Assembly (NCBI GenBank): GCA_016791475.1
Contig: JAEUWI010000008.1
Span: 1 to 64,000, forward strand
DNA from: Candidatus Hydrogenedentota bacterium
GTDB taxonomy: Bacteria; Hydrogenedentota; Hydrogenedentia; Hydrogenedentales; JAEUWI01
Direction: 5' to 3'
DNA length: 64,000 bases
Shown here: piece after piece, positions 1-64,000 of the stretch
Numbering within the stretch: position 1 is the first letter of the stretch
Layout of the letters: the number at the start of each line of letters is the position of its first letter
Notes under the pieces: generated by a model
What the model saw: only the letters and a program-made list of their open reading frames with translations
Database searches by the model: none
Told to the model about the DNA's origin: nothing
Translations under genes and position numbers: made by a program

Positions 1-187
1 TGAGCGAAGACAAACTCGCGGATCGGGCCTGCTTGCGTGCAGGACGGTCCCCCCTCGACGGGAACTTCCGGCGCTTTAAAAACGGGGGACGGTCCCGCAC
101 GCGCGGTCCTCAGGCCTCGGTCAGGTTGACTTTTCTGAGCGAAGGCAAACTCGCGGATCGGGCCTGCGTGCGTGCAGGACGGTCCCC
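1..187. repeat. Pair of 52-bp direct repeats with GGACGGTCC cores
   Basis: Bases 1-52 and 136-187 are the same sequence with two mismatches (positions 10 and 33 of the unit), a period of 135 bp. Each copy ends in GCAGGACGGTCCCC, and a third GGGGACGGTCCC lies between them near 85-96. On the minus strand this is the DNA just after the htpG stop, and CCTGC-N6-GCAGG in it can form a small hairpin. The first copy begins at the window edge, so the array may continue outside. It resembles the short GGACNGTCC repeats found scattered in some genomes; no transposase is visible beside it. Confidence 0.75.
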
Positions 188-196
188 TCTCTGGTA

Positions 197-2146
<1,950 letters not shown>

Positions 2147-2246
2147 GTGTTGTTCTCCATTGCGCTTGTAGTCCACGTCGTATTGCGACAAGTAAAACAA
2201 GAAAACTTTAAATCAGGGGGCGAAATCGCGCCCCCACGAACCGCGT

Positions 2247-2271
2247 ATTGTAACGGAAAATGGCGTACAAT
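2247..2271. promoter_or_regulatory. Imperfect dyad between htpG and pyrR
   Basis: ATTGTAACG (2247-2255) is matched by CGTACAAT (2264-2271), the reverse complement with one base missing. It sits in the divergent intergenic space about 100 bp upstream of htpG. It looks operator-like but matches no regulator I can name, and could be chance. Confidence 0.2.
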
Positions 2272-2308
2272 GTGAAATGGCCGGGCGTATCCGGAGGCTG
2301 CCCGCGCC

Positions 2309-2337
2309 TTGCATCCCCCATCCCACCCTGCTAAAAT
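2309..2337 (+). promoter_or_regulatory. Candidate sigma-70 promoter of pyrR
   Basis: TTGCAT (2309-2314), a 17-bp spacer, then TAAAAT (2332-2337). The -10 box matches 5 of 6 consensus bases and the -35 box 3 of 6. Transcription would begin near 2344, giving a leader of about 108 nt that contains the terminator hairpin at 2404-2436 ahead of the pyrR ATG. Confidence 0.4.
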
Positions 2338-2403
2338 TGCGCCGGTGTATGCATCGGGCTGCACCCGAGCCGTAAAGGTCGCCTGTACCATGGACGAGCC
2401 CCA

Positions 2404-2436
2404 CCTTCTCACGCGTGTTGAGGAGGCTATTTTTTT
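2404..2436 (+). terminator. Intrinsic terminator in the pyrR leader (candidate attenuator)
   Basis: CCTTCTCA (2404-2411) and TGAGGAGG (2419-2426) form an 8-bp stem with one G-T pair and a 7-nt loop, followed by CTA and seven T (2430-2436). It ends 15 nt before the pyrR ATG, so it cannot serve htpG, which runs the other way. A terminator inside a pyrimidine operon leader is the layout of PyrR-controlled attenuation. GAGGCT at 2423-2428 agrees with the 3' half of the PyrR-binding loop consensus; the 5' half does not match and no antiterminator was worked out. Confidence 0.55.
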
Positions 2437-2451
2437 GTCTGGACCCCTGCA

Positions 2452-3033
2452 ATGACGGATATAAAGCCACGGGAAGCGGATGCCACGGTCGTCATGGACG
2501 GCTCGGCAATGGCCGAGACGCTGCGGCGTCTGGCCCGGGAGATTGTGAACGACAACCCCGAACTGGAGCGCCTGGCCTTGCTGGGCATTTTGCGGCGGGG
2601 CCGTCCACTGGCCGACCGGCTGGCGGGCCTTATCGGCAAGATGACGGGCGTCACGCCTCCGGTGGGCTCCCTCGCCACGACGCTCTATCGCGACGACTAT
2701 CGCGGCGGACTGAGTTCTCCAAAGTCCAAGGGCAGCACCCACTTCGATTTCAACGTGGACGACCGCACGATTCTGCTGGTGGACGATGTGCTGGCGGCGG
2801 GCCGCACCATACGCGCGGCGATGGACGAGGTCATGGACTATGGCCGCCCGCGCCGCATCCAGTTGGCTTGCCTGGTGGATCGGGGCGGGCGCGAATTGCC
2901 CATCCAGGCGGATTATCTGGGCCATTCCATGGCCACCGACCCGAGCGAATGGGTGACGGCGCGCCTGGTGGAGATCGACGGGGAGGATGCCGTGTTGCTG
3001 ACGCGCCCCGAGCCTGAACCGGAAGGAGCGTGA
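2452..3033 (+). CDS. pyrR: Bifunctional PyrR: pyr regulator / uracil phosphoribosyltransferase
   Basis: 193 residues, slightly longer than the usual 175-180. The type I phosphoribosyltransferase PRPP loop ILLVDDVLAAGRT is at 107-119, and the family-typical GILRRGRPLADRLA region is near 45-58, with RDDYRGG near 80-86. PyrR proteins bind pyr mRNA leaders in response to UMP or UTP and many also convert uracil plus PRPP to UMP. The gene heads pyrR-pyrB, and its TGA lies 5 nt before the pyrB ATG, so the two are translationally close. A terminator hairpin directly upstream fits attenuation control. There is no good Shine-Dalgarno at normal distance from the ATG; the GGAGG in the terminator stem is 25 nt away. 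Confidence 0.92.
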   Translation: MTDIKPREADATVVMDGSAMAETLRRLAREIVNDNPELERLALLGILRRGRPLADRLAGLIGKMTGVTPPVGSLATTLYRDDYRGGLSSPKSKGSTHFDFNVDDRTILLVDDVLAAGRTIRAAMDEVMDYGRPRRIQLACLVDRGGRELPIQADYLGHSMATDPSEWVTARLVEIDGEDAVLLTRPEPEPEGA

Positions 3034-3038
3034 AGCCC

Positions 3039-4019
3039 ATGAGCGAACCGCGTGAAACCGTCTGGACCCGCAAGGACCTGATCGGAATTGAGGATCTCAG
3101 CCGGGGCGAAATTGAGCTGATCCTGGACACGGCCCCCCAGTTTGTGGCGGTATCGAAGCGTGAGAGCGGGATCAAGAAGGTTCCCCTGCTTCAGGGCCGC
3201 CTGGTGGTGAACTGGTTCTACGAGCCCAGCACGCGCACGCGCACTTCCTTTGAGCTCGCCGCCAAGCGCCTTAGCGCCGATACCCTGGCCATTGCGGCGA
3301 GTTCGTCTTCTTCGGTGAAGGGTGAAACGCTCCACGATACCCTGGCCAATATCGAGGCCATGCATTCCGACGTGATCGTGCTGCGCCACAGTGCGGCCGG
3401 AGCGCCCCACATCCTCGCGGCCCGGCACGAGAGCCACATCATCAACGCGGGCGATGGACGCCACGAACACCCGACCCAGGCCCTGCTGGACGCCTTCACG
3501 ATCCGCGAACACATCCGGAGACTCCGCCAGGATCCCGAAGCGGGCCTGGAAGGCGTGCGGGTGGCCATTATCGGCGATGTGGAGCATAGCCGCGTGGCCC
3601 GCAGCAATATCATGTGCCTCAACAAGCTCGGCGCAAAGGTCGTGCTTTGCGGTCCCGCCACGCTGATGCCCGCCGCCGTGGAGCGTATGGGTGTGGAAGT
3701 GACCCACAACCTCCGCGAGGCCATCGACGGGGCCGACGTCATCTATTCCCTGCGTATCCAGTTGGAGCGCCAGCAGGATGGGCTCTTCCCGAGTCTGCGC
3801 GAATATATCCGACTTTTTCGTATTGACACCGCGGCCCTGGCCCACGCCAAGGCCGACGCGATCATCATGCACCCCGGCCCGATCAACCGCGATATTGAAC
3901 TCTCCACCAGCGTCGCCGACGGCGCGCGCAGCGTGATCCTGGAGCAGGTGAGCAACGGCGTGGCCATCCGCATGGCGGTGATGCACCTGCTGGTCAACAG
4001 CGGGCGCAAGGGGAAGTAA
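3039..4019 (+). CDS. pyrB: Aspartate carbamoyltransferase, catalytic subunit
   Basis: Second step of de novo pyrimidine synthesis: carbamoyl phosphate plus aspartate to carbamoyl-aspartate. 326 residues. The carbamoyl-phosphate site FYEPSTRTRTSF is at 60-71, HPTQALLDAF at about 144-153 and MHPGPINR near 277-284; all key residues are present. A GTG at 3030 is in frame, but GGAAGGAG at 3021-3028 is only 1 nt from it and correctly spaced from the ATG at 3039, which I prefer. It follows pyrR directly. No pyrI regulatory-chain gene is visible next to it. pyrC lies downstream beyond a 418-bp inverted repeat. Confidence 0.96.
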   Translation: MSEPRETVWTRKDLIGIEDLSRGEIELILDTAPQFVAVSKRESGIKKVPLLQGRLVVNWFYEPSTRTRTSFELAAKRLSADTLAIAASSSSSVKGETLHDTLANIEAMHSDVIVLRHSAAGAPHILAARHESHIINAGDGRHEHPTQALLDAFTIREHIRRLRQDPEAGLEGVRVAIIGDVEHSRVARSNIMCLNKLGAKVVLCGPATLMPAAVERMGVEVTHNLREAIDGADVIYSLRIQLERQQDGLFPSLREYIRLFRIDTAALAHAKADAIIMHPGPINRDIELSTSVADGARSVILEQVSNGVAIRMAVMHLLVNSGRKGK

Positions 4020-4026
4020 TGAAGAG

Positions 4027-4444
4027 TTTTACCACGAAGGACACGAAGAGCACGAAGAAAAAAGAGAAGGAAGTACTTTTGTCTCTTGAAGTCTTACGAA
4101 ATGACTTAACCACGAATGTCGAATCCACACGAATTAGAAAAAAGTTGACGTGGATGAATTTGAAATTGGATTGAGCCTCAAAGGACTCAAATAGAACGAT
4201 AATAAGTACACCATTGCGCGCGTTGAGTTCTTTCAGGTTAATTTTCGTCTTGGTGTTCAAGATGCCAGTTTGCGGGCCTGCGAGAAAGCTGATTTCATAA
4301 GCTAGACCCCGGTTTCTGATTCGTGTGAATTCGTGTCCATTCGTGGTCGGATTTTTTCTACTTTACATGGCTAAGTTGCTTCGGTATTTCCTGTTCTCTT
4401 TTCCTTTTTTCTTCGTGTGCTTGGTGCTCTTCGTGGTAGAAAAT
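4027..4444. repeat. Nested long inverted repeat with ACCACGAAG arms, between pyrB and pyrC
   Basis: Two layers of inverted repeats fill this 505-bp gap. Outer arms: 4027-4070, rich in CACGAAG units and ending in AAAAAAGAGAAGG, against the reverse complement at about 4395-4444. Inner arms: about 4107-4138 (CCACGAATG, CACACGAATT) against 4319-4350. The central 170 bp has lower GC than the genes. No open frame in it looks real. A small hairpin ACCGG-N6-CCGGT (4485-4500) follows just before pyrC. The same CACGAAG vocabulary recurs at 8452-8653, so this is a dispersed palindromic element. Confidence 0.8.
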
Positions 4445-4524
4445 TTCCCTACACCAACTACCACGAATTTAAACGTTGAACTATACCGGCCCTTTCCGGT
4501 TCATCATTGAATAGAGGTAATTCC

Positions 4525-5796
4525 ATGACCACAGTAATCAAGAACGGCCACGTCATCGACCCCGCCAGCGGCATTTCCGAGAACCTGGATGTCCTCTTTG
4601 AGGGCGCTACGGTCACGAAGATCGGCAAAGACCTCAACGGCGACATCACCATCGACGCCACGGGCTGCATCGTTTGCCCCGGTCTGGTGGACATCCATGT
4701 CCACTTCCGCGAGCCCGGCTTTGAGTCGAAAGAGACCATCGAGACCGGCAGCCGCGCCGCCGCCCGAGGCGGCTTCACCACCGTGGTGACTATGGCCAAT
4801 ACCAAGCCCGCCATCGACAACGCCGGCATGGTGGAATTCGTCAACCGCCGCGCGCGCGAGACGGCCTGCATCAAGATTCGCCCCGGCGCCTGCGCCACGA
4901 AGGGCATGCAGGGCAAAGAAATCACCGAGATGGCCGAGCTGAAAGACGTGGGCGCAGTCGCCGTCACAGACGACGGCAAGGACATCCCCGACAGCGGCGT
5001 GATGCGGCGCGTGCTCGAATACGCCAAGATGGTCGGCCTGCCCTACATGGCCCACTGCGAGGATCACGATCTCTCCCGCGGCGGTGCGATGAATGAAGGC
5101 TACACCGCCACGACCCTAGGCATCCCCGGCATCCCCAAGGCCTGCGAAGAGATTGCCATCGCGCGCAATATCCGCCTCGCGTGGATGACCGGCGCCCACC
5201 TCCATATCCAGCACGTCACCACGGCCGAAGGCATCGACACCATCCGCCACTACAAGCGCAAGGGCGTCAAGCTTACCTGCGAGGCCGCTCCCCACCACTG
5301 GGCGCTGACGGACGACGCCGTGCGCTCCTTCAACACCAACGCCAAGATGAACCCGCCCCTGCGCGAGCAGATCGACTGCGACGGCATCATCGCGGGCATC
5401 AAAGACGGCACGGTGGACTGCATCGCCACGGACCACGCGCCCCACACGCCCACGGAAAAGGCCCAGGAATTCGCCGACGCCCCCTTCGGTATCATCGGCC
5501 TGGAGACGTCCCTCGCCCGCGTCATTACCGACCTCGTCGAGCCCGGCCACATCACCATCGAGCGCGCCATCGAGCTCATGACCGTCTCCGGATCACGCAT
5601 CTGCGATCTCGGCGCGGGCGAACTCAAAGAAGGCGGTCCGGCGGACATCTGCATCTTCGATCCGAAAGCCGAATGGCTCGTCCAGGAAAGCGAATTCGGC
5701 TCACGCAGCAAGAACTCGCCCTTCATCGGCGAGACGTTGAAGGGATTGGTGAAGTACACAATCTGCGACGGGAAGACGGTGTATCAACGGGGGTAG
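4525..5796 (+). CDS. pyrC: Dihydroorotase (type I)
   Basis: Third step of pyrimidine synthesis, reversible cyclisation of carbamoyl-aspartate to dihydroorotate. 423 residues, the size of class I zinc amidohydrolase-type enzymes. Metal ligands are in DIHVHFREPG (about 56-65), HCED near 178 and the TDHAPH signature near 302-307. A TTG at 4507 is in frame, but AGAGG at 4512-4516 is correctly spaced to the ATG at 4525 and the protein then begins MTTVIKNGHVIDPASG as in the family. It lies on the pyrRB strand but 505 bp away across an inverted repeat, so it may have its own promoter. Confidence 0.96.
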   Translation: MTTVIKNGHVIDPASGISENLDVLFEGATVTKIGKDLNGDITIDATGCIVCPGLVDIHVHFREPGFESKETIETGSRAAARGGFTTVVTMANTKPAIDNAGMVEFVNRRARETACIKIRPGACATKGMQGKEITEMAELKDVGAVAVTDDGKDIPDSGVMRRVLEYAKMVGLPYMAHCEDHDLSRGGAMNEGYTATTLGIPGIPKACEEIAIARNIRLAWMTGAHLHIQHVTTAEGIDTIRHYKRKGVKLTCEAAPHHWALTDDAVRSFNTNAKMNPPLREQIDCDGIIAGIKDGTVDCIATDHAPHTPTEKAQEFADAPFGIIGLETSLARVITDLVEPGHITIERAIELMTVSGSRICDLGAGELKEGGPADICIFDPKAEWLVQESEFGSRSKNSPFIGETLKGLVKYTICDGKTVYQRG

Positions 5797-5956
5797 GGAC
5801 AGCGGCGCCCCACGACTCGGGCGTGTGCAGTGGGCCGCGCGAATTTGCGACGGGTTCTGTCAGACGCTGAATTCACAAAACAGGGACGCCCTCGGATCGG
5901 TCTGGTCGCCTTCCCTGACTACAGGACAGCCCCGCCGGTCGAGGTAAACTTTTTCT

Positions 5957-6457
5957 GGTTCATCCGGTTTGATCGTACACGCTCGTTCGGACTGGAAATA
6001 CTCTGGGAGTTCTTTGCGTCTTTGTGAGCCAGGGAGTTACATCAAGAGCAAGTCACCACGCGTGATTGGATTTCATTTTCAGTCAATGCCCCGGAGGGGC
6101 GGCGGAACTTAGTTCGCCGCGGCGAATGGAGCCAAAGCGGAACCCTGGGATCTGGAATATCTATAGCGTAGAACCCCCGAAGGGGGTGGCGGAGATTTTG
6201 GCAAAGCGACGTAATCTCGCTACCTGGCGCGGCTCTTTGAAAGTGTACCAACAGTAGTACGCCTGAGTGGTTTCCGTCGCCCCCTTCGGGGGCTGGAGTG
6301 CGGATTCAATCGAGATCCCAGGGTTCCGCTCGTGCCTCGCTCCACCCTGGGCTAAGTTCCGCCGCCCCTCCGGGGCCAAAGCATTCGAAAATCAAGCACT
6401 TTCAGATCCTTGCGGAGCTGGCCACAAAAGAGAAAGTACGCTCAAGCCGGATGAACC
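5957..6457. repeat. 500-bp nested inverted repeat with three matched arm pairs
   Basis: This 715-bp gap contains concentric inverted repeats. Outer arms 5957-5978 and 6436-6457 match 20 of 22 (GGTTCATCCGG core). Middle arms 6088-6112 and 6352-6376 are a perfect 25-bp match (GCCCCGGAGGGGCGGCGG core). Inner arms 6137-6153 and 6313-6329 are a perfect 17-bp match (GCGGAACCCTGGGATCT). Small palindromes such as CCCCCGAAGGGGG sit inside. The open frames here are by-products of the symmetry and have no recognisable product. 5797-5956 shows nothing I can name. Confidence 0.85.
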
Positions 6458-6511
6458 CTTTTCCTGATTGAGGTGGAAAAGATCATGCAACGTTTTTCTC
6501 GCGCGTCGGCA

Positions 6512-8476
6512 TCACGGGGCGACGCTGTCCCTCATCTCAAACATGACCGCGTTCCCCTTCCCCGCCACCTCTGTCAGCCATCCGCACGCCCTTAACTGCG
6601 CCACGGTCTCTGGATTCACCGGGTCGGTGTCGGGGCAGTAGACATAACGCACGCACCACTCCTCGGCCCTTGCCTTGCGCCAATCATCAGGGGTGTCGGG
6701 GTGGAAGAACTTTGCCACCACGCCGCGCAAGGCGGGCCCTTCGTGGCGGGCGTAGTCCTGGATGCCGATGCCGTAGACCGTGGAGTTTCCTTTCAGTACT
6801 GCAATGTCGCCCATGATCGGCGCGCCGTCGGAAGGCGCGAGAACGACGCCCTCTTCGAGGTGCGCGAGCGTGTCGGCGTCGGCCTGGTTCATGAAGGCGA
6901 AGCGCGTCCAGGGATAGTGCTGTTGGAGTGTGCGGTAGCCCAGGGGACCATAGGTGACGAGCCAGGTGACGCCTATGGAGAGCACGCCGCAGACGATGAA
7001 CGCCGCATGCAGACTCCGGTAAATCTTCGGCCACCGCACGACGCCCCGCTCGATGGCGGCCGCGCCGAGAATGGCCAGGGGCACGCCGATCATGATGGCG
7101 AAGCGGTCGGGCGTGAATTTCAGGAACCAACCCTGGCCCCACGCGGAGATGGACAGGGTGAAGAAGAGCAGCAGCCACAAGGCGGCCCAGGGCGGGGCAT
7201 CGGCGTCCGTCGCGACCTGCGGCGTCTTACCCTTCCACCACGCCAACGCGAGCCCCAGTGGCGTCCCGAGAAGTAGTGCCCAGTCGGAGATCTTCACCGC
7301 CACATGGAACTCGCCCGTACGGAGGAAATTGCCATAGTAGAGCTGGTAGGCCAAATAGAGCGCGGCGAAGGTGCCCACATACGCGATGGCGGCCCAGGCG
7401 GCGTAGCGGAAAATGCCCTTCGCGGAATTGCCGCTGCGCAGGATTGCGCCGGGTACGATGAGCCAATAGAAGAACGTGGCGCTTACGATGGGCGAAAACC
7501 ACAGGGCGGTGCGCTGGCTGCGGGCCACGTTCTCCACCAACTGGGGATTCAACGAGATCATCCACGCGGAAGCGCCGAGGCCAATACTCGTTCCGATGAG
7601 GGCCACGCCCGACCACGCGATGCGCCGTCGCCAGGGCGCGACGGGATGACAACAGGCCAGGAGCACCAGCACCATCCAGAACATGGGGCCGAGGCGCATG
7701 TTGATGAAGGCCGGAAGGGCGAGGAGCATGGTGGCGACTATGCCGTCGACACGTCGGCCCGATTCGAGTCCGCGCCAGAAGGCGGCGAGCCCGAGAAAGG
7801 CCAGGCCGAAGGGCAGGGTGTAGTAGAGCCGCGCGGCCATGAGCCAGGGCTGAAAGCGCGCGCCCTCGTTGAGCTCATACATGAAATAGCGTTGAAAATA
7901 GACGCCAAAATCCGGGTGGCTGTGCCGGGGTGCCGTGAGAAGATAGAGCAGCCCGCCCAATCCTCCGCCGAGGCTGAAGAGCAGAAACGCACGGCCCGCC
8001 AGTCGCGGCACGACCAGAACGAGGAAACAATACACCGCATAGAGGTAAAAGGCCGCGCATGCGCCATTGGCGAGGGCGATCATGTAGAAAGGCTCGATGT
8101 GGAGCCAATCGCCGATGGTGCCCACCGCGCCGAAGAGGTGGTGGAAAGGAATGGCGAAGAGGGAGATGTCGCCTTCGGTGTAGGGTTCGCCGCAGAGCGT
8201 ATAGGGCGAAGTCCAAGGCGGGTGGGCATGCTCCATGCCCGCGAGGTAAAAGATCGTGTCCACCGTGTGGCCGCCGGTGGGTGCGGCGCCCTCGGGCGGG
8301 AAGTGGCGGATGATCCCATGGCTCACCGGATCGATGAGGCCAATGAAGGCCATCACCGCCAGCGCCCAGAGCGGCGGCACGATGAGAATGCGCGGAATGT
8401 GTGAACGGTTGACGATGATTGGGGATCTCCAAACGTCAGGGCCTGAAAAATTTAACCACGAAGGCACGAAGGACAC
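6512..8476 (-). CDS. Polytopic inner-membrane protein of unknown function
   Basis: Up to 654 residues with roughly ten to twelve hydrophobic segments of 18-22 residues, for example PPLWALAVMAFIGLIDP near the N-terminus and MFWMVLVLLACC in the middle, and a soluble tail of about 150 residues. The layout (an early loop with HAHPPWTSPYTLCGEPYTEGD, many helices, soluble C-terminus) resembles large uncharacterised membrane proteins and membrane glycosyltransferases, but no family motif is decisive. The start is uncertain: the ATG at 8476 lies in an inverted-repeat arm and has no ribosome site, and an in-frame GTG at 8380 would remove 32 residues while keeping the first helix. It ends convergently towards the repeat downstream of pyrC. 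Confidence 0.8.
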   Translation of the reverse strand: MSFVPSWLNFSGPDVWRSPIIVNRSHIPRILIVPPLWALAVMAFIGLIDPVSHGIIRHFPPEGAAPTGGHTVDTIFYLAGMEHAHPPWTSPYTLCGEPYTEGDISLFAIPFHHLFGAVGTIGDWLHIEPFYMIALANGACAAFYLYAVYCFLVLVVPRLAGRAFLLFSLGGGLGGLLYLLTAPRHSHPDFGVYFQRYFMYELNEGARFQPWLMAARLYYTLPFGLAFLGLAAFWRGLESGRRVDGIVATMLLALPAFINMRLGPMFWMVLVLLACCHPVAPWRRRIAWSGVALIGTSIGLGASAWMISLNPQLVENVARSQRTALWFSPIVSATFFYWLIVPGAILRSGNSAKGIFRYAAWAAIAYVGTFAALYLAYQLYYGNFLRTGEFHVAVKISDWALLLGTPLGLALAWWKGKTPQVATDADAPPWAALWLLLFFTLSISAWGQGWFLKFTPDRFAIMIGVPLAILGAAAIERGVVRWPKIYRSLHAAFIVCGVLSIGVTWLVTYGPLGYRTLQQHYPWTRFAFMNQADADTLAHLEEGVVLAPSDGAPIMGDIAVLKGNSTVYGIGIQDYARHEGPALRGVVAKFFHPDTPDDWRKARAEEWCVRYVYCPDTDPVNPETVAQLRACGWLTEVAGKGNAVMFEMRDSVAP

Positions 8477-8653
8477 GAAGGAAGAAAGGCAGAAGACTTT
8501 TCCGTGAGCTCAGGGCATCTATCTTTGCGCCTTCGCGCCTTTGCGTGAGACCCAGGGAAATATGTCACGCAAAGGCGCTGAGACGCAAAGGACTATGGCC
8601 CACCGGGCAGGAAATCAATCTTTCTTCTTCGTGCCCTTCGTGCCTTCGTGGTG
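8452..8653. repeat. Second nested inverted repeat with ACCACGAAG arms
   Basis: Outer arms 8452-8488 (TTAACCACGAAGGCACGAAG and onward) and 8619-8653 (its approximate reverse complement). Inner arms 8524-8549 (TTTGCGCCTTCGCGCC core) and 8565-8590 (CACGCAAAGGCGCTGAG core). It lies between two minus-strand genes and overlaps the first codons of the longest reading of the membrane-protein gene. The outer arm shares its CACGAAG units with the element at 4027-4444. Confidence 0.8.
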
Positions 8654-8681
8654 CAACAATCGCAGAGGCTGGTGCGATCGG

Positions 8682-9950
8682 TTAGCTCCGCCCGAACTGG
8701 ATGTCGGCAAAATCGAGGATGGCGTTCCAGTATTCCTGCGTGAGCACATGGACCGTGTTCAGCCGATACTGGAGCAGATTTCCTGTGTTCTCCCTCGTGA
8801 GCTTTGCGGGACCCTGGATCATGCCGCCGCCCTTGATGCCTTGCGCGCCGAGCAGTTTGTAGACGCGGTTCGCGGCCATGATGCTCTTCAGCGCGCTTTT
8901 TCCGTTGGCCCAGGTGTCCTGAAGCCCTTCGGTGTCCAGCAGTGGACGGGGCGCCACCAGCGCCACCAGCAGGTGCTGATCGATGGGCAGCTTGTCTTCC
9001 TTCAGATCGAATTGAACGAAATTGTCGCAGAACCAGTGGGGGAAGACACGGTTGATGCGCTCGGTCGTTTCCTGATCGTTGTCCCGGCTCAAGGCCATGC
9101 CGCCCGTGCCCGACTGGTGGGGCACCACGAGGGCGACACGCTCGTCCAGGGCGGCGGTAAGCAACGCGGTCTTGCCTCGGCGCGAATGGCCGATCACGGC
9201 CACCTGCGCGGGGTTGATCGCAGGATCAGTGACGAGATAGTCAATGCAGCGGCTCAGGCCCCAGGACCACGCGGCGATGGTGCCCCAACTCTCGCCCGAA
9301 ATCGGGTGCTCGGCCGCATAGGCGGCGTGGATGCCATCGGTGAAGTCGTGCTTGTCCGGATCGATGTCGCTGTCGTGATAGGTAGCGAAGGCGTAGCCGC
9401 GATCGAGGATGGAACTCACGCACCAGTAGTCTTCATTGGCCCCGCGGCCTTCGGTTTCGGGGTCCGGGCAGTTATCCGGACACCACGTGGCGGGGTCGTA
9501 CTGGATGGCGGAATCGCGCAGCACCTCGTAGTTGCCGCACTTGTTCGGCGCGAGAAATACCGGCACGGGCCCCGTGGCCGCCGCGGGCAGAAACAGGGCC
9601 AGGCGAATGCGCGGGGCATTTTCACCCGGCAGATTCTTGAAGCGGATGGTGAGTTGCTTCAGCAGGCCTTTTCCCTCCAGGAGGGGTTGGGGCGGCACGG
9701 TCTCGGAGACTTCAATTTCCGGCGCATCGGGGGCGAATCCGTAGACATAGTGCTTGAAGAGTTCGATCAATTCGGGACGGCGCTTCTCGGTCCATTCTTG
9801 CGCCGTGGTGATTTTTGTACCGTCCATCATGGTGAAGGCGTCTGGAAGCGCGGTCTGTACCGGCAGGGCGTCGAAGGCGGGGAACTCGGTCGGGGATGTG
9901 GAAAGGGCCAACAGGGTTGTGGCGACCAGAGCCAACGGGATCTTACGCAT
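8682..9950 (-). CDS. Exported CE15-like glucuronoyl esterase / acetyl-xylan-esterase-fold hydrolase
   Basis: 422 residues with a Sec signal peptide (MRKIPLALVATTLLALS). The nucleophile elbow is GHSRRGK at 254-260 (Ser256), the CE15-type GxSRxGK motif, followed by PHQSGTGG around 277-284. CE15 enzymes cleave ester bonds between lignin alcohols and 4-O-methylglucuronic acid on xylan; whether this protein has that substrate is inference. It likely acts in the periplasm or outside the cell. Its ATG overlaps the last 8 bases of the upstream methyltransferase gene, so the two are coupled, although their functions do not obviously connect. Confidence 0.85.
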   Translation of the reverse strand: MRKIPLALVATTLLALSTSPTEFPAFDALPVQTALPDAFTMMDGTKITTAQEWTEKRRPELIELFKHYVYGFAPDAPEIEVSETVPPQPLLEGKGLLKQLTIRFKNLPGENAPRIRLALFLPAAATGPVPVFLAPNKCGNYEVLRDSAIQYDPATWCPDNCPDPETEGRGANEDYWCVSSILDRGYAFATYHDSDIDPDKHDFTDGIHAAYAAEHPISGESWGTIAAWSWGLSRCIDYLVTDPAINPAQVAVIGHSRRGKTALLTAALDERVALVVPHQSGTGGMALSRDNDQETTERINRVFPHWFCDNFVQFDLKEDKLPIDQHLLVALVAPRPLLDTEGLQDTWANGKSALKSIMAANRVYKLLGAQGIKGGGMIQGPAKLTRENTGNLLQYRLNTVHVLTQEYWNAILDFADIQFGRS

Positions 9951-10791
9951 TTGAGTCTCCTCCTTTCCGGCAGAGGTAGATCACCTGGCTGTCCGGAATC
10001 TTGTAGCGGTCCACATCGCCCGGCGGCAGCATGGCCGACGGTACGATTTCTTCGTAGTCAAAGGGCGCGAGGCGGTCCTTGAAATCCAGCGGCGAATAAC
10101 CACGCACGTGATCAAAAAGCTCCGGATCGGGAGCGCCGTACTCCTCCGTCTCGGTCTGGTCCATCATGAAGGGCACCATGAGTACCGCTTCCCCGCCGGG
10201 TCGGGCAATCCTGAAGAGGTTGCGAATGGCCTCGCGATCATCCCGCACGTGCTCCAGCACGTGGAGGCAGAATATACCGTCGATCACGTCATCCGCCAGT
10301 GGCATGTGGTGAATGTCGGATATAAAGAGTGGGCCGTCGACCCCATGAAGGATGCGCTCATAGACGCCTTTGGCGTAGTCCGTGGAGATGCAGCGCGCGT
10401 CGGGATTCTGATCGATGAATCGGCGCACGCTCGCCTCCGGCGCGAAGTGGAGGATGCGCCCCGGTGCGGTCATGAAGACGGGCGGGCGGCGCGAGAGGAA
10501 GAGGTGGAGAAAGCGGTGCCGCTCGTGGGCACCGCAGTGGGGACACTCCACCTGTGGCACGAGGAATTGCCCGCAGTCGAGGGCGCGAAAACCGGGGCCG
10601 CGCCAGCCGCAGCAGGGGCACGCCACGCGGTCCGTGGAATGCAAGCGGCCGCGCAGTCGCAGCGTGCCGTTCTGGAGATGAACCCGAGCGCAGATCCAGG
10701 CTGATCGGGCGCCATGACGCCGGAAGCGCCGCCCGATTTCGCGACCGATCCGGAGACCAATCCCCGGGAGCCGGGCCATGGATTGCAGCAT
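9943..10791 (-). CDS. SAM-dependent methyltransferase with N-terminal zinc ribbon
   Basis: 282 residues. CPCCGW at 58-63 and CPHC at 83-86 form a likely zinc ribbon, followed by a class I methyltransferase fold: ILHFAPE (motif I region, near 113), an acidic ISTDYAKG motif and DGIFCLHVLEHV (motif IV, near 170), then RPGGEAVLMVPF. Small-molecule or glycan methylation is likely but the substrate cannot be read. A basic stretch (RIGREIGRRFRRHGARS) precedes the ribbon. Its 3' end overlaps the esterase start by 8 bp. A heptamer tandem repeat lies directly upstream. An alternative in-frame ATG at 10779 would shorten it by four residues. Confidence 0.88.
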   Translation of the reverse strand: MLQSMARLPGIGLRIGREIGRRFRRHGARSAWICARVHLQNGTLRLRGRLHSTDRVACPCCGWRGPGFRALDCGQFLVPQVECPHCGAHERHRFLHLFLSRRPPVFMTAPGRILHFAPEASVRRFIDQNPDARCISTDYAKGVYERILHGVDGPLFISDIHHMPLADDVIDGIFCLHVLEHVRDDREAIRNLFRIARPGGEAVLMVPFMMDQTETEEYGAPDPELFDHVRGYSPLDFKDRLAPFDYEEIVPSAMLPPGDVDRYKIPDSQVIYLCRKGGDSNA

Positions 10792-10883
10792 CGTTTACCC
10801 CTGTTGCGGCAGACCACTCCGCCGATATTGCGTCAAGCTCAATGAGCGAGGCCATTGTGGCAAAGGAGGGGGGAGGGATCAAG

Positions 10884-11027
10884 TGCAGGCTGAAGGCTGC
10901 AGGCTGCAGGCTGCAGGCTGCAGGCTGAAGGCTGAAGGCTGAAGGCTGAAGGCTGAAGGCTGAAGGATGAAGGCTGAAGGATGAAGGCTGAAGGCTGAAG
11001 GCTGAAGGCTGAAGGATGAAGGATGAA
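10884..11027. repeat. Tandem array of a 7-bp unit (GGCTGAA), about 20 copies
   Basis: Perfect and near-perfect copies of GGCTGAA, with GGCTGCA variants at the left end and GGATGAA variants towards the right. It fills most of the 334-bp space between the divergent methyltransferase and spondin-domain genes. Because 7 is not a multiple of 3, all frames read the same repeating heptapeptide and stay open, which produces long false frames here. Confidence 0.95.
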
Positions 11028-11125
11028 CAGTGGCGCGTGGAATCGATGATGCCTTGGCACTTCAAACTTCGGGCCTGCTTCGGTTACCATAGCGGGTGAG
11101 TCGCGGTCATTCCCGGAGTTTCGTT

Positions 11126-11893
11126 GTGCGTACGCCCAAGCTATCAGCCTTCATCCTGTTCCTTGCTCCCGCTGTTCTGTGCGGATGTCCCGAGGAAGGG
11201 GAGGATCTGCGTCGCTACGCCATTGAGGTGCGGAATATCAGCAATCACCCCATGAGTCCCGTGGTGGCGGCGGCCCATGTGCCGGAGGTGGCCCTATGGG
11301 AGGAGGGACAGCACGCGGGACCGGGCATTGGCGGTCTGGCGACGGCGGGTGAATTGAGCGCCTTAATCGACGATTTTCAGGCGCGCGGTGGTGTGACGGA
11401 GGTGGCCTATACGGTTCTTCCCCTGCCCGCCATGGGGCTTGTGGTGCCCCGATTTGGTGTCCATGCCGGTTCGGGCCCCGATCTGACCGATACCCAGACC
11501 CTGGAAATCGATGCGGTCCCGGGGGATGTCCTTTCTCTGGCCGGGGGGCTCCTGGGAACGAATGACGGCTTCTGGGGCGTTGATCGCGCCGTGCTCCCGG
11601 AATCGGGTTCGGCGGTCTATTTCGCCTTTGGCTACGATGCCGGTATTGAAGAAAACAACGAACTGGAAGCCTTTATCAACGACGACGCCTCCCGCCTGGG
11701 CCCGGAGCCGATTCCCGGCGATGAGCCCGACGACGAGGTGGAAGACGATAATCGCAGTCTGGCCACGGCGCCCCCCAACGGCATTCGCCGCCACGACGGC
11801 GTGCTCGGTGTGGGGGATGTGCCGGCGTCTTATGACTTTGATGACGTAATCCTTCGGATAGAAGTGACCCGGGTGCCCCTGACGGAAGAATGA
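11126..11893 (+). CDS. Spondin-domain lipoprotein
   Basis: 255 residues when started at the GTG at 11126, which has GGAG 7 nt upstream; the frame is open to a GTG at 11096 but that start has no ribosome site. The N-terminus MRTPKLSAFILFLAPAVLCGC is a lipoprotein signal with lipobox LCGC. The body reads IEVRNISNHPMSP, then VALWEEGQHAGPGIGGLATAGE, the pattern of Spondin_N domains, which form a beta sandwich in exported proteins. An acidic stretch (PGDEPDDEVEDDNRS) follows, then a closing strand pair. The cellular role is unknown. It is followed 82 bp later by a VanZ-like gene on the same strand. Confidence 0.82.
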   Translation: MRTPKLSAFILFLAPAVLCGCPEEGEDLRRYAIEVRNISNHPMSPVVAAAHVPEVALWEEGQHAGPGIGGLATAGELSALIDDFQARGGVTEVAYTVLPLPAMGLVVPRFGVHAGSGPDLTDTQTLEIDAVPGDVLSLAGGLLGTNDGFWGVDRAVLPESGSAVYFAFGYDAGIEENNELEAFINDDASRLGPEPIPGDEPDDEVEDDNRSLATAPPNGIRRHDGVLGVGDVPASYDFDDVILRIEVTRVPLTEE

Positions 11894-11975
11894 CACCGCT
11901 ACGCGATAGTCGGTATCGTCAGTGGGCCCGATCGGGCATGAGAAAATCACCCACGGGACCCAGGAGGCCCCATCC

Positions 11976-12371
11976 TTGAAACCACGCTACTATGTGGCCG
12001 CGCTGGCCTATTGCTGCTTCATATTCTGGCTGTCGAACCAGAGCATGCCGCCCGGCTCGGGTTTCAAAATCCCTCATCTGGATAAGATGGCCCATTTCGT
12101 CCTTTTCGGGGGACTGGCGGCTGTGGTTTCCGTGGGGTTGCACCGATCGGGCAAGCCCCATCCCTCCTGGGTGTATCATGTGGCCCCCGCGATGGCGGTG
12201 TTCACCTACGGCGCCTTCGACGAGTGCCATCAGTACTTTGTGCCGCTCCGGTCGCCGGACGTGGTGGACCTCATCATGGATGTTTCGGGCGCGATAGCGG
12301 CGCAGGAGTTTCTGCGAGCGTGGTTTCGGGGTGGGCGCTGGGGGGCGCTGCCCCAGCCGGATGAAACCTGA
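11976..12371 (+). CDS. VanZ-like family membrane protein
   Basis: 131 residues from the TTG at 11976, which has GGAGG 8 nt upstream; the longer GTG start at 11922 has no such site. Four predicted membrane helices and the VanZ-family landmarks WLSNQSMPP, DKMAHFVLFGGLA and DECHQYFVPLRSPDVVDLIMD. VanZ-like proteins are small integral membrane proteins; the founding member raises teicoplanin resistance but most homologues have no proven function. It precedes a peptidoglycan synthase gene by 152 bp, so an envelope role is plausible. Confidence 0.88.
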   Translation: MKPRYYVAALAYCCFIFWLSNQSMPPGSGFKIPHLDKMAHFVLFGGLAAVVSVGLHRSGKPHPSWVYHVAPAMAVFTYGAFDECHQYFVPLRSPDVVDLIMDVSGAIAAQEFLRAWFRGGRWGALPQPDET

Positions 12372-12523
12372 GGGGGCGGTGGGGGATATATACCCACCAG
12401 GCAGTGCTCTTTGCCCCGGCGGAAGGCCGGGTGGTAAACTGAGGGCACCCAACTCAGGCTATCCACACCCGGCCCGCCCCACCTTTTCCGGGTACCGCAC
12501 CACAAGGGACGCACAGCAGCAAC

Positions 12524-14698
12524 ATGGCAGACAAGGCATCCGAGAAAGAGCATCGAGGCACAGTAAACCGTGGCTGCGCGGGGCTTTTTTTCTTTCTCAT
12601 GCTGATCATGGGCGGGGCCTGGGGCGCGGGCCTTGGCGTTTTCGTGTGGGTGCTGGAAGATGCGAAGACCACGATCGAGGCCTTGGAGGAATTCCGGCCC
12701 AACATCGGGAGCAAGGTCTATTCCAGTGACGGCGTCATGCTGGGCCAGTTCACGATTGAGGAGCGCCAGCTTGTCCCGCTGAACGAGATGCCCCTCCACC
12801 TGGTCAAAGCATTTCTGGCCACCGAAGACCACACCTTCTACGCGCACAAGGGCGTCCGGCCGGACGCGATTCTGAATGCGGCCTTCCAGGGGCTGCAAAC
12901 GGGCAATTTTCGAGGTGCTAGCACGATCACCCAGCAGGTCGTCCGCAATATTGAAGATCTTTCCGTCGGCAAGGAAGTTACGCCCGAGCGGAAGATCCGC
13001 GAAATGATCACGGCGCTCCAGGTGGAGCGCGAGTTCACCAAAGACGAGATCCTGGAACTCTATCTCAACCAGATTTTCCTCGGCATCAGCGCCTATGGCG
13101 TTGAGGCCGCTTCCCAGCAGTATTTTGGCAAGAGCTGCCGCGAATTGACCATCGCGGAGGCCGCCACCATGGCGGGGCTTACCCGCGCGCCCAATGCGAA
13201 CGAGCCAATCCACAATCCGGTGAATGCGAAAACACGCCGGGATATTGTGCTGGGCCAGATGCTTGATCCCGAGAATGCCTTCATCACCCAGGCGCAGTAC
13301 GACGCGGCCATGGCCGAAGACATGGATGCCTCCGTCATTACCCCGGAAGAGCGGCTGGAGCGGGAGAAGGCGGGTGAGGGGGTCTGGTCGCCCTCGAAGT
13401 TCAAGGCGCCCTATTTTGCCGAGGAAGTGCGCAAGTTCATCTACGACAAGTTCAATAAAGAAGAGGTCTTGGAGCAGGGCATGGAGATCAACACCACGAT
13501 CGACATGCGCATGCAGCGGGCGGCGGAAAAGGCTCTGCTGGAGGCGCTCGACCGCTTCGACGAGAAGAAGCTGGCGTGGCTCACCAAAGTCGGTCGGGAG
13601 GAGGAATTTGTTCCCGTTTCCGGGGCGTTGGTCTGCATCGACAACCGCGAAGGCTCCCAGGGCTTTGTCCGCGCGATGGTGGGCGGGCGCGACTTCGACA
13701 CCGTCAAGTTCAACAGCGCCACCCAGGCCAAGCGCCTTATTGGCTCCAGTATCAAGCCCTTTGTCTGGGCGGCGGCCATCGCCTCGGGCATGACGCCCTC
13801 CACCATCATTGTGGACGCGCCCTATGTGCGCGTGAACAGTGCCGGAACCGTGTGGGCCCCGAAGAATTTCGATGGCAAGTTTCACGGCGCCATGCCCATT
13901 CGCCAGGCCCTGGAGCGGTCGATTAACATCGTATCCATCAAGCTGGTGGAGCAGCTTGGCGCGCCCTATGTGCGCTCCTACCTGGAGGGCTGCGGAATCC
14001 AGACCGATCCTCAGCAGGGCCTCACCATCGCTCTGGGCACGCCCCACGTCACCGTGATGGAAATGTGCTCGGCCTACTCGACCTTCGCCAATGGCGGCAA
14101 GCGCTACAGCCCCATCTTGATCACGGATATCAAAGATCGCGACGGACATACGCGCTATGACTATAACGCCAATCCGCAGGTGGAGGAGGCCATGCCCGCC
14201 GATGTGGCCTTCGTGGTAAATCACATGCTTCAGGGTGTGGCTACGCCCTTTCCAGGCGGCGGCTATAGCCCCACGGGCGCCCGCACCCACGTCATCAATC
14301 GTCCCCGGGGCGGCAAGACCGGCACGACCAACGACAGCCGCGACGCCTGGTTTGCCGGTTTCACGCCGGAGTTTACATGCGTGGTATGGCTGGGTTATGC
14401 CGACAACCGTCCGCTGGGCGAGGGTCGCGATCGCGATGGTCTGACCTTCACGGGTGGCCACCAGGCGGCGCCCGTCTGGATCGAGTTCATCAAAGCGGCG
14501 GAGGACGGCATGCCGGTAAAGGATTTTGCCGTGCCGGACAATATTGAGTTTGTCGAGATTGATCGGCGCACGGGCTATCGGGGCGGCAAGTACAAGGAAG
14601 CCTATATCAAGGGGAATGGCCCGCCTTCGTATGCCGCGCCTGCGCCGGCCGAAGAGGCGATTGTGGTGGACGAGGTGGCGCCGCTGGAATCGCTGTAG
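12524..14698 (+). CDS. Class A penicillin-binding protein (PBP1A-type)
   Basis: Bifunctional peptidoglycan glycosyltransferase/transpeptidase of 724 residues with a short cytoplasmic tail and one membrane anchor (about 20-43). Family 51 glycosyltransferase motifs: ATEDHTFYAHKG (catalytic Glu), GASTITQQVVRN, ERKIREM and LELYLNQIFLG. Transpeptidase motifs: SSIKPF (SxxK), SIN (SxN) and KTGTTND (KTG), all intact. It acts at the outer face of the inner membrane. The ATG lacks a strong ribosome site, AAGGGA being about 19 nt upstream. An inverted repeat GGTGGG-N9-CCCACC lies in the 152-bp space before it. A 9-bp tandem array follows its stop. Confidence 0.95.
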   Translation: MADKASEKEHRGTVNRGCAGLFFFLMLIMGGAWGAGLGVFVWVLEDAKTTIEALEEFRPNIGSKVYSSDGVMLGQFTIEERQLVPLNEMPLHLVKAFLATEDHTFYAHKGVRPDAILNAAFQGLQTGNFRGASTITQQVVRNIEDLSVGKEVTPERKIREMITALQVEREFTKDEILELYLNQIFLGISAYGVEAASQQYFGKSCRELTIAEAATMAGLTRAPNANEPIHNPVNAKTRRDIVLGQMLDPENAFITQAQYDAAMAEDMDASVITPEERLEREKAGEGVWSPSKFKAPYFAEEVRKFIYDKFNKEEVLEQGMEINTTIDMRMQRAAEKALLEALDRFDEKKLAWLTKVGREEEFVPVSGALVCIDNREGSQGFVRAMVGGRDFDTVKFNSATQAKRLIGSSIKPFVWAAAIASGMTPSTIIVDAPYVRVNSAGTVWAPKNFDGKFHGAMPIRQALERSINIVSIKLVEQLGAPYVRSYLEGCGIQTDPQQGLTIALGTPHVTVMEMCSAYSTFANGGKRYSPILITDIKDRDGHTRYDYNANPQVEEAMPADVAFVVNHMLQGVATPFPGGGYSPTGARTHVINRPRGGKTGTTNDSRDAWFAGFTPEFTCVVWLGYADNRPLGEGRDRDGLTFTGGHQAAPVWIEFIKAAEDGMPVKDFAVPDNIEFVEIDRRTGYRGGKYKEAYIKGNGPPSYAAPAPAEEAIVVDEVAPLESL

Positions 14699-14704
14699 GG
14701 CTTG

Positions 14705-14780
14705 ATGGGTCTTATGGGTCTTATGGGTCTTATGGGTCTTATGGGTCTTATGGGTCTTATGGGTCTTATGGGTCTTATGG
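14705..14780. repeat. Tandem array of 9-bp unit ATGGGTCTT, about 8 copies
   Basis: Perfect copies of ATGGGTCTT run from 7 bp after the PBP stop towards the convergent glycosyltransferase gene. Nine is a multiple of three, so a false frame reading Ile-Arg-Pro repeats opens on the minus strand; nothing supports its translation. No terminator hairpin with a T run is visible in this convergent space. Confidence 0.97.
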
Positions 14781-14819
14781 GATCGCAGTTTTCATACTTA
14801 CTCATATGAGCTTCAGGAC

Positions 14820-16127
14820 CTACACTTCAGCCTTTTCCCTCATTTCTTGAAGCAAGCTTCGCTGCGCGGGTACATCGTGGCGCAGGGCGGCCGTGATTGG
14901 CATGGGCGTGGGGATCTCCAGCCACGCCATGACCTTTGCCAGGGATTCAAAGAGGTCCTGCCGGGGCAGGCCGCTGTCGCGCAGGTGGTGGGCAAGTTTC
15001 AGAGTGCGGAAGGCGTCGAACCAGCCGTGAAACTGGCTGCGGCGCTGGGCGGGATCGGTGCAGTGGCGGCGGATGCGTTCCCATGCCGTTGTAAAATCTT
15101 GCGCTGCGAGCCAGGCGGAGAGTTCGGGTGTGACAGCCTCCGCGCTTGACATGAGCGCAGCGCCGGTGGCGTCGAGATTGCGGTCCACCAGCGTAAGCCA
15201 CGACCGGAGCACCTTCCACGTATCCGCGTGGTAGGTGAGGTAGGCGTCTTCTTCGTCGACTTTAAACTGGCCCACCTTTCGGCCCGTGCCAAAGGGCACG
15301 CGGTGGGAGGCCCGCCCCGATGGGATGACGGTCGTGCCGTGGACCCGCTCCACTTTTCCCGTCTTCGCCAGTTGCTGGAGGAAGTAGAAATCTTCCCCTG
15401 CCTGGCGACGGTTCATCCCGCCGGAGGCGGCATAGGCCTCCCCCGTGCACAGCATGGTGGAGCCGATGGCGGGGTAGGCATAGGGCGATCCCGCAAAGCG
15501 CCACGCCAGCTCCTGATAGCGCAGGAAGAGCTCGTAGCTCAATATCGCGCGCACATCATCGTCGGGTCCGTCGACGGGATGGGCGTAGTCGACCACGGCG
15601 GCCCAGCGCCGTTCCGCCTGGAAAAAGTCGTGAATTGTGGCGAGGTAGTTGGCCTCTACCCGCGTATCGGCGTCGAGACAGATGAGCGCGCCGCCATGGT
15701 CGGCGCGCGACTCTTGAAGAAGCGCGAGGGCCCAGTCGAGCCCGATCTTACGCGCCAATCCTACGCCCTCCTTCGGCCCCAGCGCGCGGTCGGTGCTGGC
15801 CGCATCTATCCAGGCGAGGCGTAGCCCCGGGTGTTCGGCAGCGAAAACGGGGAGGGCCTCCAGCGTGCGCTGATTGTCCGCGCAATCGGCCTCGCCCGCG
15901 ATATCGGGCTGGCGATTGTTGACCACGCAGAGCACCACAGTATTTTCCAGCATTGCGCGTGAGTTTGCTGCGAGGTCGGAAAGCGTGAGGAAGAGATTCG
16001 CGGACTCCGCGAGGACGGGAATTACCACGGCCTGGGTAAGAGCCCCGGCGCGGAGGTTGCCCTCGATCCACGGCCACGAAACGTGCGCGGCGCGCTTCTG
16101 AAGATAGGCGGGAACGGGGTCTTTCAC
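14820..16127 (-). CDS. Family 2-like glycosyltransferase
   Basis: 435 residues from a GTG at 16127 whose GTGA overlaps the miaA stop, so translation is probably coupled. The frame stays open 111 codons further into miaA, but that part is miaA in another frame and has no glycosyltransferase features. The protein has AVVIPVLAES near the start, ALICLDADTRVEANYL (DxD-type metal site) and GGMNRRQAGEDFYFLQQLAK (the ED acid/base motif), the GT-A layout of family 2 enzymes. No membrane helix is obvious, so it is likely cytosolic or peripheral. Sugar donor and acceptor are unknown. Confidence 0.85.
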   Translation of the reverse strand: MKDPVPAYLQKRAAHVSWPWIEGNLRAGALTQAVVIPVLAESANLFLTLSDLAANSRAMLENTVVLCVVNNRQPDIAGEADCADNQRTLEALPVFAAEHPGLRLAWIDAASTDRALGPKEGVGLARKIGLDWALALLQESRADHGGALICLDADTRVEANYLATIHDFFQAERRWAAVVDYAHPVDGPDDDVRAILSYELFLRYQELAWRFAGSPYAYPAIGSTMLCTGEAYAASGGMNRRQAGEDFYFLQQLAKTGKVERVHGTTVIPSGRASHRVPFGTGRKVGQFKVDEEDAYLTYHADTWKVLRSWLTLVDRNLDATGAALMSSAEAVTPELSAWLAAQDFTTAWERIRRHCTDPAQRRSQFHGWFDAFRTLKLAHHLRDSGLPRQDLFESLAKVMAWLEIPTPMPITAALRHDVPAQRSLLQEMREKAEV

Positions 16128-17032
16128 TGGTGCGCCCGGATTACGGCCAGCGCGCGATCCAGGCGGCCTTCTTCGATCCAGTGGATCTCGGTGCCGTTGC
16201 GCTCCATCCTGCGGAACCACGTGTCCTGCCGCTTGGCGAACTGGCTGATTTCGCCGCTCAGTTTCTGGTAGAGATCGTTGCGATTCTTGATCTTGCCCCG
16301 GAGGAACTGCGAAACATTGCGGTATTCCAGGCCGAGTTGTTCCAGGCGTTCCCAGGAGCAACCGCTGGCGATGAGATCCTCCACCTCCTCGATCAGGCCT
16401 TCTTCCAGGCGCGCTTTGAGGCGACCGGCAATGCGCTGTCGGAGCTTTTTTCGGTCCCACGCCACCCCGAGTACCAAGGGTTGAATCGGCGGCGCGGGTT
16501 CCGGCGTCGCCTCTTGAATGAAGAGCTCGATCTCGATGGCCCGGAGGATGCGGTCCCGGTCCAGAAGGTCGGTGGTATTGTGGAGGTCGGGTTTAAGCGC
16601 CACCAGCTTTTCCTGAAGCAGCTCGGTGGACATGGGTTCCATGGCGGCGCGCAATTCGGGATTGTGGGGCACGGCGATCATCATGGTCTTGGAGAGGGCC
16701 GCATCCAGGTACATGCCGGTGCCCCCCACAACGACGGGCAAGTGACTCCGGCCCCGGATCTCCGCGAATGCGGCGTGGAAGTCGCGCTGGAACTGGAACA
16801 CGTTGTACTCCGTGCCGGGATCCACAATATCGATGAGGTGGTGGGCCACCGGCGGCCCGCCGAGATCGAATTCGTGGAGGTCTTTGCCGGTGCCGATGTC
16901 CAGACCGCGGTAGACCTGTCGCGAGTCGGCGGAGATGATCTCCCCGCCCAGCAGACGGGCCAGGGCGACGCCCAGGGCGGTTTTACCCGATGCGGTGGGG
17001 CCGAGAATTATTAGGGAATCGTTAGCGGGCAT
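16124..17032 (-). CDS. miaA: tRNA dimethylallyltransferase MiaA
   Basis: Adds dimethylallyl to the N6 of A37 in tRNAs reading UNN codons. 302 residues, normal length. The P-loop GPTASGKT is at 11-18, followed by ADSRQVYRGLDIGTGK, the substrate-binding region that identifies the family, and GGTGMYLDA in the middle. The C-terminal tRNA-contact region ends with KRQDTWFRRM. Its TGA overlaps the GTG of the downstream glycosyltransferase by 4 nt. It is divergent from ppk1 across about 200 bp. Confidence 0.96.
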   Translation of the reverse strand: MPANDSLIILGPTASGKTALGVALARLLGGEIISADSRQVYRGLDIGTGKDLHEFDLGGPPVAHHLIDIVDPGTEYNVFQFQRDFHAAFAEIRGRSHLPVVVGGTGMYLDAALSKTMMIAVPHNPELRAAMEPMSTELLQEKLVALKPDLHNTTDLLDRDRILRAIEIELFIQEATPEPAPPIQPLVLGVAWDRKKLRQRIAGRLKARLEEGLIEEVEDLIASGCSWERLEQLGLEYRNVSQFLRGKIKNRNDLYQKLSGEISQFAKRQDTWFRRMERNGTEIHWIEEGRLDRALAVIRAHQ

Positions 17033-17232
17033 GACAAGAGGGCCTTAATTGGGCCTCGCACAGGGCGCCGCCCCCGAAAGATGGACCCGTGTCGCGAGAA
17101 ACTGTAACAATAGAGAGTCTTTATTATAGGCCATACTTGGTGCGGTTGCGTAGGTCGCGCACTGCCGCCGCGCCCGATGCGTTCGCCCTGTAGTTGCACG
17201 ATCCCGTTACCCGAACCTTTTCGCAAGGCATC

Positions 17233-19224
17233 ATGAAGAACATACACCAGATTCGCGAGATTTCGACTCTTTCCTTCAACGAGCGCGTGCTGCAGGAGGC
17301 GGAGGATGATCGCAACCCGCTTCTGGAGCGCCTCCACTTCCTGGGGATTTTCTCGTCCAATATGGACGAATTCTTCAAGGTGCGCGTGGCCAGTATTCAC
17401 CGCCGAATTGAAATGGGAAAAAAGGGCTTCGAGGAGATCCTGGAAAAGCTTAAGGAAAAAGCCCGGGAGCTGGACGAACGCTCCCGCGCGGCCTACCGGG
17501 AAATCACGCTGGCACTTGCGGAAAAGGGTATCCGGATTGTGACCGACGAGGACATCCGGAACAACGGCAACGGCCTGGAGACCTGGCTCAACGGCTACTT
17601 CCGGGCCAACGTGCTGCCCATGCTGGTGCCGCTTATCTGCTACAAGACCCAGCCCTTTCCCAACTTGACCGACGGCGCGCTGTACCTCGCCGTAGTCATG
17701 CGCGGCAAGAAGAAGCGCTATGCGATCCTGGAAATTCCCCCGGCGCTGCCCCGCTTCGTGGAATTGCCCAACGGCAACATCATGTACATCGACGACGTTA
17801 TTCGCCTCAACCTGCACGAGGTGTTTTACATCTTCGAGTACGACGAGATCGGCGCTTTCGAATTCAAGGTGTCGCGCGACGCCCAGCTCGACATGGACAA
17901 CGATTTCACGGACGGTTACATCCGCAAGATGGAGCGGGTGCTGAAGCAGCGCAAGGGCGGTCGCCCGACCCGCCTGGTTTTTGATGCTGAGATGCCCCAG
18001 GGCTTCCTTAAGATGCTGAAGCACGAGCTGGACATTCACGAGGAAGACACGCTTATTCCCGGCGGCCGCTACCACAACATGAAGGACCTCATCCGCTTTC
18101 CGGCCAACCACGAAGAGCTGGTTTTCCCCAAGCTGCCGCCCCTGCCCCACCCAATCCTCGACGGCGATGTGCGCCCCATGATGGACGCAATCAAGGAACG
18201 GGATCTCATCATCACCTATCCCTACCAGTCCTTCGATCATGTGGTCCGGTTGCTCCGCGAGGCGGCCATTGACCCCCACGTGAAGTCCATCAAGATGACC
18301 ATGTATCGTTCCGCGCGGAATTCCCAGATCGTGAACGCGCTGTACAATGCCGCGCGCAATGGCAAGAAGATCTTCGTCTCCATCGAGCTTCAGGCCCGCT
18401 TCGACGAAGAACAGAACATTCGCATTGCCGAGACCCTTACCGAGGTGGGGGCCCAGGTGGTCTACGGCGTCCCGCCGCTGAAGGTGCACTCCAAGCTCCT
18501 GTTGATCGAGCGCCGCAGCACCCTGTACGCGGGTCTTTCCACGGGCAATTTCAACGAAGCAACGGGCAAGCTCTATGTGGACAGCATCCTGCTCACCAGC
18601 GACAAACGGCTGACCGACGAGGTCGCGAGTATTTTTGCCTATCTGGAAACGGCTGCGACCATGCGGGCCGTCACCGCGCCCCAGTTCAAGTACCTGCTCG
18701 TGTCGCCCTTCAACTCGCGGAGCGGCTTCATGGCCCTGCTCCAGCGCGAGAAGGCGAAGAAAGAGAAGGGCTATGTGCTGATCAAGGTCAATCACCTGAC
18801 CGATCAGGACATCATCAAGAAGCTCTACGAGCTGGCCGATGCCGGCGTGAAGATGGACTTCATCGTGCGGACCACCTATGCGATGAGGCCTCATCCGAAC
18901 ATCCGCGCCATATCGATTCTCGATCGCTATCTGGAGCACCAGCGAATCTATATCTTCGGCAAGGGCAAGGAGCGCGACATTTTTCTCGGCAGCGCCGATC
19001 TCATGGAGCGCAATCTCGACTGGCGGGTGGAGGTGGCCTTCCCGATCCTGAACGAGAAGCACCAGGATTACATTTGGGATCTCATGCAGTTACAGATTGC
19101 GGACACCTCCAAGGCGCGCGTGCTGGATGAGACCCAGAGCAACGCCTACGTGGCCCATGAAGGCAACGAGTGCCGCTCGCAGTGGACCACCCGCGCCTAC
19201 ATCGCGGGTATGATCGGGGGATAG
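17233..19224 (+). CDS. ppk1: Polyphosphate kinase 1
   Basis: Makes polyphosphate from ATP through a phosphohistidine intermediate. 663 residues from the ATG at 17233; an in-frame upstream start at 17194 would add 13 residues. Family landmarks: NMDEFFKVRVA near the start, DPHVKSIKMTMYR, VHSKLLLIERR (catalytic His region) and STGNFNEATGKLYVD. The C-terminal end has the phospholipase-D-like second half. It is somewhat shorter than the 690-residue E. coli enzyme. The ribosome site is weak (AAGG 4 nt before the ATG). No ppx or phosphate-transport gene is adjacent. Confidence 0.95.
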   Translation: MKNIHQIREISTLSFNERVLQEAEDDRNPLLERLHFLGIFSSNMDEFFKVRVASIHRRIEMGKKGFEEILEKLKEKARELDERSRAAYREITLALAEKGIRIVTDEDIRNNGNGLETWLNGYFRANVLPMLVPLICYKTQPFPNLTDGALYLAVVMRGKKKRYAILEIPPALPRFVELPNGNIMYIDDVIRLNLHEVFYIFEYDEIGAFEFKVSRDAQLDMDNDFTDGYIRKMERVLKQRKGGRPTRLVFDAEMPQGFLKMLKHELDIHEEDTLIPGGRYHNMKDLIRFPANHEELVFPKLPPLPHPILDGDVRPMMDAIKERDLIITYPYQSFDHVVRLLREAAIDPHVKSIKMTMYRSARNSQIVNALYNAARNGKKIFVSIELQARFDEEQNIRIAETLTEVGAQVVYGVPPLKVHSKLLLIERRSTLYAGLSTGNFNEATGKLYVDSILLTSDKRLTDEVASIFAYLETAATMRAVTAPQFKYLLVSPFNSRSGFMALLQREKAKKEKGYVLIKVNHLTDQDIIKKLYELADAGVKMDFIVRTTYAMRPHPNIRAISILDRYLEHQRIYIFGKGKERDIFLGSADLMERNLDWRVEVAFPILNEKHQDYIWDLMQLQIADTSKARVLDETQSNAYVAHEGNECRSQWTTRAYIAGMIGG

Positions 19225-19258
19225 GGGGCATTGATCCAGAGGCGCGGCTGTGCGAACA

Positions 19259-19294
19259 TGATCTTCTCTATCGCGTACACCGCACTGAAGATCA
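19259..19294. promoter_or_regulatory. 8-bp inverted repeat just before the CBM9-like gene
   Basis: TGATCTTC (19259-19266) and GAAGATCA (19287-19294) are perfectly complementary across a 20-nt gap, ending 13 nt before the ATG at 19308. It could be an operator or a leader hairpin covering the ribosome site region. No T run follows, so it is not a terminator. Confidence 0.35.
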
Positions 19295-19307
19295 AGAAAG
19301 TAGCCCC

Positions 19308-22265
19308 ATGCGCCCAAGTCTGCCCATTGCCCTCGCTGTTCTCTTCCTGACCACGCTGGTGGCCTCCGCCCAGGCGATCCACGGAATCCCGCTCAAGCCG
19401 GATCCGCCCATCGCGGTGGATGGCGCACTGGGCGACTGGTCCGCCGTGGTCAACGCCATCATGATCGATCAGCCCGGGCAAGCGGTTTTCGGCGCGGGGG
19501 CCTGGGGTGGCGCAACGGACCTCAGTGGCACGGTTCACCTGGCGTGGCGCGAAGATCACCTTTACCTCGCCGCCGAAGTGAAGGACGATGTCCTTGCCCA
19601 GGCACAACGGGGCGTGGGACTCTGGCAGGGCGATCATGTGGAGTTGTACCTCGATGTGACGCCGGATGTGGAGCCGGGTCGCGCCGAATTCGGTGCGGGC
19701 CAGTTTCAGATTGCCCTGAGTCCCGGCAACTTCGGCGTGACAGGCGATCCGCTGGCCGATACCCAGCCGGAAGTATTTGTCTACAAGCCGCGGGCGCTTG
19801 CGCTGGAAGGCGCGCTGATCGCCTCCACACAAACGGCGGAGGGCTGGATCCTGGAGGCGGCCATTCCGTGGAAAGCGCTCGGTATTGCGCCGGTTGCGGG
19901 TCTGGCCCTGGGCGTGGAAGTTGGCCTGAGCGACACCGACGGGGCCGAGGCCCATCAGGACACACTGCTTACCACGGGCACAGCGGTTTGGGAGCACACA
20001 CGGGCGCGGCTGCATCCCATGATACTCGCGGGGAGTGATGGCCTGGCGACGCCGACGGTCAAAGGCCAACCGCTCTTCGATGCACTTGTCATTCCGCAGG
20101 GGGGCAAAGAACGTCTTACGTTCGAGGCGCCCGCTGCACCGGAGGGCCAGATCGCGGTGATTCGCCTGATGGCCCGGCTGGATTTCAAGCAAGTGGCGGG
20201 CTACACGCCGTCGTTGCGGCTTGTTTTGAACGGCGTTGGGCTATCGGGCGAACGTCTGCTCAACAAGAAATTGCGCCAGGCCTCCCGGGGCGGCGACGTG
20301 TACTCCATGTATTCCGGCGAGCAACTGGCCGCCTACTACAGCCCGGATTTTGAAGCGCCCAATCACGACAATCACTATGGACTTCAGGATGGCGTCATCC
20401 CCTGCCTTTTTGAGCTGGACGTTACCGACCTGCTGAAAGTCGGCGCGAATGATCTGGTCGTGCAGCATTCCGCCGACGAGCGGATCAAGGAAGTGCTCCA
20501 CGCGGGTCAGGCGGAGCTGGTTTTTCGTGCGCCCGCCGCCGCCGAACGGGCGAAGGCGGGTCCGCCGACGGGGCCCATTGCCACGATTGCGCCGGGCACC
20601 AGCCACCGCACAACCTACACGGCCGCGGTGCTGCCCGAGTCAAGAATCGCGTTGAAATTCGGCGATACCGAGGTGATGATCGAGAGCCAGTTTTCCACGC
20701 CCGCCCCGGGCTGGGTTACGGGGAGCAACGACTACTTCCGCCACAGCCGCCGCGTGGAAGAGCGTGGCGAGGGCGTGGTGGTCTTCGATACCTTCACCAA
20801 CCTGACCAGTGAGAATCTGGGCATCATGCATCGCCACCAGGCGAAGCTCGGCGCGGATCTGAAGCGCCTCTGGATTGCGGGCCTGGAGCAGAGCGATCAA
20901 GCCGGACAGGCGAGCACCCCGGCGAACTGCACCACCTTCGGGGCATCGGAAAAGTGGGGCCTGGGCCTTATCGCGTCGGACGATGTCTTCCGCGTCCATA
21001 GCACGAACTACGGCGCGGAGGGAAGCGTCGGCGTGGCGGACAACAACCTCGTGCTGCCACCCGGCGCGAGCTACACCGCTGAGTGGATCGCCGTGCCCGT
21101 GCCCGCGCCGGACTACTACACCTTCATCAATATCGCCCGGCGATTCATGGAGGCGAACTTCGTGATCGAGGGCGGCTTTGCCTTCCTGCGCTCTGGGGAA
21201 CTGACCGACGTATGGAGCGACGAGCAGGTGAAGAACTTTCTGGAGTGGAAAGATCCCGAATATGTTTGTGCGTCGATATTTTCAAATTATAAAGGCCGCT
21301 ATGCCCACGGCACGGCCTTCCAGCAGGTGGAGCACGAGTCCTTCAAGAAATCTTTCGCGCGCTGGCGCGGCCTGTACGACGCGACGTATATGGTTTATTT
21401 CCACTGCTTCCTCGACGTTACCGACGAGGGTGTGGAGCGCTATGCAGACGCCCGCACGCTGCGGCCCGACGGCAAGCAGGCGGACTACGGCAAGGAGGAC
21501 CAGCGTATCTACCTGCCCATGACGGGCAACCTCTACGGCGCCGAAGTGCGCAAGAACGTGGATGTGATTCTCGACGAGATCGGCGCCGACGGCGTTTACT
21601 GGGACGAGCACGAGTACAGCAGTGTGCAGTACCACTACGGCGAGCCGTGGGACCGCATCAGCGGCGACATCGATCCGAAGTCCATGCAGGTGCGCGGGCT
21701 GAAGTCTTCGGTCACCTTGCTGACCGAGGATTGGCGTGTGGGCCTGGCGAAGTACATCCAGTCGCGCGGGCCGTTGATTGGCAATGGCGCGCCCTACACG
21801 CGCGCCATGACGGCGCTGGAGTTCCCCTGCTTTGTGGAAACGGGGAACATCACGAACTGCACCTTGAGCCATCTGTATTCGCCCATCGCCCTGGGCGATC
21901 ACCTCACCGAACACAGCCAGCAGGACGCCTACGCCACCATGCTCGCCGCGCTGGACTATGGCTGCGTTTATCACTGGTACAACGACATGACCGTGACCCC
22001 CACGCATCCCACGATCACCTCGCAAATGTTCCCCATTACGCCGCTGGAGCTGCACCAGGGCTACATAATCGGCAAAGAACGCATTGTGACGAAACTCAGC
22101 GGAAGATACGGCTGGGGCGATGCCTCGCAACACGAGGTCCACGTGTACAACGAACGCGGGGAAGAAGTGCCGGATTTCATGGCTCCGTTCACCACGGAGG
22201 AAGGAAAAACCTGGACAGAATTGAGGATAGGCGAGGACTGGTCGGCGGTCATCGTGCGGGAATAG
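19308..22265 (+). CDS. Large exported protein with N-terminal CBM9-like domain and glycosidase-like C-terminal half
   Basis: 985 residues from the ATG at 19308; the frame opens earlier inside ppk1, but the signal peptide MRPSLPIALAVLFLTTLVAS begins here. Residues about 30-235 resemble CBM9/DOMON sugar-binding modules (IAVDGALGDW, then LYLAAEVKDD and VELYLDV). A beta-rich middle follows. From about 640 on, motifs such as VDVILDEIGADGVYWDEHEYS and the order of secondary structure suggest a (beta/alpha)8 glycoside-hydrolase-like fold; DGVYWDE is a candidate active-site strand. I cannot assign a hydrolase family. It probably works on glycans outside the inner membrane. It precedes the kinase gene by 299 bp. 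Confidence 0.75.
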   Translation: MRPSLPIALAVLFLTTLVASAQAIHGIPLKPDPPIAVDGALGDWSAVVNAIMIDQPGQAVFGAGAWGGATDLSGTVHLAWREDHLYLAAEVKDDVLAQAQRGVGLWQGDHVELYLDVTPDVEPGRAEFGAGQFQIALSPGNFGVTGDPLADTQPEVFVYKPRALALEGALIASTQTAEGWILEAAIPWKALGIAPVAGLALGVEVGLSDTDGAEAHQDTLLTTGTAVWEHTRARLHPMILAGSDGLATPTVKGQPLFDALVIPQGGKERLTFEAPAAPEGQIAVIRLMARLDFKQVAGYTPSLRLVLNGVGLSGERLLNKKLRQASRGGDVYSMYSGEQLAAYYSPDFEAPNHDNHYGLQDGVIPCLFELDVTDLLKVGANDLVVQHSADERIKEVLHAGQAELVFRAPAAAERAKAGPPTGPIATIAPGTSHRTTYTAAVLPESRIALKFGDTEVMIESQFSTPAPGWVTGSNDYFRHSRRVEERGEGVVVFDTFTNLTSENLGIMHRHQAKLGADLKRLWIAGLEQSDQAGQASTPANCTTFGASEKWGLGLIASDDVFRVHSTNYGAEGSVGVADNNLVLPPGASYTAEWIAVPVPAPDYYTFINIARRFMEANFVIEGGFAFLRSGELTDVWSDEQVKNFLEWKDPEYVCASIFSNYKGRYAHGTAFQQVEHESFKKSFARWRGLYDATYMVYFHCFLDVTDEGVERYADARTLRPDGKQADYGKEDQRIYLPMTGNLYGAEVRKNVDVILDEIGADGVYWDEHEYSSVQYHYGEPWDRISGDIDPKSMQVRGLKSSVTLLTEDWRVGLAKYIQSRGPLIGNGAPYTRAMTALEFPCFVETGNITNCTLSHLYSPIALGDHLTEHSQQDAYATMLAALDYGCVYHWYNDMTVTPTHPTITSQMFPITPLELHQGYIIGKERIVTKLSGRYGWGDASQHEVHVYNERGEEVPDFMAPFTTEEGKTWTELRIGEDWSAVIVRE

Positions 22266-22564
22266 GGCGTCACGGCGGCGAGATACACTGCACCGGCGCT
22301 TCTTCGCGACCGCCTCTCACCCACCCAGACCTTTCTGGTCATCCAGCGGGCGCTTTGTGGCGTGCACGCTCCGGGGATGTGCCCGTTCCGCCACGTTGCT
22401 GTCCGCTTTGACGCGGTCTCCCGCATTGGGCCACTTGCTGTTCTGTACATGCCCGACCTCCATCGTCTATATTGATTGCGTACGCTATATATATCGGTCG
22501 GCGGGGCGCGGGCAACTGCGGCATCGAAGTGGTCGACTGAAGGGATCGAAGGGGAGGTGGTCTG
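22266..22564. other. Intergenic space before the transmembrane kinase gene
   Basis: No convincing open frame. It holds an AT-rich island at 22465-22495 (TATATTGATT, then TATATATAT) in otherwise GC-rich DNA, flanked by CGACC and GGTCG, and a strong ribosome site GGGGAGG at 22551-22557 for the kinase. The island is the most likely promoter region, but I find no correctly spaced -35/-10 pair. Confidence 0.5.
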
Positions 22565-24658
22565 GTGGACCTTGCAGTGTTGGAGTCCGAGAAGTTCGAG
22601 ATTATCCGGGAATTGGGTCGTGGCGGCATGGGGGTGGTTTATCTGGCGGAGGACAAGCTGCTCAAGCGGACGGTGGCCTTGAAGGTGCTCTATGAGTACC
22701 TGAACCGGGAGTCGGCGTTTGTAGAGCGCTTCCAGAAAGAGGCCCGCTCGGTATCCTCGCTTCATCATCCGAACATCGTAGCCGTGCACGGACTGGAGAT
22801 CGTCAACAACACCTTCCTCATCGACATGGAGTATGTTGACGGCCTTTCGCTGGACAGGTTCATGCGGAATGCCGCCGTTCCCCCGCCCGTGGCGGCGCAG
22901 ATCGCGGGGGATATCCTGGAGGGTCTGGCGACCTGCCACGGCGTCGGGGTGATCCATCGCGACATCAAGCCCGCCAATATTCTGCTCACCCAGCAGGGAA
23001 TCGCGAAGATAGCGGACTTCGGCCTGGCCACGGCCTATGCCAGCCACATGAAGGACTCGGTGCGAAGCCAGTCTTCCAGTGGCTTTTTCATGGGCACGCC
23101 GCGCTATGCGCCCCCGGAGGCGTGGGAGGGCAAAGAGCCATCGCCGGGTTGGGACCTGTATTCGCTGGGCATCATGCTCTTCGAAATGCTCAGCGGCACG
23201 GTGGCCTTTCCCGGGGAGAGCCCCATGGCCATCATGCGGCAGCACCTCGCCGCGCCCCTGCCGTCCATCGCGGAGGCGGCGCCCGACGCCTCGCCCGTGT
23301 TGGCCGGGCTGGTCGATGCCCTGATCGCGGGCAAAGGCGGGGGCGCGAGCCCCACGGCGCTGGAAGCGCTCCAGCGCCTTCAGGCCACGCCGGAATACGG
23401 CAAGGCCCGCGACAGCGAAACCGCGCGGACCATTCGGGCCGCATTGAGAAATACTCAACTCAAACGCAGCCTTCCCGATCTGGGCAAGTGGATAAAGCAC
23501 GGGGCCTATGCCGCCGGTCTTATCCTCATCGGCGGGGCGGCGGTCTGGCTGCTTCAGTCCAATTCGGTCACACCGGCACCCGCTCCGGCGGCCGGAGCCA
23601 CCACCGCAAAGCTGGACGCGCCGCTTGTGTTCCTGCGCCCCCAGCGCGTGGGCGATTCGGAAGCGGGCGATGCCATCTGGAAGCTCTCCTTCGAGGGGGA
23701 GACCGCCCGGATCGTGTCTCTCGGCGATCTGGAATTGCTCAGCCTCGCCCTGATCCCGGCGGGCGGGCGGGACCGCTTCACCGTCACGGGCGGATGGGCG
23801 GAGTATCTCTCACCCGCGCGGGGCAGCTTCCGCTACGGCGCGGTCCGTGGCGAGGCCCTGATCGATCGGGCGGGCAACACCCTCTCTCTTTCGCTGGAAA
23901 AGATCAATAGCCGCGATCGGGAGAGCACCTCGGCCTTCCTTGTTGCGAAGCCGCTCTCGGGGACCTACAGCGAGCGCAGTTTCGTCGAGCGCCTGGAGTC
24001 CGCACCCGCCCTGCAAAACTTGATCTACAACGAGCTCATGCCCCGGAAACTTGCCTGGGCCGGCGAAGTGGAAATGCTCATGCCGGGCCTTGCGCGGGGC
24101 CGGCTCGCGGTGCCTCGGGCCGACACCGCCATCGCGGTGAACGGACACCTGGAGGAGTCCGTGTGGATGGAGGAATTCCGCACGGGCCCCTCGGAAAACG
24201 CCGAAGCGGGCGAGGGTGGCGCGGCCTTGCGCGCGCGCTGGTCGGACAATGCCCTGATCCTGGGATTTACCGCATCCTCCCCCGTACCGGGCGCGCGTCT
24301 GCGCGTCGTCCTCGATTCCGGGCTCAAAGATCCCGGTGGCATCTCCCAACACTTCCACGTGGAGATAGGGCCGGGGGGCATCACCGGGAGCGGGGCGCGC
24401 GCGGGCGCGCGAGAGCTGCCCTGGCAGTGCAACTGGGAAGTGGCCATGGCGGTAGAGGGCGGCGAGTGGCAGGCGGAGTTGCGCATCCCCCTTTCGGAAC
24501 TGGGACTGCCGGCCCGCCCGCGGCTCCACCAGCGCTGGCGAATCAACGCCGCCCTGCTGCCGGTGGAAGGCGACCAGGCGCTTGCCCGCTGGGGCTTTGA
24601 GAAACTGGACGAGGTGAACCACGGATTGATGCTCGTCTTCCAGGAGGCAAAACCATGA
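22565..24658 (+). CDS. Transmembrane Ser/Thr protein kinase with extracytoplasmic CBM9-like domain
   Basis: 697 residues, GTG start with GGAGG 7 nt upstream. The Hanks-type kinase domain spans about 10-280: glycine loop GRGGMGVVY, VALK lysine, HRDIKPANI catalytic loop, DFGLAT metal loop and GTPRYAPPE, so it should be active. A membrane helix lies near 315-333 (HGAYAAGLILIGGAAVWLLQ), then a proline-alanine linker and about 350 exported residues. The last 185 (from about 513, TAIAVNGHLEESVWMEEF) look like a CBM9/DOMON sandwich. It may sense a periplasmic ligand, perhaps a glycan. Its TGA overlaps the next ATG by 4 nt. No PP2C phosphatase is nearby. Confidence 0.88.
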   Translation: MDLAVLESEKFEIIRELGRGGMGVVYLAEDKLLKRTVALKVLYEYLNRESAFVERFQKEARSVSSLHHPNIVAVHGLEIVNNTFLIDMEYVDGLSLDRFMRNAAVPPPVAAQIAGDILEGLATCHGVGVIHRDIKPANILLTQQGIAKIADFGLATAYASHMKDSVRSQSSSGFFMGTPRYAPPEAWEGKEPSPGWDLYSLGIMLFEMLSGTVAFPGESPMAIMRQHLAAPLPSIAEAAPDASPVLAGLVDALIAGKGGGASPTALEALQRLQATPEYGKARDSETARTIRAALRNTQLKRSLPDLGKWIKHGAYAAGLILIGGAAVWLLQSNSVTPAPAPAAGATTAKLDAPLVFLRPQRVGDSEAGDAIWKLSFEGETARIVSLGDLELLSLALIPAGGRDRFTVTGGWAEYLSPARGSFRYGAVRGEALIDRAGNTLSLSLEKINSRDRESTSAFLVAKPLSGTYSERSFVERLESAPALQNLIYNELMPRKLAWAGEVEMLMPGLARGRLAVPRADTAIAVNGHLEESVWMEEFRTGPSENAEAGEGGAALRARWSDNALILGFTASSPVPGARLRVVLDSGLKDPGGISQHFHVEIGPGGITGSGARAGARELPWQCNWEVAMAVEGGEWQAELRIPLSELGLPARPRLHQRWRINAALLPVEGDQALARWGFEKLDEVNHGLMLVFQEAKP

Positions 24659-26862
24659 TTCTTCTCGATCCCCGGCGATCATTCGTCCTTTTCGCGGCGC
24701 TGCTTGCGCTGCCTCGGCTCCTTCCCGCCGCGCCCTATGCGCCCCCGTCTTCCGATCCGCAGGAGCTCTACACCTTCCAGGGGCATGTTTACTTCTCCGC
24801 GGACGACGGAATCCACGGTCGGGAGTTATGGCGGTCCACCGCCAGGGGCGAGATCGCGCTGGTGGCGGATATCACTCCCGGCTCCGAGAGCTCCACGATC
24901 AGCGACTTCGCCGATTTCGGGCATCATCTACTATTCCGCCTCGATCCCGCCGTGGGCGGCAGCGAGCTCTGGCGCACCGATGGGACAGCCGCCGGCACGA
25001 CGCGGATCGCCCAGTTCGATGCGGAGCAGGGCCTGCACTTCGACGGCGTGATTGGAGCCACGCCCGACGGACGGGCGTGGCTTCGTATCGCGGCGGGCTC
25101 CACCCATTTGTGGGTTACCGATGGCACGCCGGAGGGGACCCAGTTGTGCGCCTTGAGGCTTCCCGACGGTCCGGAGATCGCGATCGACTATTCCATCATC
25201 CTGCAGGGGGGATACTTGTACTTCGGCGGGCTTCATCCCGCTGATGGGCCCGGACTTTTTCGATACAACACCGACGGCGGGATCGTTGAGCGTGTTGCCG
25301 CACTGGGATCCCCCGATACCGAATTTCTTCCGTGGGACGGGGAGCGATTTCTATTTCGCGGCGCGCCCGTCGGCTACGGACTGGAGCTCATGATCAGCGA
25401 TGGCACATCGGAGGGCACACGTCTTGTGGCCGACATTGCTCCCGGGCCCGCCCCGTCTTATCCGAATGAATTCACGACCATCGGGAGCTTCTTTTCGCCC
25501 CGAACCGCGCCGCCAAACCGGTTCGAACTGGTGTCCAATGAAAATGGGACGAAACTGGCGGTGTTCTCGGCGGACGACGGCACCCATGGCATAGAGCCGT
25601 GGATAACGGATGGCACCGGCGAAGGCACCCGGCTGCTGGCCGATGTCTATCCCGGTAAAGAGAGCTCCGGGGCTTACAACTACAAGGTCTACGGCGATCG
25701 AATTACTTTCCCCGCGCGCGGGGAGGGCATGGGGCGCGAACTTTGGTTTACAACCCAACCCTATGAAACAGTCGCCTTGCTCGCGGACCTGTATCCCGGC
25801 CCGACGGGTTCCGAACCCTATTCAATCTTTCCTCTCATCGAGAACGATACCGTCTTCAGCGCCCTCGATCCCAACTATGGCGAAGAACTCTTCCTCGCGC
25901 GCGCCACCTCCCGCGAGGCGCGGCTCCAGAAAGACATCTATCCCGGGCCGGACAGTTCCTATCCCTACTGGTCCGTCGCGCTCGATGGCCGCGTGATCTT
26001 TGCCGCCACCGATCCAATCCACGGTCGCGAACTCTGGTACATCGATCAGCAGGGCGAGGTGGCCCTGCTCGCGGATGTTTACACCGATGCAAGCGTCAAC
26101 CCATCCTCGTCTCCAGAGCAGCTCACGCCCGTGGGCGACTTGCTCTACTTCGTGTGCAACGATATCGAGCATGGCGCGGAACTTTGGATCTCCGACGGCG
26201 GCAGCGATGGGACGCGCCTGCTGAAGGACATTTTTCCCGGACCCGGCAGCAGCGCGCCCCAGTCCCTCAGTCCGCTGGGCACCATCGTCTACTTCACCGC
26301 GGAAGACGGCGGCGGCGCGGTGCGACTCTGGCGCACCGACGGCACCGCCGGGGGAACCGCGCCCGTCGATACCGAAGCCCAGTCGCCCCTTCACCTCACT
26401 GTGCGCGAGTCCACGCTCTTTTTCAGCGCCACCCGAGCCGAAGCGGGGCGCGAACTCTGGATCGTCGGCCCTGATCGACCCGCCGAGCTGGTGCGCGACA
26501 TCGCCCCCGGCCCCACATCCAGCAATCCCCGCAATCTCGTGGTTTTCAAAGAGGGGATCTATTTCCTCGCCGACGACGGTGTTCACGGCGAAGAACTCTG
26601 GCGCAGCGACGGCACCACGGCGGGCACCGTGATGGTGCGGGACATCGTACCGGTTCCATTTGAGAAGCTGAGTTACCAAACCATCACACCCACCGCCGCC
26701 GGGCTCTACCTCGCCGCCGGCAGCGGCACCCGGGGCCTGGAACTCTGGCGCTATGTCCCCGGCGACACCCGCCCCACCTCCGTGAAGGACATCGCCACCT
26801 GGGATTCCGCCACCCAACCGAGACCAGGGCAGTCCGACGCAAAACGCGAAGGGGGACTGTGA
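24655..26862 (+). CDS. Exported ELWxxDGTxxGT-repeat protein
   Basis: 735 residues with a signal peptide (about 1-26). The mature part is built of about 50-residue repeats with the signature ELWRTDGTAAGT or close variants, each preceded by YFSADDG-like and followed by DIxPGxxSS segments, at least ten times. Such repeats are thought to form beta-propeller-like exported proteins in Planctomycetes, Bacteroidetes and Myxobacteria; function is not established. No anchor or sorting signal is clear at the C-terminus. Its ATG overlaps the kinase stop (ATGA), so kinase and repeat protein are made together. Confidence 0.85.
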   Translation: MILLDPRRSFVLFAALLALPRLLPAAPYAPPSSDPQELYTFQGHVYFSADDGIHGRELWRSTARGEIALVADITPGSESSTISDFADFGHHLLFRLDPAVGGSELWRTDGTAAGTTRIAQFDAEQGLHFDGVIGATPDGRAWLRIAAGSTHLWVTDGTPEGTQLCALRLPDGPEIAIDYSIILQGGYLYFGGLHPADGPGLFRYNTDGGIVERVAALGSPDTEFLPWDGERFLFRGAPVGYGLELMISDGTSEGTRLVADIAPGPAPSYPNEFTTIGSFFSPRTAPPNRFELVSNENGTKLAVFSADDGTHGIEPWITDGTGEGTRLLADVYPGKESSGAYNYKVYGDRITFPARGEGMGRELWFTTQPYETVALLADLYPGPTGSEPYSIFPLIENDTVFSALDPNYGEELFLARATSREARLQKDIYPGPDSSYPYWSVALDGRVIFAATDPIHGRELWYIDQQGEVALLADVYTDASVNPSSSPEQLTPVGDLLYFVCNDIEHGAELWISDGGSDGTRLLKDIFPGPGSSAPQSLSPLGTIVYFTAEDGGGAVRLWRTDGTAGGTAPVDTEAQSPLHLTVRESTLFFSATRAEAGRELWIVGPDRPAELVRDIAPGPTSSNPRNLVVFKEGIYFLADDGVHGEELWRSDGTTAGTVMVRDIVPVPFEKLSYQTITPTAAGLYLAAGSGTRGLELWRYVPGDTRPTSVKDIATWDSATQPRPGQSDAKREGGL

Positions 26863-27156
26863 CCGACCCTCCCGCCCGAACTCCGCGATGCGAACCCGTG
26901 AAAATTCCTTTATTTTCCGATGGTTTGCACCTTGGCTTCGGGCACGAGCCCGCGCGCCCTGTTTCTCATTCCGCAACAGGACCTCCCTCCGTCGGCGCAC
27001 TCGGGTTCGGGGCATCCGAAGCGTCCCGTTTTCGGACGGTATATGGATGTAACGCGGTAGCGGCCCGACGGTAGTTGGGTACTACGGAAAGAAAGCGCCC
27101 GGAACCGACGGGACGGGTTGTGTCCAATCGGGCCGAGGTGCTAAGCTTTTGCCCGC
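26863..27156. other. Intergenic space upstream of a truncated barrel gene
   Basis: No gene-like frame and no signal-peptide coding sequence in any frame on the plus strand, although the barrel gene that follows lacks its 5' part. The only stop just upstream of that gene in its frame is TAA at 27142. Confidence 0.5.
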
Positions 27157-27681
27157 TTGGAGTTGCAGAAGGGGAAGTGGGGACTTTTTACGGAGTTGGA
27201 CTTTATCAAGATGAGCGAGGATGCCGAATTTCGCATTCCGCGCAGAAACCCCTTCAAGGTCGGCGCCGATGTCGTGCTCAAGCAGACGATGTTCGAAATC
27301 GGTGCGATTCGTAGTTTTGAAATGAATCGGTTCGGCGTGGATGCGCTCGTGGGCGCGCGTTACTTCCGCGTGGCTTCGGATGTAAATGTGGGCCCACTCG
27401 GCGCCGACATAACCAAAGACTGGCTTGATCCGATGGTCGGCGCGCGCCTGCGCTTCAATCTGTCCGAACGCTGGAACGCCTCGCTCCGGGGTGATCTTGC
27501 GGGCTTTGGCACCGGATCCGAACTCACCACGAACGCCGTGGCGGTCCTGACCTACAGCATCTCCGACCGCTATGAGGTTGGATTCGGGTACCGCTATATG
27601 AACATCGAGCTGGACAAGGATCACCTCGATCTGGACATGACCACGTACGGGCCGGTAATCGGGATGGCGATCAATTTCTGA
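27157..27681 (+). pseudogene. 5'-truncated outer-membrane beta-barrel protein
   Basis: 174 residues from a TTG, with no signal peptide. The sequence starts in the middle of a barrel (ELQKGKWGLFTELDFIKM) and continues with alternating amphipathic strands (VDALVGARYFRV, ARLRFNLSERWNASLRGDL, RYEVGFGYRYMNIEL) and ends in Phe, as outer-membrane barrels do. From memory, related proteins are about 250 residues and carry a signal peptide and two or three strands before KGKWGLF. Those are missing here and are not in another frame just upstream. It therefore looks like the 3' remnant of a deleted gene rather than a functional protein. Confidence 0.6.
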
Positions 27682-27783
27682 TCACCTTGTGGGGATTGGA
27701 CTCTATTCAACGCACCGAAGGGCCTTCGCGCCGTGGACACGCCGGCGTCAACCAGAAGGTCGCCCGACCGAGAACCGAACACC

Positions 27784-29067
27784 ATGAAAAGTATCGTGCG
27801 CCCCATACTCCATGTGACCATGGCCACGTTGATTCTACTTCTTGTGCCCGCATGCGCCACCAGGCAGCTCATGCCGCCGCCCGCGCTCTATGCGGCCCGG
27901 GGAGAGAACCCCTTCGAGGGCACGCCGGAAGTTCTCCGCTCGCCGGATGTGAATATTATCTACGCCACAGACCGCCAGCGCCTGGAAGACAAGACGGGTG
28001 CGCTTACCTATGGCTCATTGCGGGCGCCGGCGTTGGTTACGGGCGTCAGCGCGGTGCGCTTTGGCGAGATTGAGGATTGGGATTCTCTCGTAAGTCAGAG
28101 CCTGAGCACCGACCGCAAAGAGAAGCTCGCGCCGCACATCGTGAAGAATACCGAGACTTTCACCTGGCCCGCATCGGGCAGGAAAGTCGACTGGTACCTT
28201 TCGGATGAGGCGGGAAAGCGCGCCATCGAAGCCGAATTTCAGGTTGCCGGTACGCAATTGCAGGAAGTGGTGTCGAAGCAGCTCTCTCAGACGGATCTGA
28301 AGGAGGTGTATGTTCTCGTCCACGGCTACAACGTCCCCTTCGACGATTCCGTCACCACGATCGCCGAGTTGTGGCATTTCATGGGGCGGCAGGGCGTGCC
28401 CATCGCCTATTCCTGGCCGGCGGGTCACGGCGGCATTCGCGGTTACACCACCGATCGCGAGTCCGGCGAGTACACCGTGATGCATTTGAAGAATATGCTG
28501 GAAGCGCTGGCCCAGTGCCCGGACCTGCAAAAGGTAAACATCCTGGCGCACAGCCGGGGCACCGATGTGGCGCTGACGGCGCTGCGCGAACTCAACATCG
28601 CCTACAGGAATCGCGGCCTGGATCCCGGCAAGGCCCTGAAGCTCGGCAGTGTCGTGCTGGCCGCGCCCGATCTTGATTTTGAAGTGGTGACGCAGCGGGT
28701 CATGGCGGAGGGGGTCCCGTTCGTGCCCGAGCAGGTGACGATCTATATTTCCGAAGACGACCGCGCCCTTGGTCTTTCAAGCTGGGTTTTCGACAGCGTC
28801 AGCCGGATCGGAAAACTCACCAGCAAGATCCTGTCGCCGGTCCAGAAAAAGCGCCTGGCGCAAAACGATACCCTGGAAGTCGTGGATGCCCGAGTCAAAC
28901 GGGCGGACATATTCGGCCATAGTTATTTCTATCAGGACCCGTCGGTCAGTTCCGACGTAATCCTCGTTCTCAAAGAACATCGGGCGGCCGGCGCCGAAAA
29001 TGGTCGGCCCCTGGCGCTTCAGGATAATTTCTGGGTAGTCAATCCAGGCTACCCCGAGTTTAAGTGA
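27784..29067 (+). CDS. Alpha/beta-hydrolase lipoprotein (DUF900 family)
   Basis: 427 residues from the ATG at 27784; the frame opens earlier at 27733 without a ribosome site. The lipoprotein signal ends in LVPAC. The fold markers are VYVLVHGYNV (oxyanion region), IAYSWPAGH, the nucleophile elbow AHSRGT and a late FGHSYFYQD that probably supplies the catalytic His; this matches the DUF900 group of predicted esterases/lipases. It is probably membrane-anchored facing the periplasm. A hairpin CCCGTCGCG/CGCGGCGGG with one mismatch follows the stop, without a T run. Confidence 0.87.
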   Translation: MKSIVRPILHVTMATLILLLVPACATRQLMPPPALYAARGENPFEGTPEVLRSPDVNIIYATDRQRLEDKTGALTYGSLRAPALVTGVSAVRFGEIEDWDSLVSQSLSTDRKEKLAPHIVKNTETFTWPASGRKVDWYLSDEAGKRAIEAEFQVAGTQLQEVVSKQLSQTDLKEVYVLVHGYNVPFDDSVTTIAELWHFMGRQGVPIAYSWPAGHGGIRGYTTDRESGEYTVMHLKNMLEALAQCPDLQKVNILAHSRGTDVALTALRELNIAYRNRGLDPGKALKLGSVVLAAPDLDFEVVTQRVMAEGVPFVPEQVTIYISEDDRALGLSSWVFDSVSRIGKLTSKILSPVQKKRLAQNDTLEVVDARVKRADIFGHSYFYQDPSVSSDVILVLKEHRAAGAENGRPLALQDNFWVVNPGYPEFK

Positions 29068-29166
29068 CGATCCCGTCGCGCGCGGCGGGACAAATCGATG
29101 ATGCAAACCCGAAATGCTGAATTCCGGGGCCTTCGGCTTCCGGATCCGTTGAACTGAGGGATCGCC

Positions 29167-29532
29167 GTGCCAGCACGCATTGTAGAAATTGTCGATGACC
29201 TGATAAAGGTGCAAGTCAGCGGGCTCCTGACCAGCACCGAACTGGCCGAGGTGCAGAAGCGCACCGCGCAACACATCGACGAGACGGGTCCGATTCGTTA
29301 CCTTATCGTGGCGGATAATTTCCTCGGCTGGGCCAAAGAGGGGGACTGGGGAAATGTTTCCTTTCAGGCGGAGTATGACGCCTACATCGAGAAGATGGCG
29401 CTCGTCGGTAACAAAGAGTGGGAGGAACTGGTAGTTCTTTTTACCGGCCAGGGCGTGCGCCGTTTTCCCATACGATATTTTCTTCATGCAGAAATTGACA
29501 AGGCCCACGCGTGGATTATGGAGCCGGCCTGA
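29167..29532 (+). CDS. SpoIIAA-like / STAS-fold small protein
   Basis: 121 residues, GTG start with GAGGGA upstream. The order of strands and helices (IVEIVDDLIKVQVSGLLTSTELAEVQ, then RYLIVADNFLGW, then WEELVVLFTG) fits SpoIIAA-like proteins of the DUF3478 type, which share the STAS fold and are found free-standing in many bacteria. No phosphorylatable serine in the classic anti-anti-sigma DS motif is obvious, so a classic partner-switch role is not supported. It lies between two exported-protein genes on the same strand. Confidence 0.7.
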   Translation: MPARIVEIVDDLIKVQVSGLLTSTELAEVQKRTAQHIDETGPIRYLIVADNFLGWAKEGDWGNVSFQAEYDAYIEKMALVGNKEWEELVVLFTGQGVRRFPIRYFLHAEIDKAHAWIMEPA

Positions 29533-29623
29533 ACCGGGGTCGTCCTGTTAATTCTCTCGTTGGTGAGTGTCGAGATCATTCGAGTGAGTCCGAAAAGGCC
29601 GAAGCGGCCGCGGAGAGCAAAAA

Positions 29624-32026
29624 ATGAGAATGTTGTCTCAGTTCCAGCAGGTGTGTGTGATCGCGCTGACTACTTTGGGGCTCGTGGCGGGCCCCTGCCC
29701 AATCGTGCATGGTCAGAGCGGGAAGAAAGTGAAGGCCGAAGAGACCGCGGTAGACGGTGGTTGGCCGAGGGGGTATACGACTCCCCTGGGAGCCGCCGTT
29801 GTCGTGTACCAGCCCCAGATAGCGGATTGGGACCGGCAGCAGCATATGACCGCCTACGCGGCGGTTTCCTACCGGGCGAAGGACAGCGAGGATACGGCCC
29901 TCGGAACCATCAAAATAGAATCCGACACCAGCGTTGCCGTGGAAGAGCGCCTCGTGAGCTTTGCGTCGCTGAAGATTGCCGAGGCAAACTTTCCGGCGCT
30001 TGAAAAAGCGCAGACACTCGACATGATCACGGAAATCACCGGCGCCTTTCCCGAGGAAGACCGGGTGATCGCGCTGGATCGCGTACTCGCCGCGATCGAC
30101 ACCAGCCAGATAGCGCCGAAGAATGTCGAGGGTGTGAAAGCCGATCCTCCGGTTGTTTTCTACGCCGACGCCCCCGCGTTGCTGGCGGTGATTGATGGCG
30201 ATCCGGTTTGGAGCCCCATCCAGGCGAGTTCCCTTCGCTTCGTCGTGAACACGAACTGGGACCTCTTCCAGGAGGGCGAGTCCGGGCCTTACTATCTCCG
30301 AAACGAAAGCGCCTGGCTCACGGCGACCGACTTGAAAGGCCCCTGGGCGCCCGCGGGTACCCTGCCGGACAGCTTCTCCAAGCTGCCGGATGCGGACTGG
30401 AAGGATGTGAAGGAAGCCCTGCCCGGCAAGACGATTTCGGCCAAAGACGTTCCCACCGTTTTTGTGAACAATGGACCCGCCGAAATCATCTCCACGAAGG
30501 GGCGGCCCGCCTACGAAGCGATTGATGGAACGGGCCTTCTCTGGGTGAAGAACACCGAGAGCGACGTTTTCCGCCTTGGCAAAGAGGGCCCCTTTTATTA
30601 CCTTGTTGCGGGACGTTGGTTTGCCGCGCTCGACCTGACCGGGCCGTGGTCCTTCGCCACCCCCGACCTTCCGGAAGACTTCAAGCGCATTCCCGCCGAC
30701 CACCCGCGCGCGCGGGTACTGTCCTCGGTGCCGGGCTCTCCGGCCGCCATGGAGGCGGTCCTCCTCGCCCAGATTCCCCAATCGGCCCGGGTCAAGATCA
30801 GCGAAGTAAAAGCGCCCGAAGTGATCTACCAGGACGCGCCTCAGTTTGAGACGATCGCGAACACCTCGATGCAGATGGCGGTCAACACGGACAAGGCGAT
30901 CATCAAAGTTGGGGATTCGTACTACATGTGCTACCAGGGCGTGTGGTTCGTGTCGGCGAACGCCGCCGGCCCCTGGAGCGTGACGAAGTCCGTTCCGGGC
31001 GAAATCTACACCATACCGCCCAGTTCACCGGTCCACCACGTGACCTATGTCACCGTTGCTGAAGATGAGGACGACGAATGGGCTGAATTTGTGTACACGG
31101 CGGGCTATACCGGTCTCATGATTGCCTGGGGCTGTGCCGTGTGGGGTACTGGATATTACTATCCGCCCTACGTGTGGTACCGCACCACATACCCCATTTA
31201 CTATCCGCGGCCCGTGACCTATGGCTGGGCCGCCGCGTACAATCCCTGGACGGGACGTTACGGACACGGCGCGGGAATCTATGGTCCTTATGGCGGCGCC
31301 GGCGCGGCGGCGGTGTACAACCCGCGCACGGGAACCTACGCGCGCGGCGGCGTGGCCTATGGCCCCTATGGCGCGCGGGGCGGCGCCCAGGTGTGGAATC
31401 CCCGCACGGATACCTACGGGCAGACCCGACAGGGCTCGAACGTGTATGCGAGCTGGGGCTCCACGTACGTGCAGCGGGGCGATGACTGGGCTTCGACCAA
31501 GCGCTACACCAACAAGGTGACCGGCAACACGACCCGTGTGATACGGACCGACGAGGGCGCGGCCGTGGTGCGCCGCGATGGCGACGGGCCCAGCATGGTG
31601 GTTCGCGGCGATGGCGGCAATATCTACGCCGGTCAAGACGGCAACGTGTATCACCGGGGAGAAAATGGCGACTGGGAGCAACTTGGTGGTCAACTCAAGG
31701 GCGGCGAAACACCGACGTTGAAGGCCAAGGGAACGAAGAAGACTCCCCCCGCGGCACCACCACAGGCCCCGGCGGCGAATCGTACGCCCCCGGCGCAGCT
31801 TCCGGCGCAGATTGGCGCGGGTGTGGGTCAGTCCGGGCCGGCTCAGTTGCCCATGGCCCAGCAATTGAATCGGGATTCGGTGGCCCGTCAGAACGGCGCC
31901 CGGCGAACCCAGGACTTCAGCAACTTCCGCAACAATCAGATTGGCGGTGGCGGCCCGGCCATAAAGAATGGCGGCGGCGGTCCCGGAGGCGGGCGGCGCG
32001 CCGGTGGCGCGCCCGGGCGCCGTTAG
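29624..32026 (+). CDS. Large exported protein with repeated GPWxxA-type modules and Gly-rich tail
   Basis: 800 residues with a signal peptide (about 1-31, cut near VHGQS). The middle holds about three modules with the pattern VxYxDAPxxxxI, then YYLxxxxWxxAxxLxGPW, for example GPYYLRNESAWLTATDLKGPW broken across 225-245. After a Tyr/Pro-rich segment (YYYPPYVWYRTTYPIYYPRP) come shorter units such as YNPRTGTYARGG. The tail is Pro/Ala then Gly/Arg rich (GGGGPGGGRRAGG). Proteins of this layout are sometimes labelled carbohydrate-binding family V/XII; function is unproven. It probably stays in the envelope or is secreted. A strong terminator follows. Confidence 0.75.
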   Translation: MRMLSQFQQVCVIALTTLGLVAGPCPIVHGQSGKKVKAEETAVDGGWPRGYTTPLGAAVVVYQPQIADWDRQQHMTAYAAVSYRAKDSEDTALGTIKIESDTSVAVEERLVSFASLKIAEANFPALEKAQTLDMITEITGAFPEEDRVIALDRVLAAIDTSQIAPKNVEGVKADPPVVFYADAPALLAVIDGDPVWSPIQASSLRFVVNTNWDLFQEGESGPYYLRNESAWLTATDLKGPWAPAGTLPDSFSKLPDADWKDVKEALPGKTISAKDVPTVFVNNGPAEIISTKGRPAYEAIDGTGLLWVKNTESDVFRLGKEGPFYYLVAGRWFAALDLTGPWSFATPDLPEDFKRIPADHPRARVLSSVPGSPAAMEAVLLAQIPQSARVKISEVKAPEVIYQDAPQFETIANTSMQMAVNTDKAIIKVGDSYYMCYQGVWFVSANAAGPWSVTKSVPGEIYTIPPSSPVHHVTYVTVAEDEDDEWAEFVYTAGYTGLMIAWGCAVWGTGYYYPPYVWYRTTYPIYYPRPVTYGWAAAYNPWTGRYGHGAGIYGPYGGAGAAAVYNPRTGTYARGGVAYGPYGARGGAQVWNPRTDTYGQTRQGSNVYASWGSTYVQRGDDWASTKRYTNKVTGNTTRVIRTDEGAAVVRRDGDGPSMVVRGDGGNIYAGQDGNVYHRGENGDWEQLGGQLKGGETPTLKAKGTKKTPPAAPPQAPAANRTPPAQLPAQIGAGVGQSGPAQLPMAQQLNRDSVARQNGARRTQDFSNFRNNQIGGGGPAIKNGGGGPGGGRRAGGAPGRR

Positions 32027-32044
32027 TTGAATAGATGACAGCCA

Positions 32045-32087
32045 ATGGGCTTCCCGGCGCTTATCCGCGCCGGGAAGCCCATTTTTT
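32045..32087. terminator. Strong bidirectional intrinsic terminator
   Basis: ATGGGCTTCCCGGCGC (32045-32060) pairs perfectly over 16 bp with GCGCCGGGAAGCCCAT (32067-32082), loop TTATCC, then a T run to 32087. It ends the plus-strand exported-protein gene; the stop of the minus-strand ECF-like gene is 10 bp away, so it may serve both. Confidence 0.9.
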
Positions 32088-32096
32088 GTGGTTGTG

Positions 32097-32546
32097 TTAT
32101 TCGAAGTCTCCTTCGAGGAAAGGTGGGCCACAGGGCGCGAGAACAAGTCGCGCGAATCGTTCGCGGAAATCAGCACCCCTTTCCAGGCGCCGCTCCCGAA
32201 GCAGGGATCGTATACAGCATTTCTGTGCGATGCCGAAGACCCAGTGCCTGAACGACCCGCCGGACTCGGGGCTCTCCGCCTTGTTCCTGACGGCTGAAAG
32301 CACTTCACCAACCAATGCGTGGGCCTGATTCGAGTCCCGAACATAGTTCAGACAATACCGGTAGAGCTCCAGCTCGTAGCGATTTGCGAGCGCTTCAAAG
32401 GCCGCATCATCGCCTCCCATCGCCGCCCGAACCAGGGTCTCGTCACTCGGGCGGGGCGGCGCGAGGAGCCACCGTTGCGTCGCGCGCCAGAACCGTCCCT
32501 TCAATACGCCCATCCAATACTTCGCTTCCAATCGTGCACCGCTCAT
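32097..32546 (-). CDS. ECF sigma-like protein with region 2 only
   Basis: 149 residues with a good ribosome site (AGGAG before ATGAGCGG). Residues about 35-120 match sigma region 2: DETLVRAAMGGDDAAFEAL, YELELYRYCLNYVRD and FRHWVFGIAQKC align with the complete ECF factor at 36210-36872. After SLLRERRLERG it stops within about 30 residues, so the linker and region 4, needed for -35 recognition, are absent. The stop sits beside a terminator. It may be a decayed sigma factor or a core-binding competitor. It is the last gene of a minus-strand run of regulators. Confidence 0.7.
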   Translation of the reverse strand: MSGARLEAKYWMGVLKGRFWRATQRWLLAPPRPSDETLVRAAMGGDDAAFEALANRYELELYRYCLNYVRDSNQAHALVGEVLSAVRNKAESPESGGSFRHWVFGIAQKCCIRSLLRERRLERGADFRERFARLVLAPCGPPFLEGDFE

Positions 32547-32928
32547 TTCACTCGTCTCCTCTCGGGTTTCTACCGATGTTCGTTCCGAAATTCCACTCCA
32601 CAGACGCCGACTTCGCTACCGTGGGGAACTTGCCGCGTATGTGCGGTTTTGTGCGGGCGCGCTGCGAGCTTCCGCAACAGTTCCATTCATCACGGGCAAC
32701 CACGGCGATTTAATCCGTGCGTGAACCATTGAAAGTCTAACGTCGCAATTCCGGGCTCGGGACAAGAAATGGAAAAGATTTGGAAAGGACGGCGGAGGGG
32801 AGACATCGTGTCGAAAAGCGGCCCGACGCGGCGGCAAAGAAGCGCTATGGGCGAAGGTTGGGGGGCGTACTATTCGCCGGAGCGCGGGCAGGATGAGGAT
32901 ATGTCAAAGCGGAAGGGAAAGCCCTTCG
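32547..32928. other. Intergenic space downstream of the OmpR-type regulator
   Basis: No convincing gene. A hairpin GAAGGG-AAAG-CCCTTC (32912-32927) begins right after the regulator stop on the minus strand and is followed by only a short T stretch, so it is a weak terminator candidate. A plus-strand frame of basic residues from 32769 has no ribosome site and overlaps the regulator gene. Confidence 0.4.
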
Positions 32929-33642
32929 CTATTCCCCTTCGGGGAGATCGAAGCGATAGCCCACACCGCGTACCGTTGCGATATAGGCGTGTTCCCCCGG
33001 ACCTTCGCCGAGCTTCTTTCTCAGGTTGCCAATGTGGACGTCTATCCCTTTCGCAACGCCCACGAAAGAGCCGGACCAGGCCAGATCAAAGAGCGCATCG
33101 CGACTGAAGACACGTCCGGGTCTGGAAGACATCACGTGAAGCAGATCAAACTCCCGCGCCGTCAGGTGTATTTCCACGCCCCGCTTCCAGACCTTGCGCG
33201 CTTCGGGAGCAATTTCCAATTCACCCAGCACCCGCTGGGCCCCCGAGGCATCGCCCGGACTCAACCTCCGGAGGAGCGCCCTTACCCGCGCGATGAATTC
33301 CTTGGTGTCGAAGGGCTTGGTCAAGTAGTCATCCGCCCCGGCGTCGAGCGCGAGTACCTTTACCGTTGGAATGGCCGTGCTGCTGAGCATCATGACCGGA
33401 ACGGCGGCCATCTTCCGGAGGGCTTCGAGCACCTGGAGTCCGTCCATTTCGGTGTTGCTGTCTTCCGCCGCCAGGGCGATGTCGAGCACCACCAGATCGG
33501 CGGGCGCTTCCCGGAAGCACCGCAGCGCTCCGGGCCCCGTCATGGCCGTACGCACTTCGAATCCGCCGCCGCGCAGCGCGTCCGTAAGACGCGCCAGAAG
33601 TTCGCGATCATCATCGACCACCAGGATTGATTTCCGCGACAT
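32929..33642 (-). CDS. OmpR-family response regulator
   Basis: 237 residues from the ATG at 33642, with AAGGAG upstream; the frame opens 40 codons earlier inside the kinase gene. Receiver domain about 5-120 with Asp10/Asp11, phospho-acceptor Asp54 in VVLDIAL, and Lys in DYLTKPF. The receiver contains an unusual insert after the Asp (AAEDSNTEMDG). The winged-helix DNA-binding domain covers about 140-235 (LTAREFDLLHVM, GVAKGIDVHIGNLRKKLG, IATVRGVGYRFDLP). It follows its kinase with a 13-nt gap and is certainly its partner. Target genes are unknown; the two small peptides upstream are candidates. Confidence 0.93.
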   Translation of the reverse strand: MSRKSILVVDDDRELLARLTDALRGGGFEVRTAMTGPGALRCFREAPADLVVLDIALAAEDSNTEMDGLQVLEALRKMAAVPVMMLSSTAIPTVKVLALDAGADDYLTKPFDTKEFIARVRALLRRLSPGDASGAQRVLGELEIAPEARKVWKRGVEIHLTAREFDLLHVMSSRPGRVFSRDALFDLAWSGSFVGVAKGIDVHIGNLRKKLGEGPGEHAYIATVRGVGYRFDLPEGE

Positions 33643-33655
33643 CCCGAAGGACTCC

Positions 33656-35086
33656 TTATTCTTCCCGATTCCATGGATTTCCAACCGGCAACACCACATG
33701 AATGGCCGCCCCGGCTCCGGGCGATCCCTCCGCCCAGACCTCGCCACCGTGGCGTTCCACAACGCGCTTCACGATTGCGAGCCCCACCCCCGTGCCGGGG
33801 ATGGCGGGATCCTGATGAAGGCGCCGGAAAACCGTAAAGAGTTTGGACGCCTGTTCCGGCTCGAAGCCAACGCCGTTGTCCCTCACCTGAAAGTGCGTGA
33901 CCGTGGCGCCTGATGTACCCGTCAGTTCGATTCGGGGCCGATCCACATGCTGAGAGAACTTTACCGCGTTGCCCATTATGTTCGCCAGTACCTGGCGCAG
34001 GAGCGGGGGATCGGCCACCGCCCGGAGGCCATCCTGAATGGCGAACACGTCCCGCGTCACGACTCCGGAGAAGACCAATTCCTCGCACACTTCCCTCGCC
34101 AGGGCGGAAAGGTCAACAACCGTGCGCTCCAGCGCCGCGTTTCCCGTTCGCGAGAAAGCCAACAGATCGCGAATCAGTGTGGTCATATCGCCCGTGAGGG
34201 CGTCCGCCCGATTCAGGTCCCTGCGTGCCTGCTCCGACAGCGTACTTGCTTCGTCGGCCAGGGTCCGGGACAGGATTTCCGCAACCAGCCGGAGGGGCAA
34301 TCGCAGATCGTGGGATACGGTATACGTAAAAGCCTCGAGTTCTTCATTCAACGCGAGGATTTTTCGCTCATCGGCTTTCCGCTGGGAAATGTCCCGGCTG
34401 TTGAAGAGCACGCCGCCGATCCGGGGATCGTCCGTGTAGTGCCGGGCGATCAGCTCCATGTCGTGCCAGGCGCCGTCCCGGCTCTGGCGCCGGTACTCGA
34501 TCTTCCGCGTGGCGTCCTCGTTCGACATCACGTAATACCAGGCGTCTATCAGTGCCGACATGCCCGGATCGTCGATGGTCAGCCCATTAATCGCTTCGCT
34601 CATATGCTCCGTTGAAAAGCCAAAATTCGTGGCGGCGCTCGGTGTTACATAGAGCATGTCGCCGGCGGGCGAGAGTACCCCGAAGACATCCGAGAAATTG
34701 TCCAGGTAGCCCTTGTAGGGGCTTTCGCCCACCATGGCCACTTCCGACGTGGGCAGGGGCACGAACTGGAAGTGGAGACAGTCGAGCGTTGTATTGGGAA
34801 AGTGGATCGAGACGCCGCGCAGATGGCGGGTTTCGCCGGAGCGCAAGGTATCCACTATCGCCTGGCGCAGGTCCTCCACGCGGCGTACGATGGAGGAATC
34901 CGGCATGACGTCATCAAAGCGGCGATTGACGGCATGGTCCGGCGGAAGGCGAAAGGTGTCGGCGCCCGCCGGATTGGCATAGGCGAGTTCCGGCGACTGT
35001 GGATCGCCCGGGCTCCATCGCCAGATAAGCACGGGCAGGCTCAGTCCAAGAACGATCGCCTCCCAGGGGTGCTTCACATCTTCCAT
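33656..35086 (-). CDS. PAS-domain histidine kinase, apparently cytoplasmic
   Basis: 476 residues, AGGAGAG ribosome site before ATGGAAGATG. There is no membrane helix. Two PAS-type regions (about 10-110 and 115-230, the second ending in SRDISQRKADERKI) precede the HisKA helix with phospho-acceptor His near 255 in TVSHDLRLPLR. The ATPase boxes IMGNAVKFS (N), DNGVGFE (G1) and GTGVGLAIVKR (G2) are intact. It senses a cytosolic signal, perhaps through the PAS domains, and phosphorylates the regulator encoded next. The PAS plus bacteriophytochrome-like HisKA layout is common in light- or redox-responsive kinases, but no chromophore cysteine or GAF domain is visible. Confidence 0.92.
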   Translation of the reverse strand: MEDVKHPWEAIVLGLSLPVLIWRWSPGDPQSPELAYANPAGADTFRLPPDHAVNRRFDDVMPDSSIVRRVEDLRQAIVDTLRSGETRHLRGVSIHFPNTTLDCLHFQFVPLPTSEVAMVGESPYKGYLDNFSDVFGVLSPAGDMLYVTPSAATNFGFSTEHMSEAINGLTIDDPGMSALIDAWYYVMSNEDATRKIEYRRQSRDGAWHDMELIARHYTDDPRIGGVLFNSRDISQRKADERKILALNEELEAFTYTVSHDLRLPLRLVAEILSRTLADEASTLSEQARRDLNRADALTGDMTTLIRDLLAFSRTGNAALERTVVDLSALAREVCEELVFSGVVTRDVFAIQDGLRAVADPPLLRQVLANIMGNAVKFSQHVDRPRIELTGTSGATVTHFQVRDNGVGFEPEQASKLFTVFRRLHQDPAIPGTGVGLAIVKRVVERHGGEVWAEGSPGAGAAIHVVLPVGNPWNREE

Positions 35087-35416
35087 CTAACGCTCTCCTG
35101 ATCCGCGAACGGCGCTCCCCCGAAAGGAGGTGGCGCTGTTTTCCCGGTGAGACATGTACCGGTGGTGGCGGATCGCGCGTGGGGCATCCACCGCGGCCCA
35201 TGCTATCTCACCACCCGCTCCAGCTTCAATGGCGCGCCCTGGTTCCCCCGCCTGTTGGCGCCACCCGCTCGGCGACGCGCCGAAATGCGACGAGAGGCCG
35301 GAGCGCTGTCAGCGCCCGGCCTCCCATCCTATTGGGGCCGAGGATACGGCAAGCGGAACGTCGTCAAGTACTTTGCGAAACGAACAAGGTCAGGGTCTGG
35401 AGCACCTGCCCGTCAA
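35087..35416. other. Intergenic space with long hairpin between peptide 1 and the kinase
   Basis: A strong hairpin at 35294-35323: GAGGCCGG pairs with CCGGCCTC, then a one-base bulge, then GCGCT/AGCGC with a 3-nt loop. There is no T run on either side. For minus-strand transcripts leaving the small-peptide genes it could end or stabilise the message before the kinase. No gene-like frame is present. Confidence 0.5.
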
Positions 35417-35536
35417 TTACCCCATAAGGCCACCGAAGAGTTCGGCCAGCCCGCCCTCGCACAAGCGGCTGAGCATATCCGTAATGGTGGCCATAATCTG
35501 TTCAAAAATGCCGCTGAAAAGTGATTCGAAATTCAT
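35417..35536 (-). CDS. 39-residue acidic hydrophobic peptide, paralogue 1
   Basis: A small gene inside a longer frame; its own ATG at 35536 has ACGGAG 8 nt upstream in the string GGAGTACACACC, which is conserved before paralogue 2. It begins MNFESLFSGIFEQI and ends GGLAELFGGLMG. Hydrophobic residues recur every 3-4 positions (F3, L6, F7, I10, F11, I14), giving an amphipathic helix to about residue 26, then a GG hinge and a short second helix. Net charge is about -4 with a single Arg and no Lys. No signal peptide. About 60% of positions are identical to paralogue 2, strongest in the first 14. I know of no family; membrane-active peptide, toxin or assembly factor are guesses. Confidence 0.75.
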   Translation of the reverse strand: MNFESLFSGIFEQIMATITDMLSRLCEGGLAELFGGLMG

Positions 35537-35593
35537 GGTGTGTACTCCGTCTAGAATCGATTGGTTGTCGCACCCGGCTGGCGAAAAGGGGGC

Positions 35594-35608
35594 GCGTGCT
35601 TCGTTGCG
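35594..35608 (-). promoter_or_regulatory. Conserved 15-bp element upstream of peptide 1
   Basis: Read on the minus strand this is CGCAACGAAGCACGC, ending 58 nt before the peptide 1 ATG. The equivalent CGTAACTAAGCACGC occurs 68 nt before peptide 2. The rest of the two upstream regions is largely different, so the block has been kept. The CRAAC/GTAAC start resembles the AAC of ECF sigma -35 elements, but no common -10 is clear. Confidence 0.45.
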
Positions 35609-35711
35609 GATACGCCTCAGTTTGTCGCAACGGTATTGAATCGGGGAGGCCGTAACCTGTCGTTCACGGCCCCCCCAGGCTGGCAAACCGCCTGCGCCGT
35701 CCGCGGGGTGC

Positions 35712-35831
35712 TCAGCCCAGCAGACCACCCAGCAGGTCATTCAGTCCACCCTGAATAAGGTCGGTGATCAGGGTCGTGATCGTGGACAGGATCTGTTCAA
35801 AGATGCCGCTGAAGAGTGATTCGAAATCCAT
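35712..35831 (-). CDS. 39-residue acidic hydrophobic peptide, paralogue 2
   Basis: ATG at 35831 with AAGGAG 8 nt upstream, again as GGAGTACACACC. It begins MDFESLFSGIFEQI and ends GGLNDLLGGLLG; the middle is LSTITTLITDLIQ. Length is exactly 39 codons plus stop, as in paralogue 1. It has five acidic and no basic residues (net about -5). The same amphipathic pattern, GG hinge and Leu-rich end are kept while many third positions differ, which indicates selection on the protein. The copies are 175 bp apart with separate upstream elements, so each may be transcribed alone. Both lie between an ECF sigma gene and a two-component system on the same strand. Confidence 0.75.
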   Translation of the reverse strand: MDFESLFSGIFEQILSTITTLITDLIQGGLNDLLGGLLG

Positions 35832-35898
35832 GGTGTGTACTCCTTTTTGGGGGTGGGTATTGAACCGACAGTGTTTCCTGGGCAACCCACAGTGGGCT

Positions 35899-35913
35899 GC
35901 GTGCTTAGTTACG
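35899..35913 (-). promoter_or_regulatory. Conserved 15-bp element upstream of peptide 2
   Basis: On the minus strand CGTAACTAAGCACGC, differing from the peptide 1 copy at two positions and lying at a similar distance from the start codon. The remainder of 35832-36209 has no gene-like frame on the minus strand; a second shared string, CGRTTCAATACC, is also present in both upstream regions but at different distances. Confidence 0.45.
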
Positions 35914-36209
35914 GGCGAAGTCGCCGTGTGTTACACGCCACTACGAATTCTCGCAAGACGGGGCGCGCTCCCTCCCGGCGGAGTAACGACACCCACGGGC
36001 ACGGGTAGTTCTCGGCGTGAAGGGATGCCCGGCTACGCCCTCGGCCTCAACACGAATCTCGGCAAAATGCGCTCCGGTTGAAAGGAACCAATCCATGCTC
36101 CGAAATCTGATTGCCAACATGCTTATTCTCCGAAATCGACTGGTGTACGCCATGCGCCTTTACTGCCGGGACATTCTGCCGCCGGTGTCTTTCCAGCACG
36201 CGGCGGGCG

Positions 36210-36872
36210 CTATGCCATATACGCGGACAGATCGGCCCGGAGGGACTTCAGCGTTCGATGAAGTTTAGTGCGCACGGCGCCCTCCGTACTTCCGACAATG
36301 GCCGCAATGTCACGGGCGCACATGTTCTGAAAGAACCGCAGCTCCACAATCTCCCGCTCCCGTTCCGGCAGTCGTTCCATTGCCGCGAGGAGGCACTGGT
36401 GGCGCTCATCCTCCAGGGCCATCGCGGCCGGGTCCGGCATATCCGACTCCCAGATCCGGCCATCCTGACCAAACGTGTTGAAGGCGGGATCCTGCAGCGA
36501 GGTCATATCCACGATCCGATCCCGCTCAAGCATATTGAGGCAGAGGTTTCGGGCGATCCGGAAGAACCAGGGGCGAAAAAGCCGATCCCGGTCAAAGGTG
36601 CCCGCCTTGCTGTAGGCCTTCAGGAAGACTTCCTGCGCCGCGTCCCGCGCGCGCTCGGGGTTCTTCAGGAAACTCATGCAGTATCGAAACAAGTCGACCT
36701 GATGCCGTTCGACAATCGTCGCGAAGGCGTTCTGGTCGCCCTGCACGACGGTGGCCATGAGGGCCTCGTCGGTCTGTTGCTCCGGCGCCGTTTTCCGATT
36801 TCCGGTGGCGGCCCAAGGACGTACTCCCATTCTGTCCATCGAACTGCGATTCATTACCATTGCGTGATTCAT
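36210..36872 (-). CDS. ECF-type RNA polymerase sigma factor
   Basis: 220 residues, start at 36872 supported by GGAGG 8 nt upstream. A 30-residue N-terminal tail precedes region 2 (DEALMATVVQGDQNAF, HQVDLFRYCMSFLKN, DAAQEVFLKAYSKA, FRPWFFRIARNLCLN). A linker follows, then region 4 (CLLAAMERLPEREREIVELRFFQNMCARDIAAIVGS and GAVRTKLHRTLKSLR parts) for -35 recognition. It is complete, unlike its homologue at 32097-32546. No adjacent anti-sigma gene with a membrane helix is visible, so its control is unclear. The two small peptide genes immediately downstream on the same strand are candidate targets. Confidence 0.92.
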   Translation of the reverse strand: MNHAMVMNRSSMDRMGVRPWAATGNRKTAPEQQTDEALMATVVQGDQNAFATIVERHQVDLFRYCMSFLKNPERARDAAQEVFLKAYSKAGTFDRDRLFRPWFFRIARNLCLNMLERDRIVDMTSLQDPAFNTFGQDGRIWESDMPDPAAMALEDERHQCLLAAMERLPEREREIVELRFFQNMCARDIAAIVGSTEGAVRTKLHRTLKSLRADLSAYMA

Positions 36873-37227
36873 ATTTCGATCCTCCGTTTGGGTTCTGGTG
36901 AAACTTTAACCGGCTGGATCTAGGAATCCGCCTGGGATTGGCAGTGATTTGGCAAAGATTACAACGGTGCCTTTGGATCGGGGTAAGTGCATGAAAATAA
37001 ATGGATTATGGGGTTCTTTCCGCTCGGAACAGGGGCCGGAGCAGGGCGGGGACTTGTCCATGCCACCCAGCAAAAATGGCCCCTGGACCGCGTTCCAATG
37101 CCCGCGGACGTCCCAGGTAAGTTTTTGGTAAAGCGGCCCCCTGCCGCGTAATGGGAGCGACACCGACCCATAGATCGGGTGGACATTGTCCTGGATGAAT
37201 CGGCCACCCAACGAAAGGTGAATCCCC
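36873..37227. other. Intergenic space between divergent ECF sigma and lipoprotein genes
   Basis: Promoters for both genes must lie here but I find no clear boxes. Short open frames on both strands around 36950-37240 overlap each other, lack ribosome sites and have no recognisable product. A plus-strand candidate of 46 codons from ATG 36991 is the best of them and is still weak. Confidence 0.4.
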
Positions 37228-37815
37228 ATGAAAATGAAGCACACATTTGCCGCCGCCCTGACCCTCGGCAGTCTTTCTCTCGCGGGATGTCCCCAGTTGT
37301 CGCCCCCCTTTGACGCCTCCGGAAACTACGGCGGCGACTTTGCCGTGGGCGCCGGGGACCTCGAACTTATCGAAGGGTGCGGCATGCTGCTTACCCTCGA
37401 ACAGGATGTGGCGGGGTTGCCCCTCGCAAACGGCCGAGTCACCGGAAGTGTTACCCTCTCCTTCGGGTGCGTGCTGCCGGAAGACCTGGCCCTGCTCGCG
37501 AGTGGGGGAGGTGCGGGGCTTGCCGCTCTGGGCGCGGGCGGACTGGAAGCCGGTGTGGCCAGCCTCCTCAACCTGCCCGCGATCGAAGTCACCGGCGTGC
37601 TGCTGCCCGATGGCGCCCTCGAGCTCAATACCCCGGACCTGCTGGAAACATGCGCCAGCGGCGACTGCGTAAAGATCGCACTCTTCGGAAAGGGTACGGA
37701 TTCCGACGGCGACGGGCGCATGGACTGGTTCGACGGCACCTTTGGAGGCACCCTCGGAAGCAACCTCGGGGGACTCCCCATACTTGGAGAATTTGAGACG
37801 TCCGCCATCGACTGA
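37228..37815 (+). CDS. Hypothetical lipoprotein
   Basis: 195 residues, ribosome site GAAAGG before the ATG. The N-terminus MKMKHTFAAALTLGSLSLAGC is a lipoprotein signal with lipobox LAGC. The mature part begins with a short strand (SGNYGGDFAVG), has four further Cys (GCGMLL, FGCVLP, ETCASGDCV) that could form disulfides, and an acidic DSDGDGRMDWFDG loop resembling a calcium-binding thrombospondin type 3/dockerin loop. No family is recognised. It stands alone, convergent with the CehA-like gene. Confidence 0.75.
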   Translation: MKMKHTFAAALTLGSLSLAGCPQLSPPFDASGNYGGDFAVGAGDLELIEGCGMLLTLEQDVAGLPLANGRVTGSVTLSFGCVLPEDLALLASGGGAGLAALGAGGLEAGVASLLNLPAIEVTGVLLPDGALELNTPDLLETCASGDCVKIALFGKGTDSDGDGRMDWFDGTFGGTLGSNLGGLPILGEFETSAID

Positions 37816-37828
37816 GCGCCGTCCAAGC

Positions 37829-37844
37829 GCCGGATGATTCCGGC
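37829..37844. terminator. Hairpin between convergent genes
   Basis: GCCGGA-TGAT-TCCGGC, with an outer AGCGC/GCGCT pair nearby, lies in the 56-bp space between the convergent lipoprotein and metallohydrolase genes. No real T run follows, so termination is only a candidate role. Confidence 0.35.
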
Positions 37845-37871
37845 TTCCGCGCTATTCCTTGCGATAGCTCC

Positions 37872-39545
37872 TCAGCGACCCAGCTTCTTCTCCAGCGCCA
37901 CCCGCGCGGCCTCGTAGACCGCGAGCACGCTGTCCCTTGCGGCCTCGCTGCCGAAGTTTCCGGTGCGGCCGATGGTCACCATGCAGGAGTGCAACTCCGC
38001 GATGAGATCCTCGGCCGCTTCGGGCAGGAACACCGGCTTTCCCGCGACGCGCGCGTAGATCGGGCTCGTATGGGCAAAGAGGGGTCGTCCATATTCGTTG
38101 AAGCCGATGCTCACCGCTTCGGGCCGGTCGTAGTTGACTTCAAACGGGACGGTCCGGAGCGCCAGCCACGTTGATTCCCGTACGGCGACCGTCTGGTCGA
38201 TATCTGCCTCAAAGGCCCCCGTCGTCGCTTTCGAATCGGCGCGCGCGATCACCGCGCCGTTCGCCACCAGTTCCAGCGCCTTGAAGTCGTTGCGCCCGAT
38301 CGCGCGCCCGTGTACGCGCACCGATCCATCGGGGCCCGGCTCAATGATCGCGCCGGCCCGCGCGCCGTCCACGGAGAATTCGAGTAGGGGGCCGTTGGTA
38401 ATGTAGGACTTCCCTTCCCGCAGGGCGGCAAGCCAGTTTGCGGTGGCGGGGGTGTCCTCCAGGCGGACCATGGTCATGGCCATATCGTTGAGAAACCAAT
38501 CCGTTCCCATGGCGATGGGTACCTCGAGTCCCACATTGAGATAGCGGTAGAAGCCCCGCTCGTAGCCCCCGGTCGCGCCGCCGTCAAACACAATCTGCCC
38601 GTCCAGCAGGCCGGACACCCAGCTCGGAATATCCTCGAAGCCCCGGGCATTGTGGCACCAGAGAATAGTGGCCGCCTGGCGCCGCGCGGCCTCGATACCG
38701 CCCCGCAGTCCGATGTCGTCGTTTCCCTGCTTCATGATATCGGCCCCGAGACTCGCGGGAAGAATGAGCTGGGGAAGATCCAGAAACATGACGTGACCAT
38801 AGCCCTCGGCACGGGGGAAGTTGTGGCGATACTCCTCGCCGTAGCCGAAGATGACCCCGGAGTGTTCTTCGAAGCGCCTGAGGTCCGGGGCCGTAAAGGA
38901 GTTCGAGATATACTGGGCGTCCGCGCCGGGGCGCTCGAGGTAGGATAGAAAAACGAGGTCCAGGCCATCGGCGGCGGCGGTCTCGGTAACGTAGCGCTCG
39001 GCCTCGGGAAGCGTCATCTCCTTGAGGTGCAGATGGACGTTGCCCGCGTGTTCAACCGGCGTGTGGAAGCGATCCAGGCGCAGCTCCACCGTGGCGCCGG
39101 TCTTCCCACGGAGGTTCAGGGGTTGCTCCACCGCCGACCATTCAAGTCCGGAAAACACGTCAACCCGGGCGGCATCCGCAGGCACTTCGATGGTCCGTTC
39201 ACTCGGCAGAATGTACCAGCGGTCCATATACGCAAAAGCCGCCTCGCCCACGGTTTTCCCGTTCAGGGCGGTGCTCCGGGGAAGGAGCTCCGCCGGCCGG
39301 ATCGTTTGGCCCTGTGCATCGGTAATATGGATCAAGGCGGGAATCGCTTTTTCCGTGACGGTATCAATGACGCGAAGGGTAAGGGCGCAGGTGGCTGCCT
39401 CGGGCGGCGTGACCCGCGTCCCGGCCTGCGCGAGGGTCGGTGGTTGGGGCAGAAGCTCGTGGTCGCCATCGTGGGCGCGCGCAGGCAGGGAGGTTGCCGC
39501 CAGCAGCAGCGCAAGGGCCAGTTTACTTGTCGTTGAGCGTTGCAT
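37872..39545 (-). CDS. Exported CehA/McbA-like metallohydrolase
   Basis: 557 residues from the ATG at 39545 (AAGGAAG upstream); an earlier in-frame ATG at 39599 would bury the signal peptide (MQRSTTSKLALALLLAATS). The domain resembles the PHP/amidohydrolase-like CehA group: GNVHLHLKEM (HxH metal site), a middle with DIMKQGNDD and ILWCHNARG, then GTDWFLND. A beta-sandwich (CALTLRVIDT and following) precedes it. CehA was described as a carbaryl hydrolase, but most relatives have unknown substrates. It is 82 bp downstream of the ZraR-like regulator gene on the same strand and could belong to that operon. Confidence 0.8.
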   Translation of the reverse strand: MQRSTTSKLALALLLAATSLPARAHDGDHELLPQPPTLAQAGTRVTPPEAATCALTLRVIDTVTEKAIPALIHITDAQGQTIRPAELLPRSTALNGKTVGEAAFAYMDRWYILPSERTIEVPADAARVDVFSGLEWSAVEQPLNLRGKTGATVELRLDRFHTPVEHAGNVHLHLKEMTLPEAERYVTETAAADGLDLVFLSYLERPGADAQYISNSFTAPDLRRFEEHSGVIFGYGEEYRHNFPRAEGYGHVMFLDLPQLILPASLGADIMKQGNDDIGLRGGIEAARRQAATILWCHNARGFEDIPSWVSGLLDGQIVFDGGATGGYERGFYRYLNVGLEVPIAMGTDWFLNDMAMTMVRLEDTPATANWLAALREGKSYITNGPLLEFSVDGARAGAIIEPGPDGSVRVHGRAIGRNDFKALELVANGAVIARADSKATTGAFEADIDQTVAVRESTWLALRTVPFEVNYDRPEAVSIGFNEYGRPLFAHTSPIYARVAGKPVFLPEAAEDLIAELHSCMVTIGRTGNFGSEAARDSVLAVYEAARVALEKKLGR

Positions 39546-39627
39546 CCGCAACTTCCTTGCTTCGATGATCGAACATAACCCGGAAGACGCTCCCGCCACG
39601 AGGGTTCACGGCACGGGCGTCACATTG

Positions 39628-40935
<1,308 letters not shown>

Positions 40936-40939
40936 GGCG

Positions 40940-42247
40940 TCACGATACGCTTTCCAGGCCGCACAAAGAAACCGTCGTGCCTTCGCCGGGCGCGGATTGG
41001 ATTTCCAAGGTCCAGCCGTGTCCCTCGGCGATTTGTTGCACCAGCGCGAGGCCCAGGCCGCAGCCCTTCTCCGAGCGGGTGAAATAGGGCTCGGTCACCC
41101 GGGCGAGATCCTCCGGCGCGATGCCCCGGCCCGTGTCGCGTACGGTGAGGGAGACTTTTCCATTGGATGGGATTACCGCGATAGCGATCCGGTCGCCGGG
41201 CGCGCAGGCGGCGAGGGCATTCAGCACGAGATTGAGCAAAGCCTTGCGGAGCTGGGCTCCATCGGCGCGCACGACAAGATCCGGTATGTTGGCGGCAATC
41301 GCCACGCCCTTCTGGCGTCCTTCCTCCTCCATGAGCGCCACGAAGGCTTTGAGGAAGGGTTGGAGCGCCAGGGGGGCGATTTCGAGCTCTCGGGGCTTCG
41401 AAAGGCTCAAGAAACCATTGATATGTCCCACGGCGCGGTCGATCTCGTCTACGATGCGCTCCGCACGCGCGCGATTTTCCTCGTGGTCCTCGGGGGACTC
41501 CGCGATAAGCTGGGCGTGGCCGCGCACGACGCTGAGGGGGTTCTTCGTCTCGTGGGCCAGGCCCGCGCCGAGGCGGGCGAGGCGCTCCTGGTGGGCCGCG
41601 TCATCGCGGGCCTTTGCCAATGCGGCCTGTAGTCTGCGCCGACGGAGCACCCCTTCCGCGGCAAGTCCGCACAAGAGCGTGAAGACCCCAATTTCGCCAA
41701 AGACCAGTATGCGCCGCGCGGCGTCAACAGACATCAAGTTGTACATCAACTCGGTGTCCAGGGCGATTACCAATCGGTAGGGCCCGGCCGGCAGGGCTTC
41801 AAAGCCTTCGGCCTCCCATCGCTGTGCGCCGCGACCCTGGCCCAGCCCAGGGCCGTGTCCACCGGTTTCCAGGGATACTTCGCGGCTCAGGACAAGTGCG
41901 GCGCTTTCCCATACGGCGCCGGTTCTGGAGCCGATCAGCAGCGCCGTGTCACCTCCGGAAGCGATGATTTCGTTATCCGCGCCGAAGAGCGCCACCCCCG
42001 TGATGCCCGGCGCGGAGATGAGTTCCTCGAAGATGTAGTCCAGCCGATCCCCGCGATAGCGTCCCATGCGTCCCTGGGCGCGGATGCCCGCCGCGAGTGC
42101 GTCCAGCGCCGTCTCGCCCCGGGCCAGCAGCACGGCGCGGTGCCCCGCCACCGCCGTGCGATAGTCCGCCACGAGCACAAGGAGGCTGGCGGCCATAACC
42201 GTGATGGCCGCCAGCCCGATACCGATCGTTGCCTTTTCGATTTTCAT
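40940..42247 (-). CDS. Membrane histidine kinase (ZraS/NtrB type)
   Basis: 435 residues from the ATG at 42247 (AAGG upstream; a TTG at 42262 is possible). Two membrane helices (about 6-27 and 180-200) enclose a periplasmic sensor of about 150 residues with no His- or Cys-rich metal motif. The HisKA region has LGAGLAHETKNPLS (phospho-His near 234), followed by ATPase motifs NLVLNALAA, DTGRGI and GCGLGLALVQQIAEGHG. This H-box form and the layout match ZraS/AtoS-like kinases paired with sigma-54 regulators. It begins 20 nt after the DUF2202 gene. Confidence 0.94.
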   Translation of the reverse strand: MKIEKATIGIGLAAITVMAASLLVLVADYRTAVAGHRAVLLARGETALDALAAGIRAQGRMGRYRGDRLDYIFEELISAPGITGVALFGADNEIIASGGDTALLIGSRTGAVWESAALVLSREVSLETGGHGPGLGQGRGAQRWEAEGFEALPAGPYRLVIALDTELMYNLMSVDAARRILVFGEIGVFTLLCGLAAEGVLRRRRLQAALAKARDDAAHQERLARLGAGLAHETKNPLSVVRGHAQLIAESPEDHEENRARAERIVDEIDRAVGHINGFLSLSKPRELEIAPLALQPFLKAFVALMEEEGRQKGVAIAANIPDLVVRADGAQLRKALLNLVLNALAACAPGDRIAIAVIPSNGKVSLTVRDTGRGIAPEDLARVTEPYFTRSEKGCGLGLALVQQIAEGHGWTLEIQSAPGEGTTVSLCGLESVS

Positions 42248-42267
42248 TGCGCCTTGCGCCAATCAGT

Positions 42268-43137
42268 TCAGTTGATCCGCGGGCAGTTCGCCGGCGGGTT
42301 GGGGTTCATACCCCGCCCGGCGCCACGGCCCATGCCGTAACCCTGGCCGTAGCCGCGTCCGGTGGCGTTGCCCCGGCCCGCGCCGAGACCCTTGCCCTGT
42401 CCGGGCGTCCAGTTGTTTCCACGCCCGCGCATGGCCTGGCCGCCGAGGCCCATGCCCCGTCCCGGTCCGGCCGTCGGCGCGACGGCGCAGCATCCGCCTG
42501 CGCCGCAACCGCGACCCATGCCGCGGCCCATACCCATGCCGCGACCCATCCCGCTACCCGTTCCGGTGACGACACCGTTCTGGCGATCAAGGAGCCGCTG
42601 GAAGGCGGGCAGGTGATGCTCCATGGTAGCAAACTGGAGTGCCTTGAACACGTTCGTCAATTCCACGTTGTCCACGTCCTTCATCAGCGCGTCATAGAGC
42701 GCACCGTTATCGACTTCGGCCTTTACCGAGGCCTCCGCCGCCTCCGTCAGCGTGGCGTAGGTTGGGATCTTGTCCGCCCACGTATCTTCCGGGAGGGTCA
42801 CGCCGTAGCGTTCATGGAGGTATGCCAATGCCTCCACATGGCGATCTTCGGCGTTCACGATATGGGCGAAGGGCATAACCTGGCCAAAGGTGTCGAGGAT
42901 CTTGTTGTAGGTGGCGCGTGCCTTGTACTCGTCCTGAATCGCGCCGTTCAGCGCCGTCTTCTCCGCGTCGGTCAGGGGCGTTGTCGGCGCCGCGTTGTTT
43001 CCGGTCGCAATACTGTTCAGGTAGCAATTGCCCCGGGGTGCGGCGTTACCGGGCTGGGCCGCGGCGTGGAGCGTTGCGAGGGCCAGCGCCAGGCCGGCGG
43101 CCGCCAGGAGGCTTCGAGTGAGCGTTGTGCGTTTCAT
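42268..43137 (-). CDS. DUF2202 ferritin-like protein with Gly/Met/Arg-rich tail
   Basis: 289 residues with a signal peptide (about 1-27). Residues about 50-195 match the DUF2202 four-helix fold ([51 protein letters not shown]); Glu and His in EDRHVEAL and EHH are possible metal ligands. The last 90 residues are low-complexity Gly/Met/Arg with three Cys (GCGAGGCC) and units such as GRGMGMGRG. By position it corresponds to ZraP, the periplasmic metal-binding partner of ZraSR, although it is not homologous. It is the first gene of the operon and has a sigma-54 promoter. Confidence 0.88.
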
Positions 43138-43214
43138 GGGGTGCCTTTCCTTTCTGGGGCCCGCCTCGGCGGGAATCCCGTTTCAGCCGCCGTTGTGGCG
43201 ACTCCACCTTTACA

Positions 43215-43234
43215 GGGGCATAAAGCGTGCCCAC
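43215..43234 (-). promoter_or_regulatory. Candidate sigma-54 promoter of the DUF2202-kinase-regulator operon
   Basis: On the minus strand GTGGGCACGCTTTATGCCCC: GGCACG, four bases, ATGC, with the -24 GG (43231-43230) exactly 12 bp from the -12 GC (43219-43218). It matches the sigma-54 consensus TGGCACG-N4-TTGCW except T to G at the first base and two bases of the -12 box. Transcription would begin near 43206, about 70 nt before the ATG. The operon encodes a sigma-54 activator, which suggests autoregulation. Confidence 0.55.
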
Positions 43235-43284
43235 GATTTTCCCTCGATTCGGGGCGCCTGCCCTGCAGAAATGGTCCGTGACGC

Positions 43285-43306
43285 TGCAACGTGCGCAATT
43301 CTTGCA
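43285..43306. promoter_or_regulatory. Inverted repeat TGCAA-N12-TTGCA upstream of the sigma-54 promoter
   Basis: TGCAA (43285-43289) and TTGCA (43302-43306) form a dyad centred about 90 bp upstream of the predicted start of the DUF2202 operon, a normal distance for an enhancer bound by an NtrC-type activator. Wider arms CCCTGCA (43261-43267) and TGCAGGG (43303-43309) also surround it. Confidence 0.4.
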
Positions 43307-43482
43307 GGGCATGGCCGTCGACCGGAGGGTGTGACGACCGATTTCTTCCCGCGCATCCCTTCGTGCCGTGCTAGACTGGAGACAAAGGAGTTGTCGCTGC
43401 CGGGCTGCGGATAGGGATCCATCGGCGGCGCGGCATCATGCGGTAGGGCGGGCGCACACCCGCAACAACGAAAGGCAGAGCC

Positions 43483-44058
43483 ATGAAACGCCAATCCCCA
43501 GTTCTGTTGGCCATCAGTCTGGCCGTGTTGATGGTGGCGGCGCGCGCGGATGAATACGAGGAGACGACGGTGACCCGTGTGGGCGACAAAGCACCGGAGT
43601 TCACCTGCGAGACCATTGACGGGGAGAAATTCTCGCTCAAGGAGCACGCGGGCAAGGTGGTGTTTATCAATTTCTTCGCCACGTGGTGCGGCCCCTGTCT
43701 GGCGGAGTTGCCCGAGCTGGAAAAGAGCATCCACGAGGCGTTCAAGGACGAGGCGGACTTCAGGCTCATCGTCATCGGGCGGGAGCACACGGCGGCGGAG
43801 CTGAAGGATTTTCGTATGCAGAAGGGGCTCGACCTTCCGTTTGCCCCCGACCCGGATCGGGGCATCTACAGCCTCTACGCCACCAAGTTCATCCCGCGCA
43901 ACGTCATTATCGGGCGAGACGGCGTTGTAAAGTTTGCCGAAGCCGGTTTCAGCGAGGAGAAGCTGAAGACGCTGGTGACCCTGGTGAAGCAGGAGCTCGC
44001 GCTCAAACCGGCGGCGCCCGAGTCGGCGCCGGTCCGGAACGAAGAAAAGGCCCCGTAG
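43483..44058 (+). CDS. TlpA/ResA-like thioredoxin-fold protein
   Basis: 191 residues with an N-terminal signal (about 1-22). The thioredoxin fold holds VGDKAPEFTCETIDGE, FATWCGPC (active-site Cys69 and Cys72) and the cis-proline region KFIPRNVIIGRDG; the last 30 residues are a flexible tail. Such periplasmic proteins reduce disulfides, often for cytochrome c maturation or metal handling. It is divergent from the DUF2202 operon and convergent with the large hybrid kinase, ending 4 bp before that gene's stop. Ribosome site GAAAGG precedes the ATG. Confidence 0.9.
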   Translation: MKRQSPVLLAISLAVLMVAARADEYEETTVTRVGDKAPEFTCETIDGEKFSLKEHAGKVVFINFFATWCGPCLAELPELEKSIHEAFKDEADFRLIVIGREHTAAELKDFRMQKGLDLPFAPDPDRGIYSLYATKFIPRNVIIGRDGVVKFAEAGFSEEKLKTLVTLVKQELALKPAAPESAPVRNEEKAP

Positions 44059-44062
44059 CCCG

Positions 44063-47000
44063 TCAGGCGTCCAGGACTTCCCGGATCCGCTGGGCGAGGG
44101 TGCCCATGGAGAAGGGCTTGTCGATAAAGCAAACTTTCTCGTCCAGCACGCCCTGCTCGCCAATGATGTCGGCGGTGTAGCCCGACATGTAGATGCAGCG
44201 AAGCTTCGGGCAGCGCGCGCTCAGGTGGGCCCAGAGGTCGCGACCGTTCATACCTGGCATCACGAGGTCCGTGATGAGTAGCTGAATCTTGTCGGTGTCG
44301 CCGTTGAGCGAGCGCAGGGCGTCGTCGCCGTTACGGGCGGTGATGACTCGGTATCCCAGACTTTGCAATATGGTCCGGCAGGCCTCGCGAAAGTCGCCCT
44401 GGTCATCCACCAGCAGGATCGTCTCCGATCCCGAGGGGTCGCCCTTCGGTCGATCCGGGTGGTTAATGCCGTCGGCGCTTTCGCATTCCTGGATGGGCAG
44501 GTAGATCCGGAAGGTGGTCCCCTGGCCGGGTTCGCTGTCCGCCGTCACAAAGCCGCCGTTCTGATGGACGATGCCATGGACGGTGGCAAGGCCCAGGCCC
44601 GTGCCCTGGCCCTCCGGCTTGGTCGTGAAGAAGGGTTCAAAGATGTGGTTCAGCGTTTCCGCGTCCATCCCGCAGCCCGTGTCGGCCACAGACAACACCG
44701 CGAAGGAGCCCGACTTTCGTTCTCTGCCGAGCAGCACGCCCCGTTCATCGTCCACAAACTCCAGGGCGGTTCCGATGGTGACGGTGCCGCAGCCGCTCAT
44801 GGCGTCCCGGGCATTGACGATCAGGTTGGCCAGCAACTGGTCAAACTGGGAGGGATCGATCTGGATGGGCAAGGGACGGCTCAAGGGATGCCAGAACAGG
44901 GTTATCCGCTCGCCCGCGAGCCGTCCGAGGAGTTTGAGCATGGCGCCCACGTTCTCGTTCAGGTCCAGACGCCGGGGTTGAACGGTCTGCTTTCGCGCGA
45001 AAGCGAGGAGCTGCCGGGTGAGGTCGGCCCCGCGCAGCGCCGCCGTGCGCATGGATTCCAGGTGTTCCCGCAACTCGGTGGTGCAGGCTTCATTGCGCAG
45101 GGCGAATTCGGAGTAGCCGATGATTACGCCCAGGATATTGTTGAAGTCGTGGGCCACGCCGCCCGCCAGCCGCCCCACGGCCTCCATCTTCTGCGCCTGG
45201 AGAAACTGCTGTCGGCTCATTTCCAGTTCCCGCCGGATTCGCATGCCTTGCAGGTGCAGGCGATAGAGCTCCGCCAGGCGCCCGAGCGAAGTCACATCGA
45301 CCGAACTGAAGTCTTGGGACGGGTGGGCGAGGACGATCTGCCCCAGCCACTCGCCGCCCTGAAGTATGGGGAGCACGAGAACCCTGATTGGCGAATGAGC
45401 GCCGGGCAGGGTTGCTCCCGCGCCGGGCACGAGGACGTTAGTGGTGCGCGGTGCCTCGACTCGGCCCAGATCGTTCCAGAGCCTTTCCAGCAGGGGAAGG
45501 TCGGGGTCTTCCTCGTCGGCCGTACCCGGAAGCGTCAGGTCCGGCAAGTCGGGCCGTATCGCCGTGGCGCAGCCCGGCGATTCGCCCGGGATCATCAGGC
45601 AGCTCAGGGCGGTCCCGGCGAGCCGACCGGCGTGGCGCAGGATTTGGCCGGCGATGTCCGCGTCGCTTTCTTCCACCACCATGGCTTGGGAAACTTCCGC
45701 CAGGACCGCGTCCAGCGCCGCCTGATGAAGCAGGGCGGCCTCGGCTTTTTTTCGCTCGCTCAAGTCGATGTGAAATCCGAGGAAATGATTGTCGTCAAGT
45801 CGTGAGGCGTGTACTTCCGTGGGCGCGGTGCCGCCATCCTTGCGTCGGAGCGGCACCTCAATGGCACTTTTTTCGCCACGAATCACCCGCTGAAAATGTC
45901 GGTCGGCAAGGGCCTCGAATGTATCGATGCGCAGGTCCTTGATGGACAATCCGAGAAACTCCTCGCGTGTGTAGCCGAGGTGCTCCGCCGCCGCGCGGTT
46001 GGCCTCGAGATAGCGCCCGGTCCGATCCACGACCACGGCCCCAACGGGTGCGTGCTCGATGTAGGAGCGGAAACGGGTCTCGCTCGCCTGAAGGCTGGCT
46101 TCATAGGCTTTGCGCTCGGAGATATCGCGTAGGAAGGCAAAAACCTGGCCCTTGGATTCCGGCGGAGAACTTACGCTCGCCTCCACTTCAAGCAGCGAGC
46201 CGTCGTGTCGGCGCAATCGCGTGTCGAAGATATCGTGACCGAGCTTCATGATCTTCTCGATGTGACCGGCCACATCCGCCTGCGATTCGTTGGCTTCCAC
46301 ATCGGCAATACTCATCCGGAGCAGTTCGTGCTCCGAATACTCGAGCATTTCGCAGATGGCGTGATTGACCCGCAGGATACGCCCGCCGGCATCGGCGACC
46401 CAGAAGCCGTCCATGGAAGTCTGGATCAATTCTTCATATTCGCTTTCGCGCCGCTTGGCCTCGCTCAGATCAATGTTGAAGCCGCAGACGCGCAGGGGAA
46501 GGCCTTCTGCATCGCGAATGAAATGCCCCTTGGAGAGCACTGGAACGTAGTGGCCATCCGCGTGGAGGAGCCGGAACTCCACTTCGTAGTTCTCGGTACA
46601 GGTTTGCAACACGTGTTGAAAGAATCCGTTAATCCGTTCCGCATCGTCCGGATGGGTAAGGCGGCGCCACAAGTCCTCATCCGGCGAAAGGGCGTCGGGC
46701 GCGTAACCGAGCATGCCCCACCACCGCGGCGAGTAGAAGACGTCGTGGTTGACCAGGTCCCAATCCCACCAGCCGTCCGTTGCCGCTTCCAGGACCAGCG
46801 CCATACGCTCTTCACTGCGCCGCAGGGCCTCCTCGGTCTGCTTGCGCGCGGTGATATCCTGCAGGCAGAGGAGCACCCGGGGATCGTCGCCCGCGTCCAG
46901 CCGAACCGCCGTTCCCAAGAGGGTGACGGGTCGCGTTTGACCGCCCCGCCGCAGCAGGGCGTGGTGTTCAAATTCGTGGGGGGCGTTGCCGCCTTCCAGC

Positions 47001-48226
47001 GTTGTTCGGACCACGGCCCGCAGGCAACAGGCCCCGCAGGCTCCGGTCGAACAGCATTCGTCTTCGAAATCATGGGTGTGGATGCAGCCCAGCGCATCGC
47101 CGAGGGGCATGCCCAGGCACGAGCCCTCTTCGGGACTGGCGTAGGCGATGAAGGCGGGATTGCCGAAGCGGATTGTGGTTGATTCGTCAACCAGCCCCAT
47201 CATTACGGGCGTGTTTTCGTACAGGGCCTGCAACTCGGCGTGGCGCTTGTTCAATTCGGCCTGGAGTTGACGTTCCTCGGTCACATCGCGGAACACCACC
47301 ACCGTGTGGGGGCTCCCGTCGAGCGTTGCCGACGTGTGGTACAGGGACACTGCCAGGTGGTCTCCATCGTGTTTGCGCACCACGACATCCTCAACCAGGT
47401 GATCCCGGCTTCCGGGCTCCGGTGAGCCCGACAAAATCGGCAACGGACTCCCATCCGCCCCCGTCAGTATTTCGATCAGGGGCGCGCCCAGCGCGACGTT
47501 GCGCGGGCAAGCCAGCAGTCGCTCCGCCGAAGGGTTCCAGAATTTGATGCGACCGTCGTCACCGGCGAGGGCGATACCCGAAGCGACCGCATTGGCGATG
47601 GCCTGCATCTGCGCCTCGCTTTTTCGCACGTGGGCTTCCTGTTCGCGTTGCGCTTTAAGCAGCGCCTCCAGCGGGCGGACGGCGTAGCGGGGCACCAGCC
47701 AGAAGCTGTTCACCAGCCACATGGCGACCACGAGCAGAACGCTCCCAATCGCGTAGTAGTCCATGCGATCAAAGGCGCCGTGGAACCGATTCCGTATTTC
47801 CAACAGCATCCCCTGATCCTTCAGATTCAAGCGCACCTGAAGGGCGGCGATATCTTGAAGAATGGGCAACCAGCCGTCCGCGTCCAGGGGCTGGCCCGCG
47901 GCGACGGCCTCGGCCAGGCGGGCCTCAATCCGGGCGGAATGTTTGACCAGCTCGTCGTCCGCGACTTCCGCCAACGGGCCGGTGACCCCCGCCATGCCTT
48001 CCCGTGCGGCCCGCAGCCGGGCGAAACCATCAACGCCATCGCGTTTCAGGGCGTGTTCCATGGTCTGGTTGAGGGCATAGGCGGCTTCATGGAGATGGCG
48101 ATTCGGCCGGTACACCGGTTTGAAGGAGGCGTCAAAGAGCCAGTAGGCGCGCGCCAGCACACCGAGAAACAGGACGGTGGACAGGATTGTGGGGAGATAG
48201 ACCTTCCGGACGTTTTCGCGGCTCAC
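44063..48226 (-). CDS. Multi-PAS hybrid sensor histidine kinase
   Basis: 1387 residues from a GTG with no strong ribosome site. Two membrane helices (about 10-30 and 155-175) flank a helical periplasmic domain. Then come about six PAS domains (from near 205), including one with Cys-rich [19 protein letters not shown] that could bind a metal or cluster, and a GAF-like region near 850-1000. HisKA has phospho-His near 1025 in [12 protein letters not shown]; ATPase motifs and [18 protein letters not shown] follow. A C-terminal receiver (about 1270-1387) carries [13 protein letters not shown] and FIDKPFS. It is a self-contained hybrid kinase without an adjacent partner; targets are unknown. Confidence 0.93.
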
Positions 48227-49014
48227 GGGCGTACCCCGCTTGAATGCGCCGGTACGTGGGGGGGAAGTAAGAGGTCAGCCTCCCGGGTTCGTGTCCCAGT
48301 GGGCGCGTCTCCAGCGCCAGGAAAACGCCCCCATGTACATACAACCATCAACATCGGGTAGATACCTGATGAAATGGATCGCCACGTTGCGGGTTTGCCC
48401 GAAAGTGGATATCAGGGCAATTTCAGGGAAATCGTCCCGCACAATAGTGACCAATTTCTGACAGTATACCACGCCGCAGGTCCGGCTGGGCAACAGCGCC
48501 GCTGCGGCGTGATGCCCGGCCCAAGCCATTAAATTTCGAAACGCGGCGAGGACTTCTGAAAAGCCTGTACCGGAAGACAAGGAAGCGTCGATACCGATTC
48601 TCGCGGGTTCATGGCAGGGCAACCTATGGGGGACCGTTGCGTGAACGACAGAGAATCTATTCGATACCTCAGAAAACCAGTTGCTTCCACCGTGCGCCAA
48701 GCTCCGGTCATACCGTCTTGAACACGGTTTCTTTCGTGAAGTTCCGTGCGCAATCCAGGGGCGGCGTGATGGTGAAGACGTGTCCGAGTCATCATTGCGT
48801 TTTCTCCGGCCTGGGGATGGACCATAAATTGGATGCGAAAGCCCCGTCCTGGCAAGAACGCGGTGATTGACCGAGCCGTATTGTGATAGGCTAGCAATCA
48901 GTGGTCGGGAAAAGCGGAGCCGAATCCCGCGTTAGCGCGCCATGGGGAGTCGGCCAACGGGCCTCGCGGAATTGAGCCCCGCGGGATCCGCAAGAATAGA
49001 GCGGGAGTTTTCAG
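48227..49014. other. 788-bp intergenic space between divergent kinase and sigma-54 activator genes
   Basis: No convincing gene. CACGCCGCAG (48470-48479) and CTGCGGCGTG (48502-48511) are a perfect 10-bp inverted repeat over a 22-nt gap. On the minus strand TTGCCC and TATACT flank a 19-bp spacer in the same place and could be a weak promoter for the hybrid kinase. Short frames on both strands (for example 48529-48897 minus) lack ribosome sites and family features. A ribosome site GGGAG precedes the activator ATG at 49015. Confidence 0.5.
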
Positions 49015-50478
49015 ATGATTGAAATCGGCGCGAAAAATCGCCTCTATCCGGCCGATCCCATCCTGGCCATCGATGATGAACCCCAGGTGCTCCGGGTAAT
49101 CGAACTCACCCTGAAGTCCGAGGGGCTTTCCAATGTCGTGACCCAGTCGGATGCATCCCTCGTGCCCGCCCTGCTCGCCACGCGGCCCGTCAGCCTCGTG
49201 CTGCTGGATCTTCACATGCCCGGGGTGCAGGGCCACGAGCTGCTTGCCCAGATCCGGGAGGCCCATCCCGCCGTGCCCGTTATCATGATCACGGGGGAGA
49301 GCGATCTCGAAACCGCGATCCGCTGTATGCGGCTGGGCGCGCGGGACTATCTTTCCAAGCCGGTGGAGCCGAGGCGGCTCATTTCCAGCGTGACCCACGC
49401 CCTGGAGATCGGCGAACTGCGGGATGAATACCGCACCTTCATCAACAAATCCACCCAGGACCATCTGGACCATCCGGAAGTTTTCGAGGGCATCATCGCG
49501 GAGAGCGCGAACATGCGCTCGATCTTCCACTATGTGGAAACCATCGCGCCCTCTCGAAAACCGGTCCTGGTGACCGGTGAGAGCGGCGTGGGCAAAGAAC
49601 TTATCGCCCGCGCGCTGCACCGCGCCAGCGGCGTACCCGGTCCGTTTGTCAGCGAGACGGTGGCCGGCTACGACGACAATATGTTCAGCGACGCCCTCTT
49701 CGGCCACGTGGCCGGGGCTTTTACCGGCGCCTCGGGCGCGCGCCAGGGGCTGGTGCAGAGCGCCGAATCGGGCACCTTGTTCCTGGATGAGATTGGCGAT
49801 CTTTCCGCGCCGTCGCAGGTTAAGCTTTTGCGTCTGCTCCAGGAGCGCGAATTCCGGGCCCTGGGGTCGGATCGGCTCCAGCGCACCAGCGCTCGTTTCA
49901 TCTTCGCCACCAATCGCGACTTGAAGGCCATGCGGGACGCGGGTACTTTTCGCGGCGATTTGTTTTACCGCCTTTCCACCCACTTCATCGAGATTCCTCC
50001 CTTGCGCCAGCGCCGGCGCGATATCGTTCCGCTGGTGCGCCATTTCGTGGTCAGGGCGGCGGCGGATCTGGGCGTGGATCCTCCCGTGATTCCCCAGGCC
50101 CTGTTTCAATTGCTCAATACCCACGCTTTTCCGGGCAATGTGCGCGAGCTGGAAGCCATGATATTCGATGGTGTCGCCAAAGCCCGGGGACACGCCCTGT
50201 CCCTTGCATTGTTCGAGCCCTATCTCGTGCGGGAAGGCGCGCCTCGCGAGACGGTGCCCGCGGGGGGCAACGGCCACGCTCCCAATCCGTCCAACCTGTT
50301 CCACCAGATGGACGTACTCCCCACCATCGCCGAAGCCCAGGCCCAGTTGATCGAAGACGCCCTGCGCCGCGCCGATGGCAATCAGGGCATCGCGGCGCGC
50401 ATGCTCGGCATTTCGCGCACGACCTTGAACAAGCGTCTCCACAATCACGAGACCTCGTCTTCCGAGGCCGCCGAGTAA
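49015..50478 (+). CDS. Sigma-54-dependent response regulator next to the chemotaxis operon
   Basis: 487 residues. Receiver about 14-130 with Asp in VLLDLHMPGVQG and LSKPVE; AAA+ domain about 155-390 with Walker A GESGVGKE, the sigma-54 contact loop GAFTGA intact, and Walker B LFLDEIGD; Fis-type helix-turn-helix at the C-terminus (LRRADGNQGIAARMLGISRTTLNKRL). No kinase gene is immediately adjacent, so it is probably an orphan, perhaps served by the large kinase or by CheA. A near-consensus sigma-54 promoter begins 237 bp after its stop, in front of the chemotaxis genes, making that operon its most likely target. Confidence 0.94.
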   Translation: MIEIGAKNRLYPADPILAIDDEPQVLRVIELTLKSEGLSNVVTQSDASLVPALLATRPVSLVLLDLHMPGVQGHELLAQIREAHPAVPVIMITGESDLETAIRCMRLGARDYLSKPVEPRRLISSVTHALEIGELRDEYRTFINKSTQDHLDHPEVFEGIIAESANMRSIFHYVETIAPSRKPVLVTGESGVGKELIARALHRASGVPGPFVSETVAGYDDNMFSDALFGHVAGAFTGASGARQGLVQSAESGTLFLDEIGDLSAPSQVKLLRLLQEREFRALGSDRLQRTSARFIFATNRDLKAMRDAGTFRGDLFYRLSTHFIEIPPLRQRRRDIVPLVRHFVVRAAADLGVDPPVIPQALFQLLNTHAFPGNVRELEAMIFDGVAKARGHALSLALFEPYLVREGAPRETVPAGGNGHAPNPSNLFHQMDVLPTIAEAQAQLIEDALRRADGNQGIAARMLGISRTTLNKRLHNHETSSSEAAE

Positions 50479-50553
50479 TTCACGGAGCGATTTCGGGGCC
50501 CTTCACCGAATCTCATCCGGATCCACAGGGCCGCTCCGGGGCGGGGTGTGAAA

Positions 50554-50573
50554 ATCGGCACAGCAGTGCCGAT
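50554..50573. promoter_or_regulatory. Perfect palindrome, candidate enhancer for the sigma-54 activator
   Basis: ATCGGCAC-AGCA-GTGCCGAT, perfect 8-bp arms. It lies about 177 bp upstream of the predicted start of the sigma-54 promoter at 50715-50730, within the normal distance for an activator-binding site. A second imperfect dyad, AACCCGTTG-ATCCA-CAATGGGTT (50588-50610, one mismatch), lies between them. Confidence 0.5.
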
Positions 50574-50714
50574 CTGAACATGCGCTTAACCCGTTGATCC
50601 ACAATGGGTTGGTGCGTGCGCTCTCCCGGCCCTGTTCCGATTTGCGCATCCCGCTATTGCGCGCCGGGGCGCCAATTGCTCCTGTTTTCAGCCCAATCCT
50701 TCCCTGGCTGATGC

Positions 50715-50730
50715 TGGCACGGTCCATGCA
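50715..50730 (+). promoter_or_regulatory. Sigma-54 promoter of the chemotaxis operon
   Basis: CTGGCACG-GTCC-ATGCA: the -24 element is perfect including the preceding pyrimidine, and the -12 element matches 4 of 5. GG (50716-50717) and GC (50728-50729) are exactly 12 bp apart. Transcription would start near 50741, leaving a short leader with AAAGGAG before the ATG at 50766. Confidence 0.8.
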
Positions 50731-50765
50731 TTAGCAGGGCAGCAACCCTGAAAGGAGATTGGGCC

Positions 50766-51269
50766 ATGTACGCATTACGAGACGACATTCCACCCCACCC
50801 ATCGACGCCGGGCTGCAGCGCAATCGAGCTCCGCTTCTCCTCTCTCCGCGAACTTGTTCCGGGGATCTGCCTCGCGAGCAGCACCTTTGCCGCGGGTCCC
50901 GGAGGCGGGGAAATGCCCAAAGTAAATCTTGTGCTCCGCGAGTTGCTGGGCAACGCCATCGAGCACGGCAATCGCAACGATCCCCGGCGGGGTGTCGTGT
51001 GCCGCGTCACGCGTCTCAGCCCCCACTCGGTCGAGTTGAGCGTCACCGATGAAGGTCTGGGCTTCACCGCGGACGACGTGGATCTTCAATTCCTCGACAG
51101 CCCCTCGGATTCGAGCCGGGGCGGCCTGCGGCTGGTGAACGCGCTCAGCGATTCCCTGCGCTTCGAGCTCGGCGGGCGCCGCACCGTCTGCCAGGTTTCC
51201 TGGAACCTGGACGAGCACAATCCGACGCAATTTCAACCCCCATCAAGCAACGCATCAGGAAAGGAGTGA
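50766..51269 (+). CDS. RsbW-like ATP-binding protein (GHKL ATPase)
   Basis: 167 residues with AAAGGAG ahead of the ATG. The single domain is an HATPase_c_2-type fold: LVLRELLGNAIEHGN (N box), VTDEGLGF (G1), then SRGGLRLVNALSD (G2-like). Proteins of this type include the anti-sigma kinases RsbW and SpoIIAB and many free-standing relatives. It is the first gene of the chemotaxis operon, followed by cheW after 5 nt. A partner-switch protein is not in the window except the distant SpoIIAA-like protein at 29167-29532. The N-terminal 20 residues are not conserved-looking. Confidence 0.82.
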   Translation: MYALRDDIPPHPSTPGCSAIELRFSSLRELVPGICLASSTFAAGPGGGEMPKVNLVLRELLGNAIEHGNRNDPRRGVVCRVTRLSPHSVELSVTDEGLGFTADDVDLQFLDSPSDSSRGGLRLVNALSDSLRFELGGRRTVCQVSWNLDEHNPTQFQPPSSNASGKE

Positions 51270-51274
51270 CGGCC

Positions 51275-51784
51275 ATGACAGACAGCGCACGACAGGAAAT
51301 CGGAGCCGCCGGTATGGCGGGCAAGTATCTGACCTTCAAGCTGGGCCCGGAGACCTACGGCATAGAAATTCTCTGCGTGCAGGAAATCATCGGTCTGATG
51401 CCGATCACGCGCATTCCCAAGGTTTCCGAATTTATCCGTGGGGTCATCAACCTGCGGGGAAAAGTGATTCCGGTGATGAGTCTGTCGCGGCGCTTCGGCG
51501 TGCCCGACCGGGATGAAACCTCGCTGACCTGCATTATCGTCATCGAGCTTGCGCGGGCGGGCGACTCGATCACCATGGGGGTGGTGGTGGATGAAGTCTC
51601 GGAAGTGATCAATATCCACGCCGAGAATATCGAATCCCCGCCCGACCTGGGGGGCGCCCACGGCGACGCCTTCCTTCGGGGCATGGGCAAGGTGGACGGC
51701 AAGGTGGTCATCCTGCTGGACATGGCCCGTGTCATCGAGTCCGGCGTGGCGCTCGATCTGGATATACCCGCGGAAGCGGTTTGA
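51275..51784 (+). CDS. cheW: Chemotaxis coupling protein CheW
   Basis: 169 residues. AAGGAG is 8 nt before the ATG at 51275; an in-frame GTG at 51266 overlaps the ribosome site and is unlikely. Family features: YLTFKLGPETYGIEI, VQEIIGLMPITRIPKVSEFIRGVINLRGKVIPV in order, then VVDEVSEVI. It couples chemoreceptors to CheA at the inner membrane. Second gene of the operon, between the RsbW-like ATPase and the receptor. Confidence 0.94.
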   Translation: MTDSARQEIGAAGMAGKYLTFKLGPETYGIEILCVQEIIGLMPITRIPKVSEFIRGVINLRGKVIPVMSLSRRFGVPDRDETSLTCIIVIELARAGDSITMGVVVDEVSEVINIHAENIESPPDLGGAHGDAFLRGMGKVDGKVVILLDMARVIESGVALDLDIPAEAV

Positions 51785-51840
51785 GCAGGGCTTCGAGTGT
51801 TTCGAAGCTGAACAGGGTTTAACACTGGGAGAACAGGCTT

Positions 51841-53940
51841 ATGTTTAAGAGCATGAAACTTGGATCAAAAATCGGCATGGGCTTCACGCTGCTGCTTGTC
51901 ATCGCGATCGCCCTTGGCGGTCTCGCCGTCGTCAACATGAACGGCGTCAAGAACACGGCGGAAATGCTCGCGACGTCGGCGATGCCCGAGGTCGGGCTGG
52001 CCACGGAAGTGGAGCGCTACTCGCTCAAGACCATGTACGCCACCCGAGGCTACGCCTTCACGGAAGAAAAACCCTATCTGGACACGGCGCGCGAAGAACT
52101 CGCCAAGGTGAAGGATTTTCTGAAGCAGGTGGAGGCGCACGCGGCGACCTTCAATGACACCGATCTCGACGCCAAGGCCAGGGGCGCGGAAGCGGCCGCC
52201 CTGGAGTACGAGAAGCTCCTTGAGGAGACGGTGACCACCACGGAAGCACTCAACGTGGAGAAAGAGGCGCTGAACAAGGCCGCTCAGGAGTACATGAGCA
52301 TTTGCGATGTCTTTCTGAAAGATCAGACGGATAAGCTGAATGCGGAAATCGCCGAGTTGGCGGGCGCCTCGGCCGCGGGCGCGGAAGCCACGGCGGTAAG
52401 TACGGCGGCCACGGCCTCCGAAAAGGCCAAGAAGGTCCAGGAACGTTTCACCAAGACCGCCATGACGAATGATATCATCGAACTGGGCAACAATATCCGC
52501 ATCGGTGTCTGGAAAGCCATCTCCCTGCGCGACCCGGCCCTTTTCACCGAAACACAGAAGAAGTTTGCCGAGGTCAATGCCAAACTGGATGAATTGAAAG
52601 CGATTACCACGCAGGAATTGAACCTGAAGCAGATTGAGGACTGCCGCGCCGCCGGCCAGGCCTACAATGACGGCATGACCCGCTTCCTCGAAAGCTGGTT
52701 GAAGCGCGAAGAACTGGGCAAAAAGCGCGGCGCCGCCGCCGACCTCGTGCTGACAGCCGCGGAAACCGCCTCCAAGGATGGCATGAAGACCGCCTCCACG
52801 GCCAGCACCGACGCGTCCAGCGCTCTCGGGGTGGCGTCGACCGTGATGGTTATCGGTCTTGCGATTGCGGTGGTTCTGGGCGTCACGCTGGCTATCTTCA
52901 TCACCCGTTCGATTACGGGCCCGCTGCAGCGCATTATCGACGGTCTCCGTGGTGGCGCGGAGCAGGTGGCCTCGGCCGCGAACCAGGTTGCCCAGTCGGG
53001 CCAGGGCCTGGCCGAGGGCGCAAGCTCGCAGGCGGCTTCCCTCGAAGAGAGTTCGGCTTCGCTCGAAGAGCTCTCCAGCATGACCCGCCAGAATTCCGGC
53101 AACGCCGAGCAGGCGAACAGTGCGGCCCGCGAAGCGCGCGACGGCGCGGTGCGCGGCACACAGGCGATGCAGACCATGAGCTCGGTCATCGAGAAGATCA
53201 AGGTGTCGTCGGACGAGACGGCCAAGATCATCCGCACCATCGACGAGATCGCCTTCCAGACCAATCTGCTGGCGCTGAACGCGGCGGTGGAAGCGGCCCG
53301 GGCGGGCGAAGCCGGCAAGGGCTTTGCGGTGGTGGCCGAAGAGGTGCGCAACCTGGCGCAGCGCAGCGCGCAGGCGGCGCGGAACACCTCCACGCTCATT
53401 GAAGAGTCGCAGCAGAACGCCAAGTCGGGTGTGACGGCGGCGCAGGAAGTGGGCACGGTGCTTGGTCAGGTGGCCAGCAGTATCGACAAGGTGGCCCAGC
53501 TCATTGCCGAAGTGTCGGCGGCGAGCCGCGAACAGACCCAGGGCGTGGAACAGATCAACCTGGCCGTGAGCAACATGGATCAGGTGACCCAGTCCAACGC
53601 GGCCAACGCCGAAGAGTCGGCGGCGGCGGGCGAAGAGCTCTCCGCCCAGGCGCGGGAACTCCAGGACATGGTGGTGGAGCTCACCGCCATGGTCAAGGGC
53701 GCGGGCGCGGCCAACAATGGCTATACGGCCGAGTCGACCGTGAAGCACCTGCCCGCGCGCCGGGAGTCCTGGAAAGCGACAAAGGCGCAACGCGCCCGCT
53801 ACGCCCTCAGTAGTAAAGAATCCAGTGTGCGGAGCGAAGACGGCGCCCGTTCCATGCGGAACGCGCAGGAACTTACCCACGCCAGTGTTGCCGCCGAAAG
53901 TGTAATTCCGCTGGACGAAGACGATTTCAAAGAATTCTAG
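51841..53940 (+). CDS. Methyl-accepting chemotaxis protein with C-terminal CheR/CheB tether
   Basis: 699 residues. Membrane helix 1 about 12-34, an all-helical periplasmic domain of about 300 residues, helix 2 near 333-357, then the cytoplasmic signalling hairpin whose tip is [19 protein letters not shown] and continues [22 protein letters not shown]-like stretch follows helix 2. After the hairpin comes a flexible, basic linker of about 75 residues ending in DFKEF, which fits the x-[HFYW]-x-x-[HFYW] pentapeptide that binds CheR and CheB in other bacteria. Ligand unknown. Confidence 0.94.
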
Positions 53941-54032
53941 CGATCGCGATGCCCGCCCCCGACTATCGCGGGGGCGGGCCAGCCCGGAGGTCAGGGTGCG
54001 TATCGCCAGTGCGAAAGAAAGTGAGTGAAGCC

Positions 54033-57411
<3,379 letters not shown>

Positions 57412-57452
57412 GGTGGGACTAGAGGCCGTATCCGGCGCAATTGCCGTCACCG

Positions 57453-57482
57453 TTGACGAAGCGATACTGTCCATAGTATCAT
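57453..57482 (+). promoter_or_regulatory. hicAB promoter with embedded operator
   Basis: TTGACG (57453-57458), 18-bp spacer, TATCAT (57477-57482), both 5 of 6 matches to consensus. A perfect inverted repeat GATACT-GTCCAT-AGTATC (57463-57480) overlaps the spacer and -10 box, as expected for an autorepressor such as HicB. Transcription would begin near 57489, at or next to the hicA GTG, so hicA would be leaderless. Confidence 0.65.
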
Positions 57483-57488
57483 CGAGTG

Positions 57489-57742
57489 GTGAACAGCAAA
57501 CAACGCAAGACGCTGGAGAAACTCTTCTGTGAAGATCCGGGTAACAATATCCGGTGGGCCGATGTGGAGTCTCTGTTGAAGGGCTTGGGCGCGGAGCTTG
57601 AGGAGGGCAGCGGCTCGCGCGTAACAATATCCGGTGGGCCGATGTGGCCGTCTTTCATCGGCCCCATCCCCAACCCACCATTCGTCGGGGTGTCGTTGCC
57701 GCGCTGCGTAAGTTCCTGCAGGCGACTGGAGTCGTACCATGA
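57489..57742 (+). pseudogene. hicA: HicA-like toxin gene, frameshifted
   Basis: The frame starts MNSKQRKTLEKLF and continues through RWADVESLLKGLGAELEEG to GSRV, like HicA mRNA interferases. It then leaves the family: 57621-57647 repeats 57541-57567 exactly (27 bp), and after it the remaining HicA sequence (VAVFHRPHPQPTIRRG, then VAALRKFLQATG) is only readable one base over, up to a TGA at 57740 that overlaps the hicB ATG. In the relatives I recall, the stretch between GSRV and AVFHRPHP is 8 residues; here it would be 8 with one base missing. The catalytic His (FHRPHP) is therefore out of frame and the toxin should be inactive. An in-frame misread runs to 57788. Confidence 0.75.
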
Positions 57743-58083
57743 AAGATTACCTCACTTACAACGGCTACGAAGCCAAACTGGAGTATGACGCCGAGGATGA
57801 TTCGTTCTTCGGCATTGTCACCAACATCCAGGACACAATTCACTTTCAGGGCCGGTCCATCAAGGAACTGCGCGACGAGTTCAAGAACTCCGTTGAGGTC
57901 TACCTGAAGCACTGCAAGAAAATAGGGAAGGATCCCAACAAGCCCTATTCAGGCAAGTTCGTATTGCGGGTGCCACCGGAGCTTCACCGGCGGTTGGCGG
58001 AATCGGCCCGGGAGGCCAACGAAAGCCTGAATGCCTTCGCCACGCGGGTGCTGCAAAATTCCGGCTCATTGAAGACGCCTTAG
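57739..58083 (+). CDS. hicB: HicB-family antitoxin
   Basis: 114 residues. The N-terminal part (KDYLTYNGYEAKLEYDAEDDSFFGIV) is the HicB partial RNase-H-like fold that blocks HicA, and the C-terminal part (KFVLRVPPELHRRLAESAREANESLNAF) is a ribbon-helix-helix-type DNA-binding domain. Its ATG overlaps the original hicA stop (ATGA). It should still bind its operator at 57463-57480. It looks intact even though the toxin gene beside it is frameshifted. Confidence 0.9.
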   Translation: MKDYLTYNGYEAKLEYDAEDDSFFGIVTNIQDTIHFQGRSIKELRDEFKNSVEVYLKHCKKIGKDPNKPYSGKFVLRVPPELHRRLAESAREANESLNAFATRVLQNSGSLKTP

Positions 58084-58097
58084 GTTGTCGGCGGATC

Positions 58098-58126
58098 TTG
58101 ACTTCCGTGTCGGATTTCCCTAGTTT
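58098..58126 (+). promoter_or_regulatory. Candidate sigma-70 promoter of the sulfatase gene
   Basis: TTGACT (58098-58103), 17-bp spacer, TAGTTT (58121-58126). The -35 matches 5 of 6, the -10 only 3 of 6. It lies 41 bp before the sulfatase ATG in the 83-bp space after hicB. Confidence 0.35.
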
Positions 58127-58166
58127 GAACGGCAGATAAATCTCCGGCCATTTCAGGAATCCGTCC

Positions 58167-59546
58167 ATGAACGCTTTCTCCCGACTTCTCATCGTGCTGC
58201 TCGTGCTGCCCGCCGCTCTCGCCTGCGCCGAAGCTGGCCCCGGCATGCGGCCGAACATTATCCTAATCATGGCGGACGATCTGGGCTATGGCGATCTCGG
58301 CAGCTATGGCCAGCAGCGTATTCAGACGCCCCACCTGGACCGTCTGGCGGCGGAGGGCACGCGCTTCACCCAGTTCTATGCCGGTTCTTCCGTGTGCGCG
58401 CCGAGCCGATGCTCCTTGATGACCGGCATGCACAATGGTCACAATCGCGTGCGCGACAACATCCCCCATGGAATTTTCCTTCGCCCGGACGACGTCACCG
58501 TGGCCGAAGTGCTCAAACAGGCCGGCTACACCACGGGCGCGATTGGCAAGTGGAGTCTGGGCAACCCTGGCTCGTGGGGCGTGGCGAACTGGCAGGGCTT
58601 CGACTATTTCTACGGCCACCTTGATCAGGATCAGGCCCATTTCTATTACCCCGATTACCTCTGGGAGAATGATCGCATCGTAGAGTTGCGCGGCAACCGC
58701 GGAGGCAAGACGGTCGACTATACACACGATTTCTTCACGAAGAAAGCCCTCGGGTTTATCGAGGCGAACAAGGACCGGCCCTTTTTCCTCTATCTGCCCT
58801 ACACCATTCCCCACAGCTCCGACTATCCCAAGAAAACTCCGGAGTCACAGATTGTCCCATCCGATGAACCCTACACCGGCGAAACCTGGCCCCAGACCGA
58901 GAAAAACTTCGCCGCCATGATTACGCGCATGGATCGCGATGTGGGCCGCATCGCAGACCTGGTACAGCGGCTGGGCCTCGACAGCAACACCCTGATCCTC
59001 TTCACCAGCGATAACGGGCCCGACCCCAGCGACAGCCATGATGTGGAATTCTTCGACAGCAACGCCGCCCTGCGCGGCCACAAGCGCGATCTGTACGAGG
59101 GTGGCGTCCGCGTGCCCATGATCGCGCGCTGGCCCGGCCGGGTGCCGGCAGGCAGGACGAGCGAGCAGGTCTGGGCCCACTACGACCTCCTGCCCACCCT
59201 GGCCGAGCTTGCGGGGCTGGGCGCGCCAGAGGGCGTCGACGGTATCTCCATGCGCCCAGCCCTTACGGGCGAGGAGCAAAAAGCGCAGCACGAGTTTCTC
59301 TACTGGGACTACGGCCACTGCCGCGAAACCTACCTGCAGGCGGTCCGCCTGGGCGACTGGAAGGCCGTGCGCAACGGGAAAGACGCGCCGATGGAACTCT
59401 ACGATCTGAAAAGCGATACCGGCGAATCGAAGGACGTCGCGGCGGCGAACCCGGAGGTGGTGCGCGCGGTGGAGGCCGTCATGGCCGGTGCGGTGACACC
59501 TTCGCCGGATTACCCGATCGGCGAGATCTATCAGCGAGCGCCGTGA
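58167..59546 (+). CDS. Exported arylsulfatase-family sulfatase (formylglycine type)
   Basis: 459 residues with a signal peptide (about 1-22). Family S1 features: NIILIMADDLGYGDLGSYG (metal Asp pair), the formylglycine site CAPSR (Cys77) in SSVCAPSRCSLMTG, GKWSLGNPG, HSSDYPKKT and LFTSDNGPDP (metal site). The Cys must be oxidised to formylglycine by a maturase (FGE or anSME), which is not in the window. Substrate unknown: sulfated glycans are the usual targets of such periplasmic sulfatases. It follows hicAB on the same strand with its own candidate promoter. Confidence 0.92.
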   Translation: MNAFSRLLIVLLVLPAALACAEAGPGMRPNIILIMADDLGYGDLGSYGQQRIQTPHLDRLAAEGTRFTQFYAGSSVCAPSRCSLMTGMHNGHNRVRDNIPHGIFLRPDDVTVAEVLKQAGYTTGAIGKWSLGNPGSWGVANWQGFDYFYGHLDQDQAHFYYPDYLWENDRIVELRGNRGGKTVDYTHDFFTKKALGFIEANKDRPFFLYLPYTIPHSSDYPKKTPESQIVPSDEPYTGETWPQTEKNFAAMITRMDRDVGRIADLVQRLGLDSNTLILFTSDNGPDPSDSHDVEFFDSNAALRGHKRDLYEGGVRVPMIARWPGRVPAGRTSEQVWAHYDLLPTLAELAGLGAPEGVDGISMRPALTGEEQKAQHEFLYWDYGHCRETYLQAVRLGDWKAVRNGKDAPMELYDLKSDTGESKDVAAANPEVVRAVEAVMAGAVTPSPDYPIGEIYQRAP

Positions 59547-59588
59547 GTATTTCGTTTCCAGATATCACAGAGGGGCTGGACAATAACC

Positions 59589-59618
59589 TTTACAAAATTC
59601 ATTCATGCGAGGGATAAT
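59589..59618 (+). promoter_or_regulatory. Candidate sigma-70 promoter upstream of the small helical protein gene
   Basis: TTTACA (59589-59594), 18-bp spacer, GATAAT (59613-59618), both 5 of 6 matches. The leader to the ATG at 59747 is about 120 nt and contains small hairpins (GCCCG-TACA-CGGGC and GCGCT-CAGG-AGCGC). Confidence 0.5.
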
Positions 59619-59746
59619 AGCTGTAGAGCCCGTACACGGGCCGCTGCCGCTTGCCGCGCTCAGGAGCGCGACCCGACAGCACGACGCCGTGCGGGTGAAG
59701 CGCCCGGGTCCCAGCCAATGCGGCCCGCCGGCGAAAGGAGAGCACC

Positions 59747-60187
59747 ATGGCACCGCGGCAATTTCTCTTTTTCCTCCGGTGGGCGGCGGAATTCCACAAG
59801 GATCTGCGCGAGTTTTATGAGCGCAAGAGCAAGGAAGTTCTTTCCCCGGAGGTGGAAACCCTGCTCCAGTATCTTTCCCGTCACGAGGGCTCCCTTGCCG
59901 AGATTATCGAGGCCTATGAGGACGACGCACCCCAGGCGATTCTGGATGCGTGGTTCAAGGTGGCGCCGGAATTGCGCGCGGTGAAGCAGCCCGCGGATCT
60001 GGAGTTCGCCCCCGACGCCACGGTGGACGAAGTCATCGACAAGGCGCTGGAAATGGACGAGAGCCTGATCTCGGTCTACCGCATGCTCATCCGCCAGGCC
60101 GTTCCCGAGCGGCTGCGCGAGGTTCTGCAGAATCTTGTCGAAGAAGAAGAACGCGAGGAGAAGCGCCTGCTCAAGAGCCGGCGTTGA
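59747..60187 (+). CDS. Small helical protein, ferritin/rubrerythrin-like candidate
   Basis: 146 residues, GAAAGGAG 7 nt before the ATG. It is all-helical by pattern: FHKDLREFYERKSKEVLSP, LLQYLSRHEGSLAEIIEAYED and a very acidic-basic C-terminus (EEEEREEKRLLKSRR). The first helix pair and the HEGS motif resemble rubrerythrin-like four-helix proteins, but several of the Glu/His metal ligands are not evident, so metal binding is doubtful. Function unknown. It is convergent with the glycosyltransferase gene; the two stop codons are directly adjacent. Confidence 0.65.
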   Translation: MAPRQFLFFLRWAAEFHKDLREFYERKSKEVLSPEVETLLQYLSRHEGSLAEIIEAYEDDAPQAILDAWFKVAPELRAVKQPADLEFAPDATVDEVIDKALEMDESLISVYRMLIRQAVPERLREVLQNLVEEEEREEKRLLKSRR

Positions 60188-61300
60188 TCACGGAGCTTTC
60201 TCCTTTCCAATCGCGTCCAACACCACAGCCTCCAATTGCCGCCCAACGGCCTCAGGCTCATGCTCCCGCTCCACTTTGGCCCGGGCCGCCGCGCCCAGTC
60301 GGCGGCGCAGCTTTGGATCCAGCATGAGGCGGATCAGGGCGTCGGTGAAGGCGGTGAGGTCGTCATCCGGCACGATGAGCGCGTCCACCTCGTGGGTCAG
60401 CGGATAGGCGGCGCTCTGGCACGCCACGATGGCCTTGCCCGCCGCCATGGCGTTGAGCAGTTTGATCGGATAGCCCGACCACGACACCCGCGGCAGCGCG
60501 AGCACGGAATCTTCCGCCAGCACGCGATGGAGTGAATCGAAGCCCTTCACGGACACCACGTCCGCATCGGGGAAGCTGGCCTCTTCCGCCGTGGCAATGC
60601 GCAGCCGCGCCTCGGGGAAACGCCTGCGCACGCGCTCCATCGAAGCAAAGAGCAGCCCGAGATTCTGGTAGGCGTCCAGATTGCCCGTATACAGCACGGG
60701 CGGCAGGGCTTCGCCAACGGCGCAGACCTCGAAATCCCGGGCGTCCAGCGGCGGGGGAATGACGGTGACTTTATCGTGGGCGCAGCCCCGCACCACCAGG
60801 TGCCCCGCCAGGCGCTGGTGCGGCGCGATGACGCGATCGGCCCGCCGCGGAAAGGTGCGATCCAGCCAGCGCCCCAGTTTCGCCGGGGCCGCCGTCCAGC
60901 GGAAATAGTAGGGGAGCTCGTCCGACATGGCGTTGTGGGCGTGATAGATCAGCGGGCGTTTTCCCGCCGCCAGGCCCACCAGGAGGGCTTCGTAGTTGTG
61001 GGCGATCACCGCATCGATGCGATGGCGCTCCACCACCCGCCGCAGTTTCAACACCATGGCGAGATCCTGGAAGGGCTTCGCCAGTGAAGGGCCCGCCGCC
61101 GTCTTGCCCTCGCCGGGGATCCGGCGACATCGGTGGATCGTCAGGCCGCTCGTGTCCCGGCCCTCACCATAGCCATACACCACCAGATGAACTTCGTGGC
61201 CCCGGTCCTGCAGGGCGAGGGCGTTGTCGCGGATGAACACCTGCGAGCCCTGGGGCACCGGAAAGGGACAAGCGCCCACGAGTGCGATGCGAAGCTTCAT
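60188..61300 (-). CDS. Family 4-type glycosyltransferase
   Basis: 370 residues with the GT-B two-domain layout: an N-terminal half starting MKLRIALVGACPFPVPQGSQ (with a glycine-rich loop) and a C-terminal half with PPVLYTGNLDAYQNLGLL and the KLLNAMAAGKAIVACQSA stretch typical of the nucleotide-sugar site. IYHAHNAMSDELPYYF lies in the first half. Cytosolic or peripheral; acceptor unknown, presumably envelope polysaccharide or glycolipid. It is followed on the same strand (upstream side) by a phosphodiesterase-family gene after a 271-bp repeat-rich gap. Confidence 0.88.
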   Translation of the reverse strand: MKLRIALVGACPFPVPQGSQVFIRDNALALQDRGHEVHLVVYGYGEGRDTSGLTIHRCRRIPGEGKTAAGPSLAKPFQDLAMVLKLRRVVERHRIDAVIAHNYEALLVGLAAGKRPLIYHAHNAMSDELPYYFRWTAAPAKLGRWLDRTFPRRADRVIAPHQRLAGHLVVRGCAHDKVTVIPPPLDARDFEVCAVGEALPPVLYTGNLDAYQNLGLLFASMERVRRRFPEARLRIATAEEASFPDADVVSVKGFDSLHRVLAEDSVLALPRVSWSGYPIKLLNAMAAGKAIVACQSAAYPLTHEVDALIVPDDDLTAFTDALIRLMLDPKLRRRLGAAARAKVEREHEPEAVGRQLEAVVLDAIGKEKAP

Positions 61301-61571
61301 AGGCGGGTGCCACGTACGAATGTGGCCGCGCGACGGGAAGTATCCAAATGTGTCTCGGGGGTGTCACCCCCACACGCGGGAGCCAAAGCGACCAAGTTTG
61401 CGGGTGCCGTGCGGCGGGAGTGGACTGAGCACCCTTCAATTACCGAAGCGAGGAATCCTGGCAGAGGAACCCGTGGTGTCGTCAGGTGTCGTAGTCCCGT
61501 CACCCGTAAGCTCCCCCGCTGCGCTCCGCCGCGTACGGGTGGCACCCCGTGGCTCACTTTTCTAACGCAGT
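61301..61571. repeat. Cluster of short inverted repeats
   Basis: GCCAC (61309-61313)/GTGGC (61322-61326); GGGGGT (61357-61362)/ACCCCC (61366-61371); CACCCGTA (61501-61508)/TACGGGTG (61534-61541). No gene-like frame. The dense symmetry resembles the other palindromic intergenic elements in this window but shares no long sequence with them. Confidence 0.6.
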
Positions 61572-63125
61572 TCATTCCAAATACCCCAGTGCGCGCATGC
61601 GCTCCACCATGATGGCTTCTTCCTCCTCGGTATAGGAAGAAGAGCCCCGTTCGTACGCGATCTTGCGAGAGTCGAAGCCTTCGCCCAGCAGGGATCGCCC
61701 GTCCATTGCCGGACCCGGCGCCCCGAGCACCGCCAGCACGGTAGGCGCGATATCCGCCAGCGACGCGGCTGTTGCGCGCGTACGCTCGGAGAGCAGCAGC
61801 ACCCCTGTGTCGCGGTGCGTGCCATTCATACCGCGTTCCTTGCCGCCAAGGTGCTCATCGTCGCGGATGCGGCGGAAGGGGGGGCCGCCCGGCGTGCTTC
61901 TAAGGCAGGAATGGGCGTAGCCATTCTCCAGCGCGAGCTCCAGGATAATGTCCGGCGCGCGATGCACCTCGGGGCCGCTGAAGATGGCTTCGCGCCGCCA
62001 GGCATGGCGTACACAGTCCCACGACTCCAGTTGGCTGCACAAGTGCTCGGCAAGCGCGATGCGCCGGGTCGGATCTGCTTCGTTCAACCGAATCGAGGGG
62101 AAGTAGTTTAACTCTTCCGACCACGCTGTTGTGCGGCTCCAATCGATGCGCCCCAGGCGGGATTGGGCCTCGGCCTTCGCGGCAAGGCCGGCAAATCGAC
62201 GAAAGAGATGACCACGCCACCGCTCCGGCACGAGACCCAGCGCGGCACGCTTCAGCAGGCTATCACGGCCCGCCGCGTTCCAACGCAGATAGCCCTTTTC
62301 CGCCAGCCAGTTGTTCAAATGCACCACCCCGGTGCCCGCGCCGCCAAAGCCGTGATCGGAAACAATGCCCACGACCACATCCTCGCCCGCAGCCGCGATC
62401 AGGCGCCCCACCGCCGCGTCGAGTCGTTGGTAGACCTGCAAAATCGCCGATTCAAATCCGGGGCGGTGGCGCGGCGATTCAGGGTCGTGAAAGAGCCAGA
62501 AATGGTGCGACACCGTGTCCGATTCGCCGAAGACGGCCATGAAGAAATCCCAGGGTTCCTCGCGCAGCAGCGACTCGGCAATGGCGCACTTCCGCTCCAC
62601 GCCCGCGAGCAACTTTTCCGGCGCCATGGCGTGCCAGCCGGGCCCGATGTGATGTTCCTGAAAATCGGCGAAAGGCCAATCCCGCACAGCGACATAACGT
62701 TCCGGCGGATAGACAAAACTGCGATCCACCCCGGTGGTCACGGGCGAATCGAAACCCGAGACCATCAGCCCGTTGATTGGCTCCGGCGGATAGGTGCCCG
62801 GTACACCGAGGACACACGAGCGCTTGCCCGCGGCGTCCAGCATATTCCACAGCGCGGGCGCGGCGCGGTCGCCGCTGTTGACGAAGCGCAGCCCGCGCTC
62901 CGGTGTAATCTCGGTGAAATCGAAGATACCATGGCGACCGGGGTTGACCCCCGTGACGCACGTGGTCCATGCGGGAAAGGTCACCGGCGGTTGCGTGCTG
63001 GCCAGGGGGAGAAAGGCGCCCCGCGCCCGCAACGCCGCAAGATTCGGCAGAAGCCCCGCGTCCATCCACGGCCCCACCAGCGACGGTTCCGCGCCATCAA
63101 GCCCTATGAGTAAGAATCGTGCCAT
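61572..63125 (-). CDS. Alkaline-phosphatase-superfamily phosphodiesterase/nucleotide pyrophosphatase
   Basis: 517 residues, apparently without a signal peptide. Starts LLIGLDGAEPSLV (metal Asp), has TFPAWTTCVTGVNPGRHGI with the Thr nucleophile region, ESDTVSHHFW and VGIVSDHGFGG with the late metal ligands, and FPSIRLNE; this fits the type I phosphodiesterase family. Substrates of these bacterial members vary (phosphate diesters, phosphonates) and cannot be read. Its start codon lies about 40 bp from the left end of an IS1380-type element, so its native promoter may have been replaced. Confidence 0.85.
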   Translation of the reverse strand: MARFLLIGLDGAEPSLVGPWMDAGLLPNLAALRARGAFLPLASTQPPVTFPAWTTCVTGVNPGRHGIFDFTEITPERGLRFVNSGDRAAPALWNMLDAAGKRSCVLGVPGTYPPEPINGLMVSGFDSPVTTGVDRSFVYPPERYVAVRDWPFADFQEHHIGPGWHAMAPEKLLAGVERKCAIAESLLREEPWDFFMAVFGESDTVSHHFWLFHDPESPRHRPGFESAILQVYQRLDAAVGRLIAAAGEDVVVGIVSDHGFGGAGTGVVHLNNWLAEKGYLRWNAAGRDSLLKRAALGLVPERWRGHLFRRFAGLAAKAEAQSRLGRIDWSRTTAWSEELNYFPSIRLNEADPTRRIALAEHLCSQLESWDCVRHAWRREAIFSGPEVHRAPDIILELALENGYAHSCLRSTPGGPPFRRIRDDEHLGGKERGMNGTHRDTGVLLLSERTRATAASLADIAPTVLAVLGAPGPAMDGRSLLGEGFDSRKIAYERGSSSYTEEEEAIMVERMRALGYLE

Positions 63126-63161
63126 GCTTAGCCCGGAAATTTCACGGCCCCATGAAATAGT

Positions 63162-63226
63162 TGGGCCGCTCAGGGTGTTAAATAGTTAAGGAACAACAAC
63201 TTAACAACCCCTTGAGGAGCGGCCCA
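63162..63226 (+). promoter_or_regulatory. Hairpin that can cover the transposase ribosome site
   Basis: TGGGCCGCTC (63162-63171) and GAGCGGCCCA (63217-63226) pair perfectly over 10 bp with a 45-nt loop. The right arm overlaps the ribosome site GAGGAG (63214-63219) and abuts the GTG at 63227. Transcripts read in from outside would fold and hide the site; a transcript started inside the loop would not, as in other IS elements that block read-through activation. Confidence 0.55.
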
Positions 63227-64000
63227 GTGAATACAGAGTGTACACCGATTCAGATGGAATTCCAAGGTCTTGGAAAGCGCAAGGTGGTGGCTTCCTTCGA
63301 TGGCGGTCACCTTTCTTCTGATGGCGGTGTGCTTCTGCTTCGGGAGCTGGATTCCCGCTTGAACATCATCGACCGCCTCGCGGCCTGTTTCACGGATCAT
63401 CGGGACGCCGAACTCGTTGAGCACACACTCCCGACACTGCTCAGGCAGCGGGTCTTCGGTCTCGCACTGGGCTATGAAGACTTGAATGATCACGACCGTC
63501 TTCGGCTTGACCCCTTGATTGCCCTGGCGTCGGGTCGGGAGGACCTTGAAGGTAAGGAACGCCTGCACGAAGCCGATCACGGCAAGCCGCTGGCCTCTCC
63601 CAGTACACTCAATCGTCTCGAGCTTACACCGGAAGACGCGAATGCGAGTTCGCGCTACAAGAAGCTTGTGTATCACCCGGAGCGTATCGAGGCGCTGATG
63701 GTGGAATTCTTCCTGGAATCCTTCAAGACACCGCCGGACGAGCTCATTCTGGACTTCGATGCGACGGACGACCCGCTTCACGGCAATCAGGAAGGCCGGT
63801 TCTTCCATGGTTACTATGGGCACTACTGCTACCTTCCGCTCTACGTGACCTGCGGCGACGAGCTGCTGGTGGCCAAGTTGCGCCGCTCCAACATCGACGC
63901 CTGCGACGGGACCGTGCCGGAACTGGAACGACTGGTGACGGCCATTCGCGCGAAGTTTCCCCGCACGCGCATCATCATGCGCGGCGATTCGGGCTTCTGC
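63227..64000 (+). CDS. IS1380-family transposase (partial, runs off window)
   Basis: 258 codons are present and the frame is still open at the last base. GTG start, GAGGAG 8 nt upstream. The N-terminus reads VNTECTPIQMEFQGLGKRKV; the family features LILDFDATDDPLHG (first catalytic Asp), FFHGYYGHYCYLPLYV and, at the window end, MRGDSGFC (second catalytic Asp) are intact. DDE-type transposase of the IS1380 group. Confidence is lower only because the C-terminal Glu lies outside. Confidence 0.92.
   Translation, partial: MNTECTPIQMEFQGLGKRKVVASFDGGHLSSDGGVLLLRELDSRLNIIDRLAACFTDHRDAELVEHTLPTLLRQRVFGLALGYEDLNDHDRLRLDPLIALASGREDLEGKERLHEADHGKPLASPSTLNRLELTPEDANASSRYKKLVYHPERIEALMVEFFLESFKTPPDELILDFDATDDPLHGNQEGRFFHGYYGHYCYLPLYVTCGDELLVAKLRRSNIDACDGTVPELERLVTAIRAKFPRTRIIMRGDSGFC

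Follow-up and report, generated by a model that had tools for sequence, protein, structure and literature searches.

The main chemotaxis operon of this Hydrogenedentota bacterium is probably under sigma-54 control exerted through the activator encoded beside it, and we assign a probability of about 85% to the full mechanism, from input kinase to transcription of the operon. A two-component input would phosphorylate the NtrC-type activator (49015-50478), which would then bind a palindrome at 50554-50573 and oligomerise; looping of the DNA would allow it to drive open complex formation by RNA polymerase-sigma-54 at 50714-50730, with rsbW-like-cheW-mcp-cheA-cheB transcribed as a single operon. 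All positions are those of the window, by which we mean the whole 64,000-nucleotide stretch analysed. Directly observed are the sequence elements, the conservation of their position and geometry, an rpoN gene and the order of the genes. The logic of sigma-54 enhancer control is textbook, ordinary enhancer-dependent activation is the best model for this locus, and the control predicted for the window is of a known type in a form specific to its lineage. The unit belongs to a recurring family of kinase/NtrC/sigma-54 modules whose target promoter lies just 3' of the activator gene, and in the lineage of the window such a module would now regulate the main flagellar chemotaxis genes. Because relatives also have the promoter, and in many cases a regulator site shaped like the one here, the prediction of the first-pass annotation holds.

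The predicted sigma-54 promoter and the adjacent activator

The -24/-12 promoter, CTGGCACGGTCCATGCA, occupies 50714-50730 on the forward strand, recognised by its sequence and by its position, which is kept in relatives. At 50715-50730 it reads TGGCACG-GTCC-ATGCA and differs from the consensus TGGCACGNNNNTTGCW at one base, an A for T in TTGC, and the resulting ATGC is found at the same spot in three relatives (L103, L123 and L140). The 12-bp spacing from GG (50716-50717) to GC (50728-50729), as in the context TGGCAC-N5-TTGC, was described correctly in the first-pass annotation, as was the near-consensus character of the element. The promoter does stand just before the RsbW-like gene; the distance of 36 bp given earlier is corrected to 35 bp, counted from the end of the site to the ATG at 50766. 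Transcription is expected to start near 50741, and a Shine-Dalgarno sequence, AAAGGAG, lies at about 50751-50757 on the same strand. By a home-made -24/-12 score this is the top site of the whole window (0.946, with the runner-up at 0.864), and the chance of such a site on the right strand within the 287-bp gap is p ~0.001. Across the genome, the motif with at most one mismatch is found 69 times, compared with 58 times for a reversed-pattern control; because the motif is rare in the gap but barely enriched genome-wide, it is the context and not the motif alone that carries the promoter claim. The genome, a Hydrogenedentota MAG, was also searched for rpoN, a check proposed earlier, and has a single gene (C12:131894-132373, Sigma54_DBD E = 8e-64), so that absence of the sigma factor is no objection.

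The gene directly upstream (49015-50478, forward strand) encodes, as had been proposed, a GAFTGA-containing sigma-54 activator with the Pfam architecture REC - AAA+ - Fis HTH. The receiver residues DD/D/T/K, Walker A (GESGVGKE), Walker B (LFLDEIGD) and GAFTGA are all present, so that no residue required for work with sigma-54 is missing, and the Fis-type HTH matches Pfam HTH_8 with E = 2.7e-11. The REC-AAA+(GAFTGA)-Fis architecture, the -24/-12 promoter, the distal dyad and, in most relatives, a neighbouring kinase are shared with NtrC/AtoC-type systems. In contrast to the named NCBIfam members of that group, the activator falls below the equivalog cut-offs for its ntrC/AtoC matches, including that for the nitrogen regulator NtrC (TIGR01818, 319.6 bits against a cut-off of 558.6), and its AC-N4-GT dyad lies just 3' of the regulator's own gene.

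The input kinase of the activator is probably the divergent hybrid sensor histidine kinase at 44063-48226 on the reverse strand (several PAS, HisKA, HATPase and REC domains by Pfam). We infer this pairing; the divergent kinase has a generic similarity to the kinases that adjoin homologous activators, and in most relatives the gene just before the homologous activator, on the same strand, encodes a histidine kinase. Alternatively, the activator might chiefly serve the chemosensory array as an output, with CheA phosphorylating its receiver and the operon autoregulated by its own signalling. Some precedent comes from Myxococcus xanthus, where the NtrC-like CrdA answers to the kinase CrdS as well as to CheA3, and Che3 modulates CrdA phosphorylation (PMC3510030); the operon in the window also has no cheY, which makes CheB and the adjacent regulator the nearest receiver domains, and an MCP instead of a kinase is encoded just upstream of the L123 activator. 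The two cases share an NtrC-type sigma-54 activator tied to a chemosensory system, but in Myxococcus the chemosensory system acts on the activator, whereas the evidence here points to control of the che operon by the activator. Against the output reading, the genome has a cheY at another locus, and in most relatives members of this activator family stand beside a histidine kinase in the absence of che genes, which makes a dedicated kinase the probable ancestral input. We regard a role mainly as an output of the array as unlikely; CheA may nevertheless act on the activator in addition to a kinase, as Che3 does on CrdA. Control of polar flagellar regulons by sigma-54 two-component systems, as reported for Vibrio and other polar flagellates (PMC7064773, PMC6504787), resembles the mechanism proposed here in placing motility-related genes under sigma-54 and an NtrC-type response regulator; it differs in that the module here adjoins one operon and most of the Hydrogenedentota cheA loci examined have no sigma-54 site.

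Palindrome and dyads upstream of the promoter

The perfect palindrome with 8-bp arms announced in the first-pass annotation, ATCGGCAC-AGCA-GTGCCGAT, is indeed present at 50554-50573 with its centre at -177 from the predicted start, and it is the predicted upstream activator site. A second copy with at most one mismatch was not found in a pattern search of the genome. Chance would produce a perfect 8-bp dyad with a 4-bp spacer some 0.004 times per 287 bp, and about 0.06 times if the spacer may have any length up to 12; taken alone, the palindrome is thus suggestive only as evidence of an operator. Its AC-N4-GT core is common to dyads at five related loci: GGCAC-ACCT-GTGCC (L165), GCAAC-GGTC-GTTGC (L156), GTAAC-TTCA-GTTAC (L164), ATAAC-ATTA-GTTAT (L117) and GTGAC-N4-GTCAC in two copies (L160). 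This motif was noticed by eye first and tested afterwards. When spacers of 0-12 are compared, the clearest excess is at N4 (13 observed vs 4.2), and perfect dyads of the form NNNAC-N4-GTNNN number 7 in the discovery set against 0.23 expected (0/2000 shuffles). A strict held-out set yields three such dyads in 2 of 10 sigma-54-positive loci against 0.15 expected (p = 0.009 by loci), and none occurs at 18 sigma-54-negative loci. The dyad centres fall at -73 to -199 from the predicted starts, the range expected of enhancer sites. At L103, the locus of the nearest relative, the promoter is kept but no clear AC-N4-GT dyad was found, nor was a perfect one at several other sigma-54-positive loci, and the operator is for this reason less certain than the promoter.

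It is quite improbable, in our estimate, that the palindrome is a transcript hairpin or terminator of the activator gene, a reading under which the promoter would still be sigma-54 dependent. The palindrome lies 76 bp past the end of the activator gene and has a folding energy of -16 kcal/mol (z = -2.7 for the forward and -3.6 for the reverse strand), as a hairpin would, but no U-tract follows it on the forward strand, and its role as a terminator was rejected on that ground; a terminator scan gives no call. The AC-N4-GT shape, furthermore, recurs with other half-site letters, as in the L165 dyad, and is absent at the sigma-54-negative loci. Less probable still is that promoter and palindrome both match by coincidence and that transcription of the operon begins at a different promoter. 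The small genome-wide excess of the -24/-12 motif would fit such a coincidence, but the position is conserved in relatives, the contrast and held-out sets speak against chance, and no sigma-70-like promoter was found in 50400-51900.

Recurrence of the promoter in related loci

Comparison across genomes gives the decisive support: in relatives that have this activator, the promoter, the neighbouring activator and the operator geometry are kept far more often than chance would allow. The nearest relative with the gene order of the window, G067 (L003/L103, with L132 on the same contig), carries activator-rsbW-cheW-mcp on one contig, with an activator 63% identical to that of the window. The best -24/-12 site of this 3.2-kb locus, TTGGCGCCGAAAATGCT, lies at the equivalent position, some 40 bp ahead of the start of rsbW, and the distance from site start to ATG is 56 bp, compared with 52 in the window. 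A second G067 contig with mcp-cheA-cheX-cheY appears to extend the first, judging from a 298-bp end overlap at 92%. Within the 650 bp downstream of the activator stop, the best site beats shuffled sequences (p <= 0.03) at most activator loci of the rsbW, che and large-secreted-protein types, and no -24/-12 sites are found at eight other activator homologues, a contrast group defined by site absence or differing context after the sites had been seen.

Because this grouping is post hoc, the cleaner tests are those on activators from other phyla and on RsbW-like genes and cheA loci collected by sequence. In a fresh set of 20 homologues of the activator, all taken from other phyla, 9 show a site with p <= 0.015. 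When other Hydrogenedentota are counted together with other phyla, about half of the homologous activators have a matching downstream site; the searches also covered a 386-genome sample. For the 77 RsbW-like genes gathered by sequence alone, an upstream site scoring at least 0.85 is present on the sense strand in 12 and on the antisense strand in none; some of those with a site stand apart from any detected activator. The RsbW-like proteins with sigma-54 sites group on their tree (5 changes vs 13.3 when shuffled), which is a tree of short proteins with weak support. The 20 Hydrogenedentota cheA loci, likewise collected by sequence, include two with a site of at least 0.86, and only that of L238, between an activator and cheW, is well placed. 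General sigma-54 control of Hydrogenedentota chemotaxis was rejected, since 18 of these 20 loci, several on short contigs, have no site. Taken together, the three tests indicate that sigma-54 control tracks the activator and the RsbW-like leader and not chemotaxis genes per se.

Conservation within the genus was also rejected, as no close RsbW relative exists there (best E ~1e-6 to 1e-7); the nearest activators of the same genus group with a paralogue at C28 of the genome analysed, 3' of which no promoter was found. At two same-genus loci (L120 and L124), downstream of the paralogous activator come GCAAC-N4-GTTGC dyads and then, ahead of a radical-SAM gene of menaquinone type by resemblance, a sigma-54-like site (TTGGCAC...TTTCT); the own-genome copy (L122) has neither dyads nor such a site.

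The operon, its RsbW-like leader and other predicted outputs of the module

The predicted gene order rsbW-cheW-mcp-cheA-cheB is borne out, with all genes on the forward strand and ORF gaps of -4, 56, 8 and 13 bp. The RsbW/SpoIIAB-like HATPase_c_2 gene comes first (50766-51269; PF13581, E = 1.5e-11), followed by cheW (51275-51784, alternative start GTG at 51266), mcp (51841-53940), cheA (53949-56348) and cheB (56362-57411), all assigned by Pfam, with an above-cut-off NCBIfam match for cheB. CheA has Hpt, dimerisation, HATPase and CheW domains and belongs to the main Hydrogenedentota chemotaxis class, found in 33 of 68 genomes and mostly once per genome, a distribution that makes it probably the main flagellar chemotaxis kinase. 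The genome has 6 flagellin N-domain, 3 CheA dimerisation-domain and 7 CheR matches. The first-pass annotation had spoken of a complete sigma-54 control unit for a chemosensory pathway; this stands for the transcriptional control unit but not for the pathway, because cheX, cheY (by sequence resemblance), cheR and cheD are on a separate contig, C80, which showed no sigma-54 site.

Between the Hpt and dimerisation domains of CheA, residues 348-402 (window 54990-55155) resemble the MshE-type c-di-GMP-binding repeat (NCBIfam NF053729, 36.9 bits vs a cut-off of 38), and in most Hydrogenedentota CheAs of this class the matched region begins at the MshEN-like segment. Such a fusion was rejected as new, since MshEN-CheA fusions have been reported (PMC5013675). 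Directly 3' of cheB (57486-58083) is a probable HicAB toxin-antitoxin pair, made up of a HicB-family protein and a small HicA-like ORF immediately before it.

The RsbW-like protein has the N and G boxes of the HATPase_c_2 domain, with ELLxNAxxHGN (N-box) and DEGxGF kept in the alignment, and scores 20.5 bits against the 135 bits of the spIIAB equivalog. The named relatives of the gene are from Candidatus Hydrogenedentota MAGs. The protein shares the Bergerat ATPase fold with the RsbW/SpoIIAB anti-sigma kinases and with LvrC of Leptospira, a REC-Bergerat fold protein (PMC13269768), and differs from them in having no REC, no STAS or PP2C partner identified within the operon, and a sigma-54 promoter. 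At L163 (600-3430), two RsbW-like genes (~696 and ~3010, the first with a degraded N-box) flank a nucleotidyltransferase-like gene, and each is preceded by a near-perfect sigma-54 site (ATGGCACGGGGCTTGCT and TTGGCACGGTGGTTGCT). A second, distinct RsbW-chemosensory association is seen in Desulfobacterota, Aminicenantes and others, where consecutive genes specify a REC-containing protein, an RsbW-like ATPase and CheA with no sigma-54 site (L133, L135, L136, L148, L151, L157 and similar loci). A literature search of partial coverage returned no papers on sigma-54 che operons headed by an RsbW-like gene, a result that speaks only weakly for novelty, and none that brings together partner switching, RsbW, CheA and chemosensory systems.

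In the activator tree, the window and L103 form a fully supported pair and the other che-linked activators (L117, L123 and L164) fall outside it, from which we conclude that the module was probably joined to chemotaxis genes more than once. Two genomes (G038 and G021) have just cheW and mcp behind the module and their main cheA at another locus. Other outputs include secreted multicopper-oxidase/SdrD-type proteins of 2250-2295 aa and NHL-repeat, HD-domain, PAS and nucleotidyltransferase proteins, and the leading gene behind the module often encodes an RsbW-like ATPase. As predicted from these neighbourhoods, the sensor kinase/NtrC/sigma-54 module controls chemotaxis in a few lineages and secreted or surface proteins elsewhere, and the latter outputs agree with a published account in which sigma-54 governs the exterior of the cell (PMC3162934). 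A bolder and rather doubtful possibility is that kinase, NtrC-type activator, AC-N4-GT operator, -24/-12 promoter and often an RsbW-like leader make up a new portable switch that crosses phyla, in which the RsbW-like ATPase would serve the module itself, as a dedicated part for feedback or partner switching, and not chemotaxis. If true, the switch would repeatedly have gained outputs as different as chemotaxis and secreted multicopper-oxidase-like, NHL and HD-domain proteins.

In a little-studied and mostly uncultured phylum, the main chemotaxis genes of a few lineages would thus be under activator-dependent control, and the exact bases are supplied for testing. The AC-N4-GT operator geometry could predict the targets of homologous activators across phyla, and the findings also raise the question of why an RsbW-like ATPase leads so many sigma-54 operons.
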